The notes below the pieces were generated by a model, which saw nothing but the letters and a program-made list of their open reading frames with translations, made no database searches and was not told the origin of the DNA. From a virus: 31,189 bases of DNA. Every line of letters begins with the position of its first letter. Position 1 is the stretch's first letter. The stretch is taken from positions 1 to 31,189 of the IMG/VR virus record IMGVR_UViG_3300037247_000675; one strand, given 5' to 3'. Below are positions 1-31,189 of this stretch, piece after piece. The position numbers and the translations under genes are program-made.

Positions 1-216
1 CCCACGGTAAATGTGCCAGCGGCCGCAGTCGTGCCGCACTATCGTGCACAGTGTGTCAATCACGGCGTAGGCATCGTGTTGCTCCATCATCCGCAGCAGC
101 CTGTCCCGCTCGGCCCGGCACGCGGCGAGCTGCTGCTCGAATTCCTCCATGTCCCCGGGAAGGGACCGTTCCCGACTGATTGCTGCGAGCCGTCGCCGAT
201 CGCCTTGGTAGGTCAT
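1..216 (-). CDS. Hypothetical phage protein, C-terminus cut by the window edge
   Basis: An open minus-strand frame of 72 codons runs from an ATG at 216 to the left edge without a stop, so the gene is partial. Its start overlaps the stop of the upstream gene as ATGA (213-216), the same coupling seen along this block, and GGAG lies about 8 nt upstream. Residues about 24-47 are rich in E, Q, R and L with two internal Met, suggesting a coiled coil; the visible end contains IVRHDCGRWHIY. I do not recognise the family. Confidence 0.7.
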   Translation of the reverse strand, partial: MTYQGDRRRLAAISRERSLPGDMEEFEQQLAACRAERDRLLRMMEQHDAYAVIDTLCTIVRHDCGRWHIYRG

Positions 217-698
217 CGGGCGGGCTCCGTACTGATGTCACGAATCGCATCTTCGATTTGCCGACACGCCATCGCCGCTGGATCCTCGCAAGTCCGTATG
301 GCTGCCAATCGTTTGTCATAGGCGATCTGGGCAGCCAGCTTCTGCACGTGGATCGCGCCCATCGCGTATCCCCTCTTGAACTCGCTCCTCTCCGGCTCGG
401 GCGGGGCGTCGATGGCGGCGAGAGCTTTACCCAACTTGTGGGCCGACGGGCAATCGTGCGCTGCGGTCGCCTTATCCATCTCGTCTTTCACGCACCGCCT
501 GCACCGCTCCCGCTCCTTGAGCACACCGGCGCGTTCAGGGTCGGGCTTGAGGGGGACGAATCCGTGGAAACGGCCGCCAGCCTCAATCCGCACGCCGTCG
601 GGATGGTCGGCCAACGTGGCCTTGCCGTGCCGTTCACCAGCCAGTATTAGCAAATCCAGCGCGCCGCCGGATGGGATTCGGACTAAGTCAGTCATCAT
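213..698 (-). CDS. Hypothetical phage protein with CxxC, 161 aa
   Basis: Unrecognised protein. It begins with two consecutive Met codons (698 or 695), with GGAG about 7 nt upstream of the first. It overlaps the DUF7352-like gene before it by 11 nt and the next gene as ATGA. Visible features are CRRC at about residues 86-89 and a further Cys in HDC, which might bind metal, and a charged C-terminal helix region beginning FKRGYAMG that looks alpha-helical. It belongs to the leftward block of small accessory genes; no function is inferred. Confidence 0.72.
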   Translation of the reverse strand: MMTDLVRIPSGGALDLLILAGERHGKATLADHPDGVRIEAGGRFHGFVPLKPDPERAGVLKERERCRRCVKDEMDKATAAHDCPSAHKLGKALAAIDAPPEPERSEFKRGYAMGAIHVQKLAAQIAYDKRLAAIRTCEDPAAMACRQIEDAIRDISTEPAR

Positions 699-975
699 GG
701 GGCTCCTGTACGTGCGGATCGAAAAGATGGAAGATCAGCTCGCCTTCGTGCATTTGGAAAGTGCCGATGTACCGAACATTTTTCAGGACATCGGGCAGGT
801 CATGGCCCGTTCCTGCAAGCCGGAACTCCCGTCGCTCTTTCGGGGCGGTGGGATCGACCATTGCCCATAGGCATGGCTGGTCGTGCTGCATCGCCACACA
901 CAGCGGGCGTGCACATTTTGGCATCTCGATCACGACGCCGTCATGGGGTTTAAACGGAAACTTCCAAATCGTCAT
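688..975 (-). CDS. DUF7352-like small phage protein
   Basis: A 95-residue protein matching, from memory, a family of small phage proteins of unknown function (DUF7352). Diagnostic segments are an MxIWKFPF start, VVIEMPKCA, PCLWAMVDP (about residues 34-42), a GTGHDLPD stretch, and RYIGTFQMHEGELIFHLFD near the end. These proteins are single-domain and common in siphophage accessory regions. The ATG overlaps the previous stop as ATGA (972-975), so translation is probably coupled. The family call rests on motif recall, not a search. Confidence 0.82.
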   Translation of the reverse strand: MTIWKFPFKPHDGVVIEMPKCARPLCVAMQHDQPCLWAMVDPTAPKERREFRLAGTGHDLPDVLKNVRYIGTFQMHEGELIFHLFDPHVQEPHDD

Positions 976-1217
976 CGTCTTGGCTCCTGTGCGGTTGGGG
1001 CGGGGCTGTCCTCTTTCCAGTAGAGACCGACATAGCCCATCCCCTTCAGTTGATCTGCTGAGAATTCAGGGGTCGCTTGGGGCGGGCCGGATCGCATCTT
1101 CTCATGCGATTCCGCTCGGGAGGCGTTCGCCTCGGCCTGGGACTGGCCGCATATCCGCCCCGCCTGCGAGCCCACCAGGTGATTGTCTGCCCACTCGCCT
1201 GCCTTATGGGTCGTCAT
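972..1217 (-). CDS. Hypothetical small phage protein, 81 aa
   Basis: Unrecognised, polar, low-hydrophobicity protein. I chose ATG 1217 over the longer in-frame start at 1367 because it carries GGAGGAG five to six nt upstream and overlaps the previous stop as ATGA. Residues about 1-40 are rich in H, Q, A and E and look helical. The C-terminal half contains EFSADQLKGMGYVGLYW, a possible short folded segment. The neighbour downstream is the DUF7352-like gene, again by an ATGA overlap. Confidence 0.7.
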   Translation of the reverse strand: MTTHKAGEWADNHLVGSQAGRICGQSQAEANASRAESHEKMRSGPPQATPEFSADQLKGMGYVGLYWKEDSPAPTAQEPRR

Positions 1218-1573
1218 GTGCTCCTCCGCGTTCCAGCGCCCAAACGCTCCAGCCTCTTGGCGCGTGCCGTGTAACGCACGGCCATGCCAAACCAAGTTGT
1301 CCGATTTCGTTCGAGTCGCGCTCGCGCTAGGTATGTCTTGCAATCCTGCGCCCGTGCTCGCCAACACGTCGCGGCGGCGAATAGGTCGTAGTCGGTCGGC
1401 TCAATGAGGTGGCCAGAGCTGACCCAAACGGCGGTCACACACAGAGGCGCACCTGGACGGTCTATCTCAAGGCAGCGATACTCCAGCCGTTTGGCGACGG
1501 GGTGCCAAGCCTTTCCGAAGATGCAGAACTTTCGTCCGTGGCTCTTGAAAATGGTGCCGACTCGATGATTCAT
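1214..1573 (-). CDS. Hypothetical phage protein, 119 aa
   Basis: Start chosen at ATG 1573, which has a strong GAGGAGGGCAGG ribosome binding site. The frame stays open upstream to 1855 but that extension is low-complexity and Arg/Pro-rich and has no better start. The protein reads MNHRVGTIFKSHGRKFCIFGKAW, then RCLEIDRPGAP, SSGHLIEPTDYDL and a basic C-terminus. Segments such as LIEPTDYDLF suggest a beta-rich small domain, but I do not recognise a family. The last codons also serve as the leader of the next gene, with a leader similar to its own (see findings). Confidence 0.7.
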   Translation of the reverse strand: MNHRVGTIFKSHGRKFCIFGKAWHPVAKRLEYRCLEIDRPGAPLCVTAVWVSSGHLIEPTDYDLFAAATCWRARAQDCKTYLARARLERNRTTWFGMAVRYTARAKRLERLGAGTRRST

Positions 1574-1802
1574 CCTGCCCTCCTCCGCGTTTCGACGCCC
1601 CAAAGGCCCAGCGCGGCGAGCCAAAGCCAGCAGGCGCGAGCCGTGGGGCTCGGGTGGGCGTCTGCCAGCCGCGCAGATGCCGCGCGCTTGTCCCACTAAG
1701 CGGGGCGGTTCTGGCAATATCGCCGTTGGAATAATCCAGCGACATAGGAATTGGAATAATTGACCCCGCTTTGCGCTCCCGCTAGCGCGCGGCCAGCATG
1801 GA
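1574..1802. other. 229-nt interval without a supported gene
   Basis: No start with a ribosome binding site is visible here. A frame from 1745 on the minus strand is open but lacks a Shine-Dalgarno site and overlaps the real gene at 1573 by 107 nt. On the minus strand the interval holds two copies of ATTATTCCAA about 20 nt apart (around 1725-1765), possibly a protein-binding site. The last 50 nt before 1573 resemble the leader of the next gene. No convincing terminator or promoter is seen. Confidence 0.5.
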
Positions 1803-2012
1803 TTATGGGCTTGCAGGGGCATTCTGTGGCGACTCCGGTGTTTCACCTGGAACATCTACCGGCTTCGCATTGACGACATATTCGGGCGTTCCGGCCTGCT
1901 CGAGCAAATCAAGGCCCTTGCCGATTACAACCTCAAAGCTCGCCCAGCCACCAGCGTATTTCACCTTCGTCAATCGTTGGTGTGTCGCTTCTGTTACAAA
2001 TACCTGCGGCAT
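1803..2012 (-). CDS. Small ribbon-helix-helix-like protein, 69 aa
   Basis: Start ATG 2012 was chosen because GAAGGAG lies 7 nt upstream; the in-frame ATG at 2033 lacks one. The N-terminus MPQVFVTEATHQRLTKVK looks like a short strand followed by a helix, then SFEVVIGKGLDLLEQAG like a second helix, an arrangement compatible with an RHH-type DNA-binding fold. The C-terminal 20 residues are a Pro/Ser-rich tail. It is the first gene of the leftward block and sits next to a divergent promoter region, which suits a regulator. The fold call is tentative. Confidence 0.62.
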   Translation of the reverse strand: MPQVFVTEATHQRLTKVKYAGGWASFEVVIGKGLDLLEQAGTPEYVVNAKPVDVPGETPESPQNAPASP

Positions 2013-2032
2013 TTCGGTCTCCTTCACTAACA

Positions 2033-2061
2033 ACCCTACAACACATCTCGGTCAGATGCAA
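2033..2061 (-). promoter_or_regulatory. Weak candidate sigma-70 promoter for the leftward block
   Basis: On the minus strand TTGCAT (2056-2061) is followed after 17 nt by TAGGGT (2033-2038). The -35 is fair and the -10 poor. Its placement 20 nt before the first leftward gene and its spacing are the only support. Confidence 0.3.
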
Positions 2062-2078
2062 ATCTTTTTGTGGTTTTC

Positions 2079-2107
2079 TTGACATTCGCCCGCAAGCGGT
2101 CAAATAT
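2079..2107 (+). promoter_or_regulatory. Sigma-70-like promoter, start of the rightward block
   Basis: TTGACA (2079-2084), a 17-nt spacer, and AAATAT (2102-2107). The spacer contains CCGC-AA-GCGG, a short inverted repeat. The expected start of transcription (about 2113-2115) coincides with the ATG codons at 2111 and 2114, so the first message would be leaderless or nearly so. Confidence 0.68.
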
Positions 2108-2110
2108 CCC

Positions 2111-2311
2111 ATGATGTCAGCGATTGAACGCTACCAACGCTATTCCGACCGGAAGCGGGCGCGGGGTCTTTGTACTAGATGCGGACACCGGCCGCTGCAT
2201 ACGGCGTGGCATTGTCGGGAATGTGCCGCAAAAGCGGCGAAGACGTCACGGGCACGTACCGGCTCTAAACCCTGGCGGCGTGGCGGACCTGGCCGACCGC
2301 CTATTCTGTAG
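2111..2311 (+). CDS. Small zinc-ribbon protein, 66 aa
   Basis: The protein starts MMSAIERYQRYSDRKRARG and contains CTRCGHRPLHTAWHCRECAAK, two CxxC pairs about 11 residues apart, which is a typical four-Cys zinc ribbon as in many small phage proteins. The C-terminal 25 residues are basic and rich in Gly and Pro (GSKPWRRGGPGRPP), which suits nucleic-acid contact. There is no Shine-Dalgarno site before 2111 or 2114; the promoter immediately upstream predicts a leaderless mRNA. A different frame from 2124 is open too but has no recognisable features. Confidence 0.65.
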   Translation: MMSAIERYQRYSDRKRARGLCTRCGHRPLHTAWHCRECAAKAAKTSRARTGSKPWRRGGPGRPPIL

Positions 2312-2362
2312 CCCCGCCCCATTCCCGAACATTAACTATCCGATATTTATTCGGGATTCCGC

Positions 2363-2391
2363 TTGACAGGGCCGGGTTAATGTCGTATACT
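2363..2391 (+). promoter_or_regulatory. Strong sigma-70-like promoter
   Basis: TTGACA (2363-2368), a 17-nt spacer and TATACT (2386-2391): near-consensus at both boxes. It drives the plus-strand block that begins with the gene at 2440. It also rules out the in-frame ATG at 2380 as a start for that gene on this transcript. Confidence 0.8.
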
Positions 2392-2439
2392 TTAGATGTG
2401 ATGAGGACGACACGAGACAACGAAAACGGGAGCGACAAA

Positions 2440-2691
2440 ATGACAACGGAAAAAACAATCGCAACGAACCGGACGAAGAAGATCAGCGAGGTATTTGCGG
2501 CCGGCCATAGCTGCAAGGTTTACACCCTACATGGCGGCTTCGTCGGCAAGCCCTGCGACATCGAAGCTGCCCGCCGTCGGTTGGATACCTTTCCTGGCGC
2601 CCGCCTTCAGGACTACGGCGTCGGTGAATGCGGACATGAATTCTGCGTCGATGTCCACTCAAATTACTGGTTTACCTTCAAGGTCAACTAA
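2440..2691 (+). CDS. Hypothetical protein, 83 aa, first gene after the strong promoter
   Basis: ATG 2440 is preceded by GGGAGCGACAAA and lies about 42 nt after the predicted transcription start. In-frame ATGs at 2380 and 2401 fall inside or at the edge of the promoter. The protein has a polar Thr/Lys-rich start, then VYTLHGGFVGKPCDIEAARRR and ends CGHEFCVDVHSNYWFTFKVN, with Cys/His residues that could bind metal. I do not recognise it. As the first product of a strong promoter it is a candidate early takeover protein. Confidence 0.72.
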   Translation: MTTEKTIATNRTKKISEVFAAGHSCKVYTLHGGFVGKPCDIEAARRRLDTFPGARLQDYGVGECGHEFCVDVHSNYWFTFKVN

Positions 2692-2697
2692 CCCGAA

Positions 2698-2734
2698 ACG
2701 GCCTCCGGGCCGTCTGCCCGCCTGGCGACGGGCA
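2698..2734 (+). other. Tandem RNA hairpins between small genes
   Basis: ACGGCC-TCCG-GGCCGT (2698-2713) is a perfect 6-bp stem capped by a UCCG loop closed by C-G, a UNCG-class tetraloop. It is followed at once by TGCCCG (2715-2720) pairing with CGGGCA (2729-2734). No U-tract follows, so this is not an ordinary terminator; an mRNA processing, stabilising or factor-binding site is possible. Confidence 0.5.
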
Positions 2735-2766
2735 CTGACGAGGGAGCCAACAGGAGAAATGGCGGG

Positions 2767-3021
2767 ATGAAACCGCTAACCCACACGTATCGTTTAAAGA
2801 TGCAGGGCAAACTCAACGAATCCTTCGCATCATTGAAGCCGGATCGTTTGGCACGGGCAATTGACGTCGCCGCCCGAACAGCGCCCGATGAGTTCAACAG
2901 CATGGTCCTAGCGTCCCTGCACGTGCCGAGCTACTTGTACATGTCCTGGCAGGACGGCGCCTCTCTGGCGATCCGAACTCGCGACGGCGAAACCTACGTG
3001 ATTGAGGGGAAGCCCGAATGA
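2767..3021 (+). CDS. Hypothetical protein, 84 aa
   Basis: Start at ATG 2767 with AGGAG about 11 nt upstream. A three-codon ATG-GCG-GGA-TGA mini-frame sits between them (2759), so initiation may be coupled or inefficient. The protein contains an alpha-helical middle (LARAIDVAARTAPDEFNSMV) and a C-terminal beta-like segment ending TRDGETYVIEGKPE. Its stop overlaps the next ATG. Unrecognised. Confidence 0.7.
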   Translation: MKPLTHTYRLKMQGKLNESFASLKPDRLARAIDVAARTAPDEFNSMVLASLHVPSYLYMSWQDGASLAIRTRDGETYVIEGKPE

Positions 3022-3110
3022 TCCGCCACGACCTAAAACACCTAGCCGTCTGGCTCGTGGCGCACCTCTGCGTCCTGGCCGCGGCGGCGATTTACGGAGG
3101 ACTGATGTGA
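3018..3110 (+). CDS. 30-residue single-pass membrane protein
   Basis: An ATG at 3018 overlaps the preceding TGA (ATGA) and encodes 30 residues ending at TGA 3108-3110. After a basic start (MIRHDLKH) comes one hydrophobic segment of about 19 residues (LAVWLVAHLCVLAAAAIYG), long enough for one membrane pass. The next gene's ATG shares its last base. The tight junctions on both sides argue that it is translated. Small phage inner-membrane peptides often act in exclusion or host inhibition, but no specific role is shown. Confidence 0.68.
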   Translation: MIRHDLKHLAVWLVAHLCVLAAAAIYGGLM

Positions 3111-3361
3111 TGACGATTGCAGACTACCCACGGTTGCGGAACACCGAATTGCCAGATGCCACTGAGGATTGGGCCCCGGTAATCACGGCCGTCTACCAGG
3201 ATCCGATAACGCGAGCAGATAACGAGGGCCTTGCGGTGCTCAGAGAGCCTGATCTCGATCGCTGCGACGATGAATGGTGGGACGGTCGTATCGAGTTCGT
3301 GGATGAGCCCGGCCAATACTACGAGAGGCGTGTGTGGCGTAAGGTCATGCCGTCAGACTAA
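3110..3361 (+). CDS. Hypothetical acidic protein, 83 aa
   Basis: ATG 3110 overlaps the preceding TGA by one base, and GGAGG lies about 10 nt upstream inside the previous gene. The protein (MTIADYPRLRNTELPD at the start) is acidic in the middle (EPDLDRCDDEWWDGRIEF) and ends with a basic strand-like segment (YYERRVWRKVM). Unrecognised; it is one of the rightward early-type small genes. Confidence 0.7.
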   Translation: MTIADYPRLRNTELPDATEDWAPVITAVYQDPITRADNEGLAVLREPDLDRCDDEWWDGRIEFVDEPGQYYERRVWRKVMPSD

Positions 3362-3395
3362 CCCAGCCGCCCCGCGGCGCATAGGAGACGAGACG

Positions 3396-3833
3396 ATGAA
3401 GACGATTCAAGGCAAAGGATACGCCACCGAAGAAGGACAGCAATGGCTGGCTGTTGTGCCCGATGATGCGACCAGTTCGCAAGACCCACGACGGATGCGG
3501 GTTCTTGCCCCTGAGTTCCTGGACCAAGAACAACAGGCAATGTGGCTTGAGGGCTACGCCGGCGCCGTGCAGCAATACGCCGCGATGAAATCAATCGCAA
3601 CCGTAGTGTGCTGCGGTTGCATCGTGCGTGAACACGACGCGAAGACGCTCGCCATCGACATGTGCCCGCTCCACCTTGCAGCCCCCGACCTGCTAGCGGC
3701 GTGCAAACGCTCACTCGTTGAATTCACGGCGATGAGAGCCAGCGGCGAGTCGATACAAGACTCTCTGATACGGGAGGTCGAAACCGCCATCGCAAAGGCC
3801 GAAGGGACCACCGATGCCCCGGCCCCGAGTTAA
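3396..3833 (+). CDS. Hypothetical phage protein with Cys motif, 145 aa
   Basis: Start ATG 3396 has AGGAGACGAGACG upstream. The central part carries VVCCGCIVREHD and later DMCPLHLAAPDLLAACKRSL. The latter, a Cys-Pro-Leu-His followed by a helical APDLLAA stretch, recurs in small phage proteins of unknown function. The three closely spaced Cys plus CPLH could form a zinc site. The N-terminal third resembles a small beta domain. The stop overlaps the RHH gene that follows (3814). Confidence 0.72.
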   Translation: MKTIQGKGYATEEGQQWLAVVPDDATSSQDPRRMRVLAPEFLDQEQQAMWLEGYAGAVQQYAAMKSIATVVCCGCIVREHDAKTLAIDMCPLHLAAPDLLAACKRSLVEFTAMRASGESIQDSLIREVETAIAKAEGTTDAPAPS

Positions 3834-3978
3834 CCCCGATAAAAAGCTCACCGAGCAGGTCTACGTCCTGCTCACGAAGGTTGAACGCGAAGCGGTCGAC
3901 AAGGCCCGCAAAGGCCGCCCGGTGAGCGAATGGATACGCGAGACAATCCTGCCATTCCTGCGAGCGTGGCTCAGGTAG
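3814..3978 (+). CDS. Ribbon-helix-helix-like DNA-binding protein, 54 aa
   Basis: ATG 3814 has AAGGG upstream and lies inside the end of the preceding gene. The basic N-terminus (MPRPRVNPDKKL) is followed by a strand (TEQVYVLLTK), a helix (VEREAVDKARKG) and a second helix (PVSEWIRETILPFLRAW), the usual order of RHH/Arc-MetJ-type regulators and of phage and plasmid accessory RHH proteins. It is the last gene of the plus-strand block and its 3' end overlaps the convergent minus-strand gene by 8 nt. A role as autoregulator of this block is an inference. Confidence 0.68.
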   Translation: MPRPRVNPDKKLTEQVYVLLTKVEREAVDKARKGRPVSEWIRETILPFLRAWLR

Positions 3979-4150
3979 CCCCGTCGCCCTCCGCCGGGGT
4001 CTCCGGCTGGGCGCCCTTCCACGCGGTCTCGACGATGAGCTGCCAGTCGGCATAGAGGATGTTGCCCACGTCCCGATTGCACTGCACATCGCCCACGACT
4101 TCGTTCACGTTCGCGATGGCCTGCTCGAGTTGCTGTTGTTCTGGAGTCAT
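3971..4150 (-). CDS. Hypothetical small acidic protein, 59 aa, last gene of the late operon
   Basis: The ATG (4150) overlaps the stop of the fibre-like gene as ATGA (4147-4150). The protein starts MTPEQQQLEQAIANVNEVV, a likely amphipathic helix, contains one Cys, and ends in an acidic Pro-rich tail. It could be a small fibre chaperone or tail protein by position, but nothing in the sequence proves it. It is convergent with the RHH gene and overlaps it by 8 nt. Confidence 0.66.
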   Translation of the reverse strand: MTPEQQQLEQAIANVNEVVGDVQCNRDVGNILYADWQLIVETAWKGAQPETPAEGDGAT

Positions 4151-7100
4151 TGAAATGCCCCGAACGTCTGCTGATCCGCGATCATGGTTCCCACGATAGC
4201 GCGTAGCTGGGCAAGCGTAGCAGTCGACACATCCAACGAACGGCTGGTCGATGGATTGGTCACCGTGTACGTCGGAGGAGCGACACCCGCCGCACCGTTG
4301 ATGCCGACGCCCGTGTTGTCGATCCGGATTCGATCGGAAGTGTTGGCCGATTGGATCTTCATCTCGGTCAGGGTATTGCAGTCGATTGTCCCGATGGCAG
4401 TTGCGTCGTCTTTCCAGAATTGCAATGTGTTGGCGGTCAAGTCAAGCCGCAACGTTCCACCCCCTAGCAGCGAGAGGGTGTTCGTCCCGGGCGACCAAAC
4501 GGCGTTGTTGGCGTTGCGGAACTGCCATCTTCGAGAATCACTCACTTGCGTATGCCCGTCGCTCCGGAGCGTAAAACGCACTAACGGAGTAGTCGTGCCC
4601 GTTGAAAAGGCCAACGAGATCGGCACCGTGCCGGTCGTTACCGTGCCGTCGACAATGCCCTCTAACCTAGCCGTTGAAACAAACGACGTCCCGTCGTGCC
4701 CCTTCATGTTGAACCGGCCAATGGTCCGAGTCGATCCAACTGCTGTAGGCGTATCCAGCGAGCCACCCGCCGTGTTCGTATCCCATATACCGAATCGCGC
4801 CGCTGTACCATACGTGTTCAGCGTAACCTTGCAGGAGTTCCCGTCGAAGGTTCCGACCATTCGCTCCCAATTGTTCAGCCGAAAGCCCTCGCACTCCAGG
4901 TCGGCCCCAAGCTGCGGGGTTGTATCCTCGACGATGTTTTCTAGATACGCACCCAGGTCGGAAATTGCGGCTTCGGTTACGGTTCCCCCACCCGCGGCGT
5001 TCAAATGGGTGTGGCCTGCGTTGGCGAAACTCCCGATCGTCGGCGTCGTCAGTGTCTTGTTCGTGAGGGTCTGGGTGCCGGTGAGCGTCACCATCTGCGA
5101 GAGATCGACGTCGGCATCCGCCATCGTGATTGTACGCGTGTTCCCGGTCGTCAATCCCGACAGCTGAAAATCCATCTCTTTGGTAACGTCGCTCTCATCG
5201 AAGAGATGCCAGGCGTTGTCGGCGAATTCCGTTGTCACCCCGCCGACGCCACCGGTCGCGGATTGTGGATTAGTTCCACGGAGATCAACGGTAGACACGT
5301 GTGCCCAAGTGCCGCCGATTTTGCTCATAGTCACGCGAGCTATGAGAAACCCGGTTGCGGACTCAACATCATACTCACTGGGCAGCCCGAAAACATCGTA
5401 GCCGTCCACATCCGTTTCAGCGGATTGTTGTTTATTATAGCTACCGGTCGGCAGATTCATTATCAAGGGCGAATACTCGCCGCCCTTGTTGGCTACCGCA
5501 GCAATCAGCCAGTTGAAATACTTTTTGACTGCCACACCGTTGGCATCGTTCGTCAGCAGCTCCAGGTCCGTAACCGGATCGAATGCCGCTCCGTTCTGAT
5601 TGAGAATCAGGATCGCATCGCCGGTAGCGGTATCCATTGCAGGTGTCGCATGTTTGTGCATCTGACGTACAACACCCGCCGTCACCGCCACGTCTACCGT
5701 CGTACCCCCGCCACCGATGGTTATTGTCAGGTCGCCACCGGATCGATAAATGGCGTGGTCAGCCCGTAATCGTTCGGTTATGTGTACGAGGTGACCCTGG
5801 CCATTAGTGCCCTGGGCGTGATCATTGGTATTGTGATTGATATACACACCCTTCGTCTGGACAAATCCCGCCGAAGGAGCCAAGAAAAACCCGACCTTGA
5901 TGTGCTCAGCGGATGGCCAATCCGACGTGGACTTCGTGAGCACCTTCGTGCTCTGGAGCACATAAATGAAGTTGTCTGTAGGGCTAGTGTCCGAACCCGC
6001 GGTCAGTGCAATCGTGGCCGCGGGCGTACAGTCCAGTATCGTTTGCCCATCGGAGAAGTTCATCGTCAGATCGCCGCCGCCATCCTGCTCGATGGACATC
6101 GTCACGGTCGCGCCGTCGCTCGTGGCCAGGGCATTGAAGCTCTCGATGAACGTGCCGTTGAAAAAGGCAAGGAGATCGCCCACGTTCCGTCCGTCGACCT
6201 CCCCGTCCTTGAGTAGCACGCCGTCGATGGTCACACCGGCCGCGGTCGTACTTTCGAGGATGCTGTCAGTGAAAATGTCCCCTTCGACTTCTAGATCGTT
6301 CTGTACGCCGAGGTCGGCTCCATCCCCTGCGGTATCACACACCAGGTTGTCGAAGATGCCAGTGCCTTGCCAATGCGCCACGGTAACCGCCGCAGTGCTC
6401 GCGGGTGCCGGGCCGGCGCACAGAAGCGAACGGGAGTTGTAGGTCGCGTTACCCACGGCCGCCTTAGCGATGGCGAACCGCAATGAAGTACCCCCGGTCA
6501 TGGCAAATGCAAACTCGACGGGACCGGTCGCGGGAGCTGACAGGTTTCGGAACAGTACGGTCCCATCGAAATCGACTGCACCCGCCTTGTACGATGACCT
6601 GCCAACGGAGAAGTTGCCGACCTGCATGATCCCATAGTCGGATGTGTTGCCCACCGTGAGATCGTAGTCTGTCAAACCCCCGGTGCCAACGCCCGGCACG
6701 CTGACCACGCCCGTACCCTTGGACGCGATTATGATGCCAACGTTCGTCTCGCCGCTAGCCGTGATGCTCGGATCGTTCGTCGTCGCCGCGTTGGCGATCG
6801 TGAGTTCGTTCACGGCAGACGCAACGGAGGCCATCACCACTATCTCGCGGCTGTTGCTGTCCCAGAATTGTAGACCAGTGTTCGCTTCGCCGCTGGCGGC
6901 CATGATGGGCGCATTCCCGGTGACGTGATTGGCCAGCGAGAAATAGTTGACTGCTGAGTCCCCTGCGGAGCTAAGGACCAACAGGTTCGGATCGGCGCCC
7001 CCCGTATCGGCCCGGATCAAACTCAGACCCGTGAGCGTAGTGGCCGCGGCCTTGATGCCGACCGAGGACAAGCCGCGCGCACCGTCGCCCACGACGAGGG

Positions 7101-7518
7101 CAGCAGCGTCCAGGGTCGCCCCGGCGGTTACGGAGGTGGGAATGCTTATGTTGATCTCCGTGTCCGGCGCCTCGGCCACGGTGAACACCGAACTGAAGTC
7201 GAGCGTCACGATGTCGGCGCCGCCCACCTGGACGCCACCGGACTTGACCGTCGTCATCGAACCCGTGCCGCCACCTACAGAACGCCCCGCAAGTGCATCT
7301 AACGCAGTACCCACTTCGCGGGGCACGGTCGTCCAATCGCCCGGCGTTACGGGCTCGTACCCAACGTTGTTCGCCGGGCTCGATGGGGACGTGGTTTCGG
7401 TGTCGGTCCGCTGTACGGCCTTTGCGCCTACCCACGAGCTGAGCCCGAGGAACAACAGGGCGAGGGCGACATACACCGTTGCAATTTTGGCCCAGCCTCC
7501 GTCTACGTGTTTCGCCAT
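4147..7518 (-). CDS. Large tail-fibre-like structural protein with N-terminal membrane segment, 1123 aa
   Basis: The largest protein of the window. Residues about 11-33 (KIATVYVALALLFLGLSSWVG) form one hydrophobic segment after a short polar start, like a signal anchor. The rest is Gly/Thr/Ser/Ala-rich and beta-prone. A TQTLTNKTLTTPT segment near residue 810 followed by AGHTH is characteristic of phage tail fibres and host-specificity proteins. The C-terminus (NPSTSRSLDVST then LAQLRAIVGTMIADQ) resembles a recurring fibre C-terminal cap. Likely role: receptor-binding or peripheral virion protein. GAGGGG precedes the ATG. The membrane segment is odd for a fibre (see findings). Confidence 0.8.
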   Translation of the reverse strand: MAKHVDGGWAKIATVYVALALLFLGLSSWVGAKAVQRTDTETTSPSSPANNVGYEPVTPGDWTTVPREVGTALDALAGRSVGGGTGSMTTVKSGGVQVGGADIVTLDFSSVFTVAEAPDTEINISIPTSVTAGATLDAAALVVGDGARGLSSVGIKAAATTLTGLSLIRADTGGADPNLLVLSSAGDSAVNYFSLANHVTGNAPIMAASGEANTGLQFWDSNSREIVVMASVASAVNELTIANAATTNDPSITASGETNVGIIIASKGTGVVSVPGVGTGGLTDYDLTVGNTSDYGIMQVGNFSVGRSSYKAGAVDFDGTVLFRNLSAPATGPVEFAFAMTGGTSLRFAIAKAAVGNATYNSRSLLCAGPAPASTAAVTVAHWQGTGIFDNLVCDTAGDGADLGVQNDLEVEGDIFTDSILESTTAAGVTIDGVLLKDGEVDGRNVGDLLAFFNGTFIESFNALATSDGATVTMSIEQDGGGDLTMNFSDGQTILDCTPAATIALTAGSDTSPTDNFIYVLQSTKVLTKSTSDWPSAEHIKVGFFLAPSAGFVQTKGVYINHNTNDHAQGTNGQGHLVHITERLRADHAIYRSGGDLTITIGGGGTTVDVAVTAGVVRQMHKHATPAMDTATGDAILILNQNGAAFDPVTDLELLTNDANGVAVKKYFNWLIAAVANKGGEYSPLIMNLPTGSYNKQQSAETDVDGYDVFGLPSEYDVESATGFLIARVTMSKIGGTWAHVSTVDLRGTNPQSATGGVGGVTTEFADNAWHLFDESDVTKEMDFQLSGLTTGNTRTITMADADVDLSQMVTLTGTQTLTNKTLTTPTIGSFANAGHTHLNAAGGGTVTEAAISDLGAYLENIVEDTTPQLGADLECEGFRLNNWERMVGTFDGNSCKVTLNTYGTAARFGIWDTNTAGGSLDTPTAVGSTRTIGRFNMKGHDGTSFVSTARLEGIVDGTVTTGTVPISLAFSTGTTTPLVRFTLRSDGHTQVSDSRRWQFRNANNAVWSPGTNTLSLLGGGTLRLDLTANTLQFWKDDATAIGTIDCNTLTEMKIQSANTSDRIRIDNTGVGINGAAGVAPPTYTVTNPSTSRSLDVSTATLAQLRAIVGTMIADQQTFGAFQ

Positions 7519-7522
7519 AGCG

Positions 7523-7774
7523 TTAGCCCCTCTTCACTAAATGCGCTTCGATCCGTTCAAGGCGCCGCTTGATTTCCTTGAAGTCTTCACGCACGTCCAC
7601 CAACGACTGATCGTGCCGTGCCAGCAGCACTGCGTGTTCGCGCCGCATTCCGCTCGGACAGCCGTTACGTCCGTTACGTCCGTTACGCCGCTTGTTGACG
7701 AAGGCGAAGACCTCTCGCACGAGCAGATACGCAAGAATCCCCGGGACACCTACGGACGTCATTGCTTCTGTCAT
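7523..7774 (-). CDS. Small membrane protein with coiled coil, possible BhlA-like holin
   Basis: 83 residues: one hydrophobic segment at about residues 7-26 (SVGVPGILAYLLVREVFAFV), a basic Asn/Gly/Arg repeat linker, then a C-terminal coiled coil (VREDFKEIKRRLERIEAHL). An N-terminal TM followed by a coiled coil is the plan of BhlA/UviB-type holin-like proteins. No endolysin gene is next to it, so a holin role is a suggestion only; it may instead pair with the membrane-anchored fibre gene immediately downstream. The ATG overlaps the previous stop as ATGA. Confidence 0.6.
   Translation of the reverse strand: MTEAMTSVGVPGILAYLLVREVFAFVNKRRNGRNGRNGCPSGMRREHAVLLARHDQSLVDVREDFKEIKRRLERIEAHLVKRG
7662..7688. 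repeat. Three tandem 9-bp units inside the coiled-coil protein gene
   Basis: CCGTTACGT, CCGTTACGT and CCGTTACGC follow one another without gap. In the minus-strand gene they encode the NGR repeat linker between membrane segment and coiled coil. Because the unit is a multiple of three, copy number can change without a frameshift. Confidence 0.85.
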
Positions 7775-8214
7775 AGTGCTACTCCAACCTGCGCCGCCTC
7801 CGCCAACTCCGTCAACTCGGCAGGGGTCGGATATCGCACTTCAACTTGAAGCGCCCATGTCATGTTCCCGGGATCTGGGTTCGTCCAATTGGGCACGATG
7901 GAATCTCCCGCGTCGAAGACCCAGTGATGCTCATCGGTAACCTGAATGCGCCAGTGAAAGAAACGGTGCGTCGCACCGAAGTTCCTCATGATGTTAATGG
8001 TCTTGTCGAAAACGCCGGACCGCTCGGCGGCTATCTTCTGATAGATCGTCAGGTCCGCGTTGCCCGCTCCACCCGTTGCCCACGCGCGAATCGCGGTCAA
8101 CACGAACGGGGTGTCGAACGTGAAAGATGGATTCGGCCCGTCGGCGGTGACCGTCGCCATGTCGCCATCACCGCTACGTCGGCGCTTGATGATCGTAAAC
8201 GGGTTGATCGGCAT
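7771..8214 (-). CDS. Hypothetical tail-region structural protein, 147 aa
   Basis: Predicted beta-rich protein: SFTFDTPFVLTAIRAWATGG, LTIYQKIAAE and FFHWRIQVTDEHHWVFDAGD read like a jelly-roll or Ig-like domain, with aromatic-rich strands. The ATG overlaps the previous stop by one base (TAATG) and its own stop overlaps the next ATG. Position among fibre and adhesin genes suggests a minor virion protein. No family recognised. Confidence 0.68.
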   Translation of the reverse strand: MPINPFTIIKRRRSGDGDMATVTADGPNPSFTFDTPFVLTAIRAWATGGAGNADLTIYQKIAAERSGVFDKTINIMRNFGATHRFFHWRIQVTDEHHWVFDAGDSIVPNWTNPDPGNMTWALQVEVRYPTPAELTELAEAAQVGVAL

Positions 8215-9035
8215 TACCGGTTATCCAGGAACAAGCCGTTATGCAACTTGTCGTCGTAGCCCAGGACCATGCTACCCATGTCCGCCTGAATTTGCGTGAT
8301 GGCCTGCTCGCCGCGCCGTTCACGCAGGTCGAGCGTCCCGCCGCGTTTCACGTGAATCGTCGTACCCACCGTGTGCTTGTAGATGACTGTCGCGCTCGCG
8401 CCGATGACGAGCGTAACTATCGGCTTGGTATCGACCTCCATGTGCGCGTTGGTGATGCTGCAGAACGTCACCGTCTTGGTACAGAACACGCGCCCGGCGC
8501 CAACGACCAGATTCGGCAAGGCGTTTCCGTTACCGGTTTCGGTCGTCAACCGCAGTGTCACATCGCCCCCCATATTGTTGACGTAACCGATCGACACCGT
8601 CGCCGCAGCCCCGAACTCCATGGCGGCTTCCATCGTAACGTCGCCACGAGCGATGCCGATCCTGTTCCATACGGAATCTGCGTGTTGGGCGTTGACGGAA
8701 CTGGTGAGGAAAATCATGTTCCCCGGCTCCATCGTCTCGATGTACGTGTCGTCCATCGCCTCACCGCCGCCAGCGGAATTATCATCGTCCGACGTGATGT
8801 ACGCATTGCCGCCGTGCAGTATGCGCAATATCTCCGCATTCCAGCGTGCAGGGGAGCCCGACGTGCCGAGGGTTTTCGGCCACCCCTTACTGAGTACGAC
8901 GCTGTCGTAGTCGATGCCCTTCTGATCGACGTTCGTGACGATATCGAGCGTGTTGTTCTCGAGCACGACCACATCGCTGTCGTCAACCGGCGTGTTCTCG
9001 GTCCAGTCGGCGTTTGGTACTGTGATAACTGCCAT
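8214..9035 (-). CDS. Beta-rich tail-region protein, 273 aa
   Basis: Starts MAVITVPNADWTENTPVDD with AGGGA upstream. The sequence alternates short strands with Gly/Asn/Asp turns (ARGDVTMEAAMEFGAAATVSI, GDVTLRLTTETGNGNA, VKRGGTLDLRER), as in right-handed beta-helix or beta-solenoid phage proteins. No catalytic residues can be assigned. It shares this style with the next upstream gene, so the two may be related fibre or tailspike components. Confidence 0.68.
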   Translation of the reverse strand: MAVITVPNADWTENTPVDDSDVVVLENNTLDIVTNVDQKGIDYDSVVLSKGWPKTLGTSGSPARWNAEILRILHGGNAYITSDDDNSAGGGEAMDDTYIETMEPGNMIFLTSSVNAQHADSVWNRIGIARGDVTMEAAMEFGAAATVSIGYVNNMGGDVTLRLTTETGNGNALPNLVVGAGRVFCTKTVTFCSITNAHMEVDTKPIVTLVIGASATVIYKHTVGTTIHVKRGGTLDLRERRGEQAITQIQADMGSMVLGYDDKLHNGLFLDNR

Positions 9036-9045
9036 AATTGATTCC

Positions 9046-9885
9046 CTATGGGTACGGCTCGTTCAAATCTAAATCGTAGTAACCAGACACTTTATCGATT
9101 GCGCTGCCCAGCAGCACACCGCCCACACCGATCTCGATTAGAGCCGGTATTGCCCACTGGCTCCCCCGCACATCGAGAATGCCACCGTCAACGAATATGA
9201 TCGGCGTCTCTGCTGCCGGATCACTCGCAGGTTCATATGTGAGAACCCCGCCCGAGATGCGGACGATCATGGAGTTTTGTAGCAGGCCGGTTTGCAGCAC
9301 ATTGCCGCCGTTGATCAGAAGCATTTGGGCGGACTGCGTGTAGTCTCTGGCGTTATTCAGCACCCCGGCATCAACCCGCGTTACGAGCGGTAGCAGCTCG
9401 GCCGCGTCTGCTGCGTCGATTGTCAGGCGCGATTGATTGGTCGACAACAGAAACCACGTGCCGCTAGTGGCAGAGGCGAAAGTCCCCGTTGAAAGGACTT
9501 GCACATCACCACTTTTCACATACAACCGCGTGAGAATGCCTTTGAGCTGGCATGTGCCCTGTGAGCCCATGCCGCGGTCAATCACCATTTGACCCGACGC
9601 CGCGGCCGGGCCGCCCCAGTAGAAATCACCTCGATGCCGAATGACCCACCGATTGACATTGAGCCCATGATTTACGAAAGTTCCGCTAGTCCCAATGTTA
9701 CCTTTGTAGTCCGGTCGCGTGACGAAGGTTGCACTGTTCGCGATTGTCGTATCGGTCGTTGCGTCGCCGTGCCCGTAGTCGCCGAAGATGCTGTCGATAC
9801 CGATACCCGGAACGGCCCCTGTCCAGTTTCCGGCCGCGTTCAGATCGGTGTCAGCCGGTTGCCATAGGCTAGGCGTGTTTGCCAT
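9046..9885 (-). CDS. Beta-solenoid-like structural protein, 279 aa (possible longer form with signal peptide)
   Basis: Start placed at ATG 9885 (GGGAG 7-8 nt upstream), giving MANTPSLWQPADTDLNAAGNW; the AGNWTGAVPG opening is common at the start of phage and autotransporter-like beta-solenoid proteins. Further segments (SGTFVNHGLNVNRWVIRH, SGDVQVLSTGTF, RISGGVLTYEP, GGILDVRG) look like solenoid rungs. An in-frame ATG at 9966 has a better ribosome site (AGGAG, 7 nt) and would add a signal-peptide-like segment, but would overlap the upstream gene by 98 nt. Role: probably virion-associated fibre or adhesin. Confidence 0.7.
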   Translation of the reverse strand: MANTPSLWQPADTDLNAAGNWTGAVPGIGIDSIFGDYGHGDATTDTTIANSATFVTRPDYKGNIGTSGTFVNHGLNVNRWVIRHRGDFYWGGPAAASGQMVIDRGMGSQGTCQLKGILTRLYVKSGDVQVLSTGTFASATSGTWFLLSTNQSRLTIDAADAAELLPLVTRVDAGVLNNARDYTQSAQMLLINGGNVLQTGLLQNSMIVRISGGVLTYEPASDPAAETPIIFVDGGILDVRGSQWAIPALIEIGVGGVLLGSAIDKVSGYYDLDLNEPYP

Positions 9886-10792
9886 TATGCTCTCCCGTTC
9901 GTCCTCGGCGCGCCCGTGCCACGCTTGTCCGATAACCAACGCTACCGCTAAAATCGTTGCGTACATGCTCTTGCTCCTGTGCTGAGACCTGTTGTTCAGT
10001 AACACTGAGCATTGTACGCAAACCCGATCGTTCAAGCAAGCGCCCCGAGGGCGCCGCGCCCGGGGAGTCGCCACCGGAACGCGGCGCCACAACAGGAGCA
10101 GAGTCGTTCATGCATGGTATTTCCGAAAGTAGCCCAGCAACCTCGGCCTCACTTACGTCTGCATTCGGTAGAGCCGGCATGGGCGACTCGTAATCGTGCA
10201 GCCATTGGGCGGCCGTAGGAGGCTCAGCCATCCACCCGAGGAGCGCCGTCCAAATCGCGGTTCGCCAATCAAGCGGAGTAGCCGTAATCGCTTCAAGCGT
10301 GTTACTGCTCGGCACGCCGGTCACGGCGATGTCAAGTGCAGCCATCTTCTTGAGCCGGTGCCGCCACATGTCACGATCGAGTTCGTCGCGCCGTTCGTGC
10401 GTCAGCTCGCCGATCTGCTCTTTCAGCGCGGTCGCCTGCTGATAGAAGCGAAGGAACTCGCGGGCCGAATCGTGGATGACCTGGTCCAGCTCAACCGACG
10501 CCGCCTCCTTGCGCCGTAACTGTCGTTGTACCCGTGCGTGGCGTCGTCGGGAGATTCGAGTCCACCAGCGCCCGCCTAGCTCGGCCAGCTCATCGGTCAG
10601 ATCCTCGCGGTCGTGCAGCAGACCGCCCGCGCCGAACAGCCCACGGTAACGCTTGTCCAGCTCACGGAGGGCCTGTTTGTACATGCCATAGACTGTCCCT
10701 CCGCTCTCGGCGGTGATGAAGTAATCTATTTGGAACGTGGAATGGAACCGTTGATGATCGGCTAGTAGTTCCAGAATGCTCTCCCTGTTCAT
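9869..10792 (-). CDS. Hypothetical helical phage protein, 307 aa
   Basis: ATG overlaps the stop of the Kelch-like gene as ATGA. The first 180 residues are strongly helical and charged (LDKRYRGLFGAGG, RISRRRHARVQRQLRRKEAA, LKEQIGELTHERRDELDRD), suggesting coiled coils. A Trp-rich part follows (LDWRTAIWTALLGWMAE), and the last 90 residues are Ser/Gly/Arg-rich and probably disordered. Helical proteins placed after a receptor-binding gene are sometimes assembly chaperones, but I recognise no family. Its 3' end overlaps the next gene. Confidence 0.62.
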   Translation of the reverse strand: MNRESILELLADHQRFHSTFQIDYFITAESGGTVYGMYKQALRELDKRYRGLFGAGGLLHDREDLTDELAELGGRWWTRISRRRHARVQRQLRRKEAASVELDQVIHDSAREFLRFYQQATALKEQIGELTHERRDELDRDMWRHRLKKMAALDIAVTGVPSSNTLEAITATPLDWRTAIWTALLGWMAEPPTAAQWLHDYESPMPALPNADVSEAEVAGLLSEIPCMNDSAPVVAPRSGGDSPGAAPSGRLLERSGLRTMLSVTEQQVSAQEQEHVRNDFSGSVGYRTSVARARRGRTGEHNGKHA

Positions 10793-11733
10793 GCCGACAC
10801 CTCCGCCGTCGCATGCCAGCCCCTTGGTGTGGGCAAACTGCTAACTGATTTCCACGTTGCATTCGCAAAGCGATCGACATCCGCCAGAAAGCCGAATGGG
10901 AAAAACAAATCTGCCGACCCGCCAACCAGATATCCAAATCTGCGCAATGTGAAGCTTTCCGCAAGTCGTCGCCTGGGCAACGGCACGTCCGTATCAGCCG
11001 ACCAAGCATCGGCTCCGACATTGTACTTGTCGTTGTCGGATAGGTACGCTGTGCCCCAATCACTGCCCTGGCAAACGTGTATAAAGGAACCCAAGCGAAA
11101 GGCTGTATGTTGGAGGCGTCCAGGTGGCGGGAGATCCCGACGCACCGACCAGGTGGAATTGGCGAATCTCTCATTCGAAGTTTGAGGCGGCAAGGTGACT
11201 GAAATTACCCCTGCAATAATGTATCCCGCGCCTCCGTACCCCGTCGCGCTATGGTAGACCCGTTTCGTGTACATATCAGTGTCGGTGGCCCATGCTAAAC
11301 CATTCCACTTGAGTACTTCCTTCAGATACGGGCCACGAATCCCACCGAAGCAGTACCCAGCCCCTCCGATATTCGCAGCCTCGATTCGGCTAGTAGCGTG
11401 CGCCAACGGGAGCTGTGAGATCCAAGCATCGTTGACATAACGATCATGGTCATTCAACATCGGAAGTTCCGGCAGGTCCCTATTAGAGCCGCCGACCAGG
11501 TTGGCCCCGCCAGCGAAGTTGAAAGCGGCCGCCACGGCCCGGCCGGGCAAAGGCACTGCCGTTTTGACCTCCCATGTGTCACTGAAGCTATATCGATAAT
11601 TCGCTCGCAACGCGCCTCCCATGCCGCCGAAACTGTGACCATAGTCCCGCGTTCTTGCTCCCCTTGCTCGCAGGGGCGATTCGATGAAAGCCCCTAGCGT
11701 AGACTTCGCGAAACTTCCGAACTTCGTGGACAT
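10789..11733 (-). CDS. Kelch-like beta-propeller protein, probable tail adhesin
   Basis: Six repeats begin at about W54, W104, W148, W195, W244 and W294 (spacing 44-50 residues). Each has the Kelch plan: (A/T)W followed by a LP.PR-like turn about 7-9 residues later, then H/A-rich strand and a YxxGG or equivalent (ANLVGG, GYCFGG, GYIIAG, GYLVGG). This predicts a six-bladed propeller after a roughly 45-residue Gly/Arg-rich start. Kelch propellers bind proteins or glycans, so with its place among fibre-like genes a receptor-binding role is likely. ATG 11733 was preferred to 11760, which would overlap the upstream gene by 22 nt. Confidence 0.74.
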   Translation of the reverse strand: MSTKFGSFAKSTLGAFIESPLRARGARTRDYGHSFGGMGGALRANYRYSFSDTWEVKTAVPLPGRAVAAAFNFAGGANLVGGSNRDLPELPMLNDHDRYVNDAWISQLPLAHATSRIEAANIGGAGYCFGGIRGPYLKEVLKWNGLAWATDTDMYTKRVYHSATGYGGAGYIIAGVISVTLPPQTSNERFANSTWSVRRDLPPPGRLQHTAFRLGSFIHVCQGSDWGTAYLSDNDKYNVGADAWSADTDVPLPRRRLAESFTLRRFGYLVGGSADLFFPFGFLADVDRFANATWKSVSSLPTPRGWHATAEVSA

Positions 11734-11738
11734 CCGCT

Positions 11739-12272
11739 CTACCCGTCTTCCTCGGCCCATTCATGGCCGTGGTCGCGCGCCTCCCAGCGAACCTCCACTT
11801 CCTCGCCGTCCGGCAATAGGGCCGTGACGCCCGTTCCACCGTTCACCAGATTGGCGAGAATCTCATCATCCACGAGCCACGGAGGATTGATTACTTGGTT
11901 CTCCGTCTCGGTCTCTTCTCCAACGGTAAGGGTGGCGATGCGTCTCGTGTTGCTCGTATACGCATACGTCATATCATTGCGAGGTGGCATGTCGTCGAAC
12001 GGCGTGCGACGCAAGCCCCACGGTTTCGCAACGTATACATCACTCACACCAGACGGCGTACTACACACCAGGTAATCCCCGAAGTCACTGGCATTCGTAA
12101 TCACGAACCTTGTGGGTCTACCGTCTACCGCTTCCGGTATCGGGTGCCCGATGACCTGCTGAGCGGGGCCAACACCAGCCATGCGATTAAGCTTGTCCAC
12201 GGGCTGATTCAGCCTATCCGCCCTGAGAGCCTCACCAATCCTCCAGCGCTGAAGCGTTCCTGGTTGAATCAT
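11739..12272 (-). CDS. Hypothetical minor structural protein, 177 aa
   Basis: The N-terminus (MIQPGTLQRWRIGEALRADRLN followed by a helix) resembles the opening of small phage minor structural proteins that start with a short docking helix. The rest looks beta-rich (TRFVITNASDFGDYLVC, NTRRIATLTVGEE) and the end is strongly acidic. ATG overlaps the previous stop as ATGA. No specific function assigned. Confidence 0.68.
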   Translation of the reverse strand: MIQPGTLQRWRIGEALRADRLNQPVDKLNRMAGVGPAQQVIGHPIPEAVDGRPTRFVITNASDFGDYLVCSTPSGVSDVYVAKPWGLRRTPFDDMPPRNDMTYAYTSNTRRIATLTVGEETETENQVINPPWLVDDEILANLVNGGTGVTALLPDGEEVEVRWEARDHGHEWAEEDG

Positions 12273-13168
12273 AGGTGCAGATCCAGTAGGTGGAAGTCCG
12301 CGCTGCCTACCACCTGGAACGTCTTCACGCCGTTGATAACGCCGGTCGGCTGAAAACCAATCCCCCCGCCCGGCTGACCGGTCTTCGGGTCGATGTACGC
12401 GACCGTTGCACGCCAGCGGTCTATGTCGAACGTAAACTCATACGTCATGTTGTACGTCAGGCCCCTGTCGTCGGTAACCGCGCCTAGCCTGGTACATAAC
12501 CACGTATGCTCGCCGCTGCGATCGATGTCAACACTGTTCGTTTTGCCCGTAAAGGCCTTCGATTTATCAGCGACGCTGCCGAGGGCGCCGATCGGCAATT
12601 CCCGACGCATGTAGCGAAGCACCGTCAACACGACTGGCACATCCACCATGCCGCCTTGCGCGGGCTCGGGCTCAGGATTCAATCCCAGGGGCACGCCGTT
12701 TTCGTCGTAATCGATGGCGCGATAATCGTCGATGCGAATAGGATCACCATTTGCGTCGATGTTCGTCCGCTTCATCACGACCGTCGAGTCAAGTTCAAGT
12801 GTCGGACGCACCTGGTCAGACGGCGGGTTATCGAAGGGGCCGCCAGCGCCTTGGGTCTCGCCGTACCTAACAACCACTTCCCACTTCGTCGTGCAGTCTT
12901 CGACATTAGTTACAGTGCGGCTCGTCGCCAGAATGTTGCTGCCCTCGAACAAGTCACCAATCCGCGGAATGGCCGGGGCGCGCAAAGCATCCATGAGTAC
13001 CTGCGGCCCGGCGCCAAACACATCCTCGACCAGGAATGTGAGCGTTGCTTCCTGACCTGCGAACCGATCCGTGAATTCCATTGCGCCGGGTTTAATCAGG
13101 AACGGCGTAGTGTCGCCCGGTCCCGTCGGTGGCACTATGATCGGTGTAGGTCTTATTGGGGGGGCCAT
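12269..13168 (-). CDS. Hypothetical tail or baseplate protein, 299 aa
   Basis: Located directly after the tape measure, where siphophages normally encode distal tail or baseplate proteins. A Pro-rich start (APPIRPTPIIVPPTGPG) leads to a beta-rich body with segments such as TLTFLVEDVFGAG, KWEVVVRYGETQGAG, YNMTYEFTFDIDRWRATVAYID and FQVVGSADFHLLDLHL. I do not recognise the family, so the distal-tail assignment rests on gene order. ATG overlaps the tape measure stop by one base (TGATG). Confidence 0.7.
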   Translation of the reverse strand: MAPPIRPTPIIVPPTGPGDTTPFLIKPGAMEFTDRFAGQEATLTFLVEDVFGAGPQVLMDALRAPAIPRIGDLFEGSNILATSRTVTNVEDCTTKWEVVVRYGETQGAGGPFDNPPSDQVRPTLELDSTVVMKRTNIDANGDPIRIDDYRAIDYDENGVPLGLNPEPEPAQGGMVDVPVVLTVLRYMRRELPIGALGSVADKSKAFTGKTNSVDIDRSGEHTWLCTRLGAVTDDRGLTYNMTYEFTFDIDRWRATVAYIDPKTGQPGGGIGFQPTGVINGVKTFQVVGSADFHLLDLHL

Positions 13169-14640
13169 CAGGTTGTAACCGCCACGTTATTACGGGTGTT
13201 CGTCGCGATCTGCCCGAGAAGGACGTGGGCTCTTATGTCCATGACCGACTGCTTGCCCGCTGCCGTCATGCCCGGTATGTGAAACCGGCTCGGGGAAATC
13301 TGCATGAACTGGCCGGGGCGGGCGGGAAGCTCCAGGCCCGCAGGCTTGGGTTTTGCAGTCGGTTGTATATTCATAAACGCGAAGGGCGCCAGAAACCGAG
13401 CGATCCCCACGAATGCGGGCACGACGGAACGTAGCGATTCGCCCACACTCACCAGGCCCCGGAAGAAGGGGTGCTGCTTGAATCCTTCAGCAATCGCTTT
13501 CCCCGCTTGTTGCATCACGGTTCCGCCGCGTAGCTCGTTGCGGATCGCGTTGAAGAAAGTGTCGATCGTGTTCGCCAGTCGATCCGTCTCGGCGATGCTA
13601 GAACTCAGTGCCAGGATACGGGCGTTGATGTCTTCCCCCAGTGGCTTGCGTTTCCCAGCCAGAACACCGCGGGCCGCAAGGCCCACCTCCCGTCCCCAGA
13701 ACGCATCGATAGTTAATGCCAAGAACTCATCTAGGCGTTCTCGGAACGTCATTTTCTTTTCTTGGATTTTCAAGACCATGAGGTCCCAAGCGTCCGTCCA
13801 CCGCGCCATCCACTTGATAGTGGATTGAATACTCTTCGCGACCCCCTCGAATACATCAGCGAACGTGAAGCCCATGTTGCGAAGGTCGATAATAAAGTCC
13901 GTCGTAAGTTCCGACATCTTCCGGATTCCGGGGGATACGTCGATAGCCATACGATCCGCGATAGAACGTAACGCACGCTTCATATCGCTGAAGGCGTCGT
14001 TTGCGTCTTCGATTTTCGTTAAATCCCACCTGCTGAAGGAGCCGGATAGCCGCACGGAGTCGGCCAACATCTCGCGCAGTTTCACAGAACCCAATTCCAT
14101 CATATTGAGCAACGTCACACCGCGCAGGGTGAAGATGTCCGACATGATTCCGATCTTTTGAATCCGATTCGGTATTTTCTCGAGTGCGTCGCTGATCCGC
14201 AGAAAGATCTCATCCGGCTTCATTGCTATCAGTTTCGCAGCATCCAACCCCAACGCTTCAAACGCATCTTTCGCTTCTCCCGTCCCCTCCGCAGCTTCCG
14301 CTATACCCTTGGCCATATTCAGTAGGCCCTTGTGTAGCGTCTTGATCTGGCTGCCGGTCAATTCGGCGATACGCTCGAAGCCGCGTAGCTTGTCTGCCGC
14401 GATATCCAGCCGAGCCGAGGTCTTCGCCAACACATCGAGCGTCGCCATGCTCTGCTTGATAAAGAGCACCATCGCACCCGCCGCAACCGTTGCAATAACC
14501 GCGCCGAACTTGGCGATACGTGTGGACAGCGTGCGGACATCCGCACCGAACTTCTTGATAGTGCGGGACGCACGCTTCATCTTCTTGCGAAACGCTGCCG
14601 TCTTCGCCTTAACGCTGACTGCTATGTTTGCGGTTGCCAC
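13168..14640 (-). CDS. Tail tape measure protein
   Basis: 490 residues, mostly helical. The N-terminus (ANIAVSVKAKTAAFRKKMKRA) with repeated Lys/Arg helices, then a hydrophobic segment at about residues 44-63 (KFGAVIATVAAGAMVLFIKQ), a central region with TSARLDIAADKLRGFERIAE typical of TMP_2-like tape measures, and further hydrophobic helices near residues 400-435. Tape measures set tail length; at the usual 0.15 nm per residue this predicts a tail near 70 nm. It lies directly after the frameshifted chaperone pair, as in lambda. Start is GTG 14640 with AGGAAG upstream, overlapping the chaperone end by 32 nt. Confidence 0.86.
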   Translation of the reverse strand: MATANIAVSVKAKTAAFRKKMKRASRTIKKFGADVRTLSTRIAKFGAVIATVAAGAMVLFIKQSMATLDVLAKTSARLDIAADKLRGFERIAELTGSQIKTLHKGLLNMAKGIAEAAEGTGEAKDAFEALGLDAAKLIAMKPDEIFLRISDALEKIPNRIQKIGIMSDIFTLRGVTLLNMMELGSVKLREMLADSVRLSGSFSRWDLTKIEDANDAFSDMKRALRSIADRMAIDVSPGIRKMSELTTDFIIDLRNMGFTFADVFEGVAKSIQSTIKWMARWTDAWDLMVLKIQEKKMTFRERLDEFLALTIDAFWGREVGLAARGVLAGKRKPLGEDINARILALSSSIAETDRLANTIDTFFNAIRNELRGGTVMQQAGKAIAEGFKQHPFFRGLVSVGESLRSVVPAFVGIARFLAPFAFMNIQPTAKPKPAGLELPARPGQFMQISPSRFHIPGMTAAGKQSVMDIRAHVLLGQIATNTRNNVAVTT

Positions 14641-14974
14641 TCTTTCGCTCTTCCTGTTTCTTGAGCGCCCCTTGCATCACGGCTTCGATATCCTGTGCGG
14701 TCTGTCGCTTCCTGAACGTTGGCTCGCGAGCGATCATAAAGTCCTCGATCTTCCGCTTGGTCGCGCCGCGTTTGCTCATCATGTTGGCGACCATGCACAA
14801 CAGCGACGCCATTCGTGCGTCTGCTGCTCGTTCACCTATGGGCCGGAAACTCGCATACTCTTGCCACTCCAACAGTGCCGTCATCGGCATCTCGTTGAGC
14901 AACCCGTCCACATCCCACCTGCCGATATGCCCCGCCAACTCATAGGCGAATCGGCGTATCGGGTCTCTCAGTCT
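14609..14974 (-). CDS. Tail assembly chaperone, lambda gpT-like part made by -1 frameshift
   Basis: This frame has no ATG with a ribosome site at its beginning; it is entered from the upstream gene by slipping at 14980-14974. From there it reads RLRDPIRRFAYELAGHIGRW, then MTALLEWQEYASFRPIGERAADARMAS, the pattern of gpT-like chaperones (a helix with EW.. followed by a P.GE.R.D.R motif). It ends with a basic tail. The fused product, about 233 residues, would bind the tape measure while recruiting tail tube subunits. A TTG at 14938 could start a shorter form but nothing supports it. Confidence 0.78.
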   Translation of the reverse strand, partial: RLRDPIRRFAYELAGHIGRWDVDGLLNEMPMTALLEWQEYASFRPIGERAADARMASLLCMVANMMSKRGATKRKIEDFMIAREPTFRKRQTAQDIEAVMQGALKKQEERKSGNRKHSSQR

Positions 14975-15309
14975 TTTTTTCTCGCGGCGCTACCGTCCTC
15001 CGTCAGTTCGTTTAGTTCTACCACGGCGTTGGCACATCGGGTCAGGACGGCGAACGGAAGTTCTCGAACCTTGTCGCGGTCAGCATCCGAGAACAACGGC
15101 GCACCGTGCTCATCGCACACGCCCGCCAGGCACATCGCCACTAAGCCATCTACCGGATTCTCGTCAGCGATGTCCCCCAGCGCCATGGCCTCGCTTGCGT
15201 TCAAGGCACGGACGTACACATGGTCCGCCCCCTTCACCGCCACAGTCGGCAGCGGTACTTTCTTCACTTTGCGTTTTCTCAGTAGTTGCTGTTTCGTCAA
15301 ACTGCCCAT
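14968..15309 (-). CDS. Tail assembly chaperone, lambda gpG-like
   Basis: 113 residues, ATG 15309 with GGGAGCGAGAC upstream. After a basic N-terminus (LTKQQLLRKRKVKK) comes LPTVAVKGADHVYVRALNASE, an opening common to phage tail chaperones of the gpG type, then a helical body. The 3' end holds an in-phase A_AAA_AAA heptamer four codons before the TGA. Gene order (tail tube, chaperone, tape measure) and the overlapping -1 frame give the role: it prevents tape measure aggregation during tail assembly. Confidence 0.82.
   Translation of the reverse strand: MGSLTKQQLLRKRKVKKVPLPTVAVKGADHVYVRALNASEAMALGDIADENPVDGLVAMCLAGVCDEHGAPLFSDADRDKVRELPFAVLTRCANAVVELNELTEDGSAARKKD
14974..14980 (-). promoter_or_regulatory. 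Programmed -1 ribosomal frameshift site (A_AAA_AAA)
   Basis: On the minus strand seven A residues occur as AGA-AAA-AAA-GAC-TGA in the gpG frame, so the heptamer is exactly X_XXY_YYZ in phase. Slipping back one base gives AGA-CTG-AGA and enters the gpT-like frame, which stays open to 14609. The two frames differ by -1, as required. No strong downstream pseudoknot is obvious; a weak CGCC/GGCG pairing is possible. Confidence 0.85.
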
Positions 15310-15321
15310 GTCTCGCTCCCG

Positions 15322-15615
15322 TCACATTGCCATCATTGCTCTAACTTCTGCCGTCTGCCACCCTGGCAAACGGGAATGGTCGTATACATCACGATCCGCA
15401 TCGCTGTGCGGTTGCGCCAATCGGAATCGGTAGACGCCTTTGCAGTGGCCGTCATCGCTTTTGTTCCCGTCGAACCCCAGGAACACGAGGCCGCAAGGTT
15501 CCCAGTCGACGTGCCGAATCGTCAGCGCGCAGGCATTCAATGTTCCGCGCTTGCGGAGCGCGTCCTGCAACGCCCTGAAGCCTATCTCTACGGGTTGGTC
15601 TACGAAGTCGGGCAC
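15322..15615 (-). CDS. Hypothetical tail-module protein, 97 aa
   Basis: Start is GTG 15615 with TAGGAG seven nt upstream. The protein has a helical start (EIGFRALQDALRKRG) and a beta-like centre (LTIRHVDWEPCGLVFLGFDG then GVYRFRL). It sits between the second tail tube gene and the tail chaperone, where some siphophages carry small tail assembly proteins. No family recognised. Confidence 0.65.
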   Translation of the reverse strand: MPDFVDQPVEIGFRALQDALRKRGTLNACALTIRHVDWEPCGLVFLGFDGNKSDDGHCKGVYRFRLAQPHSDADRDVYDHSRLPGWQTAEVRAMMAM

Positions 15616-15624
15616 GTCTTACTC

Positions 15625-16020
15625 CTACACCACCGTCAGCGCCGAATTCAACTGAAACGTGAACGAACATGTTTCCACATCTTCAAGCGGAATGTTTGCG
15701 CTGAAGCTGGTGAGGATCGCAGCCGTCCACGTCCAAACGCTCGTCGAGCCGGTCACCACTTCTATGTCGTCCGTAGTCCCCATCAGGGTCTCGGGGTCGA
15801 TGTCGCTCTTCAGGTATCCCTCAACGGTGAGCGTACCGGGTTCCAATAAGTCACCCGCCAACTTCGTGCGTAATGGCGTCGTGGCCAAATGCGACGTGTC
15901 AACAATCGTCGCCTCGGGACCATCGATGCTGATGCTCGTGATCTCGATAACAAGCGAGGGCGCGGGCTGATTGAACTTGAAAGTCGCGCCTGTCCCGAGT
16001 ACAGTGTCACCCTTTGCCAT
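15625..16020 (-). CDS. Tail tube protein, second copy
   Basis: 131 residues, paralogous to the gene just upstream. It opens MAKGDTVLGTGATFKF and contains EITSISIDGPEATIVDTSHL, LAGDLLEPGTLTVEGYL and ILTSFSANIPLEDVE, the order of segments seen in lambda-like tail tube (major tail) proteins: a beta-sandwich that forms stacked hexamer rings around the tape measure. Identity to the first copy is high in the centre and lower at the ends. One copy may form the main tube and the other a minor ring or terminator, or both may mix; the sequence cannot tell. AAGGAAACG precedes the ATG. Confidence 0.85.
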   Translation of the reverse strand: MAKGDTVLGTGATFKFNQPAPSLVIEITSISIDGPEATIVDTSHLATTPLRTKLAGDLLEPGTLTVEGYLKSDIDPETLMGTTDDIEVVTGSTSVWTWTAAILTSFSANIPLEDVETCSFTFQLNSALTVV

Positions 16021-16031
16021 GATACGTTTCC

Positions 16032-16418
16032 TTACGCGGCCACTGTAAGGCCGCCGTTAATCTGCCAGGTGGCCGTGAACGTCTCCACGTCCTCTAGTGG
16101 AATGTTGGCACTAAACGATGTCATAATGGCCGCCGCATAGGTCCACGTGTTCGGGGAACCTGTAACGATCACCAGCGAACCACTTGTCCCGACCACGGCG
16201 TCAACGTCGATTGTGGACTTGAAGTGACCCTCTGCGGTCACAGTTCCCGGTTCCAACAAGTCACCCGCAAGTTTTTCGCGAAGTACCGTGCTGCCGAGAT
16301 GGGATTTGTCAACGATCGTCGCCTCGGGACCATCGATGCTGATGCTCGTGATCTCTGCGACGAACCCGGCGAAGGTTAGCGTCGCGCCAGTCCCTACGCT
16401 TGTGTCACCAGCCGCCAT
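16032..16418 (-). CDS. Tail tube protein, first copy
   Basis: 128 residues starting MAAGDTSVGTGATLTF, then EITSISIDGPEATIVDKSHL, KLAGDLLEPGTVTAEGHF, and IMTSFSANIPLEDVETFTA. Strong AAGGAG ribosome site before ATG 16418, directly downstream of a terminator-like hairpin. Same family as the following gene, only 11 nt away, so a tandem duplication. Being first and having the better ribosome site, it is the better candidate for the abundant tube subunit. Confidence 0.86.
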   Translation of the reverse strand: MAAGDTSVGTGATLTFAGFVAEITSISIDGPEATIVDKSHLGSTVLREKLAGDLLEPGTVTAEGHFKSTIDVDAVVGTSGSLVIVTGSPNTWTYAAAIMTSFSANIPLEDVETFTATWQINGGLTVAA

Positions 16419-16486
16419 ATCGCTGTCTCCTTAAAGAAAAGGGCCGCACGCATTACGTGCAGCCCCATGAAGGCAGCGACGTTCAT
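16394..16486 (-). CDS. Possible 30-residue leader peptide across the terminator hairpin
   Basis: ATG 16486 is preceded by GGTGAGGATGCC and opens a 30-codon frame that passes through the hairpin at 16441-16465 and the ribosome site of the first tail tube gene, ending inside that gene at 16394. The peptide is MNVAAFMGLHVMRAALFF followed by KETAIWRLVTQA. If translated, ribosomes would melt the hairpin and affect initiation of the tail tube gene. It may be a chance frame; there is no conservation evidence. Confidence 0.3.
   Translation of the reverse strand: MNVAAFMGLHVMRAALFFKETAIWRLVTQA
16433..16465 (-). terminator. Intrinsic-terminator-like hairpin before the tail tube genes
   Basis: On the minus strand GGGCTGCACG (16465-16456), loop TAATG, CGTGCGGCCC (16450-16441) forms a 10-bp stem with one G-U pair, followed by TTTTCTTT (16440-16433). 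This has the parts of an intrinsic terminator yet lies inside the late operon, 14 nt before ATG 16418, with no room for a new promoter. Likely an attenuator needing antitermination, or an RNA-stabilising hairpin for the abundant tail tube message. Confidence 0.7.
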
Positions 16487-16557
16487 GGCATCCTCACCGG
16501 TGATCAGCCAGCGTGCCTTGCGAGCCGACGCAAAGCGCGACGGCCCCTATCAACCTG
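16466..16557. other. Spacer upstream of the tail tube hairpin
   Basis: Between the DUF3168-like gene and the hairpin. Apart from the start of the candidate leader peptide, I see no promoter or other gene. Together with the hairpin this makes the longest untranslated stretch in the tail module. Confidence 0.5.
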
Positions 16558-16992
16558 TCAGTTCAATCCGGGTAGCGTCTCCCGATACCAAATAATCGCC
16601 TCAAGCAACGCCCGAAACTTCGTTACACGTCCACCGCTTTTCGGGGGACTAAAGTCATCGCGCGGACCGCTGATGAACACGGTCGTGCCCAATGCCGTAT
16701 GCTTCCCGTGGCCGAGCGTGCCTTGATACTGGTCAAGCGCACTACGCACGGCATCGGCCAAGTCGTCGGCCTCCTCCGGCGTCGAACCCCAACAATCAAT
16801 TTGGAAAATCGCCCGCTTCAGGCCGGATGGCGCCGACAAGTGCCGAGCGGGCTCACCGCCTATTTGCGTGAACACGATACGCGGCATCTCGGCTTTGGCC
16901 CGGGCGATGTTCAGGTACACGCGGCCCTCCGAGCGCGCAGAGGCCGTGACGCTGTGTTCCAGATGCGAGCCTAATGCGGCCTTGATGCTCAT
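16558..16992 (-). CDS. DUF3168-like tail completion protein
   Basis: 144 residues from ATG 16992, which overlaps the previous stop as ATGA; an in-frame ATG at 17016 is less likely. The order is an N-terminal helix (IKAALGSHLE), YLNIARAKAEMPRIVFTQIGG, then ARHLSAPSGLKRAIFQIDCWG followed by TPEEADDLADAVRSALDQYQG. The R..FQIDCW strand followed by an A..LADAVR..L helix is characteristic of the DUF3168/SPP1 gp17-like tail-to-head joining family. It sits in the expected position between the gp10-like gene and tail tube. Confidence 0.8.
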   Translation of the reverse strand: MSIKAALGSHLEHSVTASARSEGRVYLNIARAKAEMPRIVFTQIGGEPARHLSAPSGLKRAIFQIDCWGSTPEEADDLADAVRSALDQYQGTLGHGKHTALGTTVFISGPRDDFSPPKSGGRVTKFRALLEAIIWYRETLPGLN

Positions 16993-17468
16993 GCGGTTTT
17001 CGCCAATCGTTTCCATTGGCGCTCGATGCCTTTAGCGGTATCACGACCAATCGTTGCCAACTCACGGTTCTGAACTCGGTTCACCGTGCTGCGTACCGGC
17101 GCGTAGGCCGGATGGCGTTCGGGATTATCCAGTGAGCCGTATTCAAGAGCGAAAAGATAGAACGAGTCATCCCCCGGCGCGATGCCCAATTCGCCTCGCC
17201 CTGGCCAATCGAACGCGGCCCCAATCCAGCCGCCCCTGCGGGGGATGGCGTGGATCTTCTGGGCAATCCAGGCTGTCAGCGTGCGTCCGGTCCGGACCCC
17301 GATTGGAATACCCGAAAACGCTTGGATCACAAACAGCTTGACCCGCTTCGCAGACGCGCGCAAAGCCGGGCGCACAGCCTTGACCTCCGCCTTGTCGGGG
17401 AGCTTCGCGAGTGCCCGGGCAAGTTCCTTGTCGCCAATGATGCTGATGTCCACGAAAGAATTAGCCAT
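16989..17468 (-). CDS. HK97 gp10-like head-tail joining protein
   Basis: 159 residues. ATG 17468 chosen for GTGGAG just upstream; the frame is open to 17513 but that part overlaps the divergent promoter and operator. An SIIGDKELARALAKLPDKAE start, a helix with ALRASAKRVKLFVIQAFSG, PIGVRTGRTLTAWIAQKI, FYLFALEYGS and a NPERHPAYAPVRSTVNR motif are the hallmarks of the HK97 gp10 family (the AxxxEYG plus PxxAxPFxRPAxxxxxxx pattern). These proteins close the neck and help attach the tail. Confidence 0.84.
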   Translation of the reverse strand: MANSFVDISIIGDKELARALAKLPDKAEVKAVRPALRASAKRVKLFVIQAFSGIPIGVRTGRTLTAWIAQKIHAIPRRGGWIGAAFDWPGRGELGIAPGDDSFYLFALEYGSLDNPERHPAYAPVRSTVNRVQNRELATIGRDTAKGIERQWKRLAKTA

Positions 17469-17485
17469 TTTCTCCACTTTCCCGC

Positions 17486-17514
17486 TTGACGGGTACGGCA
17501 ACATGCCGTACACT
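17486..17514 (+). promoter_or_regulatory. Plus-strand promoter of an inserted two-gene cassette
   Basis: TTGACG (17486-17491), a 17-nt spacer and TACACT (17509-17514), with TATAGT directly after as an alternative -10. It points away from the late operon. The whole spacer is occupied by the palindrome at 17493-17511, so a bound protein would block RNA polymerase. On the opposite strand TATAAG preceded by TTTCCG at 16 nt is a weaker candidate promoter for the gp10-like gene. Confidence 0.62.
17493..17511. promoter_or_regulatory. Perfect palindromic operator candidate
   Basis: GTACGGCA, three-base centre ACA, TGCCGTAC: an 8-bp inverted repeat with no mismatch placed exactly between -35 and -10. 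This is the geometry of a repressor operator. An RHH-type protein is encoded by the second gene of the cassette, which makes autoregulation a natural hypothesis. Confidence 0.68.
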
Positions 17515-17553
17515 TATAGTAGAGTAGGGAACCCCGGAAACAGGAGCAAAACG

Positions 17554-18108
17554 ATGAATACGATCCGCAACATCCTGAGACGAGTAACGGTGAACATGGA
17601 CGCTGCGTCTGCGGAGTACGTCCGCACGACAACTGACGAGCCGTTGCACCTGGCGTTCGTGCCCACGCCCGAAGAGCAAGCCACGGCGAAAGCAGCTAAG
17701 CGGGACCGGCGACGTTGCCGCGCGACAGGGCCCGTGCCGTTTGATCTTAGCCTGGACCCCGTCACCCGTGCCCGGACAGAGCCACGGTCTCGACGGGCCG
17801 ATTACGAGCGTGAGCGTAGACGACGCATGCCCGGTACCGGCAACATGCCCCGCCGGCCCGGACCACTTGAAGCCGGCTACGATTCGTCGGCCGTCTCGCC
17901 AGAGCTGAAAGCGAGCGGACGAATCACTCAGCTTATCTCGAAGATGAAGCCGCTGTATGCGGCCGGCAACCGCGCCGCCTTCGATCTGCTCGTGCCCGAA
18001 TTCGACTGGTTGGCCAATCTGCTCGAAGATGACAACACTTGGGGCATCACGCTCCGGTTGCAGCTTTTCCCCGATTTTGTTTCTGATGAGGACATGGATC
18101 GTGTCTAA
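17554..18108 (+). CDS. Accessory protein of unknown function on the antisense cassette, 184 aa
   Basis: ATG 17554 has ACAGGAG eight nt upstream and lies about 33 nt from the predicted transcription start. The first 55 residues are mixed (IRNILRRVTVNMDAASAEYV), residues 60-110 are very basic with RRADYERERRRRM, and the last 60 are helical to acidic (RITQLISKMKPLYAAG, LLVPEFDWLANLLEDD). It overlaps the next gene by 8 nt. I recognise no family. Orientation, own promoter and location inside the late operon mark it as a late-acquired accessory (moron-like) gene. Confidence 0.68.
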   Translation: MNTIRNILRRVTVNMDAASAEYVRTTTDEPLHLAFVPTPEEQATAKAAKRDRRRCRATGPVPFDLSLDPVTRARTEPRSRRADYERERRRRMPGTGNMPRRPGPLEAGYDSSAVSPELKASGRITQLISKMKPLYAAGNRAAFDLLVPEFDWLANLLEDDNTWGITLRLQLFPDFVSDEDMDRV

Positions 18109-18262
18109 AACGAGGAAACCCACCGAATGGTTCAAGCCCGCGCGGCTAGAGACTCGGACGACGGCTATACAGTACAAGGCCTGGGTCGCAGCAGCCAAGC
18201 GGGACGGCAGGTCGCTATCCAGTTGGGTGCGATTCGCGCTCGATCGTGCTGCCAGAACGTAG
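18101..18262 (+). CDS. Ribbon-helix-helix-like protein of the antisense cassette, 53 aa
   Basis: GTG 18101 with GAGGA nine nt upstream is preferred; an in-frame ATG at 18086 lacks a ribosome site. A basic start is followed by RLETRTTAIQYKAWVAAAKRDG and RSLSSWVRFALDRAA: helix, GRS turn, second helix with SxWVRxAL, as in many small phage RHH/Arc-like or toxin-antitoxin regulators. It overlaps the previous gene and ends 4 nt before the convergent head-tail adaptor. It may repress the cassette promoter at the palindrome. Confidence 0.66.
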   Translation: MSKTRKPTEWFKPARLETRTTAIQYKAWVAAAKRDGRSLSSWVRFALDRAART

Positions 18263-18266
18263 CCCA

Positions 18267-18599
18267 TTATTCCTCGTCCTCGCCCAGGTCCACGCCGCAA
18301 AGCAACTCGTCCATCTCGCCGCGCTCGTCTATGTTCCGCACATCGATGACATTGACCTTCCGACCGTCATGCACGAACCAGCAGTCCGGCGTTATCGTCT
18401 CGCCGTGTCGCTTGCGAACTTTGTGCGTCAGCGTCGGGCTCAACTGTTTCGCCTCGATTGCCTCACGTCCTCGCAGCGGCTCGATGGAAATCCACGCCTC
18501 TTCGACGTCTTCATCGACCGGAATCACCGTGCCGTCATCGTCGTCGGTTTCTACCGTCCGGCGGAACTTCACGAGGTGTCGCAGGCGTCCGGCTCGCAT
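18267..18599 (-). CDS. Head-tail adaptor (SPP1 gp16-like)
   Basis: 110 residues from ATG 18599, sharing one base with the connector stop (TGATG) and preceded by GGAAG. MRAGRLRHLVKFRRTVET is the usual opening of the phage head-tail joining family (GxLrhrvxxqr), followed by EEAWISIEPLRGREAIEA and a beta-rich end. These proteins form a ring under the connector as a stopper or adaptor. The very acidic C-terminus (VDLGEDEE) is a small oddity. Its gene is convergent with the antisense cassette. Confidence 0.84.
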   Translation of the reverse strand: MRAGRLRHLVKFRRTVETDDDDGTVIPVDEDVEEAWISIEPLRGREAIEAKQLSPTLTHKVRKRHGETITPDCWFVHDGRKVNVIDVRNIDERGEMDELLCGVDLGEDEE

Positions 18600-19177
18600 C
18601 AGAACTTCCAAATCGGGTCCAGTAACAGCAGATCATTGACCGATTTCGCCATTTCACTGCCCATGGCTCCCACGATGATCGGCTCGCGGTTCTCGTACCA
18701 GTTAGCAACGAGCAGGTGTATGGCCTGTATGTACGGCTCGGGAACGTCCGTCCCCGCCGCGCCGTAGCCCGCCACGTAGGTCAGCTCAACGGCATTGAAT
18801 CGGTCGCGCGTCGATGGCCACGACAGGTTGTACTCCGGCTCGATACGAGCGGGCTCGCTCTTGTAGTCGACGGTAAAGTCCGTGTTCTCGGTCAGCGCCG
18901 TAATCGTGTTATCGAGGTCGTAATACTTCAGCGTGGTCACACTCGACAGCGGCGGTAACGGCGGTCGGATGATTGCGGGGAACGCATCGAGGTAGAGAAT
19001 CCAGGTCGCTTCTATCAATTGCCGATGGCTGACGGCCTCGACGTACTCGCGGGCGAGTCGAATCTGACGTTGGATCAGGGGGTCTTCGCCCGTGTGCTTG
19101 ACGCGCAGGTGCGCCTTCACATCTTCGAGCAGGACCGGCTCGGCCCCAGGGACAGCGCTTAGTTCGGGGTTCGCCAT
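18599..19177 (-). CDS. Head-tail connector, HK97 gp6-like
   Basis: 192 residues. LLEDVKAHLRVKHTGEDPLIQRQIRLAREYVEAVSHRQL is the diagnostic N-terminal helical pair of gp6-like and phiE125 gp8-like connectors (VKxHLRxxxxxDDxxI...A..yvE), followed by a Pro-rich strand region (PAIIRPPLPPLSSV) and the YVAGYG plus PEPYIQAIHLLVANWYENRE segments near the C-terminus. It binds the portal and forms the first ring of the neck. ATG overlaps the previous stop (TAATG). Confidence 0.88.
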   Translation of the reverse strand: MANPELSAVPGAEPVLLEDVKAHLRVKHTGEDPLIQRQIRLAREYVEAVSHRQLIEATWILYLDAFPAIIRPPLPPLSSVTTLKYYDLDNTITALTENTDFTVDYKSEPARIEPEYNLSWPSTRDRFNAVELTYVAGYGAAGTDVPEPYIQAIHLLVANWYENREPIIVGAMGSEMAKSVNDLLLLDPIWKF

Positions 19178-19677
19178 TAGCCTGCAACCAATTCAATCTG
19201 AAATACATCCGTGCCCGTGCCCGTGATGTCGATGTTTTTGTGTGTCGCGTCCACGTCCTCGCCGTTGTTTGGGATGTAGCGAAGCTCTGCGCCACCTGGC
19301 ATCACTTCGATACTCTCATTGCTCGCATTGTCGGCCCCGAACAAGTTGTAGCCGTTGGCCGCACCCACATCGAAAGTCACGCCCCCGCTATTCGTGGCCG
19401 GACACTTGATTTTGACCAACTGGACCTTGAGGCCATCGAAGGTGATCGTTGTACCAGATGGACCGGCCAGACTGGTCAGGTCGAGACTAGCGGACCCGGC
19501 AGCTAGGGAAATCGTGTCGCTGAAGGGCTTGGTTGCCGGGACCGTAGAGGATGCAGTGAGCGTTCCGTTCACGACGCCGATGTCATGGTCCATCGGCACA
19601 TCGGTGACGTTGTCCAGGCCCTGATCGGGCGTCTCGGTCGCCAATAGCTTCAAAACGTAGAGGGCGCTAACCGACAT
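19177..19677 (-). CDS. Hypothetical beta-rich structural protein, 166 aa
   Basis: Ser/Thr/Gly/Asp-rich protein with short strands (SLDLTSLAGPSGTTITFDGLK, KIKCPATNSGGVTFDVG, GGAELRYIPNN, TGTDVFQIELVAG), the look of an Ig-like or jelly-roll virion protein. Many phages carry a comparable gene between capsid and connector. No family recognised. AAGGTG lies before ATG 19677, and the 5' end overlaps the 43-residue basic gene. Confidence 0.72.
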   Translation of the reverse strand: MSVSALYVLKLLATETPDQGLDNVTDVPMDHDIGVVNGTLTASSTVPATKPFSDTISLAAGSASLDLTSLAGPSGTTITFDGLKVQLVKIKCPATNSGGVTFDVGAANGYNLFGADNASNESIEVMPGGAELRYIPNNGEDVDATHKNIDITGTGTDVFQIELVAG

Positions 19678-19798
19678 TGGCTTTCACCTTCTTTCGGGGG
19701 CGTCGTCGCTTTCGCGGCTTCGGCGGCGGCTTGACGGCGCGTTCAGCCGTCTCGTCGACCATCATTGTTCTCGGCCACCGTTGCTGACGTGCTTTCAT
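19667..19798 (-). CDS. Very basic 43-residue protein
   Basis: ATG 19798 overlaps the stop of the methyltransferase-glycosyltransferase gene as ATGA, and the frame ends at TAG 19667, 11 nt inside the next gene. Residues 23-40 run PPPKPRKRRRPRKKVK, a Pro/Lys/Arg tract giving a strong positive charge. Such a peptide could bind DNA or RNA or acidic glycan; no family recognised. The overlap on both sides is the main evidence that it is translated. Confidence 0.6.
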   Translation of the reverse strand: MKARQQRWPRTMMVDETAERAVKPPPKPRKRRRPRKKVKANVG

Positions 19799-21060
19799 CG
19801 CACAACCTCCGCAGGAATACCGTTGTCATTGTAATCGCCGGGCGATTGGTAAATAGGTTTCAACGTCGTGCTCGGCCAGCGTATCACCTCTTCCATGTGC
19901 CCGATCGGTACGCGGTTTGCGAGATACAATTTGTTGCCATGCTTGAGCCATGACCTCCAGAACCAGATATCCGGGTGTAGCGAACCTTCTCCCCACTGAC
20001 CCCGGTGGTCGGGCTCAGACGCAAACCACGGACGCGGGAACGCCTTGAGCGAAGATACCTTGAAGATCGTCAGGCCGAAGTGCCCACTGACAATGGACGT
20101 GAGGTTCCGGTCGAAGTCCGCCGCGTTGACTCGGCCGCGGGGTTTGCCATCCGAGTCCAACATCCCGAACATCGCGTGCCCGGAACACCGCTTCATCTGA
20201 AGTGCGCAAATCGCATCGGCATCTTCGCATGCCCTTGACAGACGGCATAGCTCGGCCACTTCGTCGCGTCCGAATACGCTGTCGTAATCGATCGTGATAA
20301 TATACTCGGCACCGCTGTCGAGCAGCTTTTCCAACTGCTCCGAAAGCACTTGGTGCCAGTAGGCGCCCTGGGCCATGTAGTACGGAATCCGCATTAGCCC
20401 CAACGCGATACCTACGTGCTTGAAGTGCATGATGGAACCGAACCGCGGGGCGGACAACAGGGCCGCGACAGTTCCCGGCACCAATTCGACCGCTGTAGGC
20501 TTGAAGGCTTGAAGGTTCAGGCTAACCGGCAGCGCAGAGCAATCGGCATATTCCGACTTGAATTCGCCGATCCGTTCCATCCCGACATTGATCAGTTTCT
20601 CGCGCAGATATTCGACGTCGAAAATGGACTTGTGGTAGTCGTTCTCATCGGTCTGCGCACCCATGAGGAAACCGACGGTGTTGATGGGCTCGCCCTTGAT
20701 GTATTTGTCGGCTATCCATCCCAAGTCGGGCACGGCAACCCGAAGCCGCCCGCCGGGTTTGAGCTTCTTGCACCAATGTTCCAGAACTTTGGGCACGTCT
20801 GCGTGGCTGAAGTGTTCCAGGACGTGCGAAGCATAGATGTCGTCCACGCTGCCGTCCTCGTACCCTGCGAGTGGAAACACTTCCGTGCCGACACTGCGGT
20901 CGATCGTCGTGTAACCATCGATCTGCAACTTACCGCCACCGAGGTTCAGGCGGATGGGCGAGATCCGATCCGAAGGCGCCATTATCACCTTGCCCGTTAC
21001 CTGCGCCTGCCACTCCCCATCCGACATCGTTTCTACCGTCTCGCCCTTGCTCTCACACAC
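19795..21060 (-). CDS. SAM methyltransferase fused to a glycosyltransferase
   Basis: Numbering from GTG 21060 (GGAG 8 nt upstream; ATG 21027 is an alternative without a ribosome site), 421 residues. The N-terminal class I methyltransferase has motif I LNLGGGK (38-44), an acidic residue at IDRS (53-56), ASHVLEHF (77-84) and LKPGGRLRVAVPDL (100-113). From about residue 200 a glycosyltransferase-A-type domain follows: YIITIDYDSVF (253-263) with a DxD-type metal site, GHFGLTIFK and a HPDIWFW..W...GNKLYL segment (362-380). Role: probably transfers a sugar and methylates it or a neighbour sugar. It is the last enzyme of the cassette. Confidence 0.82.
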   Translation of the reverse strand: MCESKGETVETMSDGEWQAQVTGKVIMAPSDRISPIRLNLGGGKLQIDGYTTIDRSVGTEVFPLAGYEDGSVDDIYASHVLEHFSHADVPKVLEHWCKKLKPGGRLRVAVPDLGWIADKYIKGEPINTVGFLMGAQTDENDYHKSIFDVEYLREKLINVGMERIGEFKSEYADCSALPVSLNLQAFKPTAVELVPGTVAALLSAPRFGSIMHFKHVGIALGLMRIPYYMAQGAYWHQVLSEQLEKLLDSGAEYIITIDYDSVFGRDEVAELCRLSRACEDADAICALQMKRCSGHAMFGMLDSDGKPRGRVNAADFDRNLTSIVSGHFGLTIFKVSSLKAFPRPWFASEPDHRGQWGEGSLHPDIWFWRSWLKHGNKLYLANRVPIGHMEEVIRWPSTTLKPIYQSPGDYNDNGIPAEVVR

Positions 21061-21149
21061 AATCAGTTCTCCACGGGCCCGCTCATCACACCCCAGCAGA
21101 GCGGCCACAAGGACCGCACCTGCCAGGGCTGTGTGTGAGCAAGGCCGGC
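21061..21149 (-). other. 89-nt spacer in the modification cassette
   Basis: Between the FkbM-like gene and the fusion gene. The fusion frame stays open through it and reads a hydrophobic stretch ending LLGCDERA, which looks like a lipoprotein signal, but no start with a ribosome site is placed to use it. Most other genes in this operon overlap, so the gap may mark an insertion boundary. Confidence 0.4.
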
Positions 21150-21779
21150 CTAGCTCTCCAAACAATCTCCACGACACCAAATGATGTTGCACTCGGTCAC
21201 CGCCAGGGGGCAATAGCCCTTCGAGACGCCTAAATAATGAACCATGTTCCGTCCTGCTTGAATGATCCGAATCGGTTCCCGATTCTCATTCGACAAGGGC
21301 GGTATCTGATCGACGGGACGGCCAAGGCCGAACTCGACGATCATAATCCGCGGCCGGCACCGCTGCATTCCCGCCCAGAGCCAGAAGTCCTGCTCATCGA
21401 TGTCGATGACGCCAACATCGGGGTCTTCCGGTACACCGGCTTTCGCCAGCACGGCTTCAAACGTCCACGGGAACACGCGCTCGCAAATAGCCTTGACGTG
21501 TGTGTTCCCATCGTATCGCTTAGCAAGAAGACGGAAGCGATCGCGGTCAGCCTCGATCATCGCAGCGTGCCAACCACTACCGATCAGCAGCGCCACATTC
21601 GACAACGTCACACCGTCAGAAGCCCCGACCTCGAAACACCAGCGGTTCGTGGTGCCGATTTTCTCGAGAATCGCTGCGATCAGCCCGTCTTCGCCATACT
21701 GAGTGTAGACGTTACTCGCGCAACCGTTAAGCCACGGCACACATTGGACCAACCGCGGTTCTTCCTTTGCCTCGCTCAT
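21150..21779 (-). CDS. FkbM-like SAM-dependent methyltransferase
   Basis: 209 residues from ATG 21779 (GAGGAG 7-8 nt upstream). VYTQYGEDGLIAAILEKIG (24-42) matches the SQxGEDG opening of a methyltransferase group related to FkbM. Motif I is WCFEVGASDGV (47-57), motif II AMIEADRDRF (73-82), followed by VGVIDIDEQDFWLW (122-135) and RPRIMIVEF (142-150). Such enzymes usually O-methylate sugars of surface glycans. It overlaps the sulfotransferase gene by 53 nt and precedes the fusion gene, so the three enzymes are co-transcribed. Confidence 0.8.
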   Translation of the reverse strand: MSEAKEEPRLVQCVPWLNGCASNVYTQYGEDGLIAAILEKIGTTNRWCFEVGASDGVTLSNVALLIGSGWHAAMIEADRDRFRLLAKRYDGNTHVKAICERVFPWTFEAVLAKAGVPEDPDVGVIDIDEQDFWLWAGMQRCRPRIMIVEFGLGRPVDQIPPLSNENREPIRIIQAGRNMVHYLGVSKGYCPLAVTECNIIWCRGDCLES

Positions 21780-22473
21780 CACACAACTCCTCAAACCAAT
21801 CCAGCGCGCCGCCGTGAACCTCGCCGAAGGTTCGTTGGAGCGCTTCGGGCATCTCTGTTTTCCACTGGCCTACTGCACCGCTACGGAAGAATGTAGGCCG
21901 CAGCTTGTGCAAGTCGTCGAACTTCGGAATATCGAACACCCCCACGGGCGCTATGCCCAAGTCGAGCGTATCGACCGCTGCACGTACTGTTTCTACGGGA
22001 TCGCGAATCAGGTCATCGAACACCACGTAAGCCGTTGGGGCCGCACGCCCGGCCCACACGAGCGTGTGTATGCCCCAATGACCGAGTGTTCCCTTCCCGC
22101 GACACACCATGTCGAGCAATTCGTTCCACGGCTCCGTGCGCTGCAGTTGGTCGCGGGCATAATGGGCGAGGCTCACGGCTACATCTCTGCCGTCGCGAAC
22201 GATGTGTATCGCCCGCGCACGGGTAGCCGCCGTGTCAACCAAGTGCGTTTTGACGACGTACAACGGCAGAGAGCCATCGGCCTGCCAGGGCCAGCGGCGT
22301 TCACTCTTGAACAGCCCCGTGATCTTATCTTCGCTGCCGTAGAGCGTCCACGTGGGTATCCCGTACATCCGCTCGAACACATGGCGGAAGAACGTGACAC
22401 CCGAGCGTGGGTAACTCGCTAGCCACACGCCATCCATGCCGATGCCGCTCTGCTCTGACGATTCGCGCGTCAC
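21727..22473 (-). CDS. PAPS-dependent sulfotransferase
   Basis: 248 residues from GTG 22473. All four landmarks of cytosolic-type sulfotransferases are visible: the 5'-phosphosulfate loop YPRSGVTFFR (21-30), the KTHL segment with the candidate catalytic His77, the 3'-phosphate loop IVRDGRDVAVSLAHY (91-105), and the C-terminal FRSGAVGQWK (196-205), like the RxGxxGDWK motif. It should move sulfate from PAPS to a hydroxyl of a sugar, lipid or Tyr. The position right after capsid genes and before two sugar-modifying enzymes suggests a glycan substrate. Host-supplied PAPS would be needed. Confidence 0.88.
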   Translation of the reverse strand: MTRESSEQSGIGMDGVWLASYPRSGVTFFRHVFERMYGIPTWTLYGSEDKITGLFKSERRWPWQADGSLPLYVVKTHLVDTAATRARAIHIVRDGRDVAVSLAHYARDQLQRTEPWNELLDMVCRGKGTLGHWGIHTLVWAGRAAPTAYVVFDDLIRDPVETVRAAVDTLDLGIAPVGVFDIPKFDDLHKLRPTFFRSGAVGQWKTEMPEALQRTFGEVHGGALDWFEELCDERGKGRTAVGPMCAVA

Positions 22474-22480
22474 AGCCGCT

Positions 22481-22942
22481 CTACCCCAAAATGAGTTTCA
22501 CGGCACCCGCCTCGGACGCCGTATTGGGCGAAACGGCCCCGCGGCTCAATCGCCCGGTTGCACCTACCAACTGGGCTACGGCAGGTGAACCCCAATACAG
22601 CTCGATGTAGCGCTTACGGTCTCGTAGATCGACGCCCATGCGGATGATCTGCGAACCGGCGGTAACGGCAACCGTGGGCCAGACAAAGCCAACCGTAGCC
22701 GATGTCGCCGCACTGCCGACGAAAGCCGTCATCACGTCGGTAGCAACGAATGCGGTCGTGTCCGACTCGCTGAGTGCGATGGACTTCGTAATGCTAGTCG
22801 TTGCCGCGACCGTACCGAGTACCAGGTCCACCTCGAGGTAATCCCAATCTCGGCAGTCGATGTAGCCGCTCGCAGTCGAATTCGACGCAAGGGACTGCGG
22901 GACGATCAACGCCCCTACTTTTGCATTTTGTCCGTGAATCAC
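22481..22942 (-). CDS. Hypothetical capsid-proximal structural protein, 153 aa
   Basis: Start GTG 22942 with AAGGAG eight nt upstream; upstream in-frame sequence is an Arg-rich shadow of the previous gene. The protein is beta-rich with KVGALIVPQSLASNSTASGY, DYLEVDLVLGTVAATTS, and RKRYIELYWGSPAV. This pattern is frequent in small proteins encoded just after the capsid gene of siphophages, where decoration or minor head proteins occur. It ends 7 nt before the sulfotransferase start. Function not proven. Confidence 0.72.
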   Translation of the reverse strand: MIHGQNAKVGALIVPQSLASNSTASGYIDCRDWDYLEVDLVLGTVAATTSITKSIALSESDTTAFVATDVMTAFVGSAATSATVGFVWPTVAVTAGSQIIRMGVDLRDRKRYIELYWGSPAVAQLVGATGRLSRGAVSPNTASEAGAVKLILG

Positions 22943-22943
22943 G

Positions 22944-23213
22944 TTATGGCTCCTTCTTCTTGGGCGCAGCCGTAGCCGTGTAGGCCGTGCCGGCCGTCTT
23001 CGGCAACGTTTTTGTCTCAGACTCAACCTTGGGCGGCTTAGGGCTTACCGGTCGCGGGGCCATCGCCTTGCGCGCCTCGCGGCTGTCCGCCGGAACGATG
23101 GTCCCGTTCTCTCGCAGCGCCCGCGTTTCATTGGGCGCCAAGACCTGGTGCGGCTCGACCCGATCGCCCGTAGACCAACTCTTGTACGGTTTGGTGAAAA
23201 CAAATTCGCTCAT
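22944..23213 (-). CDS. Small capsid-proximal protein with Pro/Lys-rich tail, 89 aa
   Basis: ATG 23213 with GGAGG nine nt upstream. The first 50 residues (EFVFTKPYKSWSTGDRVEPH, then LRENGTIVP) look like a small beta domain often found after capsid genes. The remainder (PRPVSPKPPKVESETKTLPK and a Lys-rich end) is probably disordered. It may be a minor head or decoration-associated protein; no family assigned. Confidence 0.7.
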   Translation of the reverse strand: MSEFVFTKPYKSWSTGDRVEPHQVLAPNETRALRENGTIVPADSREARKAMAPRPVSPKPPKVESETKTLPKTAGTAYTATAAPKKKEP

Positions 23214-23229
23214 CGTTCATGCCTCCGGC

Positions 23230-24621
23230 TTACGTCAGGCCAACCATGCCAACGAGCGGACCGGCATCCGTTGCGTCGCCGATATCGTGGACGTTGATAT
23301 CGAAACGTTCCGTAGCCTTCATCGCGATCTCGTCGCTTGACCAGTACTTTTCGTCTGACCTTTTGAGCGTTAGTCCGCGACGATCGCCGAGCGTGGACGC
23401 TTCGGCCAAGTCGCCGAACATAAACATGGTTTTGCCGTTCGTGCCCGTGGCCGTTAGCGAAGTCGTCATCACCTGAACGAGTTCGATCGGATAGCCGAGA
23501 TAGGAACGAGTGATCGGCCCACCCTGAAGCTGCGAAAGCGTATTGCCGTTTGCGGCTATTGCCAGGCGCTGGAATACCATCGCCCAACCGGCAGACGACA
23601 CGTACCATTTCGGATTGAGCACGTATCCAGGCAGCGCCGCCATGACTGTTGCGATGTGTGTATTATCCACCTCCGCAAACGAGTCGATGGGGCTTAGCGT
23701 GTAAACGCCAGCAAATCCCGTGTTTGCCTCCATCTTGTTGCAAACGCCGAATATCCCGGCAAATGTCTGAGCGCCGTCGCCGTTGAACCCGCACTGATCC
23801 TCTTTCAAGGCCAACGCTTTCGCCGCATCCATCGCAAAACGATCGGCGACACTGATGATGGCATCCTCTTCGAGTTCGCTACTGATCCGCGTCGCAGCCA
23901 CAAGCTTCTTGACTACGAGCTTGATCGTATCGAACGACATATCCGACTCGGTATGGTCATCACCTTCGCCCACGAAGTAGGCCGTCATGCCGCCTGTCTG
24001 CCGCGTGATACTCTTCGTGTCGCTCGCCATCGGTTCGATGTACGTGTTGCGCCGAAACGCGCCGTGCTCTTCACGTAGATCGATGATCCGGGAGCCCAAT
24101 TCGTCGGGCACGAGAGCACCGCCGGCCGTGTTGATGTGCTCCGACATCGCCCGCGTATTGACCACGATATCGTTACGCATACAGAAGCGGTGCGCGCTTT
24201 CATTGCCGAGCGATGCGGCCAACCACATGCCCATCCGGTAGGCCCCGCGCTCGTCGGGCGTTCCATCGGCATTGACGAACGCTTTGAGTTTTCCATGGCG
24301 CCGGTAGACGGCGGGCAGGTCTTCGCGGCGGGCCAGGGGCACAAGCCCCGGGTCACCGTCTTCCGACGGGCTCGCCGTTTCCCGCGGTTTCCGCAGCTCC
24401 TCTTCTTGGACTGCGATCCGATTCAGCCGCTCTTCGGTTTCCTCGCGTTCCTTGATGTCCACCTGGAGAGCGGCCATTTCCTTGTCCAGGGTGTCTTGTT
24501 CCTCCTTTTCGGATGGAGTGAAATTCCGGCCCTCTTGGGAGATCTTGGTCCGTAGATCGCTTAGCGACCTACGCTTATGATCAAGCTCGCTGTAGAGCTC
24601 TTGGATGGTCTGCACCGGCAT
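23230..24621 (-). CDS. Major capsid protein, HK97 fold
   Basis: 463 residues from ATG 24621 (GGAG 8 nt upstream; ATG 24627 lies too close). Residues 1-85 are a charged coiled coil (IQELYSELDHKRRSLSDLR, EERLNRIAVQEEELRK), the delta-domain scaffold removed by the prohead protease. The mature part contains GGALVPDELGSRIIDLREEHGAFRR, LVAATRISSELEEDA, DQCGFNGDG and YVLNPKWYVSSAGWAMVF, all standard for the phage_capsid family. It has its own promoter and a structured leader. It forms the icosahedral shell. Confidence 0.93.
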   Translation of the reverse strand: MPVQTIQELYSELDHKRRSLSDLRTKISQEGRNFTPSEKEEQDTLDKEMAALQVDIKEREETEERLNRIAVQEEELRKPRETASPSEDGDPGLVPLARREDLPAVYRRHGKLKAFVNADGTPDERGAYRMGMWLAASLGNESAHRFCMRNDIVVNTRAMSEHINTAGGALVPDELGSRIIDLREEHGAFRRNTYIEPMASDTKSITRQTGGMTAYFVGEGDDHTESDMSFDTIKLVVKKLVAATRISSELEEDAIISVADRFAMDAAKALALKEDQCGFNGDGAQTFAGIFGVCNKMEANTGFAGVYTLSPIDSFAEVDNTHIATVMAALPGYVLNPKWYVSSAGWAMVFQRLAIAANGNTLSQLQGGPITRSYLGYPIELVQVMTTSLTATGTNGKTMFMFGDLAEASTLGDRRGLTLKRSDEKYWSSDEIAMKATERFDINVHDIGDATDAGPLVGMVGLT

Positions 24622-24808
24622 TAGCATGTCTCCGTTTAGGTGCCGGAGACCGCTCGGCGCATGCAAAAGGACGTGCTGATCGTCCGGCACGTCACATTAA
24701 GTAACTTGCCGAGCGGTCAACACGCCCCACGGGTATGCTGAATTCGCTGTTACGGTTAGGCGCCAACACCCCACGGGCGCCGCGCAAAACCGCCTATTCG
24801 ATTGTTCA
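24622..24808 (-). promoter_or_regulatory. Structured 5' leader of the capsid mRNA
   Basis: About 185 nt between the capsid promoter and ATG. Nested stems: 11-bp arms at 24708-24718 and 24648-24658, with an inner 7-bp stem at 24687-24693 and 24670-24676. A 6-bp stem (24644-24649 with 24629-24634) would hide the CGGAGA ribosome site. An alternative 8-bp pairing of 24683-24690 with 24640-24647 excludes both the inner stem and the ribosome-site stem. Farther upstream GGCGCC arms (24776-24781, 24759-24764) make another hairpin. This looks like a regulated leader. Confidence 0.6.
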
Positions 24809-24814
24809 ATCTAT

Positions 24815-24843
24815 ACCATACACCGCGAATGCGGAGTTGTCAA
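24815..24843 (-). promoter_or_regulatory. Capsid gene promoter, sigma-70-like
   Basis: On the minus strand TTGACA (24843-24838), a 17-nt spacer and TATGGT (24820-24815). The -35 overlaps the last codons of the protease gene. The spacer contains CCGC-ATTC-GCGG, an inverted repeat similar to that in the promoter at 2079. It gives the capsid extra transcription over the terminase, portal and protease genes. Confidence 0.78.
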
Positions 24844-25736
24844 GTCGTTTTACGTTTCGCCAGGGTCTCGTCTGCCCCTGCGATCGCATCGCCTAATCGG
24901 CCGAGCCGGTGGTGCGTGTCAGCGTCGACATCCGTCCTTTGGACCTCTTTGGGCGCCGCCTTCTTGGGTTCTGGCCGCTTCGCAGGGTCGGGAATGCCTT
25001 GGGCGCCCTTCAAGTCGGGCACCACGATTCTGCTAGACCTACGTTTCTGAGAAGACCGGAACTGCCGGAGTGTGACGACCGTGTCCTCGTAGGCGGGGAA
25101 CGTCACGACCGACACGTCGAATAGATCGAGATCCGTCAATCGGTGATGCTCGCCGCCATCGTCCCCGTGTGATACCTCTTCCGAACGGACCCAAAACGCA
25201 AATGAGCCCTGATCCACGTTGCCGAGGCGGATATTCTCGACGATATCGCGCCCTACGCTCGTATTCGGCGGCTGAATGACGAATCGGAGGCCCTTAGCGT
25301 CCTCTGCAAGCGATAGAGTCTTCGCCTTGCGGCGGCCGAGAATCTGCGAGGGTATATGGTCGACGAGGGCGCGCACGTCGGTGCCATCAGCAAGCGTTCG
25401 CTCGAATGCGCCGGGCGCCACCTCTTCGGTGTACGCCGGCCAAATCTCGGTAGTGCTGTTGAAAACGGCGGGATAGCCCACGATTTTCCGCAATGCCTTG
25501 TCCTCCGCGCGCTTTTGGGGTTCCTCGAGGGCCAAAGAGCCCGTCAGCACGCGGATTTGCACCTTGTCTTCGGCTACACCTCTCCCACGGGCCTCTTCGG
25601 CGTCCGACCACGCCTGTTCGCAGACGGCAAGGCGCTGGTCATCCTCCTCGTACTCGGCAACCATCGTCTCGTCACCCATGCAACGGTCGATGAAATCCGG
25701 CTTCTCTTCGCTACCGCTAGGCGTCGGAATTGGCAT
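24840..25736 (-). CDS. Prohead protease, HK97 (U35) family
   Basis: 298 residues from ATG 25736, overlapping the portal end. The N-terminus has DFIDRCMGDETMVAEY followed by QRLAVCEQAW, a Cys-containing segment seen before some phage proteases. The protease domain starts near residue 60 (VLTGSLAL) and shows VGYPAVFNSTTEI, EEVAPGAFERTL, the candidate His127 in LVDHIPSQILGR, the candidate Ser178 in DQGSFAFWV, and LFDVSVVTFPAYEDT. It trims the capsid delta domain during head maturation. The last 65 residues are a Lys/Pro-rich tail. Confidence 0.88.
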   Translation of the reverse strand: MPIPTPSGSEEKPDFIDRCMGDETMVAEYEEDDQRLAVCEQAWSDAEEARGRGVAEDKVQIRVLTGSLALEEPQKRAEDKALRKIVGYPAVFNSTTEIWPAYTEEVAPGAFERTLADGTDVRALVDHIPSQILGRRKAKTLSLAEDAKGLRFVIQPPNTSVGRDIVENIRLGNVDQGSFAFWVRSEEVSHGDDGGEHHRLTDLDLFDVSVVTFPAYEDTVVTLRQFRSSQKRRSSRIVVPDLKGAQGIPDPAKRPEPKKAAPKEVQRTDVDADTHHRLGRLGDAIAGADETLAKRKTT

Positions 25737-27552
25737 CACTAATCTCCGTACTCAGGCCACAGGCCCGTTTCATCGTTTCGGCTAATGCTTCGACTACATC
25801 GCCGGTTTCTACCGCCGCGCGCGCCTTCCACATGGCATCTGACGTGAAAAACGGCACCCCCTCGGCTTCAAGCTTCTCCTTGGACCGGCTGGCATAGCCT
25901 TGCTTGAACTCCTTGCTGTACAAGCCCAATCGCTCCGCAATCCGCTGTGGCAGTTCGCAGTCTCCAACGAGCAGCCACGCCGAGCGCTCAAAGGACTGAA
26001 TGATCGGCGCGAGCATTTCTAACACATGCTCAGCGTCGCCGTCGTGGAACCGCTCCGTCCACTCATCGAACTTCGGCTTTTTGGCCGCACGAGCAATTTT
26101 ATCACATTGACATCGGAAAACCCGGCGAAAACCGTCCAAAAGCACCGGCCGGCAGGCTTCCGCAGCCTGATCGACGAGCGCTGCGCGCTTACCGGGGTCT
26201 TCGCCGCCCGTCACTTCGGCCTCGCGCGCGATGCGTCGCGTCTCCTCGGCGATGAGCAGCTTGATGGCGCCGCGGCCGATCCTCTCCTCCTCCTCGACCT
26301 CCTCGACGGGGGGCCCAGGAGGTTCGGGTGCGTTGCCAATGACATCGTCCGGCGTCTCGCCGACCTGGTCCAAGCGGGTCATGTTGCCCTCCACGATGTA
26401 CGTCTTACCCGCGCCGCCCTTGATCGGGTTCATATTCTCCTTCTCACGCCATTCGTCGCCGTTAATGATGCCGTTTCGACGCTGAATCTGGTATGCCTCG
26501 TTGCGTTCGCGCGGGGCGCCGCGGAGCAGACCGTCGACAAGGTGCTCCGCGAACACGCTTCGGTCTGCGCGGCTGTTCAGGAGCTTGCGTTTAGCTTCAA
26601 CCTCGAATCGTTTGAGCCACGGCAGCAGCGTGTCGACAACGTACTCGATGTTCTGCTCTGTTATATTGCTGAACGTGGCGCGGAGTAGCTGCTGCAACTT
26701 GTGGGGCGGCATTCGGAACCACCGGGCGATTTCCTCGATGTCGAAATATCTCGCTTCGATCCATTGGGAATCCTTGTGGGGTACGGCGATCGGCGTGTAG
26801 GTTGCCCCACTGTCCACTACGGCCGTCTGATGGCTCTTATCGGCACCCTGGAAGCTCGCATTCCAAGCTGCTCGCCATCCTGCCTTGTCCTTGAGCGGAA
26901 CCGGATAGCTGACCATGCCACCCGGACGCGAGGCGTTGCCGAAGAGCGCGTTGCCCGACTTCATCTTGGCGATCGCGCCACCCAGCGACTCCCGGGCTAC
27001 CCGCGCGATGGAATAGCCGCGCACGCCGTTCCCGAGCCCATGCAGATGAAACAGGTCTCGATAGGGGATCGAGCGCGTACTCCCGTCGTCCTCGATGACG
27101 CGACCGAACAATTGCTTCGTAGAATTGCGCAAAAGCGAGATTCGCGTGGGGTGAATAGGCCACATCGACTCCGCATTGCCACTTCTATCGCGCTTGATCT
27201 CGGATATGCCATCACCCCAGCCCAAGGCGTACTGCGCGCTTGTTTCGCGCCAAGACTGCGACGATACCTCATCGTTCACGGACTCGTTCAACAGCTCGTA
27301 AACACGGTGATTCGGCTTGCGATCCTTGCCGCCCGCAGTCAATCGCCCATAAACCGGAAAAGGTAACTTTGCGCAGTCTTCGGATATGCAACGAATCGCA
27401 GCGTAGTAGGCGGCGAGCCCGAAAGCGATACTCTCGTTCATCCGCTCGCCCGACACGGTCTTACGCCCACCCGTCAGGGACTCGTACAAGTCCTCAGACG
27501 GCTGCCGTAGCGTCGACCGGTGCTGTATGAATCGGTCAAGGAACAATGCCAC
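25717..27552 (-). CDS. Portal protein, HK97 family, with long C-terminal extension
   Basis: 611 residues. The portal core is clear: AYYAAIRCISEDCAKLPFPVY, HRVYELLNESVNDE, WRETSAQYALGWGDGISEI, MWPIHPTRI, LFHLHGLGNG, ARYFDIEEIARWFRMPPHKL and RNGIINGDEWREKENMNPI near residue 385. HK97 portal is about 424 residues, so roughly 190 extra residues follow: an acidic Pro-rich linker, then a helical domain with two Cys (CQC) and DEWTERFHDGDAEHVLEMLAP. It forms the dodecameric DNA gate. GTG 27552 is the first start, but TTG 27546 has better spacing from AGGAG. Confidence 0.9.
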   Translation of the reverse strand: MALFLDRFIQHRSTLRQPSEDLYESLTGGRKTVSGERMNESIAFGLAAYYAAIRCISEDCAKLPFPVYGRLTAGGKDRKPNHRVYELLNESVNDEVSSQSWRETSAQYALGWGDGISEIKRDRSGNAESMWPIHPTRISLLRNSTKQLFGRVIEDDGSTRSIPYRDLFHLHGLGNGVRGYSIARVARESLGGAIAKMKSGNALFGNASRPGGMVSYPVPLKDKAGWRAAWNASFQGADKSHQTAVVDSGATYTPIAVPHKDSQWIEARYFDIEEIARWFRMPPHKLQQLLRATFSNITEQNIEYVVDTLLPWLKRFEVEAKRKLLNSRADRSVFAEHLVDGLLRGAPRERNEAYQIQRRNGIINGDEWREKENMNPIKGGAGKTYIVEGNMTRLDQVGETPDDVIGNAPEPPGPPVEEVEEEERIGRGAIKLLIAEETRRIAREAEVTGGEDPGKRAALVDQAAEACRPVLLDGFRRVFRCQCDKIARAAKKPKFDEWTERFHDGDAEHVLEMLAPIIQSFERSAWLLVGDCELPQRIAERLGLYSKEFKQGYASRSKEKLEAEGVPFFTSDAMWKARAAVETGDVVEALAETMKRACGLSTEISDANSDA

Positions 27553-27802
27553 TCCTCGCGCAAAGAACCGGGGACGGAAACGCCACCTTCAACTCCTTCC
27601 CCCACACTCCCGGACACACTGAACAACGCATCCGAACGAGATAGTCCCGTTGATCGGGGATAGGCAATCCCTGGTGTTGCCTTTGCATCGACACCCCCAC
27701 ACGCTGCCTACCACAACCATCGCACACGCCGAGTAGCTCGCGCGTCTGATCCGCGGGTACACCCACGTCGCGTAGTTGGCTTTCTACCATCGCTTGCGCC
27801 AT
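27536..27802 (-). CDS. Small Cys-rich (zinc-finger-like) protein, 88 aa
   Basis: ATG 27802 with GAGGGAG directly upstream; it ends 17 nt inside the portal gene. A helical start (MAQAMVESQLRDVGVPADQT) leads to LGVCDGCGRQRVGV and later VRMRCSVCPGVWGK: two CxxC pairs about 31 residues apart, likely one zinc site. Its last codons are formed by the leader of the portal gene, which repeats its own leader. Function unknown. Confidence 0.62.
   Translation of the reverse strand: MAQAMVESQLRDVGVPADQTRELLGVCDGCGRQRVGVSMQRQHQGLPIPDQRDYLVRMRCSVCPGVWGKELKVAFPSPVLCARSGIVP
27554..27575. repeat. 22-bp leader repeat, portal copy
   Basis: A 22-bp sequence beginning CCTCGCGCAAAG and ending ACCGGGGAC on the plus strand, identical to 27807-27828. 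On the minus strand it places GAGG just before the portal start. Confidence 0.9.
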
Positions 27803-27806
27803 GCTC

Positions 27807-27828
27807 CCTCGCGCAAAGAACCGGGGAC
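27807..27828. repeat. 22-bp leader repeat, Cys-rich gene copy
   Basis: Exact copy of 27554-27575, 253 bp away, located just before ATG 27802. It carries the ribosome site and the 3' end of the neighbouring GAAA hairpin stem. Confidence 0.9.
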
Positions 27829-27852
27829 ACGAGTATTTCTACCCGTGCCCCC
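27823..27852 (-). ncRNA. GAAA-capped 13-bp mRNA hairpin
   Basis: The minus-strand RNA folds as a 13-bp stem with no mismatch (27852-27840 pairs with 27835-27823), closed by a GAAA loop. Two of the pairs are G-U, which pair only in the minus-strand transcript; the plus-strand RNA would have A-C mismatches there. A second imperfect hairpin lies just upstream (27875-27900, core CCGGAAG-CAG-CTTCCGG). No U-tract follows. Probably an mRNA stabilising, processing or protein-binding element. Confidence 0.62.
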
Positions 27853-27929
27853 GTATAGGCACCTGGTGAGTACGGCACCGCCGGAAGCTGCTTCCGGTGC
27901 GCCCTTGTTCTTTGCCTTTTCAGGTCATG
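27853..27929. other. Rest of the intergenic interval between two Cys-rich genes
   Basis: Holds the imperfect hairpin at 27875-27900 and no start codon with a ribosome site. The interval 27803-27929 as a whole looks like an RNA-structured leader, unusual in an operon where genes mostly overlap. Confidence 0.5.
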
Positions 27930-28193
27930 TCAAATCGCGCATCCGCTCGCCATCCACGAGAGAGGGTCGAGGAAAAGCTTGGCGAGACGTTGCTGGGCCT
28001 CGTCGCATAATTCAGACACAGAAAACTTCTCCATCACCAAAACTTGCCCAAACTGCCAAGTTGTGCCGCAGGCCGTACACCGAAAGCGGGGGCCACTCGC
28101 CAAAGAGAGCGGTTCTCGCCGGTTGGCCAGCCGCTTCCCAGATCCGTACAGCCGGTCCTGTTCTTCGTGTTGGCATGTACAGGCAATGACCAT
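27930..28193 (-). CDS. Small zinc-binding phage protein (CxC...QDxxYGxG...CxxC), 87 aa
   Basis: From ATG 28193 the protein reads MVIACTCQHEEQDRLYGSG, then RLAN, and RFRCTACGTTW. This CxCxHxxQDxxYGxGxRxxN...RCTxCG pattern is frequent in small phage zinc proteins of unknown function, which decides the start; a GTG at 28262 would add 23 Pro-rich residues. The rest (VLVMEKFSVSELCDEAQQRL) is helical. It lies between head genes, but its role is unknown. Confidence 0.7.
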   Translation of the reverse strand: MVIACTCQHEEQDRLYGSGKRLANRREPLSLASGPRFRCTACGTTWQFGQVLVMEKFSVSELCDEAQQRLAKLFLDPLSWMASGCAI

Positions 28194-28309
28194 CACATCG
28201 TCATCCGGCCGAGGGGGATAGGCTTGGGTCGGCAATCCCCACACGAGGGGGAAAACGGCCACTGCCCCGCCGGCTTGCCGGACTCGTCTCGCGTAATCGC
28301 AACGTATCC
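28194..28309. other. Short interval upstream of the zinc protein
   Basis: 116 nt with no gene of its own supported; the zinc-protein frame is open to GTG 28262. No promoter or terminator seen. Confidence 0.4.
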
Positions 28310-28522
28310 TTAGTCAAAACTGTTAAAGAACTCCTCCGTGCAGTTGGGGAAAAACGGGATATTGCAACCGCCATTGATCCACCGCCGGATGTCTTCGACC
28401 TCAAAGGCGGTGGATTCGATGAACTCCGCATCGGAATCCCACGGCATCGACGGCACGTAGATGGCCCCCAGAACGCCAAGGGCCGCGGCGCCTACGCGCT
28501 GGATGAACGAACGTCGGTTCAT
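28310..28522 (-). CDS. Small protein with Tat-like signal, 70 aa
   Basis: ATG 28522 overlaps the stop of the two-TM gene as ATGA and has GAGGGG upstream. The N-terminus MNRRSFIQRVGAAALGVLGA has a twin-arginine RRSFIQ motif followed by a hydrophobic stretch and AIYVPSMP, as in Tat signal peptides. The short remainder is acidic with two Cys (GGCNIPFFPNC). Small RR-signal proteins of this kind occur near head genes of HK97-like phages, with no known role. Export is predicted from the motif only. Confidence 0.68.
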   Translation of the reverse strand: MNRRSFIQRVGAAALGVLGAIYVPSMPWDSDAEFIESTAFEVEDIRRWINGGCNIPFFPNCTEEFFNSFD

Positions 28523-28686
28523 AATCCCCTCGGATTCCTCGGGTACGCGCCGATGACCTCGGCTCCAGCGGCAACGGTCAGCCCCACGATGATGCACGCC
28601 AACGGCGGTGACCACGACCAGAGACCGTAGGCGGTCAGGATAAGGCCGCAGGCGGCTATACCATCAAGGATTCGGCGACGTTTCAT
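28519..28686 (-). CDS. Two-TM small membrane protein, 55 aa
   Basis: ATG 28686, stop TGA at 28519-28521 overlapping the next ATG. After MKRRRILDG come two hydrophobic segments (IAACGLILTAYGLWSW and PLACIIVGLTVAAGAEVIGAY) and a short basic tail. The hairpin topology resembles small holins or pinholins, but there is no lysin nearby. It is paired with the Tat-like gene. Only a weak ribosome site (GGAT) is visible. Confidence 0.66.
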   Translation of the reverse strand: MKRRRILDGIAACGLILTAYGLWSWSPPLACIIVGLTVAAGAEVIGAYPRNPRGL

Positions 28687-28700
28687 ATCCGTACACCCAA

Positions 28701-28706
28701 ATTATA
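28701..28706 (-). promoter_or_regulatory. Consensus -10 box, no clear -35
   Basis: TATAAT on the minus strand 15 nt before ATG 28686, in the 94-nt gap after the large terminase. TTGTCA lies 23 nt upstream, too far for a standard promoter. A factor-dependent promoter is possible. Confidence 0.35.
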
Positions 28707-28780
28707 GTACATCGGCCGCCAGGAGGCATTGACAACTACCAGATATTGTGCTAAGCCGCATCCCGTGTCAAGGGCGAATA

Positions 28781-30439
28781 TCACGCCCACATCGGGACCA
28801 TGGGTTCGGTGTCCTCGGGCTCGAGCATGGCCCGCGAAAGCGCGATAATGCCCGCCACGCCGAGGTCAATTTTCTCTTTCGAGTGCTTTTTGGACGGCCG
28901 AACGTTGCCGTTCGTGTCCGTCAACAGCACGATGTTGCTCATGCACCATTGAAACACCGGATGCCCACCGTGAGCCATATTTTCCCCGAGAACGATCGCC
29001 TCCATTTTTTTCGTCGGAAGCGACATGTGCTGATAGTAGGGCGGCACCTCGAATATGTGGGTGCCGTCGGGGTCTATCCGGTTCCGCACATCGGACAGAT
29101 TCCAGGGGTCCGCGCCGATACTCATCTCGCCAAAGTTGAATTTCGCCCGGTCAGCCTCGATTTGCCGGACGACTGCCTCGTAATCCGTCTCGGCGCCATC
29201 CGTGAGCGTCAGATATCCCTGTTCGGCCCAAACCAAATACTTGACGCCGGCGTTTTTCGCCCTCAGCTCGGCACCTTCCCGCGGAACCCAACACCGGGGC
29301 AGGACCCGCCACAGGTCATCCTCATCGGTCGGAGGAAACAGGATGACCCAGGCCGTAAGGTCGGTCCGGCTCGCCAGGTCCAACCCGCCAAAGGCTCGCC
29401 GGCCAACCAAGGCCTCCTCGTCTACCGGACCGCTGCACGCCGCCCATTTCTCGGGCGGCAGCCACGCGCTGAATGCTTGCGTCCAGAGGTTCAGCCGATA
29501 CCGAAGGAAGGCAAACAGCTCACTCGGCTTCTCCTTGGCGTCCTGGGCAGCCTTGGCGATCTCCCGCGGATCGATCGTGATGCCGTAACCCGGATTGGCC
29601 TTTTTGTGGACTTCGGGGTCTAGGAGGTTGTCTTTGTCCTTTTCGTCGGCAGCTCGGATGTAGGCGTGGTAGTCCTCATCCACGACCTTGTCATCTAACC
29701 AACGCCGTGCGTACTCGTGCTCCTGCCAACCGATACTCGTTACGTCGAAGACGCCGGCCGTCGTGATGATGAACCAGAGGGGCTGCAACCGGGCAGCAAA
29801 CCCATACCGCAACGAGTCCAGAAACACCCGATTGACCCAAGCGTGCAGCTCATCGGTTATCAAGAAATGGATGTTCAGGCCTTCGGCACCTGGCCCATCC
29901 GCAGCCAGCGCTGCGTATTTCGACATCGTTTCCGGGTATGAGATCGCCTTGGTGGATTCGTTGATCCGAAGCCGCTTCATCAGCAGCGGCGACGCCCGCA
30001 CCATGTTGATGGCCTCGGCGTGGACGATCGATGCTTGATCCTGCTTGGTTGCGGCCGAGTAGATCTCGGCGCCCGCTTCACCGTCGCCGACCAACCCGTA
30101 GAGCCCAATGCCCGATCCGAGCGTCGATTTGTAGTTCTTTTTTGCCACCTCGACGTAGGTTTTACGGATTCGGCGGGTTCCGTCAGCACGCATCCAGCCG
30201 AACGTTGGCGCGATGATGTCCTGCCACTGATCGTCCATCAGCTCGAACGGCTTCCCGGCCCAGCGGCCTTTCGAGTGCCGCAGGAGCCCGAAAAACCTGC
30301 GGACCTTTTCCGCCGCGGCAAGGTCGAAGCGGCAGCCGTTCAACACCGCACGCTCGTCGTGCGCGGTCCGAATCCAATCGGCCCAGCCCTCGGACTTGGC
30401 TTTGCGTTTCAGGGGACCGAGTTTAGCTATTGCTGGCAT
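28781..30439 (-). CDS. Terminase large subunit
   Basis: 552 residues from ATG 30439, which overlaps the small upstream gene by 17 nt. The ATPase half has the Walker A position at VAKKNYKST (98-106), Walker B FLITDE (192-197) and the coupling motif ITTAG (225-229). The nuclease half has three acidic residues in conserved settings: D354 (GLDLA), D444 (ADPWN) and D525 (KIDLGVA). The order and motifs fit the HK97/Terminase_1 group. It cuts and packages DNA into the prohead. The Walker A lacks the usual Gly before Lys. Confidence 0.92.
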   Translation of the reverse strand: MPAIAKLGPLKRKAKSEGWADWIRTAHDERAVLNGCRFDLAAAEKVRRFFGLLRHSKGRWAGKPFELMDDQWQDIIAPTFGWMRADGTRRIRKTYVEVAKKNYKSTLGSGIGLYGLVGDGEAGAEIYSAATKQDQASIVHAEAINMVRASPLLMKRLRINESTKAISYPETMSKYAALAADGPGAEGLNIHFLITDELHAWVNRVFLDSLRYGFAARLQPLWFIITTAGVFDVTSIGWQEHEYARRWLDDKVVDEDYHAYIRAADEKDKDNLLDPEVHKKANPGYGITIDPREIAKAAQDAKEKPSELFAFLRYRLNLWTQAFSAWLPPEKWAACSGPVDEEALVGRRAFGGLDLASRTDLTAWVILFPPTDEDDLWRVLPRCWVPREGAELRAKNAGVKYLVWAEQGYLTLTDGAETDYEAVVRQIEADRAKFNFGEMSIGADPWNLSDVRNRIDPDGTHIFEVPPYYQHMSLPTKKMEAIVLGENMAHGGHPVFQWCMSNIVLLTDTNGNVRPSKKHSKEKIDLGVAGIIALSRAMLEPEDTEPMVPMWA

Positions 30440-30680
30440 CGCCCCGTTTTCCGCAACCGCTATCCTGAAACCCCGCGCTGCCGTCTCCAAGCTCGTGAAC
30501 AATGGTGGCCGCAGATAACGCAATCACGTAGCCTAGCCATGTAATCGATTCCTGAAGACGATCGAAATCGTTCGCATCGTCGTCGATTGGATCTTCCGAA
30601 AGCTCTGTTGCGGTTGCGTTAAGAATCTGCCGAGCGCGCCTGTTTGCGTCTGTGTCTAATTCCGTCCACGGTTTCGCCAT
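30423..30680 (-). CDS. Hypothetical small protein between terminase genes, 85 aa
   Basis: ATG 30680 chosen for AAAGGA upstream. Starts MAKPWTELDTDANRRARQI, a helical acidic body follows (EDPIDDDANDFDRLQESI), then one moderately hydrophobic segment (WLGYVIALSAATIVHEL). It may be a single-pass membrane or small helical protein. Not recognised. Confidence 0.62.
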   Translation of the reverse strand: MAKPWTELDTDANRRARQILNATATELSEDPIDDDANDFDRLQESITWLGYVIALSAATIVHELGDGSAGFQDSGCGKRGDASNS

Positions 30681-30691
30681 CACCAATCCTT

Positions 30692-31153
30692 TCAACCAGC
30701 CTTTCCGGCAAGCAATCTGTCCAAGGCGTCCTCTTGTTTCGTCTCGATTCCGACGTCAATCCGGGTCCGGGCCGACGGCGTCAAGCCGAATTGCTCGCAG
30801 GCGCGGAGGTAGTTCTTGTACGCCTCCGATGCGGTGGCCGCCGTTCGCCGGATCTCAAACGAGCCGTCGATGGTCATCTTGTTCAGCACCTTCGACGCGC
30901 GGACGAACAAGGCCCAATTCTGGCAGAGGCCCGCGAGGACCTCGGCATCCGCCGCTTTCAGGATCGACATGGCCCCCAAGGACGCACAAACCCGCTTCCA
31001 GCAGGCCTTGCCCGTCGCATCGAGCCATTGTGGGCACCGCGGCACCTTATCGGGCGCCTTCGGTTCCGGTCGCTTGTGGCGGTCCTTCCGTAGCGCAGAC
31101 GAGCGCCTGAGCTTCAAAATCTGTCGGGGTACTGGTTTACGTCCACGACTCAT
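30692..31153 (-). CDS. Terminase small subunit, P27 family
   Basis: 153 residues, ATG 31153 with GAGGTG nine nt upstream. MSRGRKPVPRQILKLR is the usual basic opening of P27-family small terminases, then PRCPQWLDATGKACWKRV, the helical ADAEVLAGLCQNWALFVRA, and near the end YLRACEQFGLTPSARTRI, the family's diagnostic GLTPSSRxRI motif. It recognises the packaging site and brings DNA to the large subunit. It is the first morphogenesis gene in the window. Confidence 0.9.
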   Translation of the reverse strand: MSRGRKPVPRQILKLRRSSALRKDRHKRPEPKAPDKVPRCPQWLDATGKACWKRVCASLGAMSILKAADAEVLAGLCQNWALFVRASKVLNKMTIDGSFEIRRTAATASEAYKNYLRACEQFGLTPSARTRIDVGIETKQEDALDRLLAGKAG

Positions 31154-31168
31154 CGGGACACCTCATTT

Positions 31169-31188
31169 CAGCACAAAAAACCGTGCTG
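31169..31188 (-). other. Hairpin upstream of the small terminase gene
   Basis: CAGCAC, an 8-nt loop GGTTTTTT on the minus strand, GTGCTG: perfect 6-bp arms 16 nt before ATG 31153. The U-tract is in the loop, so it is not a simple terminator in this direction. It could be part of a packaging-site region or a leader structure; the window ends here. Confidence 0.4.
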
Positions 31189-31189
31189 T

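Follow-up and report, generated by a model that had tools for sequence, protein, structure and literature searches.

A modular methyltransferase-glycosyltransferase locus behind the capsid gene of uncultivated tailed phages, with a probable role in virion glycosylation

To our knowledge, covalent virion glycans have been demonstrated in few tailed phages. Glycans on the capsid and tail tube proteins of the mycobacteriophages Che8, Corndog and Myrna have been shown experimentally (Freeman et al. 2023, as cited in PMC12363180 and PMC12619734), and in the related phage Maravista the glycosyltransferase genes sit towards the genome's 3' end (PMC11256854). STIV encodes a GT-A glycosyltransferase, A197, and has a glycosylated coat protein, B345 (PMC10551542). 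No precedent for phage virion sulfation was found in the literature searched. In virome papers, phage sulfotransferases are treated as metabolic genes and listed as sulfur-related or other auxiliary metabolic genes (PMC8290583, PMC12285232, PMC13079714), or are described as unclear in function. Here we describe a phage locus in which a sulfotransferase gene, a divergent FkbM-like methyltransferase gene and a gene for a methyltransferase fused to a glycosyltransferase (MT-GT) lie together between capsid and connector genes.

The cassette and the borders of its slot

The window, by which we mean the whole stretch of DNA analysed, is a linear IMG/VR virus record of 31,189 bases, with a late tailed-phage block on the - strand. 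The record may be an incomplete genome. Read along the - strand, genes for the small and large terminase, portal, prohead protease and HK97 capsid protein precede the cassette, and genes for the connector, neck, tail terminator, tail protein, chaperone and tape measure lie downstream of it. The features of the slot, from its upstream to its downstream border, are as follows.

23230..24690, - strand: HK97-fold major capsid protein, upstream border of the slot (PF05065, 4.1e-35)
22944..23213, - strand: small conserved ORF between the capsid gene and the decoration-like gene (homologues at the same place in L003-L006)
22481..22942, - strand: Ser/Thr-rich beta-sandwich, decoration-like protein, proposed acceptor (upstream neighbour in 48/51 distinct MT-GT relatives)
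21727..22473, - strand: predicted PAPS-dependent sulfotransferase (PF00685, 9.3e-16; start GTG 22473 or ATG 22437)
21150..21779, - strand: divergent FkbM-like methyltransferase (the listed ORF extends to 21794; PF05050 marginal in relatives)
19795..21027, - strand: MT-GT, predicted SAM methyltransferase and GT-A glycosyltransferase (start ATG 21027 or 20982)
19177..19677, - strand: small protein, probable virion protein, second candidate acceptor (homologues 3' of MT-GT copies; 19% S+T)
18599..19177, - strand: head-tail connector, downstream border of the slot (PF05135, 1.2e-10; phrog_442, 3.8e-22)

The three enzyme genes of the initial annotation are thus present and co-oriented, and the PF05065 and PF05135 matches place the capsid gene on one side of them and the connector gene on the other. 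The GC3 of the cassette (0.68-0.73) is like that of the rest of the operon. A recent foreign insertion was considered and dropped, as both GC and GC3 match the neighbours and the slot is widely shared. An NCBIfam search of the window proteins returned no named family; a match to ornithine carbamoyltransferase, far below the cut-off, was spurious.

Two gene borders were reconsidered. The MT-GT gene had been started at TTG 21213, which probably makes it too long: similarity to relatives begins only near residue 85 of this ORF, so that the start is probably ATG 21027 or 20982. Overlaps between successive genes had also been described. The one of about 53 nt between the sulfotransferase and FkbM-like genes is upheld, since the latter probably starts at ATG 21779, after GAGGAG, whereas the one between the FkbM-like and MT-GT genes probably does not exist, because of the corrected MT-GT start.

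The three enzymes and the candidate acceptors

The gene at 21727-22473 is clearly predicted to encode a PAPS-type sulfotransferase. Its 248-residue product scores 58.4 bits against PF00685 in a Pfam search (curated cut-off 22) and has the sulfotransferase 5x2b as its best PDB match. All four landmarks named in the initial annotation can be read: SYPRSGVTF, the PAPS loop; VKTH, in which KTH is the catalytic site; IHIVRDGRDVAVS, with RDGRD as the 3'-phosphate site; and FFRSGAVGQWK, in which RSGAVGQWK is the C-terminal RxGxxGxW motif. Domain and landmarks are alike in the PAPS sulfotransferases of Pfam Sulfotransfer_1 (PF00685), from which the window enzyme differs by its short length, by its place in a phage head operon and by having a family member fused to MT-GT (in L095). 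K63, H65, R81, D82 and R84 are invariant across 14 phage homologues. The KTH and RD.R sites are kept in most or all of these 14, and the PAPS loop and the C-terminal motif vary among the distant ones, where loops such as GWPHNGST or similar occur. In the three closest relatives the PAPS loop, whose loss from close relatives had been named beforehand as evidence against the proposed function, is intact ([SA]YPRSGVTF). A single-sequence scan found no relatives and an alignment-based scan did; the latter used one conserved peptide pattern and therefore describes a subfamily, not all phage sulfotransferases. In 50,697 phage records, searched at both the nucleotide and the protein level, the sulfotransferase had no homologue.

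For the second enzyme the FkbM-like label is fair, although the relationship is distant. The window protein itself has no Pfam match and falls below detection by the models of FkbM-family methyltransferases (PF05050, TIGR01444), which its relatives match only marginally: L066 reaches PF05050 with 23.0 bits against a curated cut-off of 22.7, and the others stay below it. A G-x-x-D-G motif of the type found in SAM enzymes is invariant across the family. With 24-43% identity to 15 phage homologues, the window protein may belong to a subfamily of its own.

The initial annotation had described the third enzyme as a methyltransferase fused to a glycosyltransferase, and both halves agree with this. 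The N-terminal half is Methyltransf_11 in a Pfam search. The C-terminal half had no significant Pfam match, the curated Pfam glycosyltransferase models included; as judged from its predicted fold and a DYD motif (DxD-type) that is invariant in 14 homologues, it is a putative GT-A glycosyltransferase. The AlphaFold2 model of the whole protein (pLDDT 83.6) has a pTM of 0.58, so the relative placing of the two domains is uncertain; Foldseek matched it separately to SAM methyltransferases and to GT-A enzymes, among them A197 of STIV, LH3, GlfT2 and GalNAc-transferases. In the 50,697 phage records, the FkbM-like protein and MT-GT found weak partial matches at most.

All three cassette enzymes are under purifying selection. 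Among the close pairs of relatives listed, pN/pS is 0.07-0.16 for the sulfotransferase, 0.04-0.08 for MT-GT and mostly 0.06-0.09 for the FkbM-like enzyme; one almost identical FkbM pair gave 0.82, with too few differences to be informative.

Two proteins of the slot come into consideration as acceptors. The protein of 22481-22942 (153 residues, AlphaFold2 pLDDT 87) is a beta-sandwich with 20% S+T in the window and a family mean of 22%. The best PDB profile match of its family is the capsid decoration protein 8cjz_B, weak (E 0.042) and nearly full length, with which it has an RYLR motif in common; in the PDB, Foldseek matched it only to generic beta-sandwich proteins, and its matches in BFVD were mainly phage proteins without a name. 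On the strength of this match and of its position we call the protein decoration-like, and it is the most likely acceptor. Its gene is found without MT-GT in L022, L044 and L046 and is therefore not dependent on it. The second candidate acceptor is the protein of 19177-19677, with 19% S+T, for which Pfam and PHROG-type searches of the window returned no family; its homologues come after a second MT-GT gene in L003, L005 and L050, and after the only one in L055.

A conserved slot with changing occupants

Related loci were collected in IMG/VR scans by three recruitments from different starting proteins (capsid protein, MT-GT and sulfotransferase), which agree with one another, and gene maps were built with iterated profiles made in this analysis. 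All related loci are metagenomic or come from metagenome bins. Recruitment with the capsid protein gave 45 loci; in 32 of these, MT-GT or the GT half of it is encoded downstream of the capsid gene. MT-GT itself has at least 578 relatives; the best 80 of these loci were taken for synteny, and the following figures apply to those 80, with 57 relatives counted as distinct (<70% identity). A capsid gene lies at most 3.5 kb upstream of MT-GT in all distinct relatives with enough sequence (38/38), the decoration-like gene lies upstream in 48 of 51, and a connector gene lies downstream in 17 of 25. The tie between the glycosyltransferase gene and virion protein genes, earlier drawn for the window, therefore holds for its relatives.

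Among the loci recruited with the sulfotransferase, 22 of 30 are ordered capsid, decoration-like, sulfotransferase, with an FkbM or small gene sometimes intervening; this is a manual count from the gene maps, and several of the 30 contigs are shared with the other recruitments. In three loci (L223, L224 and L228) the sulfotransferase gene adjoins an MT-GT-type gene with no capsid gene in view, the match in L223 being partial. At two contig ends (L227 and L231) it occupies the slot with no MT-GT in view, and in L214 and L230 it lies away from head genes. A search for the same three-gene set in other phages, proposed with the initial annotation, found it in one contig, L207, in the order capsid, decoration-like, FkbM, sulfotransferase, GT-MT, connector; the domains of the last enzyme are reversed compared with those of the window MT-GT.

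Full-length MT-GT is rare among cellular contigs, where most matches cover the methyltransferase half only. The few cellular records with the full slot include L129 (Phycisphaerae), L131 (Coriobacteriia) and L133 (Phycisphaerales). Fused MT-GT beside a capsid gene was seen in hundreds of environmental contigs, against hardly any in about 50,000 sequenced phage records. Chance is excluded as the cause of the cassette, because it is conserved in independent contigs and pN/pS is low in close pairs.

Accessory enzymes come and go while MT-GT persists. On the MT-GT tree, a quick tree that makes these numbers approximate, the presence of the sulfotransferase changes 14 times, at least 10 of the changes being forced by well-supported branches, and that of FkbM changes 8 times. 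Single proteins combine the sulfotransferase with MT-GT (L095) or FkbM with MT-GT (L066, L064), and in L132 FkbM is inserted between the two domains (MT-FkbM-GT). A stand-alone GT goes together with an FkbM gene between the portal and capsid genes in 9/9 loci with enough upstream sequence; these all belong to one lineage and thus represent a single event at most. The slot can also hold a GDP-mannose 4,6-dehydratase fused to a cupin (L077 and L083, with L078 alike by sequence), cytidylyltransferase-like (nucleotidyltransferase-like) proteins (L072, L065 and L129) and another methyltransferase (L123). The sugar-nucleotide genes among them fit sugar pathways, and the recurrent swapping suggests selection for varied surfaces.

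A proposed virion sugar coat, other targets and known systems

Gene order, domain identities, conservation, fusions, purifying selection and the recurrent gain and loss of accessories are established for this locus. We consider it reasonably probable that the locus encodes a head-module glycosylation system, of which the three genes form the variable part, and that this system makes a methylated, sulfated sugar coat on the virion. Late in expression, the soluble MT-GT would move a sugar from the host nucleotide-sugar pool onto a freshly synthesised head protein; the likeliest acceptor would be the Ser/Thr-rich decoration-like protein, whose gene lies immediately upstream. The methyltransferase half of MT-GT and the FkbM-like enzyme would methylate the sugar, and the sulfotransferase would add sulfate from host PAPS, resulting in a virion with a methylated, sulfated coat. 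In this model we infer the acceptor, the sugar, the order of the steps, the placing of sulfate and methyl groups on sugar and not on protein, and the benefit. None of the three enzymes has a strongly hydrophobic segment, so they should act in the cytoplasm with host nucleotide sugars, SAM and PAPS; the supply of the donors (nucleotide sugar and PAPS) by the host is assumed. Because relatives can do without the sulfotransferase and FkbM, the sugars of most of them would be unsulfated. That the coat serves through negative charge, shielding or adsorption to surfaces is speculation.

Modification of the virion was already the reading preferred in the initial annotation, and it gains support from related loci: dozens of distinct phages keep the slot that directly follows the capsid gene, the sulfotransferase sits in that slot in 22 of its 30 loci, and fusions into single proteins connect the activities. 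Polysaccharide pathways typically include genes for FkbM enzymes, sulfotransferases and GDP-mannose dehydratase, and such occupants of the slot would be compatible with enzymes that remodel host surface polysaccharide or lipid, for superinfection exclusion or receptor masking, with the late operon as a mere carrier. Host serotypes are altered by glycosyltransferases of temperate phages (reviewed in PMC12619734). For this locus we regard such a role as unlikely: the enzymes are soluble and have no membrane segments, no flippase or polyprenyl-linked partner was seen among the slot occupants, and the position after the capsid and decoration-like genes is fixed in very divergent phages, whereas more changes of place would be expected of a gene aimed at the host.

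The target could also be a virion protein that is modified directly, the sulfotransferase acting on protein (e.g. in tyrosine sulfation) and the methyltransferases on side chains, with no sulfated glycan. The acceptor does not follow from the sulfotransferase fold, the matched PDB enzymes use small molecules, and the two contigs with a slot sulfotransferase and no MT-GT in view (L227 and L231, cut at contig ends) would agree with this. Fusion and adjacency to a glycosyltransferase and the sugar-nucleotide genes in the slot favour a sugar acceptor, and make direct protein sulfation quite improbable.

Hypermodification of the phage DNA, with glycosylated or otherwise decorated bases directed against host restriction, has parallels: PMC12619734, citing Pyle et al. 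2024, treats DNA-modifying phage glycosyltransferases as well known, and glycosyltransferase- and sulfotransferase-based nucleotide modification systems in phages are referred to in PMC10829341. It is nevertheless very improbable here, as the constant partners of the cassette are capsid and decoration-like genes and not replication genes, and the searched parts of the window, a possibly incomplete record, showed no recognisable gene for modified-base biosynthesis. There is hardly any likelihood that a sulfur-metabolism auxiliary gene, as the listings in virome papers would have it, lies here beside unrelated transferases serving host metabolism, since sulfotransferases use up PAPS and do not supply sulfur, and 22/30 of this family are in the head slot.

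A glycosylated virion thus being the reading we prefer, the locus offers a function for some phage sulfotransferases that are elsewhere counted as sulfur-metabolism genes, and the conserved slot and the fusions make this function concrete and testable. More tentatively, the loci may stand for a large, undescribed group of uncultivated tailed phages with a modular glycan locus after the capsid gene and varied coats, some of them sulfated; many of the phage 'sulfotransferase auxiliary metabolic genes' could then be virion-decorating. Such a glycan trait has perhaps been missed because the phages that carry it are uncultured.

Among the Foldseek matches listed, STIV A197 has the highest target-normalised TM-score to the MT-GT model (0.68, 16% identity) and shares the GT-A fold. 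It differs in being a single-domain enzyme of an archaeal non-tailed virus, with donor and acceptor unproven there, and we know of no methyltransferase or sulfotransferase partner for it. No mycobacteriophage record was among the tblastn matches of the cassette at E 1e-3 in the 50,697 phage records. Compared with Che8, Corndog and Myrna, the likeness lies in phage-encoded glycosyltransferases proposed to act on head proteins, and the difference in a fused MT-GT between capsid and connector genes with an optional sulfotransferase and FkbM, the glycan here being a prediction. In the best-supported model the locus would work like known virion glycosylation, but with a distinct architecture that is fused, modular, widespread and nearly absent from sequenced isolates.

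Possible donor-supplying genes in related loci

In four related contigs (L065, L066, L113 and L129) the sulfotransferase gene is directly followed by a gene for a nucleotidyltransferase-like protein, the C-terminal part of which is MazG-type in appearance. This putative nucleotidyltransferase-like protein may supply an activated donor. The same slot, between the capsid and connector genes, holds a fused protein in L072, a candidate that could be a bifunctional sugar-nucleotide enzyme.

L065:6309-6992, nucleotidyltransferase-like (CTP_transf_like)
L066:2053-2685, nucleotidyltransferase-like
L113:6309-6992, nucleotidyltransferase-like
L129:1534-2223, nucleotidyltransferase-like (CTP_transf_like)
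L072:5862-7028, fusion of a cytidylyltransferase-like domain with a segment resembling a GHMP-type sugar kinase

Paired and tandem genes

Two copies of the methyltransferase-glycosyltransferase fusion gene (MT-GT) flank the connector gene in loci L003, L005, L006 and L050; in three of these loci (L003, L005 and L050) a homologue of the small protein of window 19177-19677 comes after the second copy. The two copies may provide one transferase per acceptor, or add sequential sugars. In L056, the decoration-like gene and MT-GT are separated by genes for two similar proteins in tandem. These may be virion proteins that arose by duplication, and may serve as additional acceptors.

L056:5767-6351 and L056:6352-6903, tandem proteins

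Candidate host-contact proteins

Two proteins of the window are candidates for a role in the tail or in contact with the host.

4147-7518, minus strand, 1123-residue protein, in the tail region
10789-11760, minus strand, Kelch-repeat-like protein (Kelch_3, 8.5e-6), downstream of the tape measure gene

Pfam and PHROG searches of the former gave no matches; it may be a tail fibre or otherwise a protein that contacts the host. The latter is possibly a tail or receptor-contact protein.
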